Assembly: GCA_030424845.1 (NCBI GenBank)
Contig: JAUHWC010000001.1
Location: 248,001 to 312,000, forward strand
Direction: 5' to 3'
Source: Alphaproteobacteria bacterium
GTDB taxonomy: Bacteria > Pseudomonadota > Alphaproteobacteria > Sphingomonadales > Sphingomonadaceae
DNA length: 64,000 nt
Shown here: positions 1 to 64,000 of the stretch, piece after piece
How positions within the stretch are numbered: the stretch's first letter is position 1
How the letters are laid out: each line of letters begins with the position of its first letter
Program-made: the position numbers and the translations under genes
The notes under the pieces: generated by a model
Told to the model about the DNA's origin: nothing
Seen by the model: the letters and a program-made list of their open reading frames with translations, nothing else
The model's database searches: none

Positions 1-2247
1 GACAGTGACGAGGAGGATTCCGAAGAATCCGAAAGTGAGGACGACGGAGAAGAATCCGACGACGCAAAGCCGCGCCGCGGCCGCCGTGGTCGTGGCCGCC
101 GTCAGGGCCAGGGGCAGAACCGCCGCCGTGGCAGCCGGGCCAAGGAAATCGACGACATCCGCGCCAAGCGCCAGGCATTGCGCCGCCGCTACAAGATCCA
201 GGACGTCATCCAGCGCCGCCAGGTCCTGCTCGTCCAGGTCGTGAAGGAAGAGCGCGGCAACAAGGGTGCTGCACTCACCACATATCTCTCGCTTGCCGGC
301 CGCTATTGCGTCCTGATGCCCAACTCCAGCCATGGTGGAGGCATTTCCCGCAAAATTTCAAATGGTTCGGACCGCAAGCGACTGAAGCAGATCGTGAACG
401 ACCTGAGCCTGCCGAAGAGCATGGGCCTGATCGTGCGCACGGCAGGGCTCCAGCGTACCAAGACCGAAATCAAGCGGGACTTCGATTATCTTGCCCGGTT
501 GTGGGACGAGATCCGCGAGAAGACGCTCAGTTCCAGTGCCCCGGCGATGATCCATTCGGACAGTGACCTCATCAAGCGCGCGATCCGCGACATCTATAAT
601 CGCGAGATCGAGGAAGTTGTTGTCGAAGGCGAGGACGGATACCGCTCCGCCAAGGACTTCATGAAACTGCTGATGCCCAGCCATGCACGCCGGGTGAAGG
701 CCTATTCCGATCCGGTGCCGCTGTTCCAGCGCTATGGCGCCGAAGACCAGCTTTCCGCCATGTACGAGCCGGTGGTGCAGCTGAAGTCCGGCGGCTACCT
801 GGTGATCAACCCCACCGAAGCACTTGTGTCTATCGACATCAACTCGGGCCGATCCACCAAGGAGCATGGCATCGAGCAGACCGCGCTGCACACCAACCTG
901 GAAGCGGCGAAGGAAATCGCTCGACAACTCCGCCTGCGCGACATGGCAGGCCTGGTGGTCATCGACTTCATCGACATGGAGCACAACTCCAACATCCGCA
1001 AAGTCGAACGCGCGATGAAGGAATCGCTCCGGAACGACCGCGCACGCATCCAGGTGGGGCGCATTTCCAGCTTCGGACTGATGGAGATGAGCCGCCAGCG
1101 CCTGCGGACCGGCGTGCTCGAAGCGACGACCCGCTCATGCCCGCATTGCGACGGCACGGGCCTTGTTCGCACGGCATCGTCTGCCGGGCTCTCGGCACTG
1201 CGCCTGATCGAGGACGAAGCTGCAAAGGGCAAGGGCACACTCATCTCGCTCTATGCTTCCACCGAAGCCAGCGTCTACCTGCTCAATGCCAAGCGCGCTG
1301 ACCTGGCAGAAATCGAAAGCCGCTATAGTGTCACGGTGCAGGTCGTCCCGGAAGGCGAAGATGAAGGCGCGAAAATGCGCGTGACGTCTTCCGGTCCGCG
1401 TCCGGCTGAAGCCCCCAGGTTCGATCCCATCGTCGACGACGATGATGATGACGATGACGACATCGAGGAAACGAACGAGGATTACGGTGAAGACGATGAT
1501 GGCGCTCCCCGCAAGAAGCGCCGCCGCCGCCGCCGTGGAGGCCGCAATCGCAACCGCACTCGTGACAACGAAGAGAATGGCGAAGACAGCCAGGATCAGG
1601 ACGATGACGACGATGGCGACAGCTCCGAAGCTGCCGGAAAAGGCGATGGCGAAAGCGAGGCCGAAGGCGATGAGAAGCCCAAGCGTCGCCGTCGTCGTGG
1701 CGGGCGGGGCCGCGGTCGCAAGCGCACCGTCGAAGGCAAAAATGGTGAGAACGGCGAAGGCGAAGCAACCGATGAAGTTGCAGAGGACAGCCCTGCCGCA
1801 GCAGAGGTAACCGCCAGCGAAGACGAAGCAGAGGCTGAAGCGGCAGAGGAAAAGCCCAAGCGCCGCCCGCGCCGCAAGAAAGTCGATGCGGAGGCAGAGG
1901 CTGAAGCGGGTGAAGCTGACGCCGAAAGCGCTCCAAGCGAGGAAGCCGAGGAGAAGCCGAAGCGGCGCACCCGGCGCAAGAAGGCAGATGCCGAAGCTGG
2001 TGGCACCGAAGCGGTGACCGAGGAGGCGGGCGTGGAACCCGACAATGCGGACAACAAGACCAAGCCTGCGGCCAAGAAACGTGCCCCGCGCAAGAAGAAG
2101 GCTGAGGAGCCTGCTGCTGTGCAAGCCGCTGAACCTGCCACCGATGCAGGTGATGATCCCAAAGCCGAAGGTGACGTTCCCGAAGGCGAGCTGGATGAAG
2201 ATGGCGAGCCGCGCCGGGGCTGGTGGCAGCGCACGTTCGGAAACTGA
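1..2247 (+). CDS. rne: Ribonuclease E (5' end outside window)
   Basis: Endoribonuclease of the RNA degradosome, acting in mRNA turnover and rRNA/tRNA processing. The reading frame is open from base 1, so the start lies upstream. The first ~50 codons are an acidic run followed by an Arg/Gly/Gln-rich run. This looks like the low-complexity insert that splits the S1 domain in alphaproteobacterial RNase E, because S1-like sequence resumes directly after it (KIQDVIQRRQ, then MPNSSHGGG). The metal-binding motif VVIDFIDM is near base 955 and the Zn-link CPHCDGTG starts at 1138. From about 1430 the C-terminal half is disordered, with alternating Asp/Glu blocks and KPKRR-type basic blocks that normally bind RNA and partner proteins. 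The last residues, RRGWWQRTFGN, end in a typical sphingomonad C-terminus. Identity is secure; only the N-terminus is missing. Confidence 0.97.
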   Translation, partial: DSDEEDSEESESEDDGEESDDAKPRRGRRGRGRRQGQGQNRRRGSRAKEIDDIRAKRQALRRRYKIQDVIQRRQVLLVQVVKEERGNKGAALTTYLSLAGRYCVLMPNSSHGGGISRKISNGSDRKRLKQIVNDLSLPKSMGLIVRTAGLQRTKTEIKRDFDYLARLWDEIREKTLSSSAPAMIHSDSDLIKRAIRDIYNREIEEVVVEGEDGYRSAKDFMKLLMPSHARRVKAYSDPVPLFQRYGAEDQLSAMYEPVVQLKSGGYLVINPTEALVSIDINSGRSTKEHGIEQTALHTNLEAAKEIARQLRLRDMAGLVVIDFIDMEHNSNIRKVERAMKESLRNDRARIQVGRISSFGLMEMSRQRLRTGVLEATTRSCPHCDGTGLVRTASSAGLSALRLIEDEAAKGKGTLISLYASTEASVYLLNAKRADLAEIESRYSVTVQVVPEGEDEGAKMRVTSSGPRPAEAPRFDPIVDDDDDDDDDIEETNEDYGEDDDGAPRKKRRRRRRGGRNRNRTRDNEENGEDSQDQDDDDDGDSSEAAGKGDGESEAEGDEKPKRRRRRGGRGRGRKRTVEGKNGENGEGEATDEVAEDSPAAAEVTASEDEAEAEAAEEKPKRRPRRKKVDAEAEAEAGEADAESAPSEEAEEKPKRRTRRKKADAEAGGTEAVTEEAGVEPDNADNKTKPAAKKRAPRKKKAEEPAAVQAAEPATDAGDDPKAEGDVPEGELDEDGEPRRGWWQRTFGN

Positions 2248-2295
2248 TCGGGCAAACGGCAGCCAACGCCACCCTGCCCGTTACTGAAAGCATCG

Positions 2296-2327
2296 CGGGG
2301 CCAGCCTGACTGTCAGGTCTGGCCCCG
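2296..2327 (+). terminator. Stem-loop terminator after rne
   Basis: A strong inverted repeat lies 49 bases after the rne stop. CGGGGCCAG pairs with CTGGCCCCG, and an inner CCTGA/TCAGG extends the stem almost to the loop. No long T-run follows (GTTATGCTGC), so termination may be less efficient or bidirectional. The next gene is on the other strand and ends toward this site. Confidence 0.7.
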
Positions 2328-2426
2328 TTATGCTGCTAACCTATTGAGACAATCGACAGGTCCGGACGCCGGCCCGATGGCCGGCGTTAAGGACAAATGC
2401 GAGGCGCTGATCTGCGAGGGATCAGC

Positions 2427-3062
2427 TCATGTACCGATTTTGCGCGCCGCACCCCATTCCATCCATCCAGCCCATTTCGGTGCCTTCTCGAAATATTCCT
2501 GGCCGATCGGGTCGACTTCAAAGCCTGCGGGGCGGATGGCCGCGCCCACTTCACGGGCCAGATGACAATTGCCCATCATGCGTTTCCAGACAGGTTCGAT
2601 CCGCCTTTGCCATTTCGCCGGACCGGGGTCTGGAGCCTTGCCATGTTCAAGGTAAAGCAGCCGTCCTCCCGGTTTCAGGATACGCCGTAATTCCGAAAGC
2701 ACCTGCTGCTGGTCATCAACCGAACACAGCGTGTAGGTGCATACCACCGTGTCGAAGGAACCATCGGCAAAGGGAATGCTCTCACCAACGCCTTGGCGAA
2801 TGTCGGCCTCCCAACCCTGCTCGCGCGCTCGTGTACGCGCTGCATCCAGCAGGCTTGCATTGGGATCGATACCGGCAAAATGGGTGATCGCGTCCTTGCG
2901 ATAGAGTGGCTGGTTGTAACCGCTGCCACAGCCGATTTCGAACACGCGCCCTTCCGCCAGCGGAACAACCTGCCGGCGCAGTTCGGTCACCTCATCCGAG
3001 GCGCAGCCCAAGGCGATAACTTTCGGCAGGACCGTTTCGTCATACCAGTTGCGCAAACCCAT
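2427..3062 (-). CDS. Class I SAM-dependent methyltransferase
   Basis: Probable small-molecule methyltransferase of the UbiE/Methyltransf_11 type, 211 residues. The SAM-binding motif VFEIGCGSGYN is near residue 35-45. An acidic post-II residue (GIDPNAS), the motif GSFDTVVCTYTLCS and LKPGGRLLYLEHG follow in the usual order. I chose the ATG at 3062 because GGGGAGG precedes it by 6 bases and the N-terminus MGLRNWYDETVLP is that of the family; the frame stays open further upstream without a better start. It is a single gene between convergent rne and a same-strand SDR. The substrate cannot be read from the sequence. Confidence 0.88.
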   Translation of the reverse strand: MGLRNWYDETVLPKVIALGCASDEVTELRRQVVPLAEGRVFEIGCGSGYNQPLYRKDAITHFAGIDPNASLLDAARTRAREQGWEADIRQGVGESIPFADGSFDTVVCTYTLCSVDDQQQVLSELRRILKPGGRLLYLEHGKAPDPGPAKWQRRIEPVWKRMMGNCHLAREVGAAIRPAGFEVDPIGQEYFEKAPKWAGWMEWGAARKIGT

Positions 3063-3179
3063 CACGCCGCCTCCCCGACTTGTTTCTTGCCAGTCTAGCT
3101 GCTCCGAACGGAGAGCAAATGGCATTCTTGCCGCGCCCCCGCTCATCTCGGGTGCCACGACAGTCGGGCTGCGCGCTGA

Positions 3180-3911
3180 TCAGGGGGCGATTTCCTCGCC
3201 ATTCCAGGACAGCAGCTTGCCGCTCTTGTCGGGACCGGCATCGAGAATCACCCGGAGCAGGTTGAGCGCGGCCTCACGGCGGTTGGTCAGTTGCCCTTCG
3301 GGCAGGTTCGACTGGAAGGGCTTGGAAAGCGCCGTATCCACCGTTCCGGGATGCAAGGCGATGACGGCTCCCTGCTTGTGGGTGCGCGCCATCTCGATGG
3401 CGAAGTTCTTCACCAGCATGTTCAGTGCCGCCTTGCTGGCGCGATAGGAATGCCACCCGCCGATGCCGTTGTCTGAAATCGAGCCGACCTTCGCGGATAT
3501 CGCCGCCAGCACGAAGCGCTCGTCCCGCGGCATCAGCTCCAGCATGTGCCGTGCGATCAGGGCAGGCCCTATCGCATTGACCCGCATGACCTTTTCCATC
3601 GCTGCCGAATCGATGGACCGGAAACTGCGTTCAGGGCCCGTGCCGTCTTCCAGTGTCAGCACGCCACTGGCGATGATTACCAGTTCGGGCGGCGCGGCGG
3701 CCATCTCCTGCGCGGCAGCGGCGATGGTCTCCTCGTCTTCAAGGTCGAAATGGAAAGGTGTGCCAAACTGGTGCTTGGGCACCTCTCCCGATCGTGATCC
3801 GGCGTAGACCTGCACGCCCCTGTCCACGAGCACGCGGCAAAGCGCTGCGCCGATGCCGCCCGAAGCACCAAAGACTGCCGCACGACCGGGCCAGTTTGAG
3901 GATTCCGTCAC
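3180..3911 (-). CDS. Short-chain dehydrogenase/reductase (SDR)
   Basis: NAD(P)-dependent oxidoreductase of the classical SDR family, 243 residues. The Rossmann motif GASGGIGA is at residues 15-22. The catalytic Tyr/Lys pair occurs as YRASKAALN, with an upstream Ser in LAAISAKVGSIS, followed by HPGTVDT. The overall pattern resembles the CsgA/C-factor-like SDR subgroup. The start is a GTG with AGGAAG 6 bases upstream. The next gene (methyltransferase) lies 117 bases downstream on the same strand. Substrate unknown. The 242-base gap to sdhB on the other side holds divergent promoters; I see no further gene in it. Confidence 0.9.
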   Translation of the reverse strand: MTESSNWPGRAAVFGASGGIGAALCRVLVDRGVQVYAGSRSGEVPKHQFGTPFHFDLEDEETIAAAAQEMAAAPPELVIIASGVLTLEDGTGPERSFRSIDSAAMEKVMRVNAIGPALIARHMLELMPRDERFVLAAISAKVGSISDNGIGGWHSYRASKAALNMLVKNFAIEMARTHKQGAVIALHPGTVDTALSKPFQSNLPEGQLTNRREAALNLLRVILDAGPDKSGKLLSWNGEEIAP

Positions 3912-4153
3912 GATGAGCTTCCTACCATGAAGTTAGCAAACTAGGGAATGTGGCAAATTTGGAAACATGGTCTTTCCGCCATGACATACGGTGCCAGACG
4001 ACCAGCCTCGGCCAAACGGTGTCACTCACATCCTTGAACAACAAAGCCGTTGCCGCATCTTCATGCAGAAACTCCACCACTCGGACGAAGGTCTGCCTTG
4101 CCCTTGCGCTGTGAATGGGTAGATAGGGGTCATCCATTGGAAAGCGGACAAAC

Positions 4154-4936
4154 ATGGCAACTTTCACGCTCCCGAAGAACAGCAAGATCAACGGCCCCGG
4201 CAAGGAGCACAAGGCTCCCGATGCAGCGCGGGTGAAGAAGTTCAAGATCTACCGCTGGGACCCGGAGAGCGGCCAGAACCCCCGGTACGACACCTTCGAG
4301 ATCGACCTCGACGATTGCGGTCCGATGGTGCTGGACGCGATCATCAAGATCAAGAACGAGATCGACCCCACGTTGACCTTCCGCCGCAGCTGCCGCGAAG
4401 GGATTTGCGGTTCCTGCGCGATGAACCTGAATGGCAAGAACGGCCTTGCCTGCACCACCGCGATCGAGGACCTGCCCGGCGAAATCCGCATTACGCCGCT
4501 TCCCCACATGGAGGTGGTGAAGGACCTGGTGCCCGATTTCACCCATTTCTACGCGCAATACGCATCGATCCGGCCCTGGCTGCAAACGGTGTCCAACACC
4601 CCCAGCGGGAAGGAGCGCCTGCAAAGCCCTGAACAGCGGGCCAAGCTTGATGGGCTTTACGAATGCATCCTGTGCGCTTGCTGTTCGACCTCCTGCCCCA
4701 GCTACTGGTGGAATTCGGACAAGTTCCTTGGCCCGGCAATCCTGCTGCAGGCCTATCGCTGGCTGGCGGACAGTCGCGATGAAATGACCGGTGAGCGGTT
4801 GGACGAGCTGGAAGACCCCTTCCGCCTCTATCGCTGCCACACGATCATGAACTGTGCCAACGTCTGCCCCAAGGGCCTGAGCCCGGCCCGCGCCATCGCC
4901 GAAATCAAGAAGATGCAGGCCGAACGGCAGATCTGA
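4154..4936 (+). CDS. sdhB: Succinate dehydrogenase iron-sulfur subunit
   Basis: Electron-transfer subunit of complex II (TCA cycle, membrane-bound on the cytoplasmic face), 260 residues, full length. The [2Fe-2S] ligands are in CREGICGSC and a later Cys (GLACTT). The C-terminal ferredoxin-like half has [12 protein letters not shown] and [14 protein letters not shown] for the [4Fe-4S] and [3Fe-4S] clusters. sdhC, sdhD and sdhA are not upstream; an SDR gene on the other strand is there instead, so sdhB has its own promoter or has been separated from the rest of its operon. zapE follows with overlapping stop/start bases. The SdhA flavinylation factor sdhE is encoded at 36863. Confidence 0.98.
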
Positions 4937-6057
4937 CCCTGAGCGGCCTGCTCGCCCGTTACGAGGAACTGCTGGCATCCGGCGAACTGCGACCGGATCC
5001 GGAACAGCGCGCGGCTGCCGAAGTACTCGCTCGTGTGCAGCAAGGCCTTGAACAGCCCGGCAGGATCGGTCTTTTCCAACGCCTTCTTGCAGGCAGAAAG
5101 CCGCAGGCAGTGCGCGGCGCCTACATGTGGGGTGGCGTGGGGCGCGGCAAGTCCATGCTCATGGACCTGTTCCACGACACGCTGGCCATCGAGGCCAAGC
5201 GCCGTGTCCATTTCCATGCCTTCATGCTGGAAGTGCACAAGCGCATCGGGGAGGAGCGCAAGAAGGAGGCCGGCGATCCCATCGCACCGGTGGCCGCGGC
5301 CATCGCCAGCGAGGTACGGTGCCTCGCTTTTGACGAGATGGTGGTGAACAACTCGCCCGATGCGGCAATCATGTCCCGCCTGTTCACGGCGCTGATCGTG
5401 GATCACGGCGTATGCGTGGTGACCACCAGCAACCGCCCTCCCCGTGACCTGTACAAGGACGGCCTCAATCGCGAGCATTTCCTGCCGTTCATCGACCTCA
5501 TCGAGCGGGAACTGGACGTGGTCGAACTCAACGGCCCCACCGATTACCGGCTGGACAGGATCGGCGGCATGGCCAGCTGGCACTCCCCCATCGGCGCCGA
5601 AGCGACGGCGCAGGTGCGCGAACTGTTTTTCCGCCTGACCGATTTCGCCCCTGAAGATGCAGAGCATGTTCCCTCTGCCGATCTCGAGCTTGGAGGCGGA
5701 CGCAGGCTGCATGTTCCCAAGAGCCTGAAGGGCGTGGCCGTGTTCAGCTTCAAGCGCCTGTGCAAGGAAGCGCGCGGCGCTTCCGATTACCTTGCCATTG
5801 CCCGCGCCTATCACACTGTCATCATCGTAGGCATCCCGCGGATGTCACGCGAGATGCGCAACGAGGCGGCGCGTTTCGTGACGCTGATCGACGCGCTGTA
5901 TGAAAACCGGGTGAAACTCTTTGCAACGGCAGAGACGGAACCGGAGGACCTCTACGCGTCAGGTGACGGTTCGTTCGAATTCGAGCGCACGGTGAGTCGC
6001 CTCAAGGAAATGCAGAGCGCGGACTACATGGCCCTTGGCCACGGCGAAGAAGGCTAG
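4933..6057 (+). CDS. zapE: Cell division ATPase ZapE (AFG1 family), apparent CTG start
   Basis: AAA-like ATPase of the AFG1/ZapE family, linked to Z-ring constriction under stress and, in mitochondria, to respiratory complex quality control. Walker A is GGVGRGKS and Walker B-like is LAFDEM. The first standard start in this frame is a GTG at 5035, but the family N-terminus is encoded before it: the frame reads [20 protein letters not shown] from about 4948. No ATG, GTG or TTG occurs between the upstream stop near 4792 and 5035. A CTG at 4933, sharing bases with the sdhB stop, would give [10 protein letters not shown] and a full-length 374-residue product, so I annotate from there. The gene ends 4 bases into the convergent amidotransferase gene. 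Confidence 0.9.
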
Positions 6058-7952
6058 GCCGCGATACCGAGCCGCGACAGCGACTTGTCCAGCATCACAA
6101 GCTGCCAAAGCAACCGTGAATTGTTGCTCCGGCCGGAGATGTGCGCCTCGGCCATGCGGGAAAGCTGCGCCTTCTCGAACCATCCCGTGCGGGCGAGCGC
6201 ACTGCTTGTGGCAATCGCACGGGTCTGTGCCTGCAAGGGGCCGCGCAGCCATTCGGCAATTGGCGTCACGAAGCCCTGCTTGGGACGATAGAGGATGTCG
6301 TCAGGCAAATGCCGCTCCATCGCCTTCTTGAGCAGGTATTTGCCCTGTTTGCCCCTCACTCGCAGGCCCTCCGGCAATCCGGCAGCAAATTCGACAAGTC
6401 GGTGATCGAGCAACGGCTCTCGCGCCTCCAGGCTTACCGCCATGCTGGTCCGATCCACCTTGGTCAGGATATCGCCCGGCAGCCAGAACTTGAGGTCTGC
6501 ATATTGCGCGGCATCGAGACCTGAGCGCGCCGGGGCATTCGCCATCATCTCCATGAAGGGAAGCTCTGCGCGATATTCGCCAAGTTCCCTTGCCATGTCG
6601 GCACCGTAGATCGTGAAACGCTGTTCGGGCGACACCGAACCAACCGCCCGCGCATACCCTTCAGCCCCGCTCATCGACAGCGACATCAGCGTGGCCTTGG
6701 CCCGAAGCGGGCGCGGTGCCCAGTCCATCTTCGGCCATGTGCGTCCCAGAGGCCCCAGAACCTTGTCCCGCACGGAGGCAGGCAGCAAGCTGCGCAGGCG
6801 TTCCTCATGATGGTGGAACACCTGCCGGCGATATCCCGCAATCGCTTCGTCCGCGCCATCCCCTGACAAGGCCACGGTTACGCTCTCGCGCGCCAGTTGA
6901 CACACGCGCCACGTCGGCAAGGCAGAGGCATCGGCAAAAGGTTCGTCGAACATGTCCGCGATGGCATCCAGCGCATCGAACTGGTCAGCGCTGACAATGC
7001 GACTGGCGTGGTCTGTACCGAACAGCTCGGCGACCTGTCGGGCATAGGATGTCTCGTCCACGGCTTCCACGTCGAAGCCGATGGAGCAAGTGCGGACGGG
7101 ATCGCGACTGGCCTGGGCCATCATCGCAACCACGCTGGAACTGTCCACGCCGCCGGACAGGAAGGCACCGAGTGGAACGTCGGAATCCATCCGCGATTCC
7201 ACAGCCTGGTGCAGGTGATGGAGCAATTCCGCTTCAAGATCCTTTGCCTTGCCCTTGTGGCGTCGGGCAAAGGAAATATCCCAGTACTGCTGCGGCCTTG
7301 CCGGCGCGGCATCATGCTGCAGCAGGCGGAAATGACCCGCAGGCAGCTTCTCGACACCTTTGAGCATCGATCGATAGTCCGGGACGTAGCCCCAGGCCAT
7401 GAAGTCCTCCACCGCCCTCGGATCGACCTCTCGACGAAGCATGGGGTGCGCCAGCAGCCCTTTCAGCTCGCTGGCAAAGGCCATGCTGCCATCGCTGAGC
7501 ATTGCCGTGAACAGCGGTTTCACGCCGAAACGGTCACGGGCAAGGAAGAGTGTCCTTTCTGCCTTGTCGTAGATCGCAAAGGCGAACATGCCGTGCAGGC
7601 TGGAGAGGCAATCCGTTCCCCAGCGTTGCCAGGCGGCCAGGATCACTTCGGTGTCGCCATCAGTGCAGAACTGCGCGCCAAGTCCTTCCAGCTCGCGGCG
7701 AAGCTCCCGGTAGTTGTATATCTCGCCGTTGAAGGTGATGACGGCGCGATCGTCCGCACTCGTCATAGGCTGCGGGGAGCCTGCAAGGTCGATGATCGAC
7801 AGGCGGCGATGGCCCAGCCCCACGCCCGGCGCGGTCCAGACACCCGATCCATCCGGCCCGCGATGCGCCATTACGTCGCACATACGCTCGACCCGGCTGG
7901 GGTCGACCGGCTTGATGGTCCCGCAATGGAATATCCCGGCGATCCCGCACAT
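6054..7952 (-). CDS. XrtA/PEP-CTERM-system amidotransferase (asparagine synthase-like)
   Basis: Glutamine-hydrolysing asparagine synthase-like enzyme, 632 residues, of the subfamily found beside exosortase A (TIGR03108). It probably amidates a sugar or peptide in exopolysaccharide assembly. The class II glutamine amidotransferase domain starts MCGIAGIF, with Cys2 as nucleophile after Met removal, and includes RGPDGSG and FNGEIYNY. The synthetase domain has the PP-loop LSGGVDSSS and SGDGADE. I chose the ATG at 7952 because Cys must be residue 2 and CGAGGCGG lies just upstream. It follows the Wzz/EpsI chimera by 10 bases, exactly as the normal gene follows xrtA-epsI, so it sits on the intact side of the deletion. 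All catalytic motifs are present. Confidence 0.93.
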   Translation of the reverse strand: MCGIAGIFHCGTIKPVDPSRVERMCDVMAHRGPDGSGVWTAPGVGLGHRRLSIIDLAGSPQPMTSADDRAVITFNGEIYNYRELRRELEGLGAQFCTDGDTEVILAAWQRWGTDCLSSLHGMFAFAIYDKAERTLFLARDRFGVKPLFTAMLSDGSMAFASELKGLLAHPMLRREVDPRAVEDFMAWGYVPDYRSMLKGVEKLPAGHFRLLQHDAAPARPQQYWDISFARRHKGKAKDLEAELLHHLHQAVESRMDSDVPLGAFLSGGVDSSSVVAMMAQASRDPVRTCSIGFDVEAVDETSYARQVAELFGTDHASRIVSADQFDALDAIADMFDEPFADASALPTWRVCQLARESVTVALSGDGADEAIAGYRRQVFHHHEERLRSLLPASVRDKVLGPLGRTWPKMDWAPRPLRAKATLMSLSMSGAEGYARAVGSVSPEQRFTIYGADMARELGEYRAELPFMEMMANAPARSGLDAAQYADLKFWLPGDILTKVDRTSMAVSLEAREPLLDHRLVEFAAGLPEGLRVRGKQGKYLLKKAMERHLPDDILYRPKQGFVTPIAEWLRGPLQAQTRAIATSSALARTGWFEKAQLSRMAEAHISGRSNNSRLLWQLVMLDKSLSRLGIAA

Positions 7953-7962
7953 GGCCGCCTCG

Positions 7963-8484
7963 TTACGGCTTTTGCGCCAGACGGTCCATCCAGGCATCCA
8001 GATCGCCAGTGGATTCCACGAAATCGGCAAGCGCCTTGTCTGCCGGAACCGCCCCGCCTTCCTCGGCAGAGAGGATCAGCATCATCGTCGGCTCGGGGCT
8101 GAAGGTCAGCCTGTCACGCAGGTTGGAAAGCTTCAGACGCACAACACTGGAAGTAGTCAAATCGCGGTGGCGATAGAAGGTCAAGGCGAGGCGTTGCAGG
8201 TTGCTGCCCGATTGCAGGCGTTCGCTGAGCCCACCGTCGATGTCCGGACCCGGCGAATGCCAGCGCCAGCTGCTTTCCGGCATCAACGCACCCTCGCCAT
8301 AGGCCCCTGCTTCCCGACCCTCTTCCTGTGCCGCGTAAAGCGCGAAGAACAGTTCCACGCGTGCACCATCACCATTCACGTAGGAACCGATCAGGCAGAC
8401 CGCCCAGGCCGTGCCAAGCGCAATCCATCGGCGGTTCCAGACCGTCCAGATCGCTGCGCGCAACTCTTCGAGAAGCTGGTTCAA
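7963..8484 (-). pseudogene. Chimeric remnant: N-terminus of PEP-CTERM Wzz fused to C-terminal EpsI domain of exosortase A
   Basis: A 173-codon open frame joining two unrelated protein ends. Residues 1-33 (MNQLLEELRAAIWTVWNRRW, then one hydrophobic helix ending WAVCLIG) match what I know of the start of the XrtA-locus chain-length determinant (TIGR03007). From about residue 34 it reads as the end of an EpsI/DUF3485 domain: VELFFALYAAQEEGREAG, then SSWRWHSPG and EPTMMLILSAEE. That domain is normally the C-terminus of sphingomonad exosortase A. Wzz is usually ~500 residues and XrtA-EpsI similar. The gene lies between wza and the amidotransferase, the exact flanks of the usual wzz...xrtA interval. 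It starts with TTG preceded by AGGGGAA. It may be expressed as a single-pass membrane protein with a periplasmic EpsI fold, but neither parental function can survive. Junction at about 8380-8390. Confidence 0.8.
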
Positions 8485-8508
8485 GTTACGTTCCCCTGCC
8501 CCTCAACC

Positions 8509-9156
8509 TCAGAACATGCTTTCCGGGATGATGATCACATCACCCGGCATCAGCATCACGTTGGCCTCGCTCTCGCCCTTGCGCAGCAGGTCGCCCAGGC
8601 GCAGCGCATATTCCTGCTGCCTGCCGGTGGTGCGATCGAAGCGGATAAGTTTGGCGCGATTTCCCGATGCAAACTCGGACAGGCCGCCAACCGCGATCAT
8701 CGCGTCCAGCAGCGTCATGTTGGCGCGATAAGGCAGCGATGCAGGCTGGTCGGTCGCACCGACGACGCGCACCTGCTGGCTGAAGGTGCCGGCAAACTTG
8801 TTGACGATCACCGTCACCAGCGGATCGGAGATGTACTGCGAAAGCTGCAGGCGGATGTCTTCTGCCAGCATGGTCGGAGTCTTGCCCACGGCGGGCATGT
8901 CAGGCACCAGCGGCGTTGTGATGCGGCCATCGGGGCGCACCTGCACCTCGGCACCGAGCTCGTCATTACGCCATACGTGGATGGTCAATTCGTCAAGCGG
9001 GCCAATGACATATTCCTCGCCAGGGCCTTCCTGCATGGCGACGAAGGTCGCCGGTGCGAGCTGCGGGGCATTGGCCGTGGAGCTGCAACCGGTCAGCACC
9101 AGCGAGGCCGTGGCACCGGCTGCCAGAAGGCGGGCAATCGTGTTCATTCGCATCAT
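8509..9156 (-). CDS. XrtA-locus polysaccharide export lipoprotein (Wza family)
   Basis: Outer-membrane polysaccharide export protein of the type paired with exosortase A (TIGR03027), 215 residues. The signal peptide ends in lipobox LVLTGC, with the lipidated Cys around residue 23. The Poly_export motif YVIGPLDELTIHVWRND is followed by a SLBB-like segment (VRVVGATDQP...MTLLDAMIAVGG) and the C-terminal PGDVIIIPESMF. I start at the ATG at 9156 (MMRMNTIARLL) because GAGGA lies 4-7 bases upstream; a second ATG directly follows. The protein appears intact, but its usual partners Wzz, tyrosine kinase and exosortase are missing downstream, so export through it is doubtful here. Confidence 0.93.
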   Translation of the reverse strand: MMRMNTIARLLAAGATASLVLTGCSSTANAPQLAPATFVAMQEGPGEEYVIGPLDELTIHVWRNDELGAEVQVRPDGRITTPLVPDMPAVGKTPTMLAEDIRLQLSQYISDPLVTVIVNKFAGTFSQQVRVVGATDQPASLPYRANMTLLDAMIAVGGLSEFASGNRAKLIRFDRTTGRQQEYALRLGDLLRKGESEANVMLMPGDVIIIPESMF

Positions 9157-9304
9157 CGCGTCCTCAAGGGTTTCGGGAGCGAAGACGCGCCGGCAAAAGC
9201 CGACACGCATCCACTACCCGCGGATCCGGGGATGCTTGTCGCGAAAAAGGGTGAACATTGCGTTAGCCTTCCGGCCAAACAGGCGGATTTAGCTGGTTTT
9301 TCCG

Positions 9305-9337
9305 GGCCGTGTCCCAGATGGGGACAGGCAACCGGCC
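9305..9337 (-). terminator. Possible terminator or 5' leader hairpin upstream of the export lipoprotein
   Basis: An imperfect stem just downstream of the PLP-decarboxylase stop: GGCCG pairs with CGGCC outside and GTCCC with GGGAC inside, with an asymmetric bulge. On the minus strand it is followed by CGGAAAAACC, not a T-run, so it is a weak intrinsic terminator at best. It lies in the 186-base gap before wza, which must also hold that gene's promoter. I looked for a sigma-54 type GG/GC promoter there and did not find a convincing one. Confidence 0.3.
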
Positions 9338-9342
9338 GGGTG

Positions 9343-10569
9343 TTACACCAGCATTTCGCGTGCAGGCCCCTGGCCGAGGAAGGCGGCGGGACTGGCGCTT
9401 GCGCCGTAAGCGCCGGCGCAGAATATCGCGACGAGATCGCCGACTTCGGCGCGCGGCATCCATGCCTGGTCCGCCAGCCTGTCCAGCGGTGTGCACAGGC
9501 AGCCGACAATATTGACCTCTTCCTCGGCCTTTGCAGCAAAGCGCGTGGCGATGGCGACCGGGTAATTGCGGCGCACCACCGTTCCGAAATTGCCGGAGGC
9601 GGCAAGCTGGTGGTGCAACCCGCCATCGGTGACGAGATAGGTCACGCCGTGGCTTTCCTTCCGGTCGACGATGCGGGTCAGGTATACCCCGGCCTCCCCT
9701 ACCAGGTATCGGCCCAGTTCTATGGCGAATTCAGTCTCTTGCAGAATGTCCGGCAAGGCGGCGAACCGTTCTTCCAGCGCAGTACCGATGCTGGCGATAT
9801 CGAGAGGTTCGTCCTTGTCGAAATAGGGGATACCAAAGCCGCCGCCCATGTTGAGATGGGGGAGATCCTCGCCAATCTCGTCCGACAATTGTGCCGCAAG
9901 CGCCAGCACATTGGCCTGTGTTTCGATGATGGCAGCCGCATCGAGCGCCTGGCTGCCGGTGTAGATATGCAGTCCGCGCCAGTGACACCCGGCAGCTATG
10001 ATTTCCTTGGCGAGGGTTGGCACTTGCGCCTGGTCGATCCCGAACGGTTTGGCCCCGCCACCCATCTTCATGCCCGAGCCGCGCAGTTCGAACTCCGGAT
10101 TCACCCGGATGGCAAGGCGCGGTGCCACGCCCAGGGCCGTTCCTGCCTCCAACGCCCGCCGCGCCTCATTGGCGGATTCCAGGTTCAGCGTAACGCCTGC
10201 CTTGACAGCCGCGAATATCTCGGAATCGCGCTTGCCGGGACCGGCAAAGCTGATCTCGCGCGGCAGGAAACCTGCATCGCGCGCCATCGCCAGTTCGCCG
10301 CGCGATGCGATATCAAGGCCGTCCACAAGCTCCGCCATGTGTTCAAGCAAAGGCGCGAAGGGATTGGCCTTCATCGCGTAATGGATGTTCAGCCTCTCGG
10401 GCATGGCCTTGCGCAAGGCATCCATCCTGGCATCCAGCATCGCGCGCGAATAGACGAACAGCGGCGTGTCGCCCGATTCCTTCACCAACGCGCTTGCGGT
10501 GCGTCCGCCGATGGCGAGTTCACCGTGCATCGTGCCGAAACCTGCCGGGATGGGACCGAGCGGCTTCAT
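9343..10569 (-). CDS. PLP-dependent decarboxylase, exosortase A system-associated
   Basis: Fold-type III PLP decarboxylase related to diaminopimelate/ornithine decarboxylase (LysA-like), 408 residues, matching the XrtA-associated subfamily TIGR03099. The PLP lysine is in HYAMKANP. The glycine loop is LNMGGGFG and the second half contains GCLCTPLD and GAYGAS. It probably decarboxylates an amino acid carried or activated by the neighbouring ligase/ACP pair, but the substrate is not established. It begins with an ATG overlapping the stop of the upstream AMP-ligase (ATGA), so the two are translated together. All expected motifs are intact. Confidence 0.92.
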   Translation of the reverse strand: MKPLGPIPAGFGTMHGELAIGGRTASALVKESGDTPLFVYSRAMLDARMDALRKAMPERLNIHYAMKANPFAPLLEHMAELVDGLDIASRGELAMARDAGFLPREISFAGPGKRDSEIFAAVKAGVTLNLESANEARRALEAGTALGVAPRLAIRVNPEFELRGSGMKMGGGAKPFGIDQAQVPTLAKEIIAAGCHWRGLHIYTGSQALDAAAIIETQANVLALAAQLSDEIGEDLPHLNMGGGFGIPYFDKDEPLDIASIGTALEERFAALPDILQETEFAIELGRYLVGEAGVYLTRIVDRKESHGVTYLVTDGGLHHQLAASGNFGTVVRRNYPVAIATRFAAKAEEEVNIVGCLCTPLDRLADQAWMPRAEVGDLVAIFCAGAYGASASPAAFLGQGPAREMLV

Positions 10570-12080
10570 GACAGTGCCTCGCGCACCAACAGGCTGCCGT
10601 CGATCTTGCCGTTGGGATTGAGCGGCATGGCCTCCAGCCAGCGAATCTCGGCAGGCTGCATGAAATTGGGCAGTTCGCGCAGCAGGGCCTTGCGCAGGCC
10701 ATCCTCGTCACCCGAACCACGCACCACCAGCAGGATTGCCTGCCCCAGCCTTTCGTCCGGCACGCCGATGGCGACGGCTTCCTCGGCAAATCCGGTGGCC
10801 ACGGCGGCTTCCTCCACTTCCTGCGGGCTGATCCGATTGCCCGCGCTCTTTATCATCGCATCGCGCCGACCGACAAAATAGAGCAGTCCGTTCTCCTCGC
10901 GGCGCACCCTGTCCCCGGACCAGACGGCCATGCCTCCATATTCGGACATGGCCGGCGCCGGCTTGAAGCGTTCCGCAGTCCTCCCGGCATCCTGCCAGTA
11001 TCCCTGCGCCACCAAGGGTCCGCAATGGACAAGTTCGCCTTCCTCACCTGGAGCGGCAATGTCTCCGTCATCATTGACCACGAGGATTTCGGCAAAGGGA
11101 ATGGCCTTTCCCATCGAGGTGGGATGCGCATCCACCAGCGACGGGTCGAGATAGGTCGAGCGGAAAGCCTCGGTAAGACCGTACATCGGAAAAAGGCGTG
11201 ATTGCGGGAAGATGCGTCGCAAATCCGAGACAAGGTCTGTAGTCAATGCCCCGCCGCTATTGGTCAATCGCCGCATGGAATTGACCGCCTCTGCCGGCCA
11301 ATCCTGCTCCACCAGTTGCACCCACAGCGGAGGCACTGCGGCAAGCGTGGTAATGCCATGTTTGGCACAAGCCTTCAGCACATCACGCGGCGTCAGGTAA
11401 TCGAGCGGAACCACACTCCCGCCGGCATACCAGGTGGAAAGCAGCTGGTTCTGGCCATAATCGAAACTCAAGGGCAGGACTGCCAGCGTCACATCGTCGC
11501 GCTCCATTGCCAGATAGTGCGCCACACTCACTGCACCGAGCCACAGGTTCGCATGGCTCAGCATCACGCCCTTTGGCTTGCCGGTCGAGCCGCTGGTGTA
11601 AAGGATCGCGCACAGGCTGGCCGGATCGCAATCGGACGGCGCGAGATTGCCGCCAAAGGCCCCTGCCTGCTCCCAAGCGGCCTTTTCGCCAATCACGGCG
11701 CATTCCGTGGGCGTGTCACCCTCTTCAAGGCTTTTCAGGCGCGCTTCGGTGCCGATCAGGACGCTTGCCCCGCTATCAGCCAGGATATGCCTAACCTGGG
11801 CGTGCTTGAGCAGCGGGTTGATGGGGACGTGCACCAAGCCTGCCCGCGCTGCGGCAAGGGGCATCAAGCACGTGAGTTCACCTTTCGCCGCCCAAGTTGC
11901 CACCCTTGCGCCCTTGGCAGGCACAATCTCCGCCAACCAGGCCGCGAGCAGGCTCACACGGCTTCTTAAGCCATTCCAGCTAAGGCTTTGCCCGCGCAGG
12001 ACAAGTGCCATATCCTCGTCCCACCCGACAAGGGCGAGATGATCGAGCGGTTTGGCAACGGGATCGAGCGTTACAGGCAA
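10566..12080 (-). CDS. AMP-forming acyl-CoA/acyl-ACP ligase, exosortase A system-associated
   Basis: ANL-superfamily adenylating enzyme, 504 residues, of the XrtA-associated type TIGR03098. It activates a carboxylic acid as acyl-AMP and loads it on a thiol, plausibly the acyl carrier protein at 13097. The P-loop is LYTSGSTGKPKGVMLSH; later core motifs MYGLTEAF, SGDRVRREENG and NGKIDGS are present, the last holding the catalytic Lys. The start is a TTG with GGAG upstream. The divergent acyltransferase begins only about 23 bases away, so both promoters must lie partly inside the opposing genes, or one gene is read from elsewhere. Confidence 0.92.
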   Translation of the reverse strand: MPVTLDPVAKPLDHLALVGWDEDMALVLRGQSLSWNGLRSRVSLLAAWLAEIVPAKGARVATWAAKGELTCLMPLAAARAGLVHVPINPLLKHAQVRHILADSGASVLIGTEARLKSLEEGDTPTECAVIGEKAAWEQAGAFGGNLAPSDCDPASLCAILYTSGSTGKPKGVMLSHANLWLGAVSVAHYLAMERDDVTLAVLPLSFDYGQNQLLSTWYAGGSVVPLDYLTPRDVLKACAKHGITTLAAVPPLWVQLVEQDWPAEAVNSMRRLTNSGGALTTDLVSDLRRIFPQSRLFPMYGLTEAFRSTYLDPSLVDAHPTSMGKAIPFAEILVVNDDGDIAAPGEEGELVHCGPLVAQGYWQDAGRTAERFKPAPAMSEYGGMAVWSGDRVRREENGLLYFVGRRDAMIKSAGNRISPQEVEEAAVATGFAEEAVAIGVPDERLGQAILLVVRGSGDEDGLRKALLRELPNFMQPAEIRWLEAMPLNPNGKIDGSLLVREALS

Positions 12081-12103
12081 GAAAGGCTCCAGGGCGAAGA
12101 TCA

Positions 12104-13087
12104 GTGGAAGCGGTCAGCTATCACGATACGGTTAAACATCTGCATGGCCTTCGCCTTTCGGGCAAGGGGCCCTTCGCGCATGTCGACTGGTTTGGCCTGC
12201 TTGAAGATGCTGCGCACTCGCTGTTCCTTGCTGTCGCGACCGCGGGACAATCCAGCGCCTGCCTGCCACTATGCACGGGGGAAGCTGGGTTGGAAGCGCT
12301 GACCAACTGGTACGCCTTCACGGGGAGGCCGCTGGTCGCGGGCCAACCACACTCCAAACTATTCGAGGCGCTGGCAAGGGATCTAGCAACCAGGGCTTCC
12401 CGCATCACCTTTTCCAAGCTTGCCCCGGAAGACCCGTCAACTGCGCAATTGGATCGAGGCTTTCGCGCTGCTGGATGGTCCGTGATCCGCGAAGAATGCG
12501 ACACCAACCACTACCTGCCCGTCAATGGCCGCAGCTATGCCGAATACATCGCATCGCGTCCCGGCCCCTTGCGCACCACCCTGAAACGCAAGGCCAGGAA
12601 GGTGGAGGTCGTGCTCAAGCGCGAGTTCGATCCGTCAGACTGGGCGGCTTACGAGGCGATATATGCCGCAAGCTGGAAGCCCGAGGAGGGCGATCCCGCC
12701 ATGCTCCGCGCCTTCGCCGAGAGCGAGAGCACCAAGGGCCATTACCTGTTCGGCATGGCCTTGGCTGATGGCAAGCCGGTGGCGGCGCAGTTCTGGACGG
12801 TGGAAGGCGGAACAGCCTATATCCACAAGCTCGCCCACCTCGAAAGCGCGCAGAAGCTCTCGCCGGGCACCACGCTGACCGCGGCGCTCATGGAGGAAGT
12901 CATCGACCGCGATCGCGTTGCGGAAGTCGATTTCGGCACCGGAAACGATGGCTACAAGGCGGACTGGATGGAGGCCACGCGACCGCGCATCGCCCTCACC
13001 TGCCTTCGCGCCGGATCGCCTGCCAACTGGCCGTTTCTGGCGAGGGCCAAGCTGCGCAAGCTTGTTTCCCGGCGAAGCGCTGGCTAG
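12104..13087 (+). CDS. FemAB/GNAT-like acyltransferase, XrtA-locus type
   Basis: Protein of about 327 residues with an Acetyltransf_6 (CelD/FemAB-like GNAT) domain in its second half. The pattern runs from KARKVEVVLK through YEAIYAASWKPEE to GHYLFGMALADGKPVAAQFW, then AYIHKLAHLE and DFGTGNDGYKADWM. Such proteins move an acyl or aminoacyl group onto a sugar or amine. I place the start at a GTG at 12104 because homology-like sequence (YHDTVKHLHGL) begins just after it. An earlier GTG at 12005 would overlap the divergent ligase gene heavily. It is the first of four plus-strand genes with ACP and two hydrolases, spaced 9 bases or less or overlapping. Exact subfamily (TIGR03019 or another GNAT) uncertain. 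Confidence 0.75.
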   Translation: MEAVSYHDTVKHLHGLRLSGKGPFAHVDWFGLLEDAAHSLFLAVATAGQSSACLPLCTGEAGLEALTNWYAFTGRPLVAGQPHSKLFEALARDLATRASRITFSKLAPEDPSTAQLDRGFRAAGWSVIREECDTNHYLPVNGRSYAEYIASRPGPLRTTLKRKARKVEVVLKREFDPSDWAAYEAIYAASWKPEEGDPAMLRAFAESESTKGHYLFGMALADGKPVAAQFWTVEGGTAYIHKLAHLESAQKLSPGTTLTAALMEEVIDRDRVAEVDFGTGNDGYKADWMEATRPRIALTCLRAGSPANWPFLARAKLRKLVSRRSAG

Positions 13088-13096
13088 AGGCGCTGC

Positions 13097-13390
13097 ATGA
13101 GCGAGAACCTTCCTGCCCTTCGCGACGATGATGTCGAGGTGGAACTGATCCTGCGCCAGGTGCTGCAGGACGTGTTGGGCCTTAATGCTGATGACGTTGC
13201 TGAATTCACCGAGGAAACGGGGCTTTTCGGCCATCTGCCAGAGCTTGATTCCATGGCGGTGGCCGGCTTGCTGACCGAGGTGGAAGATCGGCTAGATATC
13301 CTGATCGAGGACGACGAGGTGGACGGCGACATGCTGGAAACCTTTGGCGGCCTGCTCTCCTTCGTGATCGCCAAGCGCGAAGAAGGCTGA
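13097..13390 (+). CDS. Acyl carrier protein, XrtA-locus type
   Basis: A 97-residue acidic carrier protein. The phosphopantetheine serine is Ser52 in the motif ELDSMAVAGLL, with helices around it typical of the PP-binding fold. It is longer at the N-terminus than housekeeping AcpP. It follows the acyltransferase by 9 bases and precedes hydrolase 2 by 9, so it is part of one operon. The likely role is to carry the acyl/aminoacyl group activated by the divergent AMP-ligase and altered by the PLP decarboxylase; this is inferred from context. Confidence 0.9.
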   Translation: MSENLPALRDDDVEVELILRQVLQDVLGLNADDVAEFTEETGLFGHLPELDSMAVAGLLTEVEDRLDILIEDDEVDGDMLETFGGLLSFVIAKREEG

Positions 13391-13399
13391 GAGGGGCCC

Positions 13400-14065
13400 T
13401 TGCAGCTGCAATCCTGGCAAGCGCCCGGTGGCAGCGAGGAACTGGCCATAGGTTTCGGGCCTGGCAATGCCGCGCGCCTGCTGGTGCTTCCCGCATGGTT
13501 CGATGAAAGCAACAAGCTGCGCCACTTCACCATCCAGGCAATGCGCGCGCTGGAAAAGCGCGGTTTGGCAAGCGTGATGCCGGATCTTCCCGGCTGCAAC
13601 GAGAGCCTCGCCTCGCTGGAACATCAGGACCTTGCCGGTTGGCGCAGCTGCGTTGCGGATGCCGCCACCCAGCTTGGCTGCACGCATGTCCTTGCCATCC
13701 GAGCCGGAGCGAATATCGCTCCCGCCCTGCCCGGTTTCGCCTTCGCCCCGCTCGCCGGAAAAAGCGCATTGCGAGCCTTGCTGCGCGCACGCAGCATCAG
13801 CGCCAAGGAAGCCGGGCGCGAGGAGAAAAGCGCGGACTTGCTGCAACTGGGCAAGGCCGAAGGGCTGGACCTTGCAGGATATCGGCTTGGTGCGTACATG
13901 ATTGCCCAATTGGCAGATGCCGAGTTGCCTGCCACTGCGCCGCTGACCGAGATCAAGCAGGCAGAGCTTGGCGGCCCGGCCCTCTGGCTGCGCATGGAGC
14001 CGGACCACGACCAGCAACAGGCGGAAACGCTCGCCGCCCTTATCGCTGCGGATATCGCGCCATGA
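13400..14065 (+). CDS. Alpha/beta hydrolase 2, exosortase A system-associated
   Basis: Alpha/beta-hydrolase-like protein of 221 residues, fitting the XrtA-associated family TIGR03101. An N-terminal strand segment LLVLPAWFDESNKLRH is followed by MPDLPGCNES. The expected nucleophile elbow reads LAIRAGANIA and has no Ser or Cys at the centre, so it may be non-catalytic; I recall family members with a similar Arg there. The start is TTG with GAGGGG upstream. It ends in an ATGA overlap with hydrolase 1, arguing that the two proteins work as a pair. Confidence 0.82.
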   Translation: MQLQSWQAPGGSEELAIGFGPGNAARLLVLPAWFDESNKLRHFTIQAMRALEKRGLASVMPDLPGCNESLASLEHQDLAGWRSCVADAATQLGCTHVLAIRAGANIAPALPGFAFAPLAGKSALRALLRARSISAKEAGREEKSADLLQLGKAEGLDLAGYRLGAYMIAQLADAELPATAPLTEIKQAELGGPALWLRMEPDHDQQQAETLAALIAADIAP

Positions 14066-14865
14066 GCCGCCGCCACCTGATCTTCGGCTGCGAAGGCGAA
14101 ACGCTGGCGGGCACGCTTGACGCTGCGCCGGGAAAGGTCGGGCTTCTCATCGTGACCGGCGGCAATGAAACACGCGCGGGCGCGTTCTCCGGCCAGGCGG
14201 AGCTGGCGGCGCATATTTGCGCGCAGGGTTTCCCCGTATTCCGTTTTGACCGACGCGGCGTTGGCGATTCCAGCGGCGAAAATCGCGGGTTTCGGTCCAG
14301 CGCGCCGGACATCTCCGCCGCCCTTACCGCGTTCCGCGAGGCGCAACCGGACATCGAACGCACTGTAGCCTTGGGCAATTGCGATGCAGCAAGCGCGTTG
14401 ATGTTGTGCGCTGGATCCGGTGCCGATGCGCTGGTACTGGCCAATCCCTGGACCTTCGACAGCGATGATGACGATGGCCTTGCTCCACCCGAAGCGATCC
14501 GATCCCGCTATATCGCCAAGCTGAAGAACCCGCGCGAAGTCTTGCGCTTGTTCACCGGTGGCGTGTCGCTGTCAAAGCTCGCGAAAGGCCTCAGGCAGGC
14601 AGCTGCCGGGCCATCGCCTCCTTCTTCGCTGGCCAAGGAAATGGCTTCTGCCATGGAAGCATCGCGAAAACCGGCACGTTTCCTGATCGCGGGCAGCGAT
14701 CGCACGGGGCAGGCCTTCATGGCGGCATGCCCGGAATTTTCCGGACAAAGGGATATATGCGCGGATGCCGGCCATTCCTTTGCCGAACCGCACGCCCGCC
14801 AGTGGCTGCACCGTCGGGTGATGTCAGCCCTTCAGGAACAGGCTCGCCAGCTCGACATGGGTTGA
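14062..14865 (+). CDS. Alpha/beta hydrolase 1, exosortase A system-associated
   Basis: Alpha/beta hydrolase of 267 residues, XrtA-associated family TIGR03100. The nucleophile elbow LGNCDAAS puts Cys107 in place of Ser. FRFDRRGVGDSSG lies upstream and the probable catalytic His is His238 in DAGHSF. The start ATG at 14062 overlaps the stop of hydrolase 2. The 3' end overlaps the convergent RNA methyltransferase gene by 42 bases, so the final ~13 codons are read on both strands. It may work as a thioesterase for the carrier protein upstream; this is inference from position and the Cys nucleophile. Confidence 0.85.
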   Translation: MSRRHLIFGCEGETLAGTLDAAPGKVGLLIVTGGNETRAGAFSGQAELAAHICAQGFPVFRFDRRGVGDSSGENRGFRSSAPDISAALTAFREAQPDIERTVALGNCDAASALMLCAGSGADALVLANPWTFDSDDDDGLAPPEAIRSRYIAKLKNPREVLRLFTGGVSLSKLAKGLRQAAAGPSPPSSLAKEMASAMEASRKPARFLIAGSDRTGQAFMAACPEFSGQRDICADAGHSFAEPHARQWLHRRVMSALQEQARQLDMG

Positions 14866-16026
14866 CCAGCGGAACTGCCCCACCGGGTGCACCTCGGCCA
14901 ATTCATAACCTGCAGCGATCAACAAGGCACCATCGCGCGCCCAGCTTGAGGGATTGCAGCTGACATAGGCGATGCGCGGCACAGCCGATTGCGCCAGCTG
15001 CTCCACCTGCGAGCGCGCGCCAGCCCTTGGTGGATCAAGCACCACGCCATCGAATTGCGCCAGCTCTTGGGGACGCAAGGGGTTGCGGAAAAGGTCCCGG
15101 TGCTGGCCGTCTACGGCTATTCCCCCGTTGCGCGCTGCGGACTTGCAGGCAAGGACGGCCTCGCGGGCCGCTTCGTAGGCCGTCACTTGCGAATTGGCTG
15201 CAAGGGCAAAGGCGAATGTTCCAAGTCCCGCAAACAGGTCCGCCACGTTGGTTGCGCCGTCCAGCCATTCGCTGACCGCGCTGACGAGAGCCTGTTCGCC
15301 ATCCAGGGTCGCCTGCAGGAAGGAGCCTGCTGGATATGGTACGCGCGTACCGCCCAGCGTGATGGTGACCGGTTCCGGCTCCCAGAAGGTTTCCGGGCCA
15401 TAGCCCTGGTCGAGCCCGAGCCGGGCAACGCCATTTTCGCGGCAGAAATCGAGCAGCTCCTCTGTCTGCTCGAGGCCCTCCACCGTGATATTGCGTATGG
15501 CGCAATCCACGCCCTGGTCGACCAGGGCAAGGTCGATATCGGCGGCATACTTGCCCTTGCGCTTTGCCAGCCATGCTTTCAGCGGACCGATGATCGCGAA
15601 AAGCTCCGGCGCGAGGATGTGACATTGGGACAGGTCGACAACCCGGTGCGATCCCTTCTCCCGGTACCCCATCATGGCGCGTCCGCCACCGCCGTTTACC
15701 GCGTGCAATGTAGCCCTTCGGCGACTTTGCGGAGGAGAAAGATGTGCGGGCATAACGCGCTTGGCATCAAGTCCGTGCTGCGTGGCAGCGAAGGAGACCC
15801 GGTTCGTGACAAATTCCGCCAACGCATCCTCGTCACAGTGCTGCAGTTCGCAGCCACCGCAACGACCGAAATGCTTGCAGGGCGGTTCGACGTAGTGCGC
15901 ACCGCGTTCCACCACCACCGCGCCATTCACCGTATCGCCCGGTGCCGCCCCGGCAACATGATGGCCCGACGCGGTGACGCCATCGCCCTTGGCGGCGATG
16001 CGCAGGATCAGTTCATTTCCACTCAC
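14824..16026 (-). CDS. RNA m5U methyltransferase, RumA/TrmA (RlmD) family
   Basis: SAM-dependent methyltransferase making 5-methyluridine in rRNA or tRNA, 400 residues. The N-terminal iron-sulfur motif PPCKHFGRCGGCELQHC supplies the four Cys. The SAM-binding region is VADLFAGLGTFAFAL, with VLDPPRAGA following. The catalytic nucleophile is in YVSCNPSSWARD. A short TRAM-like segment precedes the cluster. The start overlaps the end of the nnrD/nnrE gene by 4 bases (ATGA). Whether the target is 23S rRNA U1939-like or another site cannot be decided here. Confidence 0.93.
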   Translation of the reverse strand: MSGNELILRIAAKGDGVTASGHHVAGAAPGDTVNGAVVVERGAHYVEPPCKHFGRCGGCELQHCDEDALAEFVTNRVSFAATQHGLDAKRVMPAHLSPPQSRRRATLHAVNGGGGRAMMGYREKGSHRVVDLSQCHILAPELFAIIGPLKAWLAKRKGKYAADIDLALVDQGVDCAIRNITVEGLEQTEELLDFCRENGVARLGLDQGYGPETFWEPEPVTITLGGTRVPYPAGSFLQATLDGEQALVSAVSEWLDGATNVADLFAGLGTFAFALAANSQVTAYEAAREAVLACKSAARNGGIAVDGQHRDLFRNPLRPQELAQFDGVVLDPPRAGARSQVEQLAQSAVPRIAYVSCNPSSWARDGALLIAAGYELAEVHPVGQFRWSTHVELASLFLKG

Positions 16027-17408
16027 AGGAAAGACTCGTAAGCACTTGGAATATGGTCAATCAATGTTCCTGCCGTGAAGGCTGGTCCGGCAAGCCGTGC
16101 TGCCTCACGGTGGAGCCAGCAGCCGTTCACGGCCAGTTCCGATGGGCGCCCCGAACCAACAGCCAACTGGCTGGCGATAAGGCCTGCAAGCACATCGCCT
16201 GTCCCGGCGGTGCTGAGCCAACTGCTGGCACGCGGCATCAGCGTCACCGGTTCGCCCGCGGCGGCGATGATCGTATCCGGCCCCTTGGCTACCACGACGC
16301 CCTCGATGGCCTCGGCAAGTTCGCGCACTTCGTCGATCCGGTCTAGGCCGACAGTCCCGAAGGAATTGCCGAGTGCCGCCAGTTCGCCTGCGTGCGGCGT
16401 GATGATCAGGGGCGCGGAACGTCCCTCCACCATAGATGGCTCCAGCATGTGCAGGGCATCGGCATCGCAGACAGTTGGTATATCGCAACCAAGCGTCCAG
16501 GCCAGTTTCGCCTGCGCCTCGCTGTCACGACCAAGCCCCGGACCGATTAGGATCGCAGCAAGGCGCTCGTCCGCCAGCAGCGACGACAGCGAGTCCTGTT
16601 CCACGACCAGTTCGGCCGGCGCACCGATCTCGTAGGTAGTAAACAGCTTCACGTAGCCAGCACCGCCGTGCATCGCCGCCTGTGCTGCGAGCAGTGAAGC
16701 GCCCGGCATGGCCCCGCCGATAACGCCCAGCAGGCCGCGCCGGTACTTGTGGGCGTCCGTGTCCGGTTCGAACAGCAAGGGGGGCGCGGCAAGTTGCGCG
16801 CTCTCGTCGGAATGGGCAACGCGGATGTCCACCAGCCTGCGCTCCCCCATGATCTCCATCGCGGGCATCATGAAATGCGCGAACTTCCAGGCTCCCAAGG
16901 CAATTGTGAGGTCATAGATGGGCAGTTCGTCATTCAGCAGTTCACCGCCGTCGGAATCCACGCCGCTCGGCAAGTCGACCGCAATCGCCAACTCGTGCCC
17001 CCGCGCCAACTGGCACAGGCACGCCGCCAGATCGTCATCCAGGGCGCGTGTCAGCCCGCTGCCGAACAGGCAATCGACAAACACCCCGCCTCGCCCCTCC
17101 TGCACCGGTTCACCGCCCCAGGCAGCCCTTGCCGCCCTTGCAGCCTCGGTCCTTGGCTCGAAGGGAGCCACCACGCTGACGGCAAGGCCGCGTTCCTGCA
17201 ACACCCGTGCGATGACATAGCCATCTCCACCATTGTTGCCCGGGCCGCAGACGATCGTGACGGGACGATGGGCCGCCAAGCGCCAGACCCAGTCGGCAGC
17301 GCCGGTGCCAGCGGTCTCCATGAGAGATGATACCGTTTCCCCGCCATCGATCAGCGCCTGCTCGGCGGCTTGCATCTGGGCAACGGTCAGGATCTGGTTA
17401 CTCGCCAC
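16023..17408 (-). CDS. nnr: Bifunctional NAD(P)H-hydrate epimerase / ADP-dependent dehydratase
   Basis: Metabolite-repair enzyme that restores damaged NADHX/NADPHX, 461 residues. The N-terminal epimerase (YjeF_N) shows CGPGNNGGDGYVIARVL and VDLPSGVDSD. The C-terminal carbohydrate-kinase-like dehydratase shows GPGLGRD, ITPHAGELAAL, VVAKGPDTI and the active motif STAGTGDVLAGLI. I start at a GTG at 17408, which overlaps the stop of the lipoprotein gene by 11 bases. The frame stays open upstream, but that would overlap the lipoprotein gene and add residues foreign to the family. It is part of the ilvD-lipoprotein-nnr-rumA run. Confidence 0.93.
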   Translation of the reverse strand: MASNQILTVAQMQAAEQALIDGGETVSSLMETAGTGAADWVWRLAAHRPVTIVCGPGNNGGDGYVIARVLQERGLAVSVVAPFEPRTEAARAARAAWGGEPVQEGRGGVFVDCLFGSGLTRALDDDLAACLCQLARGHELAIAVDLPSGVDSDGGELLNDELPIYDLTIALGAWKFAHFMMPAMEIMGERRLVDIRVAHSDESAQLAAPPLLFEPDTDAHKYRRGLLGVIGGAMPGASLLAAQAAMHGGAGYVKLFTTYEIGAPAELVVEQDSLSSLLADERLAAILIGPGLGRDSEAQAKLAWTLGCDIPTVCDADALHMLEPSMVEGRSAPLIITPHAGELAALGNSFGTVGLDRIDEVRELAEAIEGVVVAKGPDTIIAAAGEPVTLMPRASSWLSTAGTGDVLAGLIASQLAVGSGRPSELAVNGCWLHREAARLAGPAFTAGTLIDHIPSAYESFL

Positions 17409-17775
17409 TGCTGCCTGCAATTCTTGCCGGGAGGATATAGCGGTCACCACCGAGCGAAACCTCGATTTCCCCATCGAAAACCGTGATCTGCGCATCATCC
17501 GCACCATCGGCGGCCACCACGCCGCTGCCATCGTCCATCACCCGGAAACGGCGAAAACCGCCATCTTCATGATGGATGGTGAGAAACAGCACGCCGCTCT
17601 CCACCGAGCGTTCGACCGTGCATTTGCGCGTGAACGCCGTGGCGCTGCCAATGGCGCAAGCGATCATGCTGTCCGTTTCGGCCGCAGCTTCCTGCCCTGC
17701 GGCCTCTTCGGCAGGCCCCGAACAGCCTGCCAGCACCAAACCGCCAGCGATAATCGCTGCCCACAGCCTAGCCAT
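17398..17775 (-). CDS. Small predicted lipoprotein of unknown function
   Basis: 125-residue protein with a signal peptide ending in lipobox VLAGCSG (Cys about residue 18). An Ala/Glu-rich linker follows, then a compact domain with two Cys (IACAIG and TRKCTV) that could form a disulfide. I do not recognise a named family. Its start overlaps the ilvD stop by 8 bases and its end overlaps the nnr start, so it is translationally coupled to two metabolic enzymes despite being an envelope protein. Confidence 0.8.
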
Positions 17776-19633
17776 TGCGGCCCGTCTTGAGCTGCGTGAT
17801 ATCGCGTACCGCCCCCTTGGAGGCGCTGGTCGTCATCGCGGCATAGGCCTGCAATGCCGCAGAAACCTTGCGCGGGCGATCCTTGGCAGGAGCCCATGCG
17901 GCATCACCCTTGGCGTCCATCGCCTCGCGGCGGGCGGCAAGGTCCGCATCGGAGATGGCCAGGTTGATGCTGCGCGTAGGAATGTCGATCTCGATCATGT
18001 CGCCATCCTCGACCAGCGCAATATCCCCACCTTCGGCAGCTTCGGGAGAGGCATGGCCGATCGAAAGCCCCGAGGTGCCCCCGGAGAAACGACCATCGGT
18101 AAACAGCGCGCAAGCCGCGCCCAGCCCCTTCGACTTGAGGTAGCTGGTGGGATAGAGCATTTCCTGCATGCCCGGACCGCCCTTGGGGCCTTCATAGCGG
18201 ATCACGACCACATCGCCCGCCTTGACCTGCTCGGTGAGGATCGCGGTCACGGCATCGTCCTGGCTTTCAAAGACCCTTGCCGGGCCTGAGAACTTGAGGA
18301 TGGATTCGTCCACCCCGGCCGTCTTCACGATGCAACCGTCGCGCGCGATATTGCCATAGAGCACGGCGAGGCCGCCATCCTGGCTGAAGGCATGTTCCTT
18401 GCTGCGGATAACGCCATTCTGGCGGTCCGTGTCCAGCTCGTCCCAGCGGCGGTTCTGGCTGAATGCGGTCTGCGTCGGTACGCCGCCGGGAGCCGCCTTG
18501 TAGAATTCATGCACCTTGGGATTGCTGGTGCGGACAATGTCCCAGTCAGCCAGCGCATCGCCCATCGTGGGGCTGTGGACCGTGGGCAGCGCCGTGTGCA
18601 GCAGGCCGGCCCGGTCAAGCTCGCCAAGGATCGCCATGATGCCACCGGCCCGGTGGACATCCTCCATGTGGACGTCGCTCTTGGCCGGGGCGACCTTCGA
18701 CAGGCAGGGAACCTTGCGGCTGAGGCGATCGATATCCTCCATCGTGAAGTCGACGCCTGCTTCCTTGGCCGCGGCCAGCAAGTGCAGCACGGTGTTGGTC
18801 GATCCGCCCATCGCGATATCGAGGGTCATCGCATTCTCGAACGCTTCGAAACTGGCGATGGAGCGCGGCAGCACGCTGGCATCGTCCTCCTCGTAATAGC
18901 GTTTCGCCAGCGCCACCACGAGGCGCCCCGCACGCTCGAACAGGCCTTGCCTGTCCGCATGGGTGGCCAGCTGCGAGCCATTGCCAGGCAGGGACAGGCC
19001 GAGCGCCTCGGTCAGGCAGTTCATCGAGTTGGCGGTGAACATGCCAGAGCAGGACCCGCATGTGGGACAGGCCGAACGCTCGATGGCCTCGACCTCTTCA
19101 TCGCTGACACTGTCATCGGCAGCGGCGACCATCGCATCGACCAGGTCGAGCGCGACTTCCTTCCCCTTGAGCACAACCTTGCCCGCTTCCATCGGCCCGC
19201 CCGAAACGAACACGCAGGGGACGTTGAGCCGCATGGCAGCCATGAGCATGCCCGGGGTGATCTTGTCGCAGTTGGAAATGCAGACCATCGCATCGGCGCA
19301 ATGCGCGTTCACCATGTATTCCACGCTGTCAGCGATCAGGTCGCGGCTCGGCAAGGAATAGAGCATGCCGTCATGGCCCATGGCGATGCCATCATCCACC
19401 GCGATGGTGTTGAATTCCTTGGCAACGCCGCCGGCCTGTTCGATCTGGCGGGCCACCAGCTGGCCCAGATCCTTCAGGTGAACGTGGCCCGGCACGAACT
19501 GGGTAAAGCTGTTCACCACGGCAATGATCGGCTTGCCGAAATCGCTGTCCTTCATGCCCGTTGCGCGCCAGAGGCCGCGCGCACCGGCCATGTTGCGGCC
19601 GTGGGTGGTTGTACGGGAACGATAGGCAGGCAT
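17768..19633 (-). CDS. ilvD: Dihydroxy-acid dehydratase
   Basis: Branched-chain amino acid biosynthesis enzyme, converting 2,3-dihydroxy acids to 2-keto acids in the valine/isoleucine pathways. 621 residues, full length, cytoplasmic. Iron-sulfur cysteines occur in CDKITPGM and [18 protein letters not shown]; the C-terminal active-site region includes [10 protein letters not shown]. The long form with these three cysteines is the [4Fe-4S]-type, oxygen-sensitive class. It heads a minus-strand run with the lipoprotein, nnr and rumA genes, each overlapping the next. Its promoter must lie in the 97 bases upstream, which also hold the terminator of the preceding operon. Confidence 0.98.
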
Positions 19634-19704
19634 GACAACTCCGTTAGGCAGGGGGGACTTTCGCTCCCCACCTACCCCAGTCTGCCGCGCAATCTAAGAG
19701 AAAA

Positions 19705-19726
19705 TGCGGTTGCAACGGCAACCGCA
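19705..19726 (-). terminator. Rho-independent terminator of the etf-QO/ispE/hutG-like operon
   Basis: Perfect stem TGCGGTTGC/GCAACCGCA with a 4-base loop, followed on the minus strand by TTTTCTCTT. It lies immediately after the N-formylglutamate amidohydrolase stop and before ilvD, isolating the two minus-strand operons. The T-rich tail is on the correct strand. Confidence 0.85.
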
Positions 19727-19730
19727 GCGG

Positions 19731-20456
19731 TCAGTTGCTTTCAAGCGCCAGCAACACACGCCCTGCCACGTCGGCAATGATGGCAGCATAGCGAGCCTGC
19801 CCTGCCTCGCTTGCAATCAGGTCGTTACGAATCTCGATGGCGCAATAGGGACGGCCCTTGGCTTCTGCATGGCGGTTCATCGTCGCATTGAGGAGCTTGC
19901 CGGAATAGGGTTCGTTATCACCCACCGTCACGCCGAGTTCGGCAAACAGGCGCATCGCGTGCTGCGCGGCGCGATCATCCTCATTGTAGAGCAAGCCGAT
20001 TTCCCACGGCCTGTCGCATGGATCGCTTTCCAGGCAGGGGGTGAAGCTGTGGATCGAGAGGATCAGCTTGGGATCCATTGCATCGAGCCACGCCTCGAGC
20101 GCAGCGTGATAGGGACGATAGTATTTTTCCAAACGCCCTTCCCTGTCCGCACCGATATTGCCCGGAACCAGGATGCCGTCACTGGTGGTCGGGATCAGGC
20201 CCTTGCTGTCCTCTTCGCGATGCAGGTCGATCACCAGGCGGCTGACTTCACCCAAATGCGCGGGGATGCCGTGGCGGCGGGCCATTCGCTCCACCACGCC
20301 GGCAGCGCCGATGTCCCAAGCGATATGCTTGTCCATCGCCCCATCGGGCACGCCGAGCTCGACCCCCTCTGGCACGAAGTTGGAGGCATGGTCACACACC
20401 GAAACGATCGCCGAACGGGTTGCACTGCCGATCTGGGTAAAGGGCTGGAATGTCAT
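19731..20456 (-). CDS. N-formylglutamate amidohydrolase family protein
   Basis: Metallo-hydrolase of the N-formylglutamate deformylase (FGase/HutG) family, 241 residues. Family features include VSVCDHASNFVPEG, the segment HIAWDIGAAGVVERMA, SRLVIDLHRE and SIHSFTP, with His and Asp residues for metal binding. I start at the ATG at 20456, which overlaps the ispE stop (ATGA). No other histidine degradation genes are nearby, so an in vivo role in histidine catabolism is unproven; related proteins are often found outside hut operons. Confidence 0.88.
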   Translation of the reverse strand: MTFQPFTQIGSATRSAIVSVCDHASNFVPEGVELGVPDGAMDKHIAWDIGAAGVVERMARRHGIPAHLGEVSRLVIDLHREEDSKGLIPTTSDGILVPGNIGADREGRLEKYYRPYHAALEAWLDAMDPKLILSIHSFTPCLESDPCDRPWEIGLLYNEDDRAAQHAMRLFAELGVTVGDNEPYSGKLLNATMNRHAEAKGRPYCAIEIRNDLIASEAGQARYAAIIADVAGRVLLALESN

Positions 20457-21265
20457 CGCAGGCACCCTAGCATCTGCCACCAGCCCGGTTCCAGTTTCGC
20501 GAGCCTTCCTGCCGCTTCATCGCGGGCCGCCCTGGTTTCGTACAAGGCAAAGCAAGTCGCGCCGGAACCCGACATCTCCGCCATCCAGGGCGAGGTTTCT
20601 TCAAGCCGAACAAGCACTTGCGCGATTCCCGGACAAAGGCTGATCGCCGGATCGCGCAGGTCATTGCGGCCAGCCAGCGCGATTTCCCGGGCGGTACCTG
20701 AAGGCAATTCGCCGCGATCCCTGCCGTCCCATGCCTTGAAGACGGGACCAGTCGATAGCGGGACACGCGGATTGACGAGCAGGCAGGCCATGCCCGCAAG
20801 GTCATTGTCCACCTCGTCACGCTGCTCGCCCACGCCGCGCCCGATGTGTGTGGTGGAATCGACGCAAGCGGGCACGTCCGCGCCCAACCTTGCTGCCCTT
20901 GCCCGCCAGTCATCCGGCAAGCCATATGCCTTGCGGATCATGCGGAAGATCGCCCCGGCATCAGCCGAGCCTCCGCCCAGCCCCGCCGCGACGGGCAGGT
21001 TCTTCTCCAATGTCACGCAAAGCCCGCCGTGATGCGGCAAGGTCGAGAGCGCCTTGGCCACGATATTGTCGAAGGGATCGCTCAGCGTGACCGCAAACTC
21101 GCCAATGACCTCCAGCCGGTCAGCTTCGCAGGTGTGCGCGACCAGTTCGTCACCTGCATCGACAAAGGCGAACAGCGTCTCGAGCTCGTGATAGCCATCA
21201 TCCCGGCGCCGCCGCAAATGCAGGGCGAGGTTGATCTTGGCGTAGGCGGTTTCCTTCAGGCGCAC
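20453..21265 (-). CDS. ispE: 4-diphosphocytidyl-2-C-methyl-D-erythritol kinase
   Basis: GHMP kinase of the non-mevalonate (MEP) isoprenoid pathway, 270 residues. Characteristic motifs are ETAYAKINLALH at the start, the ATP loop PVAAGLGGGSADA, and MSGSGATCFAL near the end. The GTG at 21265 (VRLKETAYAKIN) fits the family N-terminus and leaves a 10-base gap to the ETF-QO stop. An earlier GTG at 21307 would overlap the upstream gene. I see no strong ribosome binding site, so coupling to upstream translation is likely. Confidence 0.95.
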   Translation of the reverse strand: MRLKETAYAKINLALHLRRRRDDGYHELETLFAFVDAGDELVAHTCEADRLEVIGEFAVTLSDPFDNIVAKALSTLPHHGGLCVTLEKNLPVAAGLGGGSADAGAIFRMIRKAYGLPDDWRARAARLGADVPACVDSTTHIGRGVGEQRDEVDNDLAGMACLLVNPRVPLSTGPVFKAWDGRDRGELPSGTAREIALAGRNDLRDPAISLCPGIAQVLVRLEETSPWMAEMSGSGATCFALYETRAARDEAAGRLAKLEPGWWQMLGCLR

Positions 21266-21275
21266 AGGCGCATGG

Positions 21276-22922
21276 TCACATATTCGGATACATCGGCCCG
21301 CCGCCACCTTCGGGAGTGACCCAGGTGATGTTGCCGTTGGGATCCTTGATGTCGCAGGTCTTGCAGTGGACGCAGTTCTGCGAATTGATCACGAACTTCG
21401 GCTCCTCGCCTGATTCCTGCACCCATTCGTAGACACCCGCCGGGCAATAGCGTGTGGACGGCCCGGCAAAGACCGCAAATTCGCTGTCCCGCTGCAATTC
21501 CATGTCGGCCACCTTGAGGTGGCAGGGCTGGTCCTCGGCATGGTTCGTCGCGCTGAAGGATACCGAGGTCAGGCGATCAAAGCTGATCTTTCCGTCCGGC
21601 TTGGGATATTCGATCGGCTTGTAGAGGTCCGCACGGTTCAGGCTATCGGCATCCTTGTGATGGCCAAGACTGAAGGGCAAGCCGATCTTCAGCGTGCGCA
21701 TCCACATATCGATACCGGCGAGCGCAATACCCAGACCTTCGCCGAACTTGGCGACGCAGGGCTGTGCGTTGCGGACCTTCTTCAGTTCCGTGGCGATCCA
21801 GCTGTCGCGCACCGCCGCATCGTAATCATCCAAGGAGTCCTTCTCGCGGCCGGCTGCCACGGCAGCGACGATTCTTTCGGCAGCCAGCATGCCGCTCTTC
21901 ATCGCGGTATGCGTACCCTTGATGCGAGGCACGTTCACGAAACCTGCCGAACAGCCGATGAGTGCGCCGCCCGGGAACGCCAGCCTGGGCACGCTCTGCC
22001 AGCCGCCCTCGTTGATGGCGCGTGCGCCATAGGCCACGCGCTTGCCACCTTCGAGCACTTCCAGAATCGCCGGATGGTGCTTCCAGCGCTGGAATTCCTC
22101 ATAGGGATAGACATAGGGGTTGGCGTAATCGAGCGCGGTCACGAAGCCCAATGCCACCTGCCCATTGGCCTGGTGGTACAGGAAGCCGCCACCCCATGTG
22201 TCGCTTTCCGACAACGGCCAGCCCTGCGTGTGGATCACGCGGCCCGGTTCGTGTTTGGCGGGATCGATATCCCACAATTCCTTGATGCCGAGGCCATAGA
22301 CCTGAGGCTGGCAATCTGCCTCGAGATCGAAATGCGCCTTCATGCGCTTGGTCAGGTGGCCGCGCGCGCCCTCTGCGAACAGCGTGTATTTGGCATGGAG
22401 TTCGATGCCCGGTTCGTATTCCGGCTTGTGGCTGCCGTCTGCGGCGACCCCCATGTCCTGCGTGGCAACGCCCATGACATTGCCGGCATCGTCGAACAGC
22501 ACTTCCGAGGCCGGGAATGCAGGAAATATCTGGACACCCATGCCTTCCGCCAGTTCGGCCAGCCAGCGACACAGGTTGCCCAGCGATCCGGTGTAGTTGC
22601 CATTGTTCGACATGAGCGGTGGCAGCGCGAGATGCGGCATCTCCCACTTGCCCGATTGCGTCAGCAGCCAGTGGTGGTTCTCCGTCACGGGCGTTTCCGC
22701 CAGCGGGCAGCCGTCCTCGCGCCAGCTGGGCAGCAGTTCGTCCAGCGCGCGCGGATCGATCACCGCACCGGAAAGGATGTGCGCGCCCACTTCGGCGCCC
22801 TTTTCCAGCACGACAACTTCGAGTTCTTCATTCAGCTGCTTGAGGCGGATCGCGGCCGAAAGTCCTGCCGGACCCGCTCCGACGATGACGACATCGACCG
22901 GCATGCTCTCACGTTCGCTCAT
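21276..22922 (-). CDS. Electron transfer flavoprotein-ubiquinone oxidoreductase
   Basis: Membrane-associated flavoprotein passing electrons from ETF (fatty-acid and amino-acid oxidation) to ubiquinone, 548 residues. The FAD-binding motif VIVGAGPAGLSAAIRL lies near residue 15; GWPLSESDTWGGGFLY and ALIGCSAGFVNVPRIKGTHTA are family hallmarks. The C-terminal [4Fe-4S] ligands are in CPAGVYEW and QNCVHCKTCDIKDP. I use the ATG at 22922 because GGAG precedes it by 8 bases; a longer frame from 22988 has no support. First gene of the operon with ispE and the amidohydrolase, divergent from the UDG-like gene. Confidence 0.97.
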   Translation of the reverse strand: MSERESMPVDVVIVGAGPAGLSAAIRLKQLNEELEVVVLEKGAEVGAHILSGAVIDPRALDELLPSWREDGCPLAETPVTENHHWLLTQSGKWEMPHLALPPLMSNNGNYTGSLGNLCRWLAELAEGMGVQIFPAFPASEVLFDDAGNVMGVATQDMGVAADGSHKPEYEPGIELHAKYTLFAEGARGHLTKRMKAHFDLEADCQPQVYGLGIKELWDIDPAKHEPGRVIHTQGWPLSESDTWGGGFLYHQANGQVALGFVTALDYANPYVYPYEEFQRWKHHPAILEVLEGGKRVAYGARAINEGGWQSVPRLAFPGGALIGCSAGFVNVPRIKGTHTAMKSGMLAAERIVAAVAAGREKDSLDDYDAAVRDSWIATELKKVRNAQPCVAKFGEGLGIALAGIDMWMRTLKIGLPFSLGHHKDADSLNRADLYKPIEYPKPDGKISFDRLTSVSFSATNHAEDQPCHLKVADMELQRDSEFAVFAGPSTRYCPAGVYEWVQESGEEPKFVINSQNCVHCKTCDIKDPNGNITWVTPEGGGGPMYPNM

Positions 22923-23007
22923 GCTCTGGTCTCCATAACAGGGTAGATCATGGTGAAGGGACTTGATCGCTGGCTGGCGGCAGGTCAAGACCGTCTGGCA
23001 AGAGCCT

Positions 23008-23751
23008 ATGGATAGTCACGCCGATCCTTCGCTGGAAGAGCAATTCGCCGCCGCCCTCGATTGGTGGCGCGAGGCAGGCGTGGATCACGACTATTCGGCC
23101 GACGCGCAGACACTTCTGGAAGACGTTCCGGCAGAAGAACCGCAGCGCACACCAAGAGCGACAGAACAGCCGCAGAAGGCACCAGAACCACCCAGACCGG
23201 ACATCGGCGGAGACCGGGAAAGCTGGCCGCAATCGCTTGAAGGTTTTGCTCATTACTGGACCAGTGATCCCTCGCTCGATGATGGCCGTGTCGATCGCCG
23301 CGTCCCGCCGCGAGGAGTTCATCAGGCCGATCTGATGGTGCTTGTGCCGATGCCTGAAGCCGATGACAGCGACAGCTTGCTATCCGCAGCGCAAGGAAAG
23401 CTGGTGGCGAACATGCTGCGCGCGATGGAGATCGCTCCGGACAAGGCCTATATTGCCTCGGCCCTGCCGCGACATATGCCGCTGGCTGACTGGCAGGGGC
23501 TGCAAGCGGCCGGGCTGGGCAGGATCATCGCGCACCACATCACGCTGGCTGCGCCCAGGCGCCTGCTGGTGCTTGGCGGCGACATCCTGCCGCTGCTGGG
23601 CGTCGAAAAGCGGCGAGGCGTGCTGGAATTCAAGGCAGGCGAGACATCGATTCATCTGCTGGCAAGCTTCGCTCCGGAAAATCTGCTGGAGAACGCCAGG
23701 CTGCGCGCAGACCTATGGCGACGATGGCTCGACTGGACGGGAAAAGCATGA
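23008..23751 (+). CDS. Uracil-DNA glycosylase-like protein lacking catalytic motifs
   Basis: 247-residue protein whose second half follows the layout of family 4 uracil-DNA glycosylases: GKLVANMLRAM..., then YIASALPRHMPLADW, RRLLVLGGDILPLLG and SFAPENLLENARLRADLWRRWLDW. The usual motif A (GEAPG) is replaced by VPMPEADD and the usual His-Pro motif by SFAPENLL. There is not a single Cys in the protein, so no [4Fe-4S] cluster is possible. The N-terminal ~90 residues are Pro/Glu-rich linker. It probably kept the fold without glycosylase activity; a DNA-binding or structural role is speculation. Its stop overlaps the transglycosylase start (ATGA). Confidence 0.78.
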   Translation: MDSHADPSLEEQFAAALDWWREAGVDHDYSADAQTLLEDVPAEEPQRTPRATEQPQKAPEPPRPDIGGDRESWPQSLEGFAHYWTSDPSLDDGRVDRRVPPRGVHQADLMVLVPMPEADDSDSLLSAAQGKLVANMLRAMEIAPDKAYIASALPRHMPLADWQGLQAAGLGRIIAHHITLAAPRRLLVLGGDILPLLGVEKRRGVLEFKAGETSIHLLASFAPENLLENARLRADLWRRWLDWTGKA

Positions 23752-25511
23752 GGACACTCGCAATTGCGGCAGCGGCGTGCCTTGCCGCAACCGCGCTCTC
23801 CACACCTGCGGCGGCACAGGGATCGCGCGAGTATTTCGTCGCCCATGTGGCACAGAACAAGGCACCACGGCAGCTTTCGGAAAGCGATGCCGCCTATTAC
23901 CGCTCGGTATTCCGGGCAATCGATGCCGAACGCTGGGACGAGGTGCGCCAGTTGCTGGGCGAGAGGCGCAACGGCCTGTTGCACAAGGTCGCCCTCGCCG
24001 AATTCTACCTTCATGCCCGATCCCCACGGGTCGAGGGCGACCAGATCGCGGAGTGGCTGGACGGGGCGGAGCGCCTTCCCATGGCCGCGCAAATGGTCCG
24101 CCTTGGCATGCGGCGCGGGCTGGAAAACCCGCCCAACCTGCCCAACGAAGTGCAGTTCCGCCGGGTGGGCAGCTTTCCGCGCCGGGACAGGCCGGCACCG
24201 ACCAATGACGGGACCATGCCCTCATCGGTGAGTTCGGCCATTCTCGAAGCAATCACCAATGACAATCCCGATAGCGCGCGCCTGCTGCTCGACGGGGTCG
24301 ATGCCAACCTCAGCCCCGAAGCACGGGCCGAATGGCGGCAAAGGGTCGCCTGGTCCTATTTCATCGAGAACATGGACGCGCGCGCACTGGCAATGGCACA
24401 GTCGGTAAGCGAAGGGCGCGGGCCTTGGGTGGCCGAAGGCGAATGGGTGGTCGGCCTCGCCTCCTGGCGCCTCAATGACTGCGGCGGGGCGAGCGAGGCG
24501 TTTCGCAGGGCAGCCGGGCTGGCAGAGAACGTGGAACTGCGCGCGGCATCGCTATATTGGGCCAGCCGTGCCGCCTTGCGCTGCCGCCAGCCCGCACTCA
24601 GCTCGCAATTGCTGGCAGAGGCTGCCGGAAACGACCAGACGCTTTACGGCATGCTGGCTGCAGAGCAGCTTGGCCGCACCCTGCCCGACCGGCTCGCAAA
24701 CGCCGACCTTTCCGATAGCGACTGGGATCGCATCGGCAATATCGAGAACGTCCGGATCGCCGTCGCACTGGCTGAAATCGGTGAAGATGTGCTCGCCAGC
24801 GAGGTGTTGCTGCACCAGGCGAGGATCGGCGATCCGGACGATTTTGCCGCCTATTCCCGCCTCGCCCGAGACCTTGGCATGCCGCAAACCCAGCTCTCGA
24901 TGGCCTTCAACGCGCCGCCGGGCGGGCGAGCGGATCCGGCCAGCTTCTACCCAACCCCGCGCTGGACGCCGGTGAACGGTTGGCGCGTCGATCCGGCGCT
25001 GGCCTATGCCCACATCCTGCAGGAATCCAACTTTCGCGCCAGCGCACGCAGCCCGGCCAATGCGCAAGGGCTGATGCAGATCACCCCGATCACCGTGCGC
25101 CAGCATGCCCCCACGCTGAACATGAGCGCAGCTTCGGTCGACATCTACGATCCGCAGATCAACCTCGCCTTCGGTCAACGCAACCTGGAGATGCTGCAGG
25201 AGGATCCCGCCACGCGTGACCAGCTGCCGAAGATCATGGCCGCCTATAACGCCGGCCTCACCCCGGTCCGGCGCTGGGAGAGCGAGATCCGCGATTTCGA
25301 CGATCCGCTGCTCTACATGGAAGCGATACCCTATTGGGAAACCCGTGAATATGTCGCCATCGTGATGCGCAATTACTGGATGTATGAAAGGCAGGCCAAC
25401 ACCGCCTCGCCAAGCCGCGTGGCATTGGCGCAAAATGCATGGCCGGCCTTTCCCGATACCCGGAACACTGGCAATAGCGGCCGCGTCTACATGTTAACCG
25501 GAAGCAATTGA
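23748..25511 (+). CDS. Soluble lytic murein transglycosylase, Slt70-like
   Basis: Periplasmic enzyme cleaving peptidoglycan glycan strands, 587 residues. The signal peptide MRTLAIAAAACLAATALS ends before AAAQG. A long helical superhelix domain (TPR/Sel1-like, residues ~40-390) is followed by the SLT domain; the catalytic Glu is Glu426 in HILQESNF, with NAQGLMQITP and AAYNAG after it. The start ATG at 23748 overlaps the UDG-like stop, and the stop shares a base with the moaB start (TGATG), so the three are one operon. Confidence 0.95.
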   Translation: MRTLAIAAAACLAATALSTPAAAQGSREYFVAHVAQNKAPRQLSESDAAYYRSVFRAIDAERWDEVRQLLGERRNGLLHKVALAEFYLHARSPRVEGDQIAEWLDGAERLPMAAQMVRLGMRRGLENPPNLPNEVQFRRVGSFPRRDRPAPTNDGTMPSSVSSAILEAITNDNPDSARLLLDGVDANLSPEARAEWRQRVAWSYFIENMDARALAMAQSVSEGRGPWVAEGEWVVGLASWRLNDCGGASEAFRRAAGLAENVELRAASLYWASRAALRCRQPALSSQLLAEAAGNDQTLYGMLAAEQLGRTLPDRLANADLSDSDWDRIGNIENVRIAVALAEIGEDVLASEVLLHQARIGDPDDFAAYSRLARDLGMPQTQLSMAFNAPPGGRADPASFYPTPRWTPVNGWRVDPALAYAHILQESNFRASARSPANAQGLMQITPITVRQHAPTLNMSAASVDIYDPQINLAFGQRNLEMLQEDPATRDQLPKIMAAYNAGLTPVRRWESEIRDFDDPLLYMEAIPYWETREYVAIVMRNYWMYERQANTASPSRVALAQNAWPAFPDTRNTGNSGRVYMLTGSN

Positions 25512-26038
25512 TGGCCATCGATACCAGCCGCACCTTCAAGCCGATCAACATCGCCTTGCTGACAGTGTCCGACACGCGCGGACCGGATGAGGATACGTCG
25601 GGAAACCTGCTGGCCGAACGGATCGCCACGGCCGGACACAGGCTGGTCGATCGCACCATCCTGACGGACGATGCCGACCTCATCGAAGCGAGGCTGCGCG
25701 AATGGATGGCGGACGAGAACGTGGATGCCGTCGTCTCCACCGGAGGCACCGGCCTTACGGGCCGCGATGTCACGCCCGAAGCGCTCGATCGGGTGAAGAC
25801 GCGGGATATTCCCGGCTTTGGCGAGCTGTTCCGCTGGATCAGCTTCAAGACCATCGGCACCTCGACCATCCAGTCCCGCGCCTGTGCGGTGGTGGCGGAT
25901 GGAACCTATATCTTCGCCCTGCCCGGCTCCAACGGCGCGGTGAAGGACGGGTGGGACAACATCCTGCTGGAACAGCTCGATGCACGCAACCGCCCGTGCA
26001 ATTTCGTGGAACTGATGCCGCGCCTGCGCGAGGTCTGA
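25511..26038 (+). CDS. moaB: Molybdenum cofactor biosynthesis protein B
   Basis: MoaB/Mog-fold protein, likely involved in adenylylation of molybdopterin, 175 residues. The MPT-binding motif STGGTGLTGRDVTPEA and the C-terminal ALPGSNGAVKDGWDNIL are typical. The ATG at 25511 shares a base with the transglycosylase stop. No other moa/moe genes are in the window. The next gene, with a LexA box, starts 42 bases later. Confidence 0.95.
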   Translation: MAIDTSRTFKPINIALLTVSDTRGPDEDTSGNLLAERIATAGHRLVDRTILTDDADLIEARLREWMADENVDAVVSTGGTGLTGRDVTPEALDRVKTRDIPGFGELFRWISFKTIGTSTIQSRACAVVADGTYIFALPGSNGAVKDGWDNILLEQLDARNRPCNFVELMPRLREV

Positions 26039-26060
26039 CACCCTCTTCCCAACAGATGAT

Positions 26061-26075
26061 GTTCCATGTATGTTC
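26061..26075 (+). promoter_or_regulatory. LexA (SOS) box, GTTC-N7-GTTC
   Basis: The bases read GTTCCATGTATGTTC, an exact match to the alphaproteobacterial LexA operator GTTC-N7-GTTC. It lies 5 bases before the probable ATG of the radical SAM gene. TATGTT inside the box, about 7-12 bases before the ATG, could be the -10 element, which would make the transcript leaderless; no Shine-Dalgarno sequence is visible before that ATG. Confidence 0.8.
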
Positions 26076-26080
26076 TCATC

Positions 26081-27166
26081 ATGGCACATCGCCCGGACCA
26101 TCCCCTTCGCGGCCGCGGAGCGCTCTCTTCTGCGCCGTCCACCCGCTTTGCCTTGCCGCAAAGGCAGGTGGATGACGACTGGCGCGATGCCATGCGCGTG
26201 CTGGATGGAGACCCGCCCAAGCTGCGCACCACGCTGACGCGGGAGAGGCCGAAGTCGATCCTGACCTTCAACCAGTCGCCCGACATCGGCTTTGATCGCT
26301 CGATCAACGCCTATCGCGGCTGCGAACATGGCTGCGTCTACTGCTATGCCCGCCCCACCCATGCCTGGCTGGACCTGTCACCCGGGCTGGATTTCGAGAC
26401 CCGGCTGTTCGCCAAGGAGAATGCGGCGGAATTGCTGCGCGAAACGCTGGCGCGGCGCAAATATGTGCCCGCACCCATCGCCATGGGCACCAATACCGAC
26501 CCCTACCAACCGATCGAACGCGATTTCCGCATCACGCGGCAGGTGCTGCAACTGTGCCTGGAAACGCGCCACCCTGTCACCATCACCACCAAGTCCGACC
26601 GAGTGCTGGATGACCTTGACCTGTTGACGCAACTCGCCGCGAGAAACCTTGCGGCAGTATCCATCTCGGTGACATCGCTCGATCCGCGCCTGTCGGCGAA
26701 GCTCGAACCGCGCGCAGCTTCACCTGCCAAGAGACTCGCAGCATTGGAAAAACTGGCGGCCGCAGGCGTGCCGACGCATTGCTCGATCGCGCCCGTCATC
26801 CCGTCGATCACCGATTGCTTCATGGAGGAGATCATCGCCGAAGCAGCCGCCTCCGGAGTTTCGTCCGCAGGCTGGATCCTGCTGCGCCTGCCACATGAGG
26901 TGGCACCGCTGTTCCGCGAATGGCTGGACGTGCACTTCCCCGATCGCGCGGCCAAGGTGATGGGCATCGTGCAGTCTGTGCGCGGCGGCAAGGACAATGA
27001 CAGCCGCTTCTTCCACCGCATGCGTCCAAGCGGCGTGTGGGCGGAGCTGTTCCGCACCCGCTTCCGCATCGCGGCCCGCCGCGCGGGGCTGGGCAAGGCA
27101 CGCTATGAGTTGGACACCAGCCAGTTCCGCCCGCCTGCGCGTGACGGGCAATTGGCTCTGTTCTAG
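26081..27166 (+). CDS. SOS-linked radical SAM protein (PA0069 / SplB-like family)
   Basis: Radical SAM enzyme of 361 residues. The cluster motif is CEHGCVYCYAR (CxxxCxxC) near residue 85, preceded by ILTFNQSPDIGFDRSINAYRG in segments typical of the PA0069 family and related to spore photoproduct lyase. GTNTDPYQP and ITTKSDRVLDDL follow. I choose the ATG at 26081; an in-frame ATG at 26066 lies inside the LexA box. Control by LexA suggests a role in DNA damage response, possibly lesion reversal; this is inferred from the box and family resemblance. It ends 4 bases into the convergent dnaE. Confidence 0.92.
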   Translation: MAHRPDHPLRGRGALSSAPSTRFALPQRQVDDDWRDAMRVLDGDPPKLRTTLTRERPKSILTFNQSPDIGFDRSINAYRGCEHGCVYCYARPTHAWLDLSPGLDFETRLFAKENAAELLRETLARRKYVPAPIAMGTNTDPYQPIERDFRITRQVLQLCLETRHPVTITTKSDRVLDDLDLLTQLAARNLAAVSISVTSLDPRLSAKLEPRAASPAKRLAALEKLAAAGVPTHCSIAPVIPSITDCFMEEIIAEAAASGVSSAGWILLRLPHEVAPLFREWLDVHFPDRAAKVMGIVQSVRGGKDNDSRFFHRMRPSGVWAELFRTRFRIAARRAGLGKARYELDTSQFRPPARDGQLALF

Positions 27167-30100
27167 CTCACCAGTTTCAGGGAAGCTCCGCCGCGAGGCC
27201 GCAGGGAGACATTGGCGATGCCGGGCACCTGGCTCAGCCGGTCGACCAGTTCGCCACCAAGCTCGAAATCGCGGCCCAGCCTGACAAGCGGTGCCGGCCC
27301 GTCACCGATGGCCAGATGGGCCAGCACTTCGCCGTGACCTGCCTTGCCCTGCCCCAGGGCATCGCGCAGCGCCTGAAGGGCCAGCTCGTCATGCACGTCC
27401 AGCTCCAGCACCATGCGCGCCGACCCGGTGACCTCCGCCAGCGGGCGGGCGCCACGGATGGTAAAGCGCGGCGGCTCGTCCGGATTGGGCTTGTCGAGCT
27501 CCACCGTCAGCAGCACGCAGGTGCCGTCCGCCGCCCATTTGAGGAAGCTCTCCACCAGCCCCTCCTCGAAGCAGGCCGCGCTGAACTGGCCCGAGGAATC
27601 CGAGAAATTGGCGCGGATGAAGTCCTTGCCGCGCTTCGTGCGGCCCTTGCTGGCGCCTTCCACCATCGCGGCGACTACCGCCTGGGTCGAGCCGCCGATC
27701 ACCTCGCTCTCCATCAAGGACGCGTAGGTTCGCGCCCCGTGCGCCGATGCCACCGTGCGGAATTCCGTCACGGGATGCTCGGCGAAGTAGAAGCCGAAAT
27801 TCTCCCGCTCCATCGCCATCTGCTCGCTTCGACTCCACGGCTCCGCCTCTTCCAGCCGCAGCGAGGAATCGGCGTGGTCCTCGGCCCCGAATAGGCCGGC
27901 CTGCCCGCTGGAGCGTTCGCGCGTTGCGGCATCTGCCACCGCCAGCAACATGTCGGCATTGGCCATCAGCCTGGCGCGATTGGGTTCAAGGCTGTCAAAG
28001 GCACCGGAACCAATCAGCCCCTCCAGCTGGCGGCGGTTCATTGCACCGGCCGGCATGCGCTGGAACACATCCTCGAGATCGTCGAACAGGCCGTTGGCCT
28101 GGCGTTCGGCCACCAGCGCTTCCATCGCCTTTTCGCCGACGTTGCGGATACCGGCGAGCGCATAGCGCACGGCATAGCCGTCATCGGTCTGCTCGACCGT
28201 GAATTCGGCTTCCGAACGGTTGATGTCCGGACCAAGCAGCACATAGCCGTTGCGGCGCAGGTCATCGACGAAAATGGCCAGCTTTTCGGACTGGTGCATG
28301 TCGAAGCACATGGCGGCGGCGTAGAATTCCTCGGGGTAATGCGTCTTCACCCAGGCCGTCTGGTAGGACAGCAGCGCATAGGCGGCGGCGTGGGACTTGT
28401 TGAAGCCATATCCTGCGAACTTGTCGATCAAGTCGAACAACTCGTTGGCCTCTTTCGCCTCGATGTTCGAAACCTGCTTGCAGCCATCGACGAAGCGCTG
28501 GCGTTGCGCATCCATTTCCGCCTGCACCTTCTTGCCCATCGCGCGGCGCAGCAAGTCTGCATCACCAAGCGAATATCCGGCGAGGATCTGCGCGGCCTGC
28601 ATAACCTGTTCCTGGTAGACGAAGATGCCGTAGGTCTCCTCGAGGATGCCCTCCAGCTTGGGGTGCGGATAGACGATGTCCTCCTCTCCCGCCTTGCGCT
28701 TGCCGAAGCTGGGGATGTTGTCCATCGGGCCCGGGCGATAGAGCGAGACGAGCGCGATGATGTCCTCGAACTTGGTCGGCTTCACCGCCGTCAGCGTGCG
28801 GCGCATGCCCTCCGATTCCAGCTGGAACACGCCCACCGTGTCACCCCGCTTGAGCAACGCGAACACGTCCTCGTCATCCATCGGCAGCTGTTCCAGCTCC
28901 ACTGTGATGCCGCGCCTGGCCAGCAGGTCCAGCGCCTTGCGCAGCACGGACAGCGTCTTCAGGCCGAGGAAGTCGAACTTCACCAGACCGGTATCCTCTA
29001 CATGCTTCATGTCGAACTGTGTCACCGGCATATCCGATCGCGGATCGCGATAGAGCGGCACCAGCTGCGCCAGCGGCCTGTCACCGATCACCACGCCGGC
29101 GGCATGGGTCGAGGAATTGCGCGGGAAGCCTTCCAGCTGGAGGGCAAGGTCCACCAGCCGCTTCACCTCGCTGTCATTATCGTATTCGCGCTTGAAATCG
29201 GCAGCGCCATTGAGCGCGCGCGGCAGCGTCCACGGGTCAGTGGGATGGTTGGGCACCATCTTGGTCAGCCTGTCCACCTGGCCATAGGGCATCTGCAGGA
29301 TGCGGCCGGTATCGCGCAGCACGGCGCGCGCCTTCATCTTGCCGAAGGTGATGATCTGCGCGACGTGATCGTGCCCGTATTTCTGCTGCACATAGCGGAT
29401 CACCTCGCCGCGCCGCGTTTCGCAGAAGTCGATATCGAAGTCCGGCATGGAGACGCGTTCGGGGTTGAGGAAGCGTTCGAACAGCAGCCCCAGCCGGATC
29501 GGATCGAGGTCGGTAATCGTCAGCGCCCATGCCACCAGCGAGCCAGCACCCGAACCGCGCCCCGGCCCCACCGGGATGCCTTGCGCCTTGGCCCACTTGA
29601 TGAAGTCCGCCACGATCAGGAAGTAACCGGGAAAGCCCATGTTCTTGATGATGCCGACTTCGTAATCGAGCCGCTCGAAATAGGCCTTGCGCTCTTCTTC
29701 CGGGAGATCCTCGTAGAGCGCGAGGCGCGCCTCCAGGCCCTTGCGCGAATCCTCCTCCAGCATCCGCGCCTCGCCTTCAAGGTCGCCGGCGAGGCTGGGC
29801 AGGATCGGCTTGCGGCGCGGCGGTGCAAAGGCGCTGCGCTGGGCAATGACCAGCGTATTGGCAATTGCTTCGGGCAAGTCGGCGAAGAGTTCCTCCATCA
29901 TGCTTGCCGATTTGACATAGCTTTCAGGAGAAGATCGCGGGCGGTCGGCGCTGTCGATCTGGCTGGAATTGGCGATGCACAGCATCGCATCATGCGCGCT
30001 GTGCATGTGCGGATCTGCGAAGTTGGCGGGGTTTGTCGCCACCAGCGGCAGGTCCATCTTGTAGGCAAGGTCCAGCAGGCCCTCTTCCGCTGCTTCCTCC

Positions 30101-30627
30101 ACCGCATTCCCGCGCCGGGCCAGCTCGACATAGAAACGCCCCGGAAACAGGCCGGACAGGTGCCGGGCGAGGTCTTCGGCTTCGCCTTGCTTGCCATCAG
30201 CACACAGGCGCGTGATGCCGCCTTCCGCCGCACCGGACAAGGCGATCAGTCCATCGGCATGCCCTTCCAGCCCGGCCAGCGGCACGTGCGGCTCAAGCTC
30301 CAGCGGACGGTCGAGGTGAGCGGAGCTGACAAGGTGGCACAGGTTCAGCCAGCCCGCCTCGTCCTGAACGAACAGCGGCAGGTAATCGATAGGGCCGTTT
30401 TCGGAGCGCGCGACGCCCAGCAAGGTGCCGACGATCGGCTGCACGCCCTCACCCATGCAGGCGCTGGCGAACATGGTCGAGCCATAAAGGCCGTTGCGGT
30501 CACAAATGGCGATGGCGGGAAAGCCGCGTTCCTTCGCCAGCTTGGCTATGGCCTTCGGATCGATCGCGCCTTCCAGCATGGAATAGCTCGATAGGACGCG
30601 CAGCGGAACGAAGGGGGCATATGGCAT
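27163..30627 (-). CDS. dnaE: DNA polymerase III alpha subunit (replicative)
   Basis: Catalytic subunit of the replicative DNA polymerase, 1154 residues, full length. The N-terminal PHP domain begins PYAPFVPLRVLSSYSMLEGA. The palm active-site aspartates are in MPDFDIDF, preceded by GPGRGSGAGSLVAWAL. A helix-hairpin-helix region (residues ~830-900), an OB fold and a C-terminal tau/beta-binding region follow. It is the housekeeping DnaE1 rather than error-prone DnaE2, judging by length, the N-terminus and the absence of imuA/imuB neighbours. It lies 58 bases downstream of a small membrane-protein gene on the same strand. Confidence 0.98.
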   Translation of the reverse strand: MPYAPFVPLRVLSSYSMLEGAIDPKAIAKLAKERGFPAIAICDRNGLYGSTMFASACMGEGVQPIVGTLLGVARSENGPIDYLPLFVQDEAGWLNLCHLVSSAHLDRPLELEPHVPLAGLEGHADGLIALSGAAEGGITRLCADGKQGEAEDLARHLSGLFPGRFYVELARRGNAVEEAAEEGLLDLAYKMDLPLVATNPANFADPHMHSAHDAMLCIANSSQIDSADRPRSSPESYVKSASMMEELFADLPEAIANTLVIAQRSAFAPPRRKPILPSLAGDLEGEARMLEEDSRKGLEARLALYEDLPEEERKAYFERLDYEVGIIKNMGFPGYFLIVADFIKWAKAQGIPVGPGRGSGAGSLVAWALTITDLDPIRLGLLFERFLNPERVSMPDFDIDFCETRRGEVIRYVQQKYGHDHVAQIITFGKMKARAVLRDTGRILQMPYGQVDRLTKMVPNHPTDPWTLPRALNGAADFKREYDNDSEVKRLVDLALQLEGFPRNSSTHAAGVVIGDRPLAQLVPLYRDPRSDMPVTQFDMKHVEDTGLVKFDFLGLKTLSVLRKALDLLARRGITVELEQLPMDDEDVFALLKRGDTVGVFQLESEGMRRTLTAVKPTKFEDIIALVSLYRPGPMDNIPSFGKRKAGEEDIVYPHPKLEGILEETYGIFVYQEQVMQAAQILAGYSLGDADLLRRAMGKKVQAEMDAQRQRFVDGCKQVSNIEAKEANELFDLIDKFAGYGFNKSHAAAYALLSYQTAWVKTHYPEEFYAAAMCFDMHQSEKLAIFVDDLRRNGYVLLGPDINRSEAEFTVEQTDDGYAVRYALAGIRNVGEKAMEALVAERQANGLFDDLEDVFQRMPAGAMNRRQLEGLIGSGAFDSLEPNRARLMANADMLLAVADAATRERSSGQAGLFGAEDHADSSLRLEEAEPWSRSEQMAMERENFGFYFAEHPVTEFRTVASAHGARTYASLMESEVIGGSTQAVVAAMVEGASKGRTKRGKDFIRANFSDSSGQFSAACFEEGLVESFLKWAADGTCVLLTVELDKPNPDEPPRFTIRGARPLAEVTGSARMVLELDVHDELALQALRDALGQGKAGHGEVLAHLAIGDGPAPLVRLGRDFELGGELVDRLSQVPGIANVSLRPRGGASLKLVS

Positions 30628-30685
30628 GGGCGGCAGGTTACGCCTTCCCCGGCCAAGGGCAATCGTCCATCGCCCCTATCAACAG

Positions 30686-31024
30686 CTAATCACCGGCTTC
30701 AGCGCGTGCGGCGGCAATCTTGCGGCGGGTGTCGCGGATTGTCGAAACAGCGCCGTAGATCACCAGCACGGCAAGGAAAATCCACACCCATACCGGGATG
30801 TTGCGGCCGGCAATCGCGAGGTAGAGATAAGCCGAGACGAAGCAGAACCCGGCGCACAAGGTAGGCACCACGGTGGAACGGTGCGCGCGGGCGCGCTTCA
30901 CCAGCCAGGCGATGGAAGCGAAGAAGAACGGTATCGCGCCGACATAGATCGCGCCGAAAATCCAAGGGTTTACGCCGTAGTTCTCTCCCAGGGAGAGGAA
31001 CCATTGGGTGAATGCCTCTATCAT
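30686..31024 (-). CDS. Small membrane protein of unknown function
   Basis: 112-residue protein with three likely membrane helices: IFGAIYVGAIPFFFASIAWL, VVPTLCAGFCFVSAYLYLAI and VWVWIFLAVLVIYGAVS. The C-terminal tail is basic (RDTRRKIAAARAEA), probably cytoplasmic. The ATG at 31024 is preceded by GAAGGG. I do not recognise the family. It lies between lolD and dnaE on the same strand with 58-68 base gaps on each side, so it may be co-transcribed with dnaE. Confidence 0.8.
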   Translation of the reverse strand: MIEAFTQWFLSLGENYGVNPWIFGAIYVGAIPFFFASIAWLVKRARAHRSTVVPTLCAGFCFVSAYLYLAIAGRNIPVWVWIFLAVLVIYGAVSTIRDTRRKIAAARAEAGD

Positions 31025-31092
31025 GTTGGCCCTTCTCTGCACCGCAGCTTGTGTAGGCAATACGTCTTGAAGGCCCGGGCGGTTACCTGCCG

Positions 31093-31788
31093 CTATGACT
31101 TCTGCAGCTTGCCTTCATGCAGTCGGACAATGCGATCCATGCGCGATGCCAGGCGTTCGTTGTGCGTGGCGACAAGCGCCGCGCTGCCGTGCCCGCGCAC
31201 CAGTTCCACGAACTGTTCGAACACTCTGTCCGATGTCTTCTCGTCGAGATTGCCGGTCGGTTCGTCCGCCAGCACCAGCTTGGGCGCGTTGGCCAGCGCG
31301 CGCGCCACGGCAACGCGCTGCTGCTCTCCTCCCGAAAGCTGGCTGGGCCTGTGCCTCAGGCGATGTTGCAGCCCCAGCGAACCGAGAAGCGTTTGCGCGC
31401 GCGCTTGTGCATCCGCACGCGCCGTGCCGACCAGCAATTGCGGGATCACCACATTCTCCAGAGCCGTGAAATCGGGCAGCAGGTGATGGAACTGGTAGAT
31501 GAAACCCAGATGGTCCCGGCGCAGCGCTGTTCGCGTGCCGGCATCGACATGGGTGGCATCCTTGCCGGCCATGCGGATCTCTCCGCCAAATCCGCCTTCA
31601 AGCAGCCCGACAGCCTGCAACATCGTGCTCTTGCCCGAGCCCGAAGGCCCCAGCAGGGCGACTATCTCGCCGGGCATGATATCGAGGTCGACACCGCGCA
31701 AGACCTCTATGGTTTCGCCGCCCTGGCTGAAGTTGCGCGTGAGGTTGCGCAGCGAGACGATGGGTTCCTTCACCACTGCATCACTCAT
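31093..31788 (-). CDS. lolD: Lipoprotein-releasing ABC transporter ATPase
   Basis: ATP-binding subunit of the LolCDE complex that extracts lipoproteins from the inner membrane for transport to the outer membrane, 231 residues. Walker A is GPSGSGKST, the signature is [15 protein letters not shown] and Walker B is [13 protein letters not shown] use the ATG at 31788 ([11 protein letters not shown]), which overlaps the lolC stop by 8 bases; the frame extends further upstream only within lolC. Confidence 0.95.
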
Positions 31789-33022
31789 AACGCAGCACCT
31801 CCACCGGATCGGTGCTGGCTGCACGCCAGGCGGGATAAAGCGTGGCAAGGAAGGACAGGCCCATGCCCATCGCAGCGATGGCAATGATCTCCGCCGGGTC
31901 AACCCGCGCGGGCAACTGGGTGAGGAAACGCACCGAAGGGTCCCACAATTGCTGGCCGGTCACCACCTCGATCGCCCGGACGATGCCCTGGCGGAAATAG
32001 AGAATCAGGAAGCCGAGCGCGAGACCGGCAAATGTGCCAATCACGCCAATGACGGAACCGGTGGTGATGAATATCTTCAGCAGGCTCTTCCGGCGGGCAC
32101 CCATCGTGCGCATGATGGCGATATCGCGCGTCTTGCTGCGCACCAGCATCACCAACGAGGACAGGATGTTGAACGCTGCCACCAGCACGATAATCCCCAG
32201 CGCCAGCGCCATGGCGGCGCGCTCCACCTGCAGGGCTTCGAACAGCGAGGCATTCATCTCCTGCCAGATGGTGACTACCGCCCGGTCCTGCAGGCTTGCC
32301 GCAAGCGGATCCATGATCTCGCGCACGCGGTCCGCATCCTCGGTCGTCACCTCGATCGCAGTGATGGAATCGCCCATCAACAGCAGCGTTTGTGCGCTCT
32401 CCATCGGCATGATCACCATGCGCTCGTCAAAATCGTAGATACCCACTTCGAAGATGCCGGTGATGGTATAGCCGATCTGGCGCGGCACCGTGCCGAATGG
32501 GGTGGAACGGCCCTGCGGGTTGATGATCGTCAGCGTATCGCCCAGCCGCGCGCCCATCTTGAGCGCAAGGCGCGAGCCGATGGCGATGTTGCGACTGCCG
32601 GGCTCCAGCGTCTGCATGTCGCCCATCAGCACGCTGGTGGAAAGGGCGTTGATATCCTCTGCCAGGTTGCCGCGCACCAGCACGGCTTCCGCACGGCCAT
32701 TGAGCGTGGCAAGCAAGGGCTGCTCGACCATCGGCGTGGCGTGGGTGATACCGGGCGTATCGCTCACCTCGGCCAGCACGTCCTCCCAGTCATCAAGCCT
32801 GCCGCCATAGGCCTGCACAACGGCATGGCCGTTGAGGCCGGTGATCCGGTCCAGCAGTTCAGCCCGGAAACCGTTCATCACGCTCATCACCACCACCAGC
32901 ATGGCGACGGAGAGCATGACAACGAAGATGGAAATGGCCGCGACCAGCGTGATCACCGCCTCGCTGCGCCCTGGCAGCATGTAGCGCTTGGCGATCGTCC
33001 ATTCGAAGGAGGAGAGGAACAA
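31781..33022 (-). CDS. lolC: Lipoprotein-releasing system permease (LolC/LolE)
   Basis: Inner-membrane subunit of the Lol lipoprotein exporter, 413 residues. One N-terminal helix ([20 protein letters not shown]) is followed by a large periplasmic MacB-PCD domain and three C-terminal helices of the FtsX domain, ending [19 protein letters not shown] single permease with LolD is common in alphaproteobacteria, where it may act as a homodimer. The start is a TTG (TTG TTC CTC) with CAGGG upstream, and the N-terminus [18 protein letters not shown] is the family pattern. Confidence 0.94.
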
Positions 33023-33096
33023 GCGGATAGCCCTGCCGGTAAGTTGAATTGCTCGAATTGCGGTTTAGGTCCGCCTTCCTGTCTAGGCAATGAAGA

Positions 33097-33123
33097 AGGG
33101 CCAGCCCGCTGTGGACTGGCCCT
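33097..33123 (-). terminator. Terminator-like hairpin after the aldehyde dehydrogenase
   Basis: AGGGCCAG pairs perfectly with CTGGCCCT around an 11-base loop, 20 bases past the aldehyde dehydrogenase stop and before lolC. On the minus strand it is followed by TCTTCATT, a weak T-rich tail. Confidence 0.65.
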
Positions 33124-33143
33124 ACCCCTGAAACGCATGCGCC

Positions 33144-34496
33144 TTACTGGTGCAGGTAGACGGCGCGCTCGTGGCTGAAGGCCTTGAAGCCGAAATAGCC
33201 GTGATAGCTGCCCACGCCGCTGCCGTTCACGCCGCCGAAGGGCAGGCGGTTTTCGAGGTAGTGCGAGAACACGCCGTTGATCGTCGTGCCGCCCGAAGAA
33301 GTACGCTTCAGCACCTTGTCGACATTCTCCTCGTCCGGCGAGAACATGTAGAGCGCCAGCGGCTTGTCGCGGGCCGAGATGTAATCGATCACCTGGTCGA
33401 GGTTGTCATAGGTCATCACCGGCAGCACGGGCGCGAAGATTTCCTCCTGCAGGATCTTCATCTGCGGGGTCACGTCGGTCAGCATGGTCGGGTGGATGGT
33501 CAGGTCCTCCTCGTCCATCTTCCCGCCAACGGCCACGGTCGCACCCTTCTCGATGGCATCGTCGACCATGCCCTTCACGCGGTCGAAATTGCCCTTGTTC
33601 ACGATCTGCGCGATGGCCGCCTTGTTGATGTTGCCGTCCTCGTCATAGAGGTTGTTCTCGACATTGGTCCTGAAGGCATCGACCAAGGCATCCTTCTGGT
33701 CTTCCTTCACGAAAACGTAGTCCGGGCAGATGCAGGCCTGCCCGCCGTTGAACTGCTTGGCACCGGCAAGCGCCGCGCCGATGGCCGGGATATTGGCCCC
33801 GTCATCGATGATCACCGGCGACTTGCCACCCAGTTCCAGCGTCACGCTGGCAAGATGCTTGGCCGCCGCTTCCATTACCAGCTTGCCCACGCGGGTGCTG
33901 CCGGTGAAGAAGATGTGGTTGAACGGCAGTTCGAGCAGCGCCTGCGCCACCGACACATCGCCTTCGAACACGGCGACTTCGTTTTCCTCGAACACTTCCT
34001 CCACGATCACCTTGGCGATCCTGGCGACGTTCGGGCAAAGGTCCGTCAGTTTCAGGATGCAGCAATTGCCGGCAGCCACCGCCGCTGCGAGCGGGCCGAA
34101 CACCAGGCCCAGCGGGAAGTTCCACGGGCCCAGGATCAGGCAGACACCGCGCGCTTCGTAATTGATCTGCGCCTTGTCATTGGGGTTGTTGGTCGGCGTC
34201 ACCAGCGTGGGCGCCATCCACTCGTCCAGGCTGTCGATATTGAGCTGGATGTTGTTGGTGATGTTCATCACCTCGGTCACGCGGATTTCGCCCTCGGGCT
34301 TGCGCGTATCCTTGAGCACCGCGGCCACGATATCGTCCGCATGCGCCTCGATCGCGGCCTTCAGACGGCTGAGCTTTTCCTTGCGCACCTCGGCGCTGGA
34401 AGCCTTCACGTCCCACTGGTGGGCCTGCTGCAGTTCGAACACGCGCTTGATATCGGCGGACTGGTCTGCGGCGGTAAGCGTTTCGGTAGTCATCAT
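33144..34496 (-). CDS. Aldehyde dehydrogenase (coniferyl-aldehyde-dehydrogenase-like, class 3 type)
   Basis: NAD(P)-dependent aldehyde oxidation enzyme, 450 residues, shorter than the ~490 of class 1/2 enzymes and fitting the ALDH3-like group. The cofactor region is LGPWNFPLGL; the general-base Glu is in TLELGGKSP and the nucleophile Cys in GGQACICPDY. The C-terminal LPFGGVNGSGVGSYHG motif is typical of coniferyl aldehyde dehydrogenase-like members. Start codons at 34496 and 34493 (ATGATG) follow a GGGA; the longer open frame upstream is not supported. It is a single gene with a 257-base upstream region containing a repeat pattern that may bind a regulator. Confidence 0.93.
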   Translation of the reverse strand: MMTTETLTAADQSADIKRVFELQQAHQWDVKASSAEVRKEKLSRLKAAIEAHADDIVAAVLKDTRKPEGEIRVTEVMNITNNIQLNIDSLDEWMAPTLVTPTNNPNDKAQINYEARGVCLILGPWNFPLGLVFGPLAAAVAAGNCCILKLTDLCPNVARIAKVIVEEVFEENEVAVFEGDVSVAQALLELPFNHIFFTGSTRVGKLVMEAAAKHLASVTLELGGKSPVIIDDGANIPAIGAALAGAKQFNGGQACICPDYVFVKEDQKDALVDAFRTNVENNLYDEDGNINKAAIAQIVNKGNFDRVKGMVDDAIEKGATVAVGGKMDEEDLTIHPTMLTDVTPQMKILQEEIFAPVLPVMTYDNLDQVIDYISARDKPLALYMFSPDEENVDKVLKRTSSGGTTINGVFSHYLENRLPFGGVNGSGVGSYHGYFGFKAFSHERAVYLHQ

Positions 34497-34622
34497 GCGT
34501 TCCCGTTCTGAAGTCGGTTTGTTGATTTCGCCCATATGGCATGAGCGCGGGCGATTGCCAGTGCCTTGTGCTGGTAGGAAGCGAGACGAGAGGCGGTGAG
34601 CCCCGCGGCCCGCGTTAACATT

Positions 34623-34644
34623 TGGAACACATGGAACACTGTTC
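34623..34644. promoter_or_regulatory. Tandem TGGAACAC repeats with inverted GTTC, upstream of the aldehyde dehydrogenase
   Basis: TGGAACAC occurs twice with a 9-base period (34623-34630 and 34632-34639), and the second copy forms GAAC-ACT-GTTC with the following bases. It lies 127 bases before the aldehyde dehydrogenase start in a gene-free region. The spacing (GAAC-N5-GAAC) does not fit the LexA box. It could be an operator, but no regulator gene is adjacent. I see no gene in 34497-34753. Confidence 0.35.
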
Positions 34645-34753
34645 AGGAGAAGGAATCGCGGGACAAGGAAAGATGGCCTTAATTGCTGTATTTCAGTGGG
34701 TTGCTGGTAAGACATGCAAAACGGGGTAGAACCATTCTCGCGCTGTAGGACAG

Positions 34754-36817
34754 CTAGCCGCTGCGCAATGTCTGCACGCCCCAGTCTCGCTCGAGCAGGT
34801 AGAGCAGGATGCGCGCGGCCTGGCCGCGTTCGCTGTCGAGCCCGCCGTCACGCTCGATCAGCAGCTTTGCATCGTCATTGGCCATCGGCAGCAGGCGTGT
34901 GATCTGCTCCATCGTGGCGATATTGAAGGCCTCGTCCCCCGATTGGCGGGTGCCGAGCAGTTCGCCGCCGCCGCGCAAGGTGAGGTCCTCTTCCGCCAGC
35001 AGGAAACCGTCCTGCGTCTCGCGCATCAGGGCAAGGCGCTTGCGGCCGGTTTCGGACAGTTCCTCGCCGCGCAGCAGCAGGCAGGTGCTCTTCTCGCTCC
35101 CGCGCCCCACGCGGCCCCGCAACTGGTGGAGCTGGGCAAGCCCGAAGCGTTCGGCCTGTTCGATCACCATCAGCGTGGAATTGGGCACGTCCACCCCCAC
35201 CTCGATCACCGTGGTCGCCACCAGCAATTTCGCATCACCGCTGGCAAAGCGCTGCATGGCGGCATCCTTGAGTTCCGGCGAAAGCTGGCCGTGGACCAGC
35301 ACCACGTCATCGCCGAAGCGGTGCTTCAAGGCTGCATAGCGCGCTTCGGCAGCGGCGATGTCGTCCTGCTCGTTATCGCGCACCATCGGGCAGACCCAGT
35401 AGGCCTGCTGGCCAGTGGTGAGGTGGCGCTCAACGCCAGCCACCACGTCTTCAAGCCGCCCGGCGGATATGACCCGCGTATCGATGGGCTGGCGGCCCGG
35501 CGGCAACTCGTCCAGCCGGCTCACGTCCATCTCGCCATATTGGGCGAGCACCAGCGTGCGCGGGATTGGCGTTGCCGTCATGGAGAGCGTGTGCGGGGTG
35601 AGCTTGCCCTTGTTCGTCAGCATGAGGCGCTGCGACACGCCGAAGCGGTGCTGCTCGTCGATGACCACGAGGCCGAGGTTGCGATAGTTCACCGCATCCT
35701 GGAAGATCGCATGGGTGCCGACGACGATCTGGATGCTGCCATCGACAAGGCCCATCAGGATGCTCTCTCGCGCCCTGCCCTTGTCGCGCCCTGTCAGCAG
35801 CGCGATTTCCACGCCGGTCGGCTTTGCCAGGCTACGAAGCGTCTCGAAATGCTGGCGAGCGAGGATTTCCGTGGGTGCCAGCAGCGCGGCCTGCGCCCCT
35901 GCCTCCACCGCCGCCAGCATGGCTTCGAGGGCCACGACCGTCTTGCCCGCGCCGACATCGCCTTGCAGCAGGCGGAGCATCGGCGATTCCTGCGCCATGT
36001 CGCCGGTAATCTCGTGGATCGATCGTTGCTGCGCGCCGGTGAGGGGGAACGGCAGTTGCAGCTTGTTACGCAGGTGTCCGTCGCCTTGCAGGCTCTGCCC
36101 GCGCCGCCTGCGGTTGGACTGGCGCACCAGCATCAGCGCCAGCGCATTGGCGAACAGCTCGTCATAGGCCAGCCTGTCCCGCGCCTTGGCGTTTTCACCC
36201 TTGTGGGCCAGCACCAGCGCATCGCGCCACGCGGGCCATTGCTGCTTGTCGAGCACGCCCGGCTCGATCCATTCGGGCAGTTCCGGCGCAGCGTCCAGCG
36301 CTTGCGCCACCATCCCGGCCATGCGCGGCTGCGTGAGCCCTTCGGCAAGGCGATAGACGGGCTCGACAAGGTTGGCCGAAAGCTCGCTGCTATCCTTGGC
36401 GATATGGTCCGGATGGACGATCTGCAGCATGTCACCGAAGCGGTCCAACCGGCCCGCCACCCAGCGTTTCTCGCCCACCGGCAGCGTCTTCTTGGCGGTG
36501 TAGCTCGCCCTGCCGAAATAGGTGAGCGCGCAGATGTTGCCCTTCGCATCCTGCGCCAGCACCCGGTACGGCCCGCGTCCCGGATTGCGCGCGGCGCGGT
36601 GCTCGGTGGGGGTCAAGGCGATGACGATCTGCTCCCCCTCGCCTGCATCGTCGAGATCCGCCACGGCGCGGCGCGTCACGAAGCGGTCAGGCAGGTGATA
36701 GGCAAGGTCACGCAGGTGATCGATATGCAGGCGCGCCAGCGGCTTCTTCAGCTTCGGCCCCACGCCATCGAGGCTGTCCGTTTCGGCAAACAGGGGGTTG
36801 AGGATGTCAGGCCGCAT
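34754..36817 (-). CDS. recG: ATP-dependent DNA helicase RecG
   Basis: Helicase that regresses stalled replication forks and processes Holliday junctions, 687 residues. The N-terminal wedge/OB domain (residues ~50-150) is followed by helicase motifs: I (GDVGAGKTVVALEA), II (VVIDEQHRFG), III (SMTATPIPRTL) and VI (QLRGRVGRG), with the C-terminal RecG domain. The divergent sdhE starts 45 bases away, then mfd; this recG-sdhE-mfd order is common in alphaproteobacteria. Confidence 0.98.
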   Translation of the reverse strand: MRPDILNPLFAETDSLDGVGPKLKKPLARLHIDHLRDLAYHLPDRFVTRRAVADLDDAGEGEQIVIALTPTEHRAARNPGRGPYRVLAQDAKGNICALTYFGRASYTAKKTLPVGEKRWVAGRLDRFGDMLQIVHPDHIAKDSSELSANLVEPVYRLAEGLTQPRMAGMVAQALDAAPELPEWIEPGVLDKQQWPAWRDALVLAHKGENAKARDRLAYDELFANALALMLVRQSNRRRRGQSLQGDGHLRNKLQLPFPLTGAQQRSIHEITGDMAQESPMLRLLQGDVGAGKTVVALEAMLAAVEAGAQAALLAPTEILARQHFETLRSLAKPTGVEIALLTGRDKGRARESILMGLVDGSIQIVVGTHAIFQDAVNYRNLGLVVIDEQHRFGVSQRLMLTNKGKLTPHTLSMTATPIPRTLVLAQYGEMDVSRLDELPPGRQPIDTRVISAGRLEDVVAGVERHLTTGQQAYWVCPMVRDNEQDDIAAAEARYAALKHRFGDDVVLVHGQLSPELKDAAMQRFASGDAKLLVATTVIEVGVDVPNSTLMVIEQAERFGLAQLHQLRGRVGRGSEKSTCLLLRGEELSETGRKRLALMRETQDGFLLAEEDLTLRGGGELLGTRQSGDEAFNIATMEQITRLLPMANDDAKLLIERDGGLDSERGQAARILLYLLERDWGVQTLRSG

Positions 36818-36862
36818 GTCTTGGCTCTAGCGCAAGATGTGCCGAGGGGGTAGGAGGCGCGC

Positions 36863-37135
36863 ATGAGCCATTCCCCCGAAAAGACGCAGCGCCTCGCCCG
36901 CATGAAGTTCCGCGCGTGGCATCGTGGCACGCGCGAGGCGGATTTCATGATCGGCGGCTTCTTCGACACCTATCATGCCCATTGGGACGAAGCCGAAATG
37001 GCATGGTTCGAAGCCCTGCTGGACCATGACGACGTGGACGTGATGGCATGGGCGCTCAAGACGCAGGAAGCCCCGGAAGAGTTCCACGGTCCCATGCTCG
37101 ATAAGCTGCAACGGATAAACTACGTCTCCATCTGA
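36863..37135 (+). CDS. sdhE: FAD assembly factor SdhE
   Basis: 90-residue factor assisting covalent attachment of FAD to SdhA of succinate dehydrogenase (Sdh5/SDHAF2/YgfY family). The conserved motif is in RAWHRGTREADFMIGGFF (R-G-x-x-E), followed by acidic helices with WFEALLDHDDVDVMAW. The ATG has GGAGG 7 bases upstream. It partners functionally with sdhB at 4154, far away in this window. Confidence 0.95.
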   Translation: MSHSPEKTQRLARMKFRAWHRGTREADFMIGGFFDTYHAHWDEAEMAWFEALLDHDDVDVMAWALKTQEAPEEFHGPMLDKLQRINYVSI

Positions 37136-37284
37136 GCTGCCCTGCCCCTTGCCCTGATGCCGCATTGGCCATAGGGCACGCCGCAACAGATTTCCCGAAC
37201 CCGCCTGCGAGGACACAAAATCGCGCCGGCGGGCAATTGCGCGTGCACCATACGCCTTGACCTGCGAGCCTGACAGAACGCCAG

Positions 37285-40200
37285 ATGACTGATTTTGCAC
37301 GTATCCTTTCCGCCAAGCAGCCGCTGACGCTGGCCAGCATCGCCCGTGGCAGCCAGCCGCTGGTCATGGCAGACCTCGCCCGCGCCAGCACGGGCCGCGC
37401 CGTGTTCATCGCACCCGATGATGCGGCCATGCGTGCCGTCACCGATGCGGCGCAATTCTTCGCGCCGGAAGTTCAGGTGATCGAATTCCCCGCATGGGAC
37501 TGCCTGCCCTTCGACCGCGCCAGCCCCGCCCTGTCCGTGTCCGCCCGCCGCTTGTCCGCACTCTACAAGTTGCAGGCCGGATCGCGGAAGAAGCAGCTTC
37601 TCGTCACCACGATCAACGCCGTGTTGCAGCGCGTGCTCACCCCGTTCCGCATCCGCGAGGCAGTGCGCGAATTGAAGCCGGGCGTGGAGATCGGCCGCGA
37701 CAGCCTGATCGCGCTGCTCCAGCGGCAAGGCTATTCGCGAACCGACACGGTGGCGGACACCGGCGAATTCGCCGTGCGCGGATCGATCTTCGATATCTAC
37801 CCCTCCGGATTTGAAGGGGGCTTGAGGCTCGACTTCTTCGGCGACGAGCTGGAGAGCCTGCGGCTGTTCGATCCGCAGACCCAGCGCACTACCGGCACGG
37901 TGGAAGGGCACCACTTGCTGCCGGCCAGCGAGGCGCAGATCGATGATGCCAGCATCAAGCGCTTCCGCAGCCGCTATCGCGAAATGTTCGGTGCCACCGC
38001 CACGCAGGACCCGCTCTATGAAGCGGTAAGCGACGGCAGGCGGCTCGCCGGCATGGAACACTGGATGCCGCTGCTGGAAGAAAAGCTGGCAACGCTGTTC
38101 GATTACCTCAAGCCCGAAGACCAGGTGGTGATCGACGCGGGGGCGCTACAGGCCGCCGAGGAGCGCCTCGCCGATATCGCCGACTATCACCGCCAGCGCC
38201 GCGAAGTGGCGGGACAAGCCGCGGGCTCCTATCGCCCGCTCGATCCTGTCTCGCTCTATCTCAAGCGCGAGGAACTGGACGCGGCCGTTTCCGCGCAACC
38301 GATCCACAAGGCGGTGATCTTCGCGGAACCGGAAAGCGACAAGGTGGTCGATTTCGGCTTCAAGTCGGCGCGCGATTTCACGCCCGAACGCTCTGCCGGC
38401 AAGAACACCTACGAGGCCGCCGCCAAGCACTTCGCCGCACTTGCCAAGGCAGGCAAGCGGCCGCTGTTCGCGGCCTATTCGGAAGGCTCGCGCAGCCGCA
38501 TCGCCTCGATCATGGCGGAAGCCGGCACCGAAGTGGCGATGGCGGAAAGCTGGCAGGAAGCGCTTGGCCAATCCGCCCCCAAGGCTTCAGGCCGCGCCAA
38601 GGCTGTGGCCCTCGTCCTGCCTCTCGACACCGGCTTTGCCAATGACCAGCTGGAACTGGTCACGGAACAGGACCTCTTGGGCGATCGCCTCGTCCGCCGC
38701 CGCAAGAAGAAGAAGGATGCCGATGCCTTCCTCGCGGAATTGCAGGCGCTGCGGCGGGGGGACCTTGTCGTCCATGTCGATCATGGCATCGGCAAGTACC
38801 TCGGCCTCGAACCCGTGCCCGTGGGCAAGAGCCAGCATGATTGCGTTTGCCTGGAGTACCGCGGCGGCGACAAGCTCTACATCCCTGTCGAGAATATCGA
38901 CGTCCTCTCGCGCTATGGCTCGTCCGAAGAAGGCGCGATGCTCGACAGGCTCGGCGGCGAGGCGTGGCAGAAGCGCCGCGCCCAGCTGAAGGAGCGTATC
39001 CGCGAGATCGCGGGCGAACTGATGCAGGTTGCCGCCCAGCGCGCGCTGAAGAAAGCGCCTGTGCTGGAGGTGGAGGAATCGAGCTACAACCAGTTCGTGG
39101 ACCGCTTCCCGTGGGAGGAAACCGATGACCAGGATGCCGCCATCGATGACGTCCTGAGGGACCTTGCCGAAGGCAGGCCGATGGATCGCCTCGTGTGCGG
39201 CGATGTCGGCTTCGGCAAGACCGAGGTGGCCCTGCGCGCCGCATTCGTGGCGGCGATGGCGGGCCAGCAGGTTGCCGTGGTTGCCCCCACCACCCTGCTC
39301 GCCCGCCAGCATTATCAGGGCTTTGCCGAGCGTTTCACGGGCTTTCCCCTGAAAGTCGGTCGCTTGTCACGCCTTGTGCCGCAAGCCGAAATGAAGGCGA
39401 CGCGCGAAGGGCTGGAAGCCGGCACGGTCGATATCGTGATCGGCACGCATGCCATCCTGTCCAAGCAGACGAAGTTCAAGAACCTTGGCCTCGTGATCGT
39501 GGACGAGGAGCAGCGCTTTGGCGTGACCCACAAGGAAAAGCTGAAGCAGCTGCGCACCGACGTGCACGTCCTCACCCTTACCGCCACGCCCATCCCGCGC
39601 ACGCTGCAGATGGCGATGAGCGGCCTGCGCGAACTTTCCACCATCCAGACACCGCCGGTCGATCGCCTCGCGGTGCGCACCTACGTGATGGAATGGGATG
39701 ACATGGTGATGCGCGAGGCGCTGCTGCGCGAACACCATCGCGGCGGGCAGAGCTTCATCATCGTGCCGCGTATTTCGGACATGGACGAGGTGGCGGACTG
39801 GCTGCACGAGAACGTGCCCGAAATCCGCTTTATCGCCGCCCACGGCCAGATGGCGGCAGGCGAAGTGGAAGAGCGGATGAGCGCCTTCTACGAGAAGAAA
39901 TACGAAGTGCTGCTGGCCACCACCATCGTGGAAAGCGGGCTCGATATCCCGTCTGCCAACACCATCATCATCCACCGTGCTGACCGCTTCGGCCTCGCCC
40001 AGCTCTACCAGCTGCGCGGCCGCGTGGGCCGGTCCAAGATCCGCGCCTATGCCTATCTCACCACGCCGCAAGACAGGCAGCTGTCGGAAGTGGCGGAAAA
40101 GCGCCTGAAGGTCCTGGGCGACCTCGATTCACTGGGTGCCGGCTTCCAGCTGGCGAGCCACGATCTCGACATCCGCGGTGCCGGCAACCTGCTGGGTGAC

Positions 40201-40782
40201 GAGCAATCCGGCCACATCAAGGAAGTGGGCTTCGAACTCTACCAGTCGATGCTGGAGGACGCGATCCTTGCGGCCAAGGCCGGTGACATGGGCATGAAAC
40301 AGGATGACCGCGCAGGCCTTTCCCCGCAGATCACCGTCGATGCCCCGATCATGATCCCGGAAGACTATGTGCCTGACCTTGCCGTGCGCATGGCGCTTTA
40401 TCGCCGCCTCAACGATGCCAAGGACAAGGCTGAGATCGAAGGGCTGGCTGCGGAGATGATCGACCGCTTCGGCGACCTGCCCGATGCAACGCAGAACCTC
40501 ATCCGCCTGATCGAGATCAAGCACCAGGCGGTGGATGCCCATATCGCCAAGATCGACGTGGGCGCGCGCGGAACGCTGGTCACCTTCCACAATGACAACT
40601 TCCCTGATCCGATGGGCCTGCTCGCCTATGTCGAAAGGCTGAAGGATACCGCCAAGCTGCGGCCGGACATGAAGCTGGTGATCAACCGCGCATGGGGCGA
40701 TCCCAAGAGCCGCCTGAACGGCCTGTTCCAGCTGACCAGGGGATTGAGCCGGATCGCGCTGAACGCCGAGAAGAAAGGCTAG
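37285..40782 (+). CDS. mfd: Transcription-repair coupling factor
   Basis: Translocase that removes RNA polymerase stalled at DNA lesions and recruits UvrA, 1165 residues. It has an N-terminal UvrB-like region (residues ~1-330), the RNA-polymerase-interacting CarD-like domain (GDLVVHVDHGIGKYLGLE), then helicase motifs: I (GDVGFGKTEVALRA), II (VIVDEEQRFGV), III (LTATPIPRTLQMA) and VI (QLRGRVGRS). A C-terminal TRCF domain follows. It lies 149 bases after sdhE. Its stop overlaps the convergent EAL gene by 4 bases. Confidence 0.98.
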   Translation: MTDFARILSAKQPLTLASIARGSQPLVMADLARASTGRAVFIAPDDAAMRAVTDAAQFFAPEVQVIEFPAWDCLPFDRASPALSVSARRLSALYKLQAGSRKKQLLVTTINAVLQRVLTPFRIREAVRELKPGVEIGRDSLIALLQRQGYSRTDTVADTGEFAVRGSIFDIYPSGFEGGLRLDFFGDELESLRLFDPQTQRTTGTVEGHHLLPASEAQIDDASIKRFRSRYREMFGATATQDPLYEAVSDGRRLAGMEHWMPLLEEKLATLFDYLKPEDQVVIDAGALQAAEERLADIADYHRQRREVAGQAAGSYRPLDPVSLYLKREELDAAVSAQPIHKAVIFAEPESDKVVDFGFKSARDFTPERSAGKNTYEAAAKHFAALAKAGKRPLFAAYSEGSRSRIASIMAEAGTEVAMAESWQEALGQSAPKASGRAKAVALVLPLDTGFANDQLELVTEQDLLGDRLVRRRKKKKDADAFLAELQALRRGDLVVHVDHGIGKYLGLEPVPVGKSQHDCVCLEYRGGDKLYIPVENIDVLSRYGSSEEGAMLDRLGGEAWQKRRAQLKERIREIAGELMQVAAQRALKKAPVLEVEESSYNQFVDRFPWEETDDQDAAIDDVLRDLAEGRPMDRLVCGDVGFGKTEVALRAAFVAAMAGQQVAVVAPTTLLARQHYQGFAERFTGFPLKVGRLSRLVPQAEMKATREGLEAGTVDIVIGTHAILSKQTKFKNLGLVIVDEEQRFGVTHKEKLKQLRTDVHVLTLTATPIPRTLQMAMSGLRELSTIQTPPVDRLAVRTYVMEWDDMVMREALLREHHRGGQSFIIVPRISDMDEVADWLHENVPEIRFIAAHGQMAAGEVEERMSAFYEKKYEVLLATTIVESGLDIPSANTIIIHRADRFGLAQLYQLRGRVGRSKIRAYAYLTTPQDRQLSEVAEKRLKVLGDLDSLGAGFQLASHDLDIRGAGNLLGDEQSGHIKEVGFELYQSMLEDAILAAKAGDMGMKQDDRAGLSPQITVDAPIMIPEDYVPDLAVRMALYRRLNDAKDKAEIEGLAAEMIDRFGDLPDATQNLIRLIEIKHQAVDAHIAKIDVGARGTLVTFHNDNFPDPMGLLAYVERLKDTAKLRPDMKLVINRAWGDPKSRLNGLFQLTRGLSRIALNAEKKG

Positions 40783-41588
40783 AGCGCGGCGAGCGCCGCG
40801 ATGCGGTCCGCTGCCATCGGCCGTGCCCCAAGGAATTCCTGCCAGCTGGTGCAGCCTTCGCGGCGGATCGCGTCAAGCTGGCTAGCCAGCTCGATCCCTT
40901 CGGCGATCACCGCAAGGTCCAGCGCGCTCGCCATCGCCACGATGCCGCGCAGCACGGCAAGATCGCGGCTATCCTCGCCGATGCCTTCCACCATGCTGCG
41001 ATCCAGCTTCAGGTAATGCAGCGGCAGTTTCTTGAGATAGCGGAAGTTGCAGAAACCCGCGCCGAAATCGTCCAGCGCCACCCGGATGCCCAGCTCCACC
41101 AGGCGGTGCAGCCGTTCCGCCGAACCGTCGAGGTCATGCACCAGCGCCTGCTCGGTGATTTCCAGCGTCAGCCGCTCGGGCGCGAAGCCCGCCTTGGCCA
41201 GCGCGGCGGCAAGCGAATTGGTGAAATCGGCGGCGGCAAGGTCCGCCGGGGTGATGTTGAATGACAGGCGCATGTGCTCGGGCCATGCCGATGCAGCCGC
41301 AAGCGCCGTTTCCAGCACGTAGAGCGACAATTCACGCGCCAGGCCCGTTTGGCCGGCGATGGCGAAGAGCTGCTCTTCCCCGATGTCACCCGCGGTGGGA
41401 TGGGACCAGCGCACCAATGCTTCAGCGCCGGTGATCGTGCCGGATTCGCAGCCGAATTGCGGCTGGAACACCACTTCCACCTCGCTCCGGCCAATGGCGG
41501 CGGACAGCTCTGCGCCCAAGGGGTGTTGAGCATGGCTGCGACGGTCCCGCTTCTGGCGGCGGTCATGGATCGGGTGCGGCGATTGCAT
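40779..41588 (-). CDS. EAL-domain cyclic-di-GMP phosphodiesterase
   Basis: Stand-alone EAL domain protein of about 269 residues; it hydrolyses c-di-GMP and so affects motility and biofilm. Catalytic positions are present: Glu in GAEALVRW, Asn in SFNITP, Glu in LEITEQALV, Asp-Asp in ALDDFGAGF, Lys in LKLDRSM, Glu in IAEGIE and Gln in GCTSWQEFL. The last differs from the usual QGY. There is no GGDEF, PAS or membrane segment, only a basic N-terminal tail (HDRRQKRDRRSH). The start is uncertain: ATG 41588 is used, but the frame is open to 41648. Convergent with mfd and divergent from nadK. Confidence 0.88.
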   Translation of the reverse strand: MQSPHPIHDRRQKRDRRSHAQHPLGAELSAAIGRSEVEVVFQPQFGCESGTITGAEALVRWSHPTAGDIGEEQLFAIAGQTGLARELSLYVLETALAAASAWPEHMRLSFNITPADLAAADFTNSLAAALAKAGFAPERLTLEITEQALVHDLDGSAERLHRLVELGIRVALDDFGAGFCNFRYLKKLPLHYLKLDRSMVEGIGEDSRDLAVLRGIVAMASALDLAVIAEGIELASQLDAIRREGCTSWQEFLGARPMAADRIAALAAL

Positions 41589-41678
41589 GGCCTGCGATCT
41601 GGCGCAGCCGCGCAGATTCGTCACCTGCGGATACGCCGTGCGTTGCAAATCGGGACGGCAACACTAGTGTCCACCCTC

Positions 41679-42476
41679 ATGGGCGGGAACAACGACAGTG
41701 TCGATACGCAGCGGCTGGCCTTGCTGGCCTCGCCAACGGTCCGTGCGCGCGAGGCGGAAGAGGCCCTGCGTGGCTGCACCGACTGGGTGCCTCTGGAAGA
41801 GGCAAGCGCGGTCGTCGTGCTGGGCGGGGACGGCTTCATGCTCGATTCGCTGCACCAGATGCTGGACAGCGGACACATCCTGCCCGCTTACGGCCTGAAC
41901 CTGGGCACGGTCGGCTTCCTGATGAACCGCCATCGTGGCTGTGACGGGCTGATCAAGCGGATTTCCAAGGCAAAGCCGCTCACCGTGTGCCCCTTGCGCA
42001 TGGAGGCGGTGGACCAGGACGGCAGCACGCATACCAGCTGTGCCATCAACGAAGTCAGCCTGCTGCGTGAAACCCGCCAGACCGCCAAGATCGAAATCAG
42101 CGTGAACGGCAAGGTGCGCATCCCGGAACTGGCGGGCGATGGCGTGCTGCTGGCAACGCCTGTCGGCTCCACCGCCTACAACCTCTCCGCGCACGGGCCG
42201 ATCCTGCCGCTCGATTCGCAGATGCTGGCGCTGACGCCGATCAGCCCCTTTCGCCCGCGACGCTGGCGCGGAGCCATCCTGCCCGATCGCAGCCAGGTGT
42301 GCTTCCGCATCCGCGAGCCGGCCAAGCGCCCGGTGGCCGTGGTGGCGGACCAGAAGGAATATCGCGACGTGGCGGAAGTCCGCGTCGAGATCGCCCGCGA
42401 CATGGAAATGACACTGCTTTTCGATCCCGGACACGCCCTGGACGAACGGATCGTGGCGGAACAATTCGTGGTCTGA
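41679..42476 (+). CDS. nadK: NAD kinase
   Basis: ATP-NAD kinase making NADP, 265 residues. Key motifs are VVVLGGDGFML, LNLGTVGFLMN, the NE motif in AINEVSLLRE, and TPVGSTAYNLSAHGP. An in-frame GTG at 41667 with GGACGG about 8 bases upstream is an alternative start that would add four residues; the ATG at 41679 lacks a clear ribosome binding site. It is divergent from the EAL gene and precedes tRNA-Asn. Confidence 0.95.
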   Translation: MGGNNDSVDTQRLALLASPTVRAREAEEALRGCTDWVPLEEASAVVVLGGDGFMLDSLHQMLDSGHILPAYGLNLGTVGFLMNRHRGCDGLIKRISKAKPLTVCPLRMEAVDQDGSTHTSCAINEVSLLRETRQTAKIEISVNGKVRIPELAGDGVLLATPVGSTAYNLSAHGPILPLDSQMLALTPISPFRPRRWRGAILPDRSQVCFRIREPAKRPVAVVADQKEYRDVAEVRVEIARDMEMTLLFDPGHALDERIVAEQFVV

Positions 42477-42586
42477 TTCTGCCTTTTCCCAAGGAAATGA
42501 CCGGAGGTTAAAAACCGGGGTTGCCAAAGCGGAATCGCGCCCATATAGGCGCTCACCTGCCCCCTGACATACCGCATGGGGGCTGC

Positions 42587-42661
42587 TCCCCGATAGCTCA
42601 GCGGTAGAGTAGGTGACTGTTAATCACTTGGTCGTTGGTTCGAATCCAACTCGGGGAGCCA
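42587..42661 (+). tRNA. tRNA-Asn (GTT)
   Basis: Complete cloverleaf of 75 bases with encoded CCA. Acceptor TCCCCGA pairs with TCGGGGA; the D arm is GCTCAGCGGTAGAGT. The anticodon stem is GGTGA/TCACT (last pair A-T at the loop side) around CTGTTAA, giving anticodon GTT. The T arm is GTTGG-TTCGAAT-CCAAC. The following bases are a T-run (ATTTTT) and then a protein gene start only 7 bases after CCA. Confidence 0.97.
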
Positions 42662-42668
42662 TTTTTCC

Positions 42669-43190
42669 TTGCCTGACAATCCATCCCACCCGGCAGAGAG
42701 CACGCTGTGCCTCTCGTGCGGCATGTGCTGTGACAACACCATGTTCGGCCGCGTTGTGGTGGATGAGGACGAAGCGCGCACCATCCGCACACTGGGGATC
42801 GAAGTCATCGAATATGACGATGGCGAACTGAGCTTCAACCAGCCTTGCCCGCGCCTGTGCGACAGGAAATGCCAGGTCTACGAACACCGTCCGTGGACCT
42901 GCGAAAGCTATGTCTGCGAAACGATCAAGGACCTGCGCAAGGGCACGATCGACGAGGCCGAAGCGCAAAGCCGGATCGACACCGTGCTGGATGCCAAGGC
43001 CGCCCTTGCCCGGCAGGCCGGAGATGTCGACCTGTTCGAATATCGCAACGCGGTGACCGATGCGCTGGAAGAAGGCGAACCCGCCTCCGCCATCCCCGAA
43101 TGCACGCCCGAACTCGTGCGCCTCGAAACCCTGCTCAACCGCTGGTTCCGGACGGAGGATTACGCCAAGGTCGTGCCCAAGGAGGGCTGA
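42669..43190 (+). CDS. YkgJ-type cysteine-cluster protein
   Basis: 173-residue protein of the zinc- or iron-binding YkgJ family. Cys residues cluster in LCLSCGMCCD, then CPRLCDRKCQ and WTCESYVCE. The start must come before CLSCGMCC, and the only candidate is a TTG at 42669, 7 bases after the tRNA-Asn CCA end. The only Shine-Dalgarno-like bases, GGGGAG, are the 3' acceptor stem and discriminator of the tRNA (42653-42658). Function unknown; relatives are suggested to bind an iron-sulfur cluster or zinc. Confidence 0.85.
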   Translation: MPDNPSHPAESTLCLSCGMCCDNTMFGRVVVDEDEARTIRTLGIEVIEYDDGELSFNQPCPRLCDRKCQVYEHRPWTCESYVCETIKDLRKGTIDEAEAQSRIDTVLDAKAALARQAGDVDLFEYRNAVTDALEEGEPASAIPECTPELVRLETLLNRWFRTEDYAKVVPKEG

Positions 43191-43199
43191 GGCCCGGGC

Positions 43200-43937
43200 T
43201 TACCTATCGCTGCGGAAACGCAGGGCGAACTTCTCGCTGGTCGGTTCCACTTCGCGCGGGGAAACGTTTTTCGGGTCATCCGGGTTGGCGAGCGCGTCGC
43301 TCGTCGCTTCCAGCACGAAACCGGCGCTGGTCACCTGGGCGATCACCGCCATCGGGTCGATCCGGTGGATCGTGTTCGTGGCGCTGGTGCCGGTGCCGGG
43401 AGCGGAATGGTCCTCCACGAAATAGAGGCCGCCGGGCTTCAACACGCGGGCCACGCCTGCGTTCACGACATCGATATTGCCGTTGGCAAGGTCGTGGTAG
43501 TTCTCGGTCGTCCAGACGAGGTCAACCGGCTCGGGCAGTTCGAGCGTGTCATATCCTTCGACCACGACCACTTCGATATTGCCATATTCTTCCGCCAGCG
43601 CGTTGATGCCGTCCAGCCCGCCGGGGCGGCTGGCGAAGAATGCGGGCATCAGCGCATAGATCTTGCCATCGGGACCAACGCTTTCAGCCAGGATGCGAGT
43701 GTAGTAGCCGCCGCCGGGGGCGATTTCGGCGATGGTTATGCCGGGCTCGACGCCGGCAAACTCCAAGATCTCCGCAGGCTTTCGCAGCGGGTCACGGGCC
43801 ACATCGGCCTCGGGACGGCGATCATCGGCAACCGCTGCCGCAATCGCGTCCGCCGCACCGCCATGATGTTCGGCATGGGCAATGGAGCCGGTGGCCAGCA
43901 GCGAAGCGGCAACAGCGGTAAACAGGGCGCGTTTCAT
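43200..43937 (-). CDS. Exported class I methyltransferase-like protein
   Basis: 245-residue protein with a clear Sec signal peptide (MKRALFTAVAASLLATGSIAHAEH), followed by a SAM-methyltransferase fold: TIAEIAPGGGYYTRILAE, then LPEPVDLVWTTENYHDLAN and LKPGGLYFVEDHSA. The ATG at 43937 is preceded by AGGAGG, so the signal peptide is real. SAM is not normally available in the periplasm, so the enzyme activity of such proteins is unclear; related predicted methyltransferases in proteobacteria share the signal. It ends 9 bases from the convergent YkgJ-type gene. Confidence 0.85.
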   Translation of the reverse strand: MKRALFTAVAASLLATGSIAHAEHHGGAADAIAAAVADDRRPEADVARDPLRKPAEILEFAGVEPGITIAEIAPGGGYYTRILAESVGPDGKIYALMPAFFASRPGGLDGINALAEEYGNIEVVVVEGYDTLELPEPVDLVWTTENYHDLANGNIDVVNAGVARVLKPGGLYFVEDHSAPGTGTSATNTIHRIDPMAVIAQVTSAGFVLEATSDALANPDDPKNVSPREVEPTSEKFALRFRSDR

Positions 43938-44015
43938 CGGTCGATCCTCCTCAAAACTGGCGACAAGGCTATCGCGCGCAGCATTGAGGGCAAGCCGCAA
44001 ATTGTAACGGCCGGA

Positions 44016-45215
44016 TCAGCCTGCCTTCGCACGTTGGGCATCGAGCATGCGCACCGCCTGCAGCGCGATCAGGATAACCAGCCCGATCATGATGGCCCCT
44101 GCAAACCACGGCGCATCCATCTGCACCGCGTAGATCCATCCGAACAGCGGCGGAGCGACTATTCGCCCGACAGCGTTGGACGCCATCAGCAGGCCCATGG
44201 TGCTGCCTTGCCGTTCGGGCGGCGTGTTGCGGCTCAAGAGCGCACCGGCAGAAGGGAATGCGAGGCTGTGCCCCGTCATCAGCACGCCCATCAGCAGCAC
44301 GCCGGAAATCGGCAGGCGGATCACCGGTTGCAGGAACATGGACAGCGCCAGCAGGCACAGGCCCATCACGATGACCCGCGCCTCGCCATAACGCGCGACG
44401 AGCGGCCCGATCAGCACCAGCTGCGCGAACAGGCCGCCCCCACCGATGGCAAGGAAGGCAAAGCCGAGGTCATTGGCGCTCCAGCCGAAGTTCGCCTCGC
44501 TCCACAAGCCATAGACCGCCTCCATCGAGGCAAAGGCGGCGATGCCGAAGAAACTGATCACGAACAGGCGCGAAAGCAGCGGTTCGCTGGAGACGAAGGT
44601 GAACGCCTCGGAATACTTCGGCAGCGGCGCGCCCTTTCCCTTGGGTTCCACTGCATCGCGCAGCACCGCCATGCACCACAGGCTGGCAAGCACCGACAGG
44701 CCGCCGGCGATGAAGATCGGCAGGCGGAAGCTTTCCGCCACCACTTCCTCGCCCGCGAACACGCCGCCGAGCACCGGGCCGAAGGCAAAGCCCAGGCTGA
44801 AGGCTGCGCCGAAATAGCCCATCGTCTTGGCGCGTCGCTCCGGCGGGGAAACGTCGGCGATAAACCCCTGGCAAACGCTCAGCGTGCCGGAAAAGAATCC
44901 GCTGAAGATGCGGATCAGGATCGCCGCCCATAGCGACGGGGCATAGGCAAAGGCGATGTAGGACAGGCCCGCGATGAAGGTTGTCGCCACCAGCACCTTG
45001 CGCCGGCCCCAAACATCGGACTGGCGGCCCCAGTGGATCTCGCCGAAGACATTGCCGAACGAATAGGCGGCAAACAGCAAGCCGATCTCGAACGGCTGTG
45101 CATCGAACACCTGGCCGTAGAACGGCAGCAGGGGCAGGATCAGGCTGAAACCGGCAATGTTGATGAAGACCGCGACCAGCAGCGGCGGCAGGCGCCTATT
45201 CATGAGAAAAGTCAC
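44016..45215 (-). CDS. MFS transporter (TetA-like)
   Basis: Major facilitator with 12 predicted helices, 399 residues. The motif between helices 2 and 3 is GRQSDVWGRRKVL, and RIFSGFFSGTLSVCQGFIAD resembles drug/H+ antiporter motifs. The start is a GTG at 45215 overlapping the SMP-30 stop (GTGA); an in-frame ATG 12 bases later is possible. Coupling to a gluconolactonase-like gene suggests uptake or efflux of a sugar acid or lactone rather than antibiotics, but that is inference. Confidence 0.9.
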   Translation of the reverse strand: MTFLMNRRLPPLLVAVFINIAGFSLILPLLPFYGQVFDAQPFEIGLLFAAYSFGNVFGEIHWGRQSDVWGRRKVLVATTFIAGLSYIAFAYAPSLWAAILIRIFSGFFSGTLSVCQGFIADVSPPERRAKTMGYFGAAFSLGFAFGPVLGGVFAGEEVVAESFRLPIFIAGGLSVLASLWCMAVLRDAVEPKGKGAPLPKYSEAFTFVSSEPLLSRLFVISFFGIAAFASMEAVYGLWSEANFGWSANDLGFAFLAIGGGGLFAQLVLIGPLVARYGEARVIVMGLCLLALSMFLQPVIRLPISGVLLMGVLMTGHSLAFPSAGALLSRNTPPERQGSTMGLLMASNAVGRIVAPPLFGWIYAVQMDAPWFAGAIMIGLVILIALQAVRMLDAQRAKAG

Positions 45216-46075
45216 CCATTGTAGCGCGGCTCCGGCAGGCCGGTCACGCCAAGGCCGTCGATCACGTAGTTCCAGCCATCCCCGTCTTCGGGCTCACGGC
45301 CCAGGAAGGCGGGATCGATGCTGGGTACGAACAGCCGGTCCAGCTTCTCTCCGAAGAACATGCAGCTGGCGGGCAGCCTGGTGGGCATCTCGATCACCTG
45401 GCGCACTTCGCCTTGCGGGGTGAGGCGCAGCACCACCCCACCCTCGCAGATCGCCACCCACAGATCGCCTGCGGCATCCACCGTGGCGCCATCCGGAATC
45501 GGGCCGAATTCGCTGGTGTTGAAGAACTCGCGCCGGTTGGTGGCTGCGCCCGTCTCAAGGTCATAGTCATAGGCGTAGATGACATGCGCCATGCTGTCTG
45601 CGTGATAGAGCGTGGCGTTGTCCGGCGACCAGCAGGGACCGTTGCCCAGCACCAGCCCGCTGTCGAGCCGGGTGATTGTGCCGCCATCGAGGCTGAACAG
45701 CCCGCCCAGCGGCTCTGCCGCCTTGCGGTGGCTGGTGCCGAAGATGAAGCGCCCGGCACGGTCCACTTTGCCATCTGCCAGCTGGATATCGGGGTTGGCC
45801 GGTTCCATCAGCGCCAACGGCGAGACCGCGCCCGTATCAAGGTCGAGCGCATGGATGCCGTCCACCAGGGCGACAATGGCCCCGCCACCTTCGCGCAGCG
45901 CCATGGAGCCGATCATGTCCGGCACGTCCCACTCGCTTGTGGCACCGCTTGCCGGATCCCAGCGCAGCACCTTCTTTTCGAGGATGTCGATGTAATACAG
46001 CGCCTGCTCGGCAACGTCCCAGACAGGGCCCTCACCGACAGAGCGTCGCGGCAAATCAAGCCGGTTTATCTGCAT
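45212..46075 (-). CDS. SMP-30/gluconolactonase family lactonase
   Basis: Six-bladed beta-propeller lactonase of 287 residues. The metal ligands are likely Glu in SVGEGPVWD, Asn in GNGPCWSPD and Asp in PDGATVDAAGDLW. Such enzymes open aldonolactones in sugar oxidation. The ATG is preceded by GGGGAAGG. It is coupled to an MFS transporter; upstream is a 33-base inverted repeat that may be the operator of this two-gene operon. Confidence 0.92.
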   Translation of the reverse strand: MQINRLDLPRRSVGEGPVWDVAEQALYYIDILEKKVLRWDPASGATSEWDVPDMIGSMALREGGGAIVALVDGIHALDLDTGAVSPLALMEPANPDIQLADGKVDRAGRFIFGTSHRKAAEPLGGLFSLDGGTITRLDSGLVLGNGPCWSPDNATLYHADSMAHVIYAYDYDLETGAATNRREFFNTSEFGPIPDGATVDAAGDLWVAICEGGVVLRLTPQGEVRQVIEMPTRLPASCMFFGEKLDRLFVPSIDPAFLGREPEDGDGWNYVIDGLGVTGLPEPRYNG

Positions 46076-46090
46076 GGCCTTCCCCTTCCC

Positions 46091-46123
46091 GCCAGCGACA
46101 ATAACGAACGTTACTGTGCTGGC
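46091..46123. promoter_or_regulatory. 33-base inverted repeat upstream of the SMP-30/MFS operon
   Basis: GCCAGC and ACA on the left match TGT and GCTGGC on the right, and the centre is TAACG-AA-CGTTA. The palindrome lies 15 bases before the SMP-30 ATG and 26 bases past the secA stop. No T-run follows on either strand, so an operator for a TetR/LacI-type repressor is more likely than a terminator, though it could also fold at the end of the secA transcript. Confidence 0.55.
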
Positions 46124-46149
46124 AAGAAGGCTCAGCCATCAGGTGTGGA

Positions 46150-48897
46150 TCAAACCGCGCCGTGGCAGTGCTTGTACTTGTTGCCCGATCCGCAAGGACA
46201 AGGCGCATTGCGGTTGACGTTCATCCCGGCATAGGGGTCTTCGCGGTTCGCACCGCCCGGACCCACGGCTGCCATGGTGGAGCCGGCAAGCGCACCGAAC
46301 AGCGGTGCCCGCACGGCAGAACCATCGCCATCGTTGGAATTGTCTTCGCCGGTCAGCGGGTTGATGTGCCCGGTCATGAATTCCGGCAGCTTGGGCAATT
46401 CGCGCGGCTGCGGCGGCTGGGCAACCTGGAAATCGGCCGTCAGCAGGATCTTGGTCACGCTTTCACGGATCGAATCCAGCATGATCTCGAACAGGCCGAA
46501 GGCTTCCTGCTTGTATTCGTTGAGCGGCTGCTTCTGGGCATAGGCGCGCAGGAACACCACCTGGCGCAAGGCATCGAGCGTTGCCAGGTGCTCCTTCCAG
46601 TGATGGTCCAGCTGGCGCAACAGGATGCCCTTTTCCGCCCGGTGCCACATGTCCTCGCCATATTCGGCCTTGCGACCGGCAAGCTTGTCGCTGGCGATCT
46701 GCTGCAGGCGCTCCTCGATCATGTCGGGCTCGACAGCCTCTTCCTCCATCCACTGGTCGATCGGCGGCTGTTCGCCCAGGACATCCTCCACCTTCTCCTT
46801 CAGGCCGGCCACGTCCCACTGTTCGGGATAGGACCCGGGCGGGCAGGCGGTGGTGACGATGGCGTTGATGGTATCGATGCGCATGTCTTCCACCACATCG
46901 TCGACCTTTTCGGCATCCATCACCTCGGCGCGCTGCTCGTAGATGACCTTGCGCTGGTCATTCATCACGTCGTCATACTGGACGACCTGCTTGCGCATTT
47001 CGTAGTTGCGCGCCTCGACCTTCTTCTGCGCCGTTTCGATGGCCTTGGAGAGCCACTTGGAACCGATCGCCTCGCCATCCTCCAGGTTGGAGTTCATCAT
47101 CTTGGCGAACAGCGTGTCAGGCCCGAAGATGCGCAGCAGGTCATCTTCCAGACACAGGTAGAAGCGCGAGAGGCCAGGGTCCCCCTGGCGGCCGGAGCGG
47201 CCGCGCAGCTGGTTGTCGATGCGGCGGCTTTCATGGCGTTCGGTGCCGAGCACGAACAGGCCGCCGGCTTCCTTCACCTTCTGCTTTTCGGCTTCGACCT
47301 CTTCCTCGATCTTCTTGATCGCGGCATCCCGTTCAGGACCTTCCTCCATGCCCGCAAGCTCGTCCTCGATGCGGAATTCGACGTTGCCGCCGAGCTGGAT
47401 GTCGGTGCCGCGGCCGGCCATGTTGGTGGCGATGGTGACCGCGCCGATACGGCCGGCCTGCGCCACGATATGCGCTTCCTGCTCGTGCATGCGGGCGTTG
47501 AGCACGGCGTGCTTCACGCCTTCCTTGTCGAGGAACTTGGACAGGAGCTCCGACTTCTCGATGGAAACCGTGCCGACCAGCACCGGCTGGCCGAGCTCGT
47601 TCTTTTCCTTGATCGCCTTGGCGATGGCCTGGAACTTGTCCTGCGTGTTCTTGTAGAACTCGTCTTCCTCGTCGACACGGGCAACAGGCTTGTTGGTGGG
47701 AATTTCCACCACGTTGAGCTTGTAGATGTCCCAGAATTCCGATGCTTCGGTGGCAGCCGTACCGGTCATTCCCGACAGCTTGGGATACATGCGGAAATAG
47801 TTCTGGAAGGTAATGGAGGCCATCGTCTGGTTTTCGGGCTGGATCTCCACGCCCTCCTTCGCCTCCACGGCCTGGTGCAGGCCGTTGGACCAGCGGCGCC
47901 CGTCCATCATGCGGCCCGTGAACTCGTCGATGATCACGACCTTGTCGTCCTTGACGATATAGTCGGTGTCCTTCTTGAACATGATCACCGCGCGCAACGC
48001 CTGGTCGAGGTGGTGGACGACCTGCGTGTTCTCGATGTCGTAGAGGTTGTCCGTCTCCAGAAGGTCGGCAGCGATGAGGCGCTTCTCGACTTCCTCAACG
48101 CCTTCCTCGGTCAGCTGGATGGAGCGGGCCTTCTCGTCCGTGACGTAGTATTCCTCCTCCAGCTCCTTCACGATCTTGTCGATCGCGACATAGAGTTCGG
48201 ACTTGTCCTCCGTCGGGCCGGAAATGATCAGCGGGGTACGCGCCTCGTCGATAAGGATCGAGTCCACCTCGTCCACGATCGCGAAGTTGAAGGGACGCTG
48301 CACCATCTTGGCGCGGCTGTCCTTCATGTTGTCGCGCAGGTAATCGAAGCCGAATTCGTTGTTGGTGCCGTATGTGATGTCAGCGGCATAGGCTTCACGG
48401 CGGGCATTTTCGGGCAGGTTCGGCACGATCACGCCGACGCTCAGGCCCAGCCACTTGTGCAGCTGGCCCATCCATTCCGCGTCACGGCTGGCCAGGTAAT
48501 CGTTCACCGTCACCACGTGCACGCCCTTGCCTTCGATGGCGTTCAGATAGGTGGCGAGCGTGGCGACCAGCGTCTTGCCTTCACCCGTCTTCATTTCCGC
48601 GATCTCGCCGCGGTGGAGGACGATGCCGCCCACCATCTGCACGTCGAAATGACGCATGCCGAGCACGCGCTTGGAGGCTTCACGCACGGTGGCGAAGGCT
48701 TCGGGCAGGATGTCATCCAGCGTCTGGCCTTCTTCCAGCTTCATGCGGAACTTGGCGGTCTGGGCCTGCAATTCGGCGTCGGAGAAGTCTGCAAGCTGTT
48801 CTTCCAGCGCATTGATGCGGGCCACGATCTTGTCGAGCGAGCGGACATAGCGGTCGTTGGAAGAACCGAAGACGGATTTGGCGATTTTCTGCCACAT
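46150..48897 (-). CDS. secA: Preprotein translocase ATPase SecA
   Basis: Motor of the Sec protein export pathway, 915 residues. Nucleotide-binding motifs include [11 protein letters not shown] and the [11 protein letters not shown] box; PPXD, HSD and HWD domains follow. The C-terminal zinc motif [13 protein letters not shown] is present for SecB/lipid binding. I use the ATG at 48897 ([18 protein letters not shown]) because CAGGAA precedes it by about 9 bases; an ATG six codons earlier (48915) is possible. Downstream lies the inverted repeat at 46091. Confidence 0.98.
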
Positions 48898-48986
48898 GGG
48901 GGCGATTCCTGACATTGAATGAAGGGCAGCCGCGAGCGTGCGCGGCCGTGAAACTGTGGATGCGGGATGTATGGGTTACGCAGCGC

Positions 48987-49253
48987 CTATTCGCGCGCGC
49001 GATCAGCCTGCAATTGCACCGTGGGCGTATCGATCAGGATGATCGGACGCGGGCAGAAATTCTGCCGGTCTGCAAGAATATCGGTGCTTGCTTCGCTCCA
49101 GTCGCCGGAAGGGACCATGGCCTGCACGGCGCACTGTGCACCGTCCTGCGCCATTTCCACTGCCTGCACGCCCGTTTCCAGCGCGTGCGCGGGAACTGCC
49201 GTGGCGGTAAGCCCGGTCAGAACGGCAAGCAGGGTGAGCAATTGGCGAAGCAT
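48987..49253 (-). CDS. Small secreted protein of unknown function
   Basis: 88-residue protein with a signal peptide (MLRQLLTLLAVLTGLTATAV, then PAHA) and a short mature part of about 65 residues with two Cys (GAQCAVQ and NFCPRP), which could form a disulfide. I do not recognise it. It is on the same strand as secA, 89 bases before its start, and divergent from the acyltransferase gene. Confidence 0.65.
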   Translation of the reverse strand: MLRQLLTLLAVLTGLTATAVPAHALETGVQAVEMAQDGAQCAVQAMVPSGDWSEASTDILADRQNFCPRPIILIDTPTVQLQADRARE

Positions 49254-49348
49254 CGACCCTCCAGATAGCGATAGTTCGTGAAAAGTCTATGTTCGTGTGA
49301 CAGGCTTTCCCAAGCCGAGGGGCCTGGGGATCGGGGCAAGGGAATTCA

Positions 49349-50368
49349 ATGCAGCACGGCAGGCTTATCATCCTTGATGGCATTCGCGGCACCGCCGCGC
49401 TCGTCGTGCTGCTTTTCCACCTGCTGACAGACGACTGGCCGGGCATCTCGCGCGGCTACCTGATGGTGGACCTGTTCTTCCTCTTGAGCGGCTTCGTGCT
49501 GACAATCGCCTTCGAGGAACGCATGCGCAGCGACTGGAGCTGGCAGCATTTCCTGATGCGCCGGTTCCGGCGGCTGTGGCCGGTCATCGCGGCAGGTGTT
49601 GCGATCGGCATCGCGGCCTATGCCATGCTGGAAAGCCAGGACCGGGGCATTCGCCAATGGGGCACTGCCATCGCCATGTCCCTGCTGCTGGTTCCGACCA
49701 TCTGGGTCACGCGGGATCCGGCCCTTTTCCCGCTGAACAGGCCGCATTGGTCGCTGTTTTTCGAACTTGTCGCCAATATCGTCCACGCGCTGGTGCTGGT
49801 CCGCTTGCCAACACGGGTGCTGGCCGTGCTGCTCGTCCTGATTGCACCTGCGCTCGCCCTTGCCACGCGGGCGCATGGCGATATCGGCTTCGGCGCGTTC
49901 CAGGAGGGCTGGTATCTCGGGCTCTTGCGCGTCTTCTGGTCTTATATAACGGGGATCGTGCTGGCCCGCTGCTGGCAAGCGCGGGATAGAAGTGCAGTGC
50001 TGCCCTGGCATGTCATCCTCGCACTGCCGCTGCTGGCGCTCTTCGCGCTCGCATGGCTTCCGCGCTGGCTGGGGGACATGCTGGCCGTACTGGCGATCTT
50101 TCCCGCCATCATCTGGTACGCATCTGCCAGCAGCATCCCTGCCAGGACAGCCCCGATCATCGCCGGGCTGGGCGCGATATCCTATCCGCTCTACGCCACG
50201 CACTGGCCGATCCTGAACCTGTTCGATCACTATTGGCCGGGCACCGGGGGCAAGATCGCAGCCGCCATCGCGGCGGTGCTGGTGGCAGCGCTGGTGGCAT
50301 GGCTGCTGGACGGCAAGCGCCTGCGGCAGCGAATGCGCGAAAGCATGTCCGTTCAATCCGGCGATTGA
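49349..50368 (+). CDS. Acyltransferase 3 family membrane protein
   Basis: Integral membrane O-acyltransferase (PF01757), 339 residues, about ten helices. Family features are LIILDGIRGTAALVVLLFH at the start with the conserved His, GYLMVDLFFLLSGFVLTIAFEE, and RRFRRLWP. Such proteins acylate cell-surface polysaccharide, lipid A or peptidoglycan. It is followed 32 bases later by argJ. The remnant XrtA locus at 6-15 kb has no obvious polymer left to modify, so the target is unknown. Confidence 0.9.
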   Translation: MQHGRLIILDGIRGTAALVVLLFHLLTDDWPGISRGYLMVDLFFLLSGFVLTIAFEERMRSDWSWQHFLMRRFRRLWPVIAAGVAIGIAAYAMLESQDRGIRQWGTAIAMSLLLVPTIWVTRDPALFPLNRPHWSLFFELVANIVHALVLVRLPTRVLAVLLVLIAPALALATRAHGDIGFGAFQEGWYLGLLRVFWSYITGIVLARCWQARDRSAVLPWHVILALPLLALFALAWLPRWLGDMLAVLAIFPAIIWYASASSIPARTAPIIAGLGAISYPLYATHWPILNLFDHYWPGTGGKIAAAIAAVLVAALVAWLLDGKRLRQRMRESMSVQSGD

Positions 50369-50400
50369 CGGCGTTTGCAGGATTGCTAGGCGCTGGGGCC

Positions 50401-51627
50401 ATGGACATTGAAACATCCCCGCTTGCCCGGCCCTTCCCCGACATGCCCCCGATCGCGGGCGTGACCCTGCGCATCGCGAAGGCGCGCTACAAGAACTGGG
50501 ACCGCTGCGACCTGACCTATGCCGAACTGGCAGAAGGCACCGCGCTGGCGGGTGTGTTCACCAGGAACCTGTGCTGTTCCACGGAAGTGGAGATGGGGCG
50601 CGAGCAGGTGAAGCTGGGCCGCGCGCGGGCACTGGTGGTCAACGCGGGCAATTCCAACGCCTTTACCGGCTATCGCGGGCGCGAGGCGGTGGAACAGATC
50701 ATGGCGCAGGTTGCCGCCCACCTCGATTGCCAACCGTCGGATGTGCTCGTTTCCTCGACCGGAGTGATCGGCGTGCCCCTGCCCAAGGACAAGGCGCGCG
50801 ACGGCGTGGCAGCCGCACTGGCAGCAGGTCCGTGCAGCTGGGAGGATGCCGCAAACACCATCGGCACCACCGATACCTTTGCCAAGGGTGCCACCGCCTC
50901 AGCCATGATCGGCGATACGCGGGTGACTCTGAACGGCATCATCAAGGGCAGCGGCATGATCGCGCCGGACATGGCGACCATGCTCGGCTACATCTTCACC
51001 GATGCCGCGGTGGAGCCGGCCTTCCTGCAAAAGTGCCTGTCCGCCGCCAACGAGCAGACCTACAGCTGCATCACGGTGGATAGCGACACCTCCACCAGCG
51101 ACACGGTGCTGGCCTTCGCAACGGGCAAGGCGGGCAACGCGCCAATGTCCGGTTTCGATGATCCCGGCGCGGATGCCTTCATGGCGGCGCTGCACGATGT
51201 CTGCCGGCAGCTTGCCCACCTGGTGGTGCGCGATGGCGAAGGAGCGAGCAAGTTCATTGCCATTTCCGTGACCGGCGCGGTGGATGATGCCTCCGCCCGC
51301 CGCATCGGGCTTGCGATCGCCAATTCACCGCTGGTCAAGACAGCCATCGCCGGTGGCGATGCCAACTGGGGCCGCGTGGTCATGGCCGTGGGCAAGGCGG
51401 GAGAGCCTGCCGACCGGGACAAGCTCTCCATCGCGTTCGGCGGCATCTGGGCGGCCAGGAACGGCCTTCCCCTTCCCGACTATGACGAAACTCCGGTGGC
51501 CAGGCACCTTGCCGGGCAGGACGTGGACATCACCGTCGATATCGGCCTTGGCGAAGGCAAGGCGACGGTCTGGACCTGCGATCTCACCCACGGTTACATC
51601 TCGATCAACGCGGATTATCGCTCGTGA
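50401..51627 (+). CDS. argJ: Bifunctional glutamate N-acetyltransferase/ornithine acetyltransferase
   Basis: Enzyme of the cyclic arginine pathway transferring acetyl from acetylornithine to glutamate, 408 residues. It is made as a precursor cleaved between Ala192 and Thr193 in the motif GSGMIAPDMATML; Thr193 becomes the nucleophile. TGVIGVPLP and SDTVLAFATG are other hallmarks, and the C-terminus HGYISINADYRS is typical. I start at the ATG at 50401, although the frame is open for 116 codons upstream inside the acyltransferase gene. Its stop overlaps the next gene's GTG. Confidence 0.97.
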   Translation: MDIETSPLARPFPDMPPIAGVTLRIAKARYKNWDRCDLTYAELAEGTALAGVFTRNLCCSTEVEMGREQVKLGRARALVVNAGNSNAFTGYRGREAVEQIMAQVAAHLDCQPSDVLVSSTGVIGVPLPKDKARDGVAAALAAGPCSWEDAANTIGTTDTFAKGATASAMIGDTRVTLNGIIKGSGMIAPDMATMLGYIFTDAAVEPAFLQKCLSAANEQTYSCITVDSDTSTSDTVLAFATGKAGNAPMSGFDDPGADAFMAALHDVCRQLAHLVVRDGEGASKFIAISVTGAVDDASARRIGLAIANSPLVKTAIAGGDANWGRVVMAVGKAGEPADRDKLSIAFGGIWAARNGLPLPDYDETPVARHLAGQDVDITVDIGLGEGKATVWTCDLTHGYISINADYRS

Positions 51628-52439
51628 GCGATGACATTGCGGCCTTGCATGCGGCAGTGGAGAAGCTGCTGCGCGAGGTGACGGAAAAGGCGATCCTGCC
51701 GCGCTACCAGAACCTCCGGCACGGCGATGTGGAGGACAAGGGCGGTGATGATCCGGTCACCGTGGCCGACCGCGAGAGCGAGGAAATGCTGGCCGAGGGG
51801 CTGGCAAGGATCATTCCCGGCCTGCCGATCGTGGGCGAGGAAGCGGCCCATGCAGACAAGAGCGTGCTCGATCACCTGTCCGGCGACTGCTGGATCGTCG
51901 ATCCCATCGATGGCACCCGCAACTTCGCGCATGGCAAGCCGCCCTTCGGCGTGCTCATCGCCATGGCATCGGGCGGCGAAGCGCATACCGGCTGGATCTA
52001 TGATTGCCTGACGCAGCGCCTGTGCACCGCCCATCGCGGCAAGGGGGCCTTCGTCAACGGGGAGAAGGTCAGCGCGCTGACCACCGGCGAGGCCACGCCC
52101 GTTGCCGCGATCTCACTGCTGTTCATGGACATGGACAAGCGCGAACGCGTGATGGAACACATCGCCCCGCACTACCGGCTGGTCGACGTGCCCTATTGCG
52201 CGGCAGAGCAATATCCGCGCCTGGGCCTGGGAGAAAACGATGTGTCGCTGTTCGAACGCACGCTCGCATGGGACCATGCGGCAGGCGTTCTGTGGCTGAA
52301 CGAAGCCGGCGGGAAAGCCGCCCGACCGGACGGCTCACCCTATCGCGTGGATGCCGATCCCTTCGGCGGGCTGATCGGCGCTGCCTCCCCCGTCTTGTGG
52401 GATGAAATGGCAGCGCGGATCGACGCCATGGGCGGTTAG
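51624..52439 (+). CDS. Inositol monophosphatase family enzyme (probable histidinol phosphatase)
   Basis: Mg-dependent phosphatase of the IMPase family, 271 residues. Motifs are VGEEAAH (first metal Glu), IVDPIDGTRNFAHG and WDHAAGVLWL. Members beside amino acid genes in alphaproteobacteria often act as histidinol-phosphatase (HisN), and the GTG start overlapping the argJ stop favours an amino-acid role; inositol or sulfate phosphatase activity remains possible. It ends 4 bases into convergent trxA. Confidence 0.9.
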   Translation: MSDDIAALHAAVEKLLREVTEKAILPRYQNLRHGDVEDKGGDDPVTVADRESEEMLAEGLARIIPGLPIVGEEAAHADKSVLDHLSGDCWIVDPIDGTRNFAHGKPPFGVLIAMASGGEAHTGWIYDCLTQRLCTAHRGKGAFVNGEKVSALTTGEATPVAAISLLFMDMDKRERVMEHIAPHYRLVDVPYCAAEQYPRLGLGENDVSLFERTLAWDHAAGVLWLNEAGGKAARPDGSPYRVDADPFGGLIGAASPVLWDEMAARIDAMGG

Positions 52440-52756
52440 ATCACGCTTTCGATCCAGCCCTTGAGCGCGCTCTTGGGTGCAGCGCCCATCTGCTGGGCCA
52501 CGATCTCGCCGTTCTTGTAGACCACGAAATAGGGGATGGACTGCACGCCCAGCGAACCCGGCGTTTCCGGGTTTTCCATGATGTCCATCTTGGCGATGGT
52601 GACCTTGTCGGCCAGCTCCTCGCTGATTTCCTCCAGCGCGGGTGCCACCATCTTGCAGGGGCCGCACCAGTCAGCCCAGAAATCGATCACGACGGGCTTG
52701 TCGGATTCCAGCACGTCGGCCTTGAAGCTGGCATCGGTAACGGTCTTGGTGGCCAT
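52436..52756 (-). CDS. trxA: Thioredoxin
   Basis: Small disulfide reductase, 106 residues, with active site WCGPC (Cys31 and Cys34), the cis-Pro motif SIPYFVVY and the Asp in VVIDFWADW. Cytoplasmic, no signal peptide. It follows addA on the same strand after 76 bases, ending the divL-to-trxA cluster. A short hairpin (CCCTA-ATC-TAGGG at 52783-52795) lies in the gap. Confidence 0.98.
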   Translation of the reverse strand: MATKTVTDASFKADVLESDKPVVIDFWADWCGPCKMVAPALEEISEELADKVTIAKMDIMENPETPGSLGVQSIPYFVVYKNGEIVAQQMGAAPKSALKGWIESVI

Positions 52757-52832
52757 TGGGGTTCTCCTGAGTATCTGTTGGCCCCTAATCTAGGGAGAGC
52801 TTGCCCGCAGGCAATATTCACGCGGCAAAGGA

Positions 52833-55800
52833 TTACTGCATTGCCGCCAAGCGCGGTTTGTTGGCAGCAAGGATATCCACCGGAATCGCAATGAGTTGCG
52901 GTGTCTGGGTGTAGATTACGGCAGCTTCGACGGTTTTTCCCGGGAAGATCACTTCCAGGGCCGCAGCATAGGCACCCATCTGCTTCAAGGTCGAATCGGG
53001 CACCTGTTCCAGCGATTGCGGCGGGCGGCGGGCCGTCTTAAAATCGGCCACCAGAACACGGTCCCCGTCCACCAGCAGCCTGTCTGCCGTACCGGCGATC
53101 ACCTGCTCGCCGACGGTTGCCGCCAGCGGCACCTCGGCCAGCGCCCTTGGGCCGAACAGCTGCGCAAACTCCGGCAGGGTGAGGATCGCGAGAACCTTTT
53201 CCAACATCTCCGCCCGGTCAGCTTCGGCCATGTCTGCGGCTATCCTGGCGAGCCAGGCCGCCCCATTCTGTGCCCTATCATCCGGCGCGACATCGGGCAG
53301 CCGTTCGAGCAGCGCATGCATCAGCACGCCGCGCCTTGCGGCCTGCGCGGCGATTTCCGGAGGCAGCGGCGGATCGCTGCCCGCTTCTTCACCGGCGGAA
53401 GATGGTGCCAACGGGCGCGGCGGGCGCGGTTCCGGCCCGATAGGCGTTAAGGCCCATGCCGGCATTGCGAAGTCTGCCTGCGCCTCGGCCCCGGCCTTGT
53501 CCCCCGATACCGGGGCCGCCAGCGAACCGCGGCTCCACACCCCGCCCCATGTCTCGTCATGCGTGGCATCACCGGCAAACAGCGGACGCAAGCGCGCCCA
53601 CCAGCTATCCTCGACCGGTTCCAGCTTCTTCTTGCCCAGCGCCCCGCCAATGAACAGCGCCTCTTCCGCGCGGGTCATCGCGACATAGAGCAGGCGCCAA
53701 TGCTCCTTCAGTTCCTCGGCCTTCTCCTGCTCTTCGGCTTCAAGGGCGGGGCCGACCTTCAAGTCCTTGCGCAGCGAAGGCAGCGGGATGGGGCGATCAG
53801 GGCTGCCGGGAAGTTTCTCTTCAAGCTGCAACCCGCCGGTGCGCGATGAGTGCGGATCGCCAGTGGCATCGGCAAGGATCACGATGGGCGCCTGCAAGCC
53901 CTTGGAGCCATGCACCGTCATCACGCGCACATGGTCCCCGCCCTCGCCCGCCTCGCGCTTCAGGTCCCCGTCGTCAGCATCGAACCAGCGGATGAAGCCC
54001 TGCAGGGAAGGCGTGTGGCTGGCGGAATAGGACAAGGCGGCATTGAGCAACTCGTCAATCGGGTCATTCGCCTCGCTACCCAGCCGCGCCACCAGCTTGC
54101 GCCTTGCCTGCCACTTGCCGATCAGCATCCAGTGGAGCAGCGCCTCCGGCGGCTCGAAATCGGCCAGCGAAAGAAATTCGAGCAGGCTGGAAACGGTCTG
54201 CCGCACCAGCGGATGGTCGGACTTGCGCAGATGTTCCCACAGGCTGGTCTTGCCGATGCGATAGCCGTGGTCCAGCAGGTCCTGCTGGCTCCAGCCGAAC
54301 ACGGGAGAGACGAGCAGGCTGGCAAGGCTGAGGCTGTCCGCCGGCTGGGCAGCAAAGCGCAGCGCGGCCATCAGGTCCTTCACCGCCAGCGGTGCGCCCA
54401 GGCGCAAGCGGTCCACGCCCGCCACCGGCACACCGGCAGCGTGAAGGCGCGCAACGATAAGCCCGGCAAGTTCGCGCCGCTTGCGCACCAGCACCATTAC
54501 GTCGCCCGGCGTGGCATTGCGATGGCCGCCCTTCACCAGCGGGAAGCCGGTTTCCATCCAGTGCCTGGCCTGCCTGGCGATCTTGTCCGCCATCCGCCGC
54601 TCGGGCGCGGAAATCCAGCGCTCCTCGCCCTCGTCATCCTTGCTGCGGTCATCACCCTCGTCCTCATCCTCCGGGTTGGCGAGCACCGGGTTCCACAGCT
54701 GCACGAAACCGGGCCGGGCGGCATCACCCACATGCGGTTCCGCAGGCTTGTCCAGGCCAAGCTCCCGCCACCCGATCGCCTCGATCGCGTCATCGACGAA
54801 GGTGAGAACGTCCTGCGCCGTGCGATAGGAGAGGTCGAGGTCGAGATCGACCAGCGGCCGGGCCTCGAAGTTCGCGCGCATGGCAGCGGCGTTGTCCGCG
54901 CGGACCTTCAGCAATTGGCGATAGCGTTCCTTGGCAGCGGCGAAATTCTCCGGGCTGGTCCCCTGGAAGCGGAAGATCGCCTGCTTGTAGTCACCCACCA
55001 CGAAGATCGTGCGCAGCTTGTCTTCATGCTGCCCGAGGCCGGTGAAGAAATCGCTCGCCAGCGCATCCACGATGGACCACTGCGCCTCGTTGGTATCCTG
55101 CGCCTCGTCGATCAGGATATGGTCGATCTGGCGGTCCAGCTTGTAGCGGATCCACGGCCCGATGGAGCCATCGCCAAGCAGCCCTGCCGCGCGCGCGATC
55201 AGGTCATCGAAATCGACCTTGCCTTCACGCTGCTTCGCCGCTTCCCACGCCTCGGCATATTGCCAGCCGATCTCCAGGGCCGGGGTGACGAGGTCCACCA
55301 GGTCGAACAATGTCTTGCGATCGATGATGGCATCGAGGCTGGCCAAAAGGTCCATGCCGACGGCGATGATATCCGGGTCCTGCTTGGCGATATTGTTCTG
55401 GTGCTTGAGATTGCCTTCCTTGTTGAACAGCGCATCGCGCAGAGCCAAGCATCCCGCCAACCGATCCTCGCTGGAGGATCCCAGCCACGCTTCGATCGGT
55501 TCGAGATATGCAAGGCCGGTGCCGGTTCCCCATGCCGAATAGGCATCCGCCACCCGCTTGAGCGCGCTGCAATCGAACACCTGATCGCTGCACCATTCGG
55601 CCACGTCCGCTAGTGTCTCCCCGTCACCGATACCCAGCAGCCGCTCAACGCGCGGGCGCATCGGCGGTTGCCATCCACCCGGCCTTGCCCATGCTTCGCG
55701 GGCCTGCGCACAGCGCATCAACCAGCCGCGCGCGTCATCGGCGCCAAGCCGTTCGGAAAGCATCTCCAGTGCGCCTATGGACTGGCGATCGCCCCGCTCT

Positions 55801-56309
55801 TCCCATTCCATCAGCAGGTCCGACAGGACCTGGTGGGCCAGGAGGTCGCGATCGCGATCCTCCATCGGCTCCGTGCCGGGCTCGATCCCGGCCTCATCCG
55901 GAAACGCAGACAAGAGCCATTGCGCGAAAGCATGGATCGTATCGATCCTGAGGCCGCCACCGGGGCAATCGAGCACGCTGGCGAAGAGCGTGCGCGCATG
56001 GGCGATGGTATCCGGCCCGTTGTCCGCTCCGATGTGGATGAGGTCCGTCGCCAGTTCGACGTCCTTCATCCGCACCCAGCTGGCCAGCACGGCGTTGACG
56101 CGGGTGGCCATTTCCGCGGCGCCCGCCTTGGTGAAGGTCAGGCACAGGATATTCTCCGGCCTGACACCCGGTGTCAGGAGCAAGCGCAGGACGCGGGCGG
56201 ACAGCACCTGCGTCTTGCCGGTGCCGGCCGAGGCAGAAAGCCACACGCTGTCCAGCGGATTGACGGCGCGCTCCTGCGGATCGGATAGCGGGAAAACCTT
56301 GCCGCTCAT
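52833..56309 (-). CDS. addA: Double-strand break repair helicase-nuclease AddA
   Basis: UvrD-like helicase and nuclease subunit of AddAB, which resects DNA ends for RecA loading, 1158 residues. Motif I is ASAGTGKTQVL; motif II is in ILIDEAQDTNEAQW; VMTVHGSKGLQAPIV is a later helicase motif. The C-terminal PD-(D/E)xK nuclease has VLVADFKTARRP. The ATG at 56309 overlaps the addB stop (ATGA), showing coupling; an earlier start at 56336 would lie inside addB. Confidence 0.97.
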   Translation of the reverse strand: MSGKVFPLSDPQERAVNPLDSVWLSASAGTGKTQVLSARVLRLLLTPGVRPENILCLTFTKAGAAEMATRVNAVLASWVRMKDVELATDLIHIGADNGPDTIAHARTLFASVLDCPGGGLRIDTIHAFAQWLLSAFPDEAGIEPGTEPMEDRDRDLLAHQVLSDLLMEWEERGDRQSIGALEMLSERLGADDARGWLMRCAQAREAWARPGGWQPPMRPRVERLLGIGDGETLADVAEWCSDQVFDCSALKRVADAYSAWGTGTGLAYLEPIEAWLGSSSEDRLAGCLALRDALFNKEGNLKHQNNIAKQDPDIIAVGMDLLASLDAIIDRKTLFDLVDLVTPALEIGWQYAEAWEAAKQREGKVDFDDLIARAAGLLGDGSIGPWIRYKLDRQIDHILIDEAQDTNEAQWSIVDALASDFFTGLGQHEDKLRTIFVVGDYKQAIFRFQGTSPENFAAAKERYRQLLKVRADNAAAMRANFEARPLVDLDLDLSYRTAQDVLTFVDDAIEAIGWRELGLDKPAEPHVGDAARPGFVQLWNPVLANPEDEDEGDDRSKDDEGEERWISAPERRMADKIARQARHWMETGFPLVKGGHRNATPGDVMVLVRKRRELAGLIVARLHAAGVPVAGVDRLRLGAPLAVKDLMAALRFAAQPADSLSLASLLVSPVFGWSQQDLLDHGYRIGKTSLWEHLRKSDHPLVRQTVSSLLEFLSLADFEPPEALLHWMLIGKWQARRKLVARLGSEANDPIDELLNAALSYSASHTPSLQGFIRWFDADDGDLKREAGEGGDHVRVMTVHGSKGLQAPIVILADATGDPHSSRTGGLQLEEKLPGSPDRPIPLPSLRKDLKVGPALEAEEQEKAEELKEHWRLLYVAMTRAEEALFIGGALGKKKLEPVEDSWWARLRPLFAGDATHDETWGGVWSRGSLAAPVSGDKAGAEAQADFAMPAWALTPIGPEPRPPRPLAPSSAGEEAGSDPPLPPEIAAQAARRGVLMHALLERLPDVAPDDRAQNGAAWLARIAADMAEADRAEMLEKVLAILTLPEFAQLFGPRALAEVPLAATVGEQVIAGTADRLLVDGDRVLVADFKTARRPPQSLEQVPDSTLKQMGAYAAALEVIFPGKTVEAAVIYTQTPQLIAIPVDILAANKPRLAAMQ

Positions 56310-59272
56310 GGCGTGTCCTCCTCGCGTCCCATCCATTCATCAAGCCGCATCAGATGGTCATAGTCGGCATAGACCTTGGCTGCCGGGTTGAGCCTGGCGG
56401 TGAAGCCCTCCTCGCCAAGGATCCACTTGTCGAGCGCCTCGTCGAGAAAGCGCTTCGCTTCCGGCAGGAACCTTTCCGGTTCGATACCGCTGCGCTTGTT
56501 CCCGCGCTTGATCGGCGTTTCGATGTAGCCGAAGCCCGTGGTCTCGTTCTTGTCGCTCTTGCGGAGGGACCAGTATTCGAAGCGCGTCGGCACACCGCCC
56601 AGGGGGCCGAAAGCTCCTTCCACCGCCATCAGCCCGAGCGTGCCCAGCTGCATGGCGAAACCAGCCTCGACCTCACGCGTAGTTGGCGGCTTTCCGGTCT
56701 TGTAGTCGACAATGGCGAGCGAGCCGTCCTCCAGCCTGTCGATCCGGTCCGCCGTGCCGGTAATGACAAGCCCGCGATAGGTGATCTCGCCCTGTTCCTC
56801 CCACGCGATGGGTTCGCGGCCGGGGTCCCTCGCGGTTTCCGCCTCGACCCATTCCAGCGCCTTCTTCAGGCGCGGCCGCCAGAGAGCACGCATCAGCGGG
56901 TGGGTGTTCATTTCCGCCAGGTGCCGGTCTGCCAGCTCGATGAGCGTCCCTTCCTTCTTGTGCCAGCTTTCCAGGATCGCATGGGCCAGCGTGCCTTGCC
57001 ATGCGGCGCTGGGTTCCGCATCGAGCGGGTCCATCTGGCGCAGGGAGAGGATTTTCTGCGCATAGAACTGGTAGGGATCGCTGCGCAGCCGGTCGAGCGC
57101 GGTCACGCTCAGCTTCTCGCGCCGCTGCATGGCAGTTGGTCGCGGGCTTGGCCGTGGATGCGGCGGAAGCGGGGTGCCCGCGTCGATCCTGCGCGCCATT
57201 TCCACCAGGTTGCCATCCATGTAGCGGTCCAGCAGGTCCGCTCCGAGCAGCGCCTGCACCCGCAGCCAGAAGCGCGAGGCGATCACCGGCCCGCCGGCAT
57301 CGCGCCGCGCCCTGCTCAGCACCACTTCGGGTGCGCCCAACGCCCCGGCAAGGTCATGCGCGGACAGGCCGATGCGAAAATCGGCACCCGGGACGCCAAG
57401 CGCCCTCAGTATGGCGGGGGCAAGCAGGGGATCAGTGGCAGGCGTTGCCGGCCATGTGCCTTCGTTGAGCCCGGCGCAGATCACCAGGTCAGCCCGGGTC
57501 ATGCGCCCTTCGAGCAAGCCGTAAATGGCAACGCGCGGATGGCCACCGTAAGGTGGCCGCACAGCGACGCGGTCTATCGCATCGCGCAAGATCGCCGGCA
57601 GGTGATCAACGGTGGCAACAAGGCCCGTTTCCCGTGCGTGGATGCGCAGTTCCTCCACAAAGCGGGACAGGGCGCGGCCATCCTCGCGCGACCACAACTC
57701 CTCCCCGCACAGCGCCTCGCCCGCCCTGGCGAGGCTGTCCAGCGCCTCTGCCAATGGCGCGCTCTCGCCGTGTTCGACCAGCGGCTGGACAATCGCTTCC
57801 ACACCCAGCCACCAATCGGCAAGGCCCGCCTTGACCGCGATGGAACGTGGCGCTTCCAGCCCCGGCGCACGGCGCGGCCCGCGCATCTTGCGTTCCAGCA
57901 GGCGCACGTTGCGCAGCCATTCCTCACGCCCGTCACCGCGCATCACCAGCGGATGGGACAGCAGCGCCATCAGCGGCACCGGTGCGGCCTCGTTCGCGGC
58001 GAGATCTGCCAGCAACAACAGCACGCGCCCTGCCGCAGTCTGCGACAGGGGCTGGCCAGCCGTGTCATCCGCCTCGACATGCCAGCGCTTCAGATGCTGG
58101 ACCACGCGGGCCGCAAGCCCGCGATCGGGTGTCATCACGGCCACACGCTTGCCGGGCTCCTCCAGCGCCTCGCGCACCAGCAGGGCAATCGCCTGCGCCT
58201 CCTCCTCCGGATGCGCGGTTTCGATCAGGCGCACGCCTGACAGGCGGCGTTTCTCGAGATCCATGCCGCCCCAGCTGCGGCTGGCTTGCGGCGGCAGGAA
58301 CAGGCTGGAGATGGCATGACTGCGCGCTGGCGGCCCCTTGGCGGGACCTGCGCGGTGCCAGTGTTCGACCTCGCCCCGGGCCACGCCCATGCGATTGAGC
58401 AGCAGCTTGAGGTGATATTGCGGATGAGTGACCGCATCGTGCTTGCCGAACAGCCCCTCGGGGCCCGGAGCGCCGGCCTGTCCCAGCTCGTCCCAGACGT
58501 GGTCTTCCATCGACAGGTCGAGGTCCGGCAGGATCACCGCGCCATTGGGCAGTTCTGCAATGGTGCGCAGCAAGCCGGCCAGCGCCGGGGCCGCGCTGGT
58601 CACGCCGGCGGCAACAACCGGGGTATCGGGCGGATCGGCGCGCAGGCGCTCCGCCGCCTTGCGGAACAGCTGGTTGCGGCGTGTGGCGGCATCCACCTGC
58701 CCGCGCTGCTGCAATTCGGCCAGCCAGTCATCCTGCACGGCGATGAACAGGCGCAGGCTTTCCTGCCAGTGCCGCGCCACGTCGGGCAGCAGGGCCAGCA
58801 CCTCATCCTTGACCAGTTCGTTGGGGCCGATCTCCTCGGCCAGCAGGCGATCCATCACCTGCCCCAGCGTGAAGGCGAGACGCATCAGCGCGGCATCGCC
58901 CAGCGCCTTCTCGCCACGGTGCTTGCGGATCAACTGGGCAAGGCGCAGCCAGCGATACTGCGGATCGACGGCTGGCGGCACGTCCAGCGCCGCGCCGATA
59001 TTATCCAGCAGCGGCCCAAGTGTCTCATCGAGGTCAAGGTCGCCCACAACCGCCATGCGCGGCATCAACAGGCCGTGCTTGCCCTTGCCGCCATAGTACC
59101 GGATGAAAGCCTCGCTCACCGTGCGCGCGGCACGTGAACTGGGCAGGATCAGCGTGGCTCGTGCCAGCTCGAAATCATCTTCGGCAAAGCGCGGGACGAG
59201 GCCGGCCACAAGGGCATCGGCAAAGCCGCGATGGGCGGCGATGGAATAGACTTCAGGCCTGCCGCCAGCCAT
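56306..59272 (-). CDS. addB: Double-strand break repair protein AddB
   Basis: Second subunit of AddAB, 988 residues, with a helicase-like body that lacks a clear Walker A and a C-terminal nuclease domain with AIVDYKTGKPP. Segments such as LVICAGLNEGTWP and LSVTALDRLRSDPYQFYA match alphaproteobacterial AddB. It lies 18 bases after the murU-like gene and overlaps addA. Confidence 0.96.
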   Translation of the reverse strand: MAGGRPEVYSIAAHRGFADALVAGLVPRFAEDDFELARATLILPSSRAARTVSEAFIRYYGGKGKHGLLMPRMAVVGDLDLDETLGPLLDNIGAALDVPPAVDPQYRWLRLAQLIRKHRGEKALGDAALMRLAFTLGQVMDRLLAEEIGPNELVKDEVLALLPDVARHWQESLRLFIAVQDDWLAELQQRGQVDAATRRNQLFRKAAERLRADPPDTPVVAAGVTSAAPALAGLLRTIAELPNGAVILPDLDLSMEDHVWDELGQAGAPGPEGLFGKHDAVTHPQYHLKLLLNRMGVARGEVEHWHRAGPAKGPPARSHAISSLFLPPQASRSWGGMDLEKRRLSGVRLIETAHPEEEAQAIALLVREALEEPGKRVAVMTPDRGLAARVVQHLKRWHVEADDTAGQPLSQTAAGRVLLLLADLAANEAAPVPLMALLSHPLVMRGDGREEWLRNVRLLERKMRGPRRAPGLEAPRSIAVKAGLADWWLGVEAIVQPLVEHGESAPLAEALDSLARAGEALCGEELWSREDGRALSRFVEELRIHARETGLVATVDHLPAILRDAIDRVAVRPPYGGHPRVAIYGLLEGRMTRADLVICAGLNEGTWPATPATDPLLAPAILRALGVPGADFRIGLSAHDLAGALGAPEVVLSRARRDAGGPVIASRFWLRVQALLGADLLDRYMDGNLVEMARRIDAGTPLPPHPRPSPRPTAMQRREKLSVTALDRLRSDPYQFYAQKILSLRQMDPLDAEPSAAWQGTLAHAILESWHKKEGTLIELADRHLAEMNTHPLMRALWRPRLKKALEWVEAETARDPGREPIAWEEQGEITYRGLVITGTADRIDRLEDGSLAIVDYKTGKPPTTREVEAGFAMQLGTLGLMAVEGAFGPLGGVPTRFEYWSLRKSDKNETTGFGYIETPIKRGNKRSGIEPERFLPEAKRFLDEALDKWILGEEGFTARLNPAAKVYADYDHLMRLDEWMGREEDTP

Positions 59273-59290
59273 CAGCCGCAGCAGCCCTGG

Positions 59291-60010
59291 TCAACAGCCA
59301 TCGACAAGCGCCATTTCCGTGGGCCGGATGGCAGCAGGCGTACCCACCTCGAACCAGCGCCCGGTGAAGGCGAGGCCAAACAGCCGCCCCTCCTCGATCG
59401 CGCGGCTCCACAAGATGTTGGTCGAAAAGGCACCTTCGGGTGCATCGCGCAACAACCGCTTGGAAACAAGCTGTATTCCGGTGAAGATGTAGGGCGCGAT
59501 CCGGCCCGAACGGCGACGGGTGAGGCGACCGTAAGGGTCCATGTGGAAATCACCCTTGCCCGCGAAATTCGATGCCCGCTTGTGCGGCACCAGCATCAGC
59601 AGGGCATCCATCTTGTCCGCATCCCAGCGTTCGGACAGGTCGAGAAAGGCGTTCTTCGGCCCGTCCAGCCAGATGTTGTCGGAATTGAGGCAGAAAAAGG
59701 GATCGGGGAGCAAGTCCTGCGCCTTCACCAGCCCGCCGCCGGTTTCCAGCAGGCAATCCCGCTCGTCCGAGATGGTCACCCGGGGCGAAGCGCGATCCTT
59801 GATATGCCCTTCCAGCACATCGGCAAGGTAATGCACGTTGACCACCGCCCGGGTGATGCCCGCTTCTGCCAGCCGGTCCAGCGTGTGGTCGATCAGCGGC
59901 TTGCCGGCCACGCGCACCATCGGCTTGGGCTGGCTTGCGGTGAGCGGGCGCATGCGCTTGCCCATGCCGGCCGCCATGACCATCGCGGTGTCGCTTGCCA
60001 GCTTTGTCAT
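59291..60010 (-). CDS. murU: N-acetylmuramate-1-phosphate uridylyltransferase-like nucleotidyltransferase
   Basis: NTP-transferase of 239 residues. Its N-terminal motif is AMVMAAGMGKRMRPLT, with the conserved KPMVRVAGKPLIDH and a metal Asp in LNSDNIW. With the kinase just upstream it fits the MurU step of the AmgK-MurU peptidoglycan recycling route, which makes UDP-MurNAc without the first MurA/MurB steps. The ATG at 60010 overlaps the kinase stop. Function inferred from pairing and family. Confidence 0.88.
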   Translation of the reverse strand: MTKLASDTAMVMAAGMGKRMRPLTASQPKPMVRVAGKPLIDHTLDRLAEAGITRAVVNVHYLADVLEGHIKDRASPRVTISDERDCLLETGGGLVKAQDLLPDPFFCLNSDNIWLDGPKNAFLDLSERWDADKMDALLMLVPHKRASNFAGKGDFHMDPYGRLTRRRSGRIAPYIFTGIQLVSKRLLRDAPEGAFSTNILWSRAIEEGRLFGLAFTGRWFEVGTPAAIRPTEMALVDGC

Positions 60011-60999
60011 CCCAGGCCTCCGCCGCGCTTCTCGCGCCATTCGGCAGGGATATTGGCATCGAACCATGACGCTACCGGGGCAAGCGCGGGATGTTGCAGG
60101 TCCCGCTCCATCGCCTCCCACACGCGCGGGATCATGGCGAGGTACTTCGGCTTGTCATCGCGCTTCCACAGGCGGGTGAAGATGCCCACGATCTTGGCGT
60201 TGCGCTGCGCGCCGAGGCGGGCGTAATCGGCCTCGAAATCGAAGTCGGCCTGTGTGCCGAGCATGTACAGCTCGAGCATGGCCTGCTCCAGTTCGGGCGA
60301 GACATCGCGTCGTGCATCCTGGAGCAGCGAGACGAGATCGTAAGCCGGATGCCCCACCAGCGCATCCTGGAAATCGATCAGTCCCTGTTCGCCCCCTTCA
60401 GGATCATCGGGACCCAGGAGCATGATGTTCTCCGCATGGTAATCGCGCAGCACGGTAACGCCGGGATGCTGGCGATCGAGCAACGGCGCGAGCGCATCTT
60501 CCCACGCGGCATCGAAGCCGGCCTCGTCCACGGCGATGCCTGCGGCGGGGCAGAACCATTCGGTGAACAGCCGCGCCTCGCGCAGATAGGTGGCCATGTC
60601 ATAGGGATCGAACGGCCCCGGCGGGCGGGAATGCAACCGTGCCAGTGCGCGCACCGCGGCTGCATATGTCTTGTGTTCGGCCTGCGGATTGTCATCCAGC
60701 CAGTCCCGCATTCGGTCAGTCCCGAAATCCTCGATCAGCACCAGCCCCCGGGACAGGTCCTCGGCATGGATTGCCGGCGCGCGCATCCCCTGGTCCAGCA
60801 GCCACTTGCCGACATGGAGGAAGGGCCGCGGGTCCTCATGCGGGGGCGGCGCATCCATCAGCAGCGCCGTTTCGCCATCGCGGCGAATGCGGAAATAGCG
60901 GCGAAAGCTGGCATCGCCCGGCAGCGGTTCGATGATCGAACCGCCCCAGCCTGCACCTTCCAGGAATGTCTCGATGCCCTGCGGCAGTTCTGCGCTCAT
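60007..60999 (-). CDS. amgK: AmgK-like anomeric sugar kinase (phosphotransferase family)
   Basis: Aminoglycoside phosphotransferase-fold kinase of 330 residues, probably phosphorylating N-acetylmuramate/N-acetylglucosamine at C1 in cell wall recycling. The catalytic loop is VLRDYHAENIMLL and the metal-binding motif GLIDFQDALVGHPAYDLVSLL. GDASFRRYFRI near residue 30 is typical. The ATG at 60999 overlaps the tsaE stop (ATGA), and its stop overlaps murU. Confidence 0.9.
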   Translation of the reverse strand: MSAELPQGIETFLEGAGWGGSIIEPLPGDASFRRYFRIRRDGETALLMDAPPPHEDPRPFLHVGKWLLDQGMRAPAIHAEDLSRGLVLIEDFGTDRMRDWLDDNPQAEHKTYAAAVRALARLHSRPPGPFDPYDMATYLREARLFTEWFCPAAGIAVDEAGFDAAWEDALAPLLDRQHPGVTVLRDYHAENIMLLGPDDPEGGEQGLIDFQDALVGHPAYDLVSLLQDARRDVSPELEQAMLELYMLGTQADFDFEADYARLGAQRNAKIVGIFTRLWKRDDKPKYLAMIPRVWEAMERDLQHPALAPVASWFDANIPAEWREKRGGGLG

Positions 61000-61439
61000 G
61001 GGAAACGCCCTAGCCAATCCGGCCCCGCCTCGACAATCGCCTTGCGACCATTCCCACTGATTTCGAGCGTGATCGAAAGGCAGGCCCGCTCATGGCCGAA
61101 ACCGCCTGCATGGTCGGGCCATTCCGCCAGAAGGGCGGCGCCCTCGCGGTAATCGTCGAGGCCGATCTCAGCCACCTCCCGCGGGGTTTCGAGGCGATAG
61201 AAATCGGCATGGACCACCGGCAGGCGCACGGCCGGCGGATCATATGTCTCGATTATGGTGAAGGTGGGTGACGGCACTTCGGCGGCATAGCCAAGGGCTG
61301 ACAGGATGGCGCGCGAAAGCGTGGTCTTGCCTGTCCCCAAACCGCCGGACAGCGCCACCACGTCGCCCGGCTGCAAGGCATCGGCGATACGCTTGCAGAG
61401 CGATTCCATTGCTGCAAGATCGGGCAGGTCGATGATCAC
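60996..61439 (-). CDS. tsaE: tRNA threonylcarbamoyladenosine biosynthesis ATPase TsaE
   Basis: ATPase needed for the t6A modification of ANN-decoding tRNAs, 147 residues. Walker A is GGLGTGKTTLSRA; VPSPTFTIIETYD and HADFYRLE are family hallmarks. The GTG start overlaps the divL stop (GTGA). Confidence 0.96.
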   Translation of the reverse strand: MIIDLPDLAAMESLCKRIADALQPGDVVALSGGLGTGKTTLSRAILSALGYAAEVPSPTFTIIETYDPPAVRLPVVHADFYRLETPREVAEIGLDDYREGAALLAEWPDHAGGFGHERACLSITLEISGNGRKAIVEAGPDWLGRFP

Positions 61440-63775
61440 GGCAGGGTGATGGTCGCAGTGGTGCCCGCGCCCTTTTCCGACTGGATGTTCAGGCGGCCGC
61501 CATGCGCCTCGATCAACTGGCGCGCGAGCGGCAGGCCCAGCCCGCGCTTCTCCTTGCCGCCATCGCCGGCAATGGCATAGCCATCCATCGCCCGGGCCAG
61601 TTCACCCGGCAACATGCCTGGTCCATTGTCCGAAATGACGATGCGAACGCTGTTCTTGCGCCGGGCAAGCATGACCAGGATGCGGCCGTCCTTTTCCGGC
61701 ACGGCAGCGATCGAGTTGTCGAGGATATTGCCGATGGCGCGGCCCAGCTGGCGGCGGTCCGCCATGAGGATGCCCGCGCTCTTGTCCCCGCGCAGGTCCA
61801 GTGACAGGTCCTTCGCCTCGATCGCCTCCTCGCGCTCGCGCACGATATTGGTCACGAAGGGCAGCAGTTCGATTTCCTCCGTGGCGATGGGCAACAGCCC
61901 TGCCTCGCTCTGTGTCAGGTCCAGCACGCTTTCGATCTGTGCGGTGAGGCGCTCGACCGAGGAAACGATGGCCGCGACATAGTCCTTGCCCTGCTCGCTC
62001 AGTTCCCCGGCAACGCCCGATTGCAGCAATTCGGCAAAACCGCCGATGGAAGTGAGCGGCGTGCGGAATTCATAGGACATGTTGGCAAGGAAGCGCGTTT
62101 TCACGGCATCGGCTTCCTCCAGCGCGGCCGCGCGTTCGCGCAAGGCGGCCTCGGCCTTGGTGGAATCGGTGACGTCGAGGATCGTCAGCAAGCCGTTGCC
62201 ATCGGGCAGCGGCACACCGGCGAATTCCAGCGTGCGCCCGTCAGACAGCAGTACGCGCCCGCCCACCTGCTTGCGATCCAGCATGGCGGCGCGCACCACC
62301 TCGCCGATGGCGGCACGCTGGCCCGGGCGCGCAAGGACCTGCATGATCCGGTCCAACAGCTTGTCGACATGGGGATGCTGGTCGAGGAATTCCTCCTCGA
62401 TCCCCCAGATCTGCGAAAAACGGCGGTTCCACAGCTGCATCCGTCCATCCGGCGCGAACACCGCAAGCGATTCGAACAGGCTGTCGAAAGTGGCGGTGCG
62501 GGTGCGCAGCAGCGTGTCCCGCGTGGCGGACAGGGCAAGCTGTTCGGAACGGTCCTCGGCCACCATCACCAGCCCGCCATCGGGCATGGGCTGGGCAACC
62601 ACGCGCAGATGGGTGCCGTCAGACAGGGTCCAGGCATCCTCCTGCGGCGCGCTTGTCCGGAACCATGCGCCCAACTGCTGGCGGAACTCGGGGAAATCGC
62701 GCACCTCGGGAAGGCGCCCCTTGTCCCTCGCCATGTCCAGGAAACGGTCGAAAGCAGGCGGATCGACCTGCACCGTGGCCGGAAGGGCGAAGATGCGCAG
62801 GAATGGCTGGTTTGCAAAGGTCAGGCGGCGTTCCTCGTCGAACTGCGCGACACCCACCGAAAGCTGGTCCAGCATGGAACGCTGCGCTTCGCGGAAAGCG
62901 CGGAAGGCGCGCGCCTGCTCTTCCATCTCCTCGATATCGATGGCGTACCCCGCCACCCCTTCCTCGCCCAGCGGAAGGTCGCTGACCCGCAAGGTGCGCC
63001 GCTGGTTGCCGATCGTTGCCTGCACGATTCGCTCGACAGGGGTGTTCCTGCCGCGGGACTGTTCGGCAACCTGCCCCGCGGTCAGCCCGTCCACCGTCTC
63101 GATCAGCTCGATCTGCTGCTCGACCACGCTATCCGCATCCTCGGCTTCCACCGCCTTGACGTAGGCGCTGTTGACCAGGCGCAGCTGCATGTCCGGCCCG
63201 CGGAACCACATGGGCATGGGCGCGGCCTCGATCAGGCCGATCAGCGCCGCGAAATCATTGCGCGCGCGTGCCGTCTCGGCCCGCAAGCTCGAAAGCTCGC
63301 CCTGGCTCTCGGAAAAATCGAACCACCACAATTGCGCCGAGCCCGGCGGGGCAACCAGCGGGTCTGCCTGCTGGCCGCGCAGGGCCAGGCTCTTTTCCGA
63401 ACCGCGCGGGGTAATGGCCATGCGGAAAGGAGCCGCCGTCTTGTGCGTGCGGCGCACGTTTTCCATCAGTTCGGCAAGGTCTTCCGCGGTCAGGCCCGCT
63501 TCGCCGGTATCGAATTCTGACAGGAAGCCCGGCATGCGCGGCAGGCCCAGCCAGTTGGCCAGCCTGTCCGGGCCCTCTACCTTGCCATCACCCCGCACGA
63601 GCATGGGAATGGCCGGCGATTCATCGATCATCCGGCTCAATCGCTTGGCTGCCGAATGCGCGGCCCGCGCCTTGCGCGCCCGGCGCTGGGCAGAGATCAC
63701 CACCCAGACAGCACCAAAGGTCCATGCTGCCAGCAGCAGGCCGATCAGAACCAATCCGGACGGGGTCATTTCCAT
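61436..63775 (-). CDS. divL: DivL-like non-canonical histidine kinase (Tyr in H-box)
   Basis: Membrane-anchored PAS/kinase protein of 779 residues with one N-terminal helix (LVLIGLLLAAWTFGAVWVVI). Several PAS-like segments (residues ~170-540) are followed by a HisKA-like dimerisation region and an HATPase domain (QLGRAIGNILDNSI, SDNGPGM, RGLGLPLARQL). The phospho-acceptor position reads LANMSYEFRTPLTSIGGF: Tyr568 replaces His, the hallmark of DivL, which in Caulobacter controls CckA and so CtrA. Context with tsaE downstream agrees. The ATP-binding domain appears intact. Confidence 0.92.
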   Translation of the reverse strand: MEMTPSGLVLIGLLLAAWTFGAVWVVISAQRRARKARAAHSAAKRLSRMIDESPAIPMLVRGDGKVEGPDRLANWLGLPRMPGFLSEFDTGEAGLTAEDLAELMENVRRTHKTAAPFRMAITPRGSEKSLALRGQQADPLVAPPGSAQLWWFDFSESQGELSSLRAETARARNDFAALIGLIEAAPMPMWFRGPDMQLRLVNSAYVKAVEAEDADSVVEQQIELIETVDGLTAGQVAEQSRGRNTPVERIVQATIGNQRRTLRVSDLPLGEEGVAGYAIDIEEMEEQARAFRAFREAQRSMLDQLSVGVAQFDEERRLTFANQPFLRIFALPATVQVDPPAFDRFLDMARDKGRLPEVRDFPEFRQQLGAWFRTSAPQEDAWTLSDGTHLRVVAQPMPDGGLVMVAEDRSEQLALSATRDTLLRTRTATFDSLFESLAVFAPDGRMQLWNRRFSQIWGIEEEFLDQHPHVDKLLDRIMQVLARPGQRAAIGEVVRAAMLDRKQVGGRVLLSDGRTLEFAGVPLPDGNGLLTILDVTDSTKAEAALRERAAALEEADAVKTRFLANMSYEFRTPLTSIGGFAELLQSGVAGELSEQGKDYVAAIVSSVERLTAQIESVLDLTQSEAGLLPIATEEIELLPFVTNIVREREEAIEAKDLSLDLRGDKSAGILMADRRQLGRAIGNILDNSIAAVPEKDGRILVMLARRKNSVRIVISDNGPGMLPGELARAMDGYAIAGDGGKEKRGLGLPLARQLIEAHGGRLNIQSEKGAGTTATITLP

Positions 63776-63818
63776 AGGCAGATTGCTATGTGCGCTCCAT
63801 CATCGATGCAATGGCAAA

Positions 63819-63852
63819 CGGGCGGACCTCCACGCCTGTGGAAGCCCGCCCG
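63819..63852 (-). terminator. Terminator hairpin after ahcY
   Basis: CGGGCGG pairs with CCGCCCG, with a second block of pairing (CTCCAC/GTGGAaG) inside. On the minus strand it lies 26 bases after the ahcY stop and is followed by TTTGCC. It separates ahcY from divL. Confidence 0.75.
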
Positions 63853-63878
63853 CCGTATTAATCAGCAATGACCGTCAA

Positions 63879-64000
63879 TCAGTAACGATAATGCTCCGGC
63901 TTGAACGGGCCTTCCACCGGCACGCCGATGTAGTCAGCCTGCTTCTGCGTCAGCTTGGTAAGCGATACGCCCAGTTTTTCGAGATGCAGTGCCGCCACCT
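63879..64000 (-). CDS. ahcY: Adenosylhomocysteinase, C-terminal end only
   Basis: The last 40 codons of a gene running in from beyond the window. The minus strand reads [20 protein letters not shown], then [19 protein letters not shown] and a stop. This is the strongly conserved C-terminus of S-adenosylhomocysteine hydrolase, including the Lys and Tyr residues that bind NAD of the neighbouring subunit. It recycles SAH after methyl transfer. Confidence 0.95.

Follow-up and report, generated by a model that had tools for sequence, protein, structure and literature searches.

The Sphingomonadaceae genome analysed here (G000) very probably carries a recently dismantled exosortase A (XrtA)/PEP-CTERM/EPS system, marked by two deletion scars in which the start of one gene runs in frame into the end of another. 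In the window (the whole stretch of 64,000 nucleotides under analysis), one deletion of about 9.6 kb at a short microhomology would have joined the start of wzz in frame to the end of xrtA. Lost with it would be most of wzz, the tyrosine kinase, five more genes and all of exosortase A but the EpsI end. A separate deletion of about 6.1-6.25 kb at the prs locus, on another contig, would have brought the same fate to epsB-prsK-prsR-prsT. Both deletions would switch off the XrtA/PEP-CTERM/EPS system, leaving no sorting enzyme, no PrsK/PrsR for the sigma-54 promoters and no XrtA-type EpsB sugar transferase; any PEP-CTERM protein that G000 still encodes would remain unmade or unsorted. The first scar had been proposed in a first-pass annotation of the window; the second scar, the orphan PEP-CTERM substrates and the promoter change reported here are new.

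Composition of the fusion ORF

The ORF at the first scar has 173 codons and a TTG start and, by comparison with relatives, is confirmed as an in-frame fusion of a wzz start and the EpsI end of exosortase A, flanked by the wza gene and the amidotransferase gene that the first-pass annotation had named as its borders. The features in the window are the following:

7963..8484, minus strand: fusion ORF of scar 1, 173 codons (profile searches, congener comparison, DNA alignment)
8392..8484, minus strand: first 31 codons of an XrtA-type wzz (90% DNA identity to bases 1-93 of wzz in the congener G034)
7963..8394, minus strand: end of xrtA, last 143 codons (stop included), an EpsI domain minus its first ~31 model positions (78% DNA identity to the xrtA end of G034; TIGR02914, 66.3 bits)
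8392..8396, no strand: deletion junction with a microhomology of 3 bp, possibly 5 bp (overlap of two DNA alignments; codons of four relatives)
8509..9210, minus strand: wza-type export gene, left border of the deletion in transcription order (TIGR03027, 220 bits for 8509-9132)
6054..7955, minus strand: XrtA-associated amidotransferase, right border (TIGR03108, 951 bits)
9343..10569, minus strand: exosortase A-associated decarboxylase, retained (TIGR03099, 588 bits)
10566..12080, minus strand: exosortase A-associated acyl-CoA ligase, retained (TIGR03098, 643 bits)
13400..14065, plus strand: hydrolase-2-like gene, retained (TIGR03101, 36 bits, below the cut-off of 203)
14062..14865, plus strand: exosortase A-associated hydrolase 1, retained (TIGR03100, 209 bits, cut-off 168)

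For the EpsI part, the profile check that had been suggested gave a clear match, DUF3485 reaching 55.8 bits on fusion residues 31-159 (cut-off 26.1). The curated cut-off of TIGR02914 (EpsI family), 42.8 bits, is likewise passed, over fusion residues 31-161 and model positions 32-168, with the first 31 of the 174 model positions missing. The corresponding check on the Wzz part was borne out by relatives rather than by the profile: TIGR03007 (the XrtA chain-length determinant) gives 10.7 bits, below its cut-off of 278.85 and on model positions 2-31 of 498 only, while the fusion N-terminus is 63-82% identical to the wzz N-terminus of 34 congeners. In a protein database search, residues 1-33 showed 70-76% identity to the N-termini of three PF02706 (Wzz) proteins (P0011-P0013). 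The single helix ascribed to this piece is present in shortened form, with a best 19-residue Kyte-Doolittle mean of 1.24 vs 2.13 in native Wzz.

The predicted structure of the fusion has a pLDDT of 52, and a Foldseek search with the model of an intact EpsI (P0003, pLDDT 71.8) returned nothing at E <= 0.001; both models derive from shallow alignments and are too weak for arguing function. Most likely, the 173-residue protein has no function and is a marker that exosortase A was recently lost, together with its regulators and EPS partners. We infer that the products of both scars are inactive, which would most likely make them fossils.

Among the retained genes, the decarboxylase, the ligase and hydrolase 1 each score over their cut-offs. 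Beside these accessory genes lies a 360-codon ORF (window 12005-13087, plus strand) that NCBIfam models leave unmatched at E <= 1; by eye, it resembles the ORF that G034 has at this position (L062 3082-4065).

The deletion at the wzz-xrtA locus

The size and content of the deletion were taken from G034, the nearest relative used. Fusion bases 1-93 align with its wzz start and bases 91-522 with its xrtA end, and because these alignments share 3 bp (5 bp with the congeners G015 and G028), the break would fall inside a short shared sequence, if the bases of relatives are a guide to the ancestral ones. The microhomology that had been suspected at 8380-8390 exists, at a different position: the junction lies at 8392-8394, possibly extending to 8396.

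On both sides of the scar the DNA is collinear with G034 (L062), with a 9,640-bp gap. The G034 stretch missing from G000 comprises the rest of wzz (TIGR03007), the tyrosine kinase (TIGR03018, 189 bits, below the 231 cut-off), an outer-membrane-type gene with no NCBIfam model at E <= 1e-20 (TIGR03016 being assigned by position only), an ATPase (TIGR03015), a deacetylase (TIGR03006), FemAB (TIGR03019), a glycosyltransferase (TIGR03087) and the first 375 codons of xrtA (TIGR03109, 325 bits). The gene content expected by the first-pass annotation agrees with this list, except that its TIGR03016 member holds by position only and that it left out the glycosyltransferase.

Elsewhere in the G000 assembly, the missing 9.64 kb gave only three matches of 35-74 bp. 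Exosortase PF09721 had no match in the assembly at E <= 0.001, the one DUF3485 match is scar 1 itself, and the single PF02706 match, in a frame of 743 codons, belongs to a separate polysaccharide cluster (contig C5) and is not an XrtA-type wzz. G000 presents a wzz N-terminal piece, an xrtA C-terminal piece, collinear flanks and a segment absent elsewhere, and the proposal of one deletion of several kb with ends in wzz and xrtA stands: relative to the nearest relative, a single 9.64-kb deletion with 3-5 bp of microhomology would explain scar 1.

The C5 polysaccharide cluster (267-7296, plus strand; L110) holds sugar transferase, O-antigen-ligase-like, Wza-like and Wzc-like ORFs, named by eye, and is intact. 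Since it remains, the cell need not be free of EPS.

Scar 1 across the genus and the family

The fusion protein was searched in 40 genus genomes, namely G000 and 39 congeners, and found matches in 35 (G000 and 34 of the 39 congeners). In the suggested comparison with relatives that keep the locus, the match is split between two genes in all 34 matching congeners: a wzz-type ORF covers it from residue 1 or 2 to residue 33-36, and an xrtA-type ORF from residue 19-33 onwards. These lie on one contig in 31 congeners, 9,607-9,850 bp apart, and on different contigs in the other three (G001, G006 and G023); a single unbroken match occurs in G000 only. The five congeners without a match are 69, 70, 86, 87 and 98% complete. 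The last of these, G008, has no wzz, EpsI or PEP-CTERM match, yet has PrsK over its cut-off, and may represent a loss by another route.

At the family level, PF09721 is found in 329 of 397 genomes (302 of the 360 good ones), so the absence of an exosortase is not rare, and DUF3485 in 303 (278 of the good ones). When the match lists were compared by eye, four of the 397 genomes had DUF3485 without PF09721: G000, G178, G294 and G309. The last three were rejected as further EpsI scars, their DUF3485 matches running into contig ends, so that an EpsI scar inside a contig is found in 1 of 397. The first-pass reading was to be overturned if many genera had this 173-residue protein next to an intact xrtA; no such pattern was seen among these 397 genomes. 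A match in Croceibacterium selenioxidans that seemed to span the fusion (L079) is a plain wzz. In the protein database, a cluster of two proteins is represented by P0001, which lies on a 1,500-base contig and differs from the fusion by one residue (D to G at 163).

A second scar at the prs locus

In G034, the prs region consists of TerC, a symporter, prsT (99 bits, below its 312 cut-off), prsR, prsK, epsB and a transporter. When this DNA was searched in G000, its two flanks adjoined on contig C5, with about 6.1-6.25 kb between them gone, and the middle of the region gave only short matches of 47-215 bp elsewhere. The join lies in one ORF:

G000 contig C5 56472-56990 (L109 6473-6991), plus strand: second in-frame scar, EpsB start and PrsT end, 172 codons (DNA and protein comparison with G034)

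This ORF has 31 epsB codons followed by the last 141 codons of prsT, the PrsT piece being 57% identical to G034 over G034 residues 486-621, and at the join (L109 about 6565) at most one shared base can be inferred. The deletion took prsK and prsR. PrsK (TIGR02916) passes its cut-off in 35 of the 40 genus genomes, G008 included, and G000 is not among them, its best match (E 2.4e-18) falling short of the 300-bit cut-off. A protein database search found no second copy of the EpsB-PrsT fusion. The comparison at this scar is with G034, and the prs junction did not chain against another congener, G007. In that congener, about 275 kb separates the wzz-xrtA and prs loci on a single contig; in G000 each of the two has a contig of its own. 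On this evidence, a second XrtA locus appears to have collapsed in the same way as the first, by a separate deletion.

PEP-CTERM substrates and sigma-54 promoters

It had been suggested that xrtA and PEP-CTERM proteins be sought elsewhere in the genome, and this revealed, next to the absence of PF09721, three PEP-CTERM matches in G000, two of them strong. The two strong ones (contigs C7 and C3) are intact ORFs that begin with a signal-peptide-like segment, continue with a body rich in Ser and Gly and end in a full VPEPGM...RRRR tail. The third, at 21.5 bits, is weak (L090, G000 contig C8 19822-19890, minus strand) and has an EASGLTLFALG-type tail. Small EAS-tailed proteins like it, without a sigma-54 site, occur in G026, G031, G036 and G061, and such proteins may not be PEP-CTERM substrates.

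A -24 GG/-12 GC pattern at PEP-CTERM genes has been linked to PrsR (Haft et al. 2006, PMC1569441). In G034 and G007, the relatives of the C7 gene carry TGGCAC-N5-TTGC, a sigma-54 element, at -72, while the G000 gene has TTGCAC at -70, the -24 GG being lost. Among 24 congener PEP-CTERM genes, chosen by eye and not all orthologous, four have an EAS-type tail and no sigma-54 site; the -24 GG is kept in 19 of the other 20 (14 exact, 5 with one mismatch), the G028 gene having no such element; this comparison tolerated one mismatch and would overlook a more decayed site. The C3 gene of G000 has no sigma-54 site in 300 bp. Measured against a functional XrtA/PEP-CTERM system, G000 retains the substrates and lacks PF09721, a PrsK over the cut-off and the C7 -24 GG.

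Age of the deletions and alternative explanations

Nei-Gojobori distances with three outgroups were used to compare the G000 and G034 branches. Branch dN of the EpsI piece is 0.048-0.070 in G000 and 0.054-0.076 in G034, and that of the PrsT piece 0.183-0.200 and 0.199-0.217, respectively. The 31-codon Wzz piece is faster in G000 with one outgroup (0.047 vs 0.012), slower with one and equal with one, being too short to weigh, and the EpsB piece was left out. G000 shows no faster evolution in the ligase, decarboxylase and wza that it retains; for the longer stretches, the dS separating it from G034 is 0.5-1.6. The absence of faster dN in the EpsI and PrsT pieces suggests normal constraint for most of the time since G000 and G034 diverged and, as these pieces evolved no faster than in the relative, both deletions are probably recent. 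Of the two options offered by the first-pass annotation, a recent event or a selected product, the recent event fits best, and nothing found supports selection for the product.

Equal dN would also fit a selected product, one that is kept because an EpsI anchored in the membrane benefits the cell (as would an anchored PrsT tail at scar 2) or because the in-frame scar keeps downstream translation going. We regard this as improbable. It would accommodate two scars in frame and open, EpsI and PrsT pieces without relaxed evolution and near-equal retained lengths (31+142 codons at scar 1 and 31+141 at scar 2, in each case from the first and the last gene of the operon, with products of 173 and 172 aa), but the rates are equally well explained by recent deletion, and the shortened Wzz helix, the missing start of the EpsI domain and the poor model of the fusion speak against it. 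A match of cut positions as close or closer arose in 0.00016 of simulations, a post hoc figure that assumes uniform ends and G034 gene lengths and is no test; the chance of both joins being in frame, also post hoc, is 1 in 9. There is a slim chance that the two collapses are not independent, through non-random deletion on co-regulated operons or through selection for translated-through joins or for a small anchored protein; at scar 1, open translation for the amidotransferase could have favoured an in-frame join.

A synteny scan against G007 (231,464 + 134,326 aligned bases, that is, 366 kb or about 13% of the genome, the C3 part being 134 kb aligned) gave 7 tight junctions at which G007 has 1 kb or more in addition, and two genes are joined in frame at scar 1 only. 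Long ORFs also cross other junctions (C7 48,350, 50,190 and 98,556; C3 145,482), and the ones inspected were wrong-strand frames or ORFs extended upstream across a gene border. Within the 366 kb aligned to G007, operons have not generally collapsed in frame.

The two in-frame joins and their near-equal retained lengths could also come from an engineered strain with designed in-frame deletions, which we consider very unlikely: a designer would hardly keep about 140 terminal codons, the first fusion has a one-residue variant on a short separate contig, and the -24 promoter change is unexpected of a design. Slightly less credible still is an assembly artefact, in which reads were wrongly joined and the full loci exist. 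Both joins are taken from the assembly; that at scar 1 lies 256 kb inside a 913-kb contig, overlaps of 1-5 bp would be too short for an assembler collapse, and the assembly, with a completeness rating of 99.86%, does not contain the missing stretch at any other place; moreover, the database variant P0001 lends support (not proof), and both losses strike one regulon. An ordinary stand-alone EpsI gene with its own anchor and no deletion, for which there is precedent in the separate gene beside epsH in Methylobacillus 12S (PMC1569441) and in family frames of 224-290 codons with EpsI, short of exosortase length, is refuted by the DNA comparison, given the 90% identity of the N-terminus to wzz and the absence from G000 of the separate wzz and xrtA of 34 congeners. 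A recent dismantling by two deletions is the explanation that we retain.

Relation to known systems and implications

The G000 loci resemble the exosortase A/PEP-CTERM system with PrsK-PrsR-PrsT (Haft et al. 2006, PMC1569441) in locus content, accessory genes, substrates and sigma-54 -24/-12 promoters, and differ from it in that the enzyme, PrsK and PrsR are gone. According to the same paper, EpsI has no known function, and the PEP-CTERM system may be lost, leaving PEP-CTERM remnants, its treatment of such loss describing no fusion scar. An EpsI domain without an exosortase is what scar 1 shares with EpsI as a separate gene (TIGR02914), whereas the domain at scar 1 is truncated and headed by a Wzz piece. 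A loss of the PEP-CTERM export system in some strains of a lineage has been proposed for 'Ferrovum' group 2 (PMC4886054), where it was deduced from absence, whereas in G000 both junctions are visible. In the open-licence literature, the titles and abstracts among the matches listed contained no such fusion.

The genes removed by scar 2 correspond to epsB2, prsK/prsR and prsT, mapped in floc-defective mutants of Aquincola tertiaricarbonis (PMC9850573), which are laboratory transposon mutants, in contrast to a natural deletion of the whole set in G000. In that bacterium, the PEP-CTERM gene pepA is RpoN-dependent, and plasmid-borne prsK or prsK-prsR did not restore flocs (PMC9850573). By analogy with other bacteria, G000 may have lost aggregation or XrtA-type EPS.

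For annotation, the scar 1 ORF carries a warning: its score passes the EpsI threshold, and an annotation could present it as a functional protein. Exosortase/PEP-CTERM loss is usually visible only as absence; G000 seems to show such a loss shortly after it happened: both junctions can be seen, substrates and accessory genes are still there, and one sigma-54 promoter is damaged. This genome would offer a natural test of the fate of PEP-CTERM proteins without their enzyme, and of the roles that the accessory genes (decarboxylase, ligase, hydrolases, amidotransferase and wza) may have besides XrtA.
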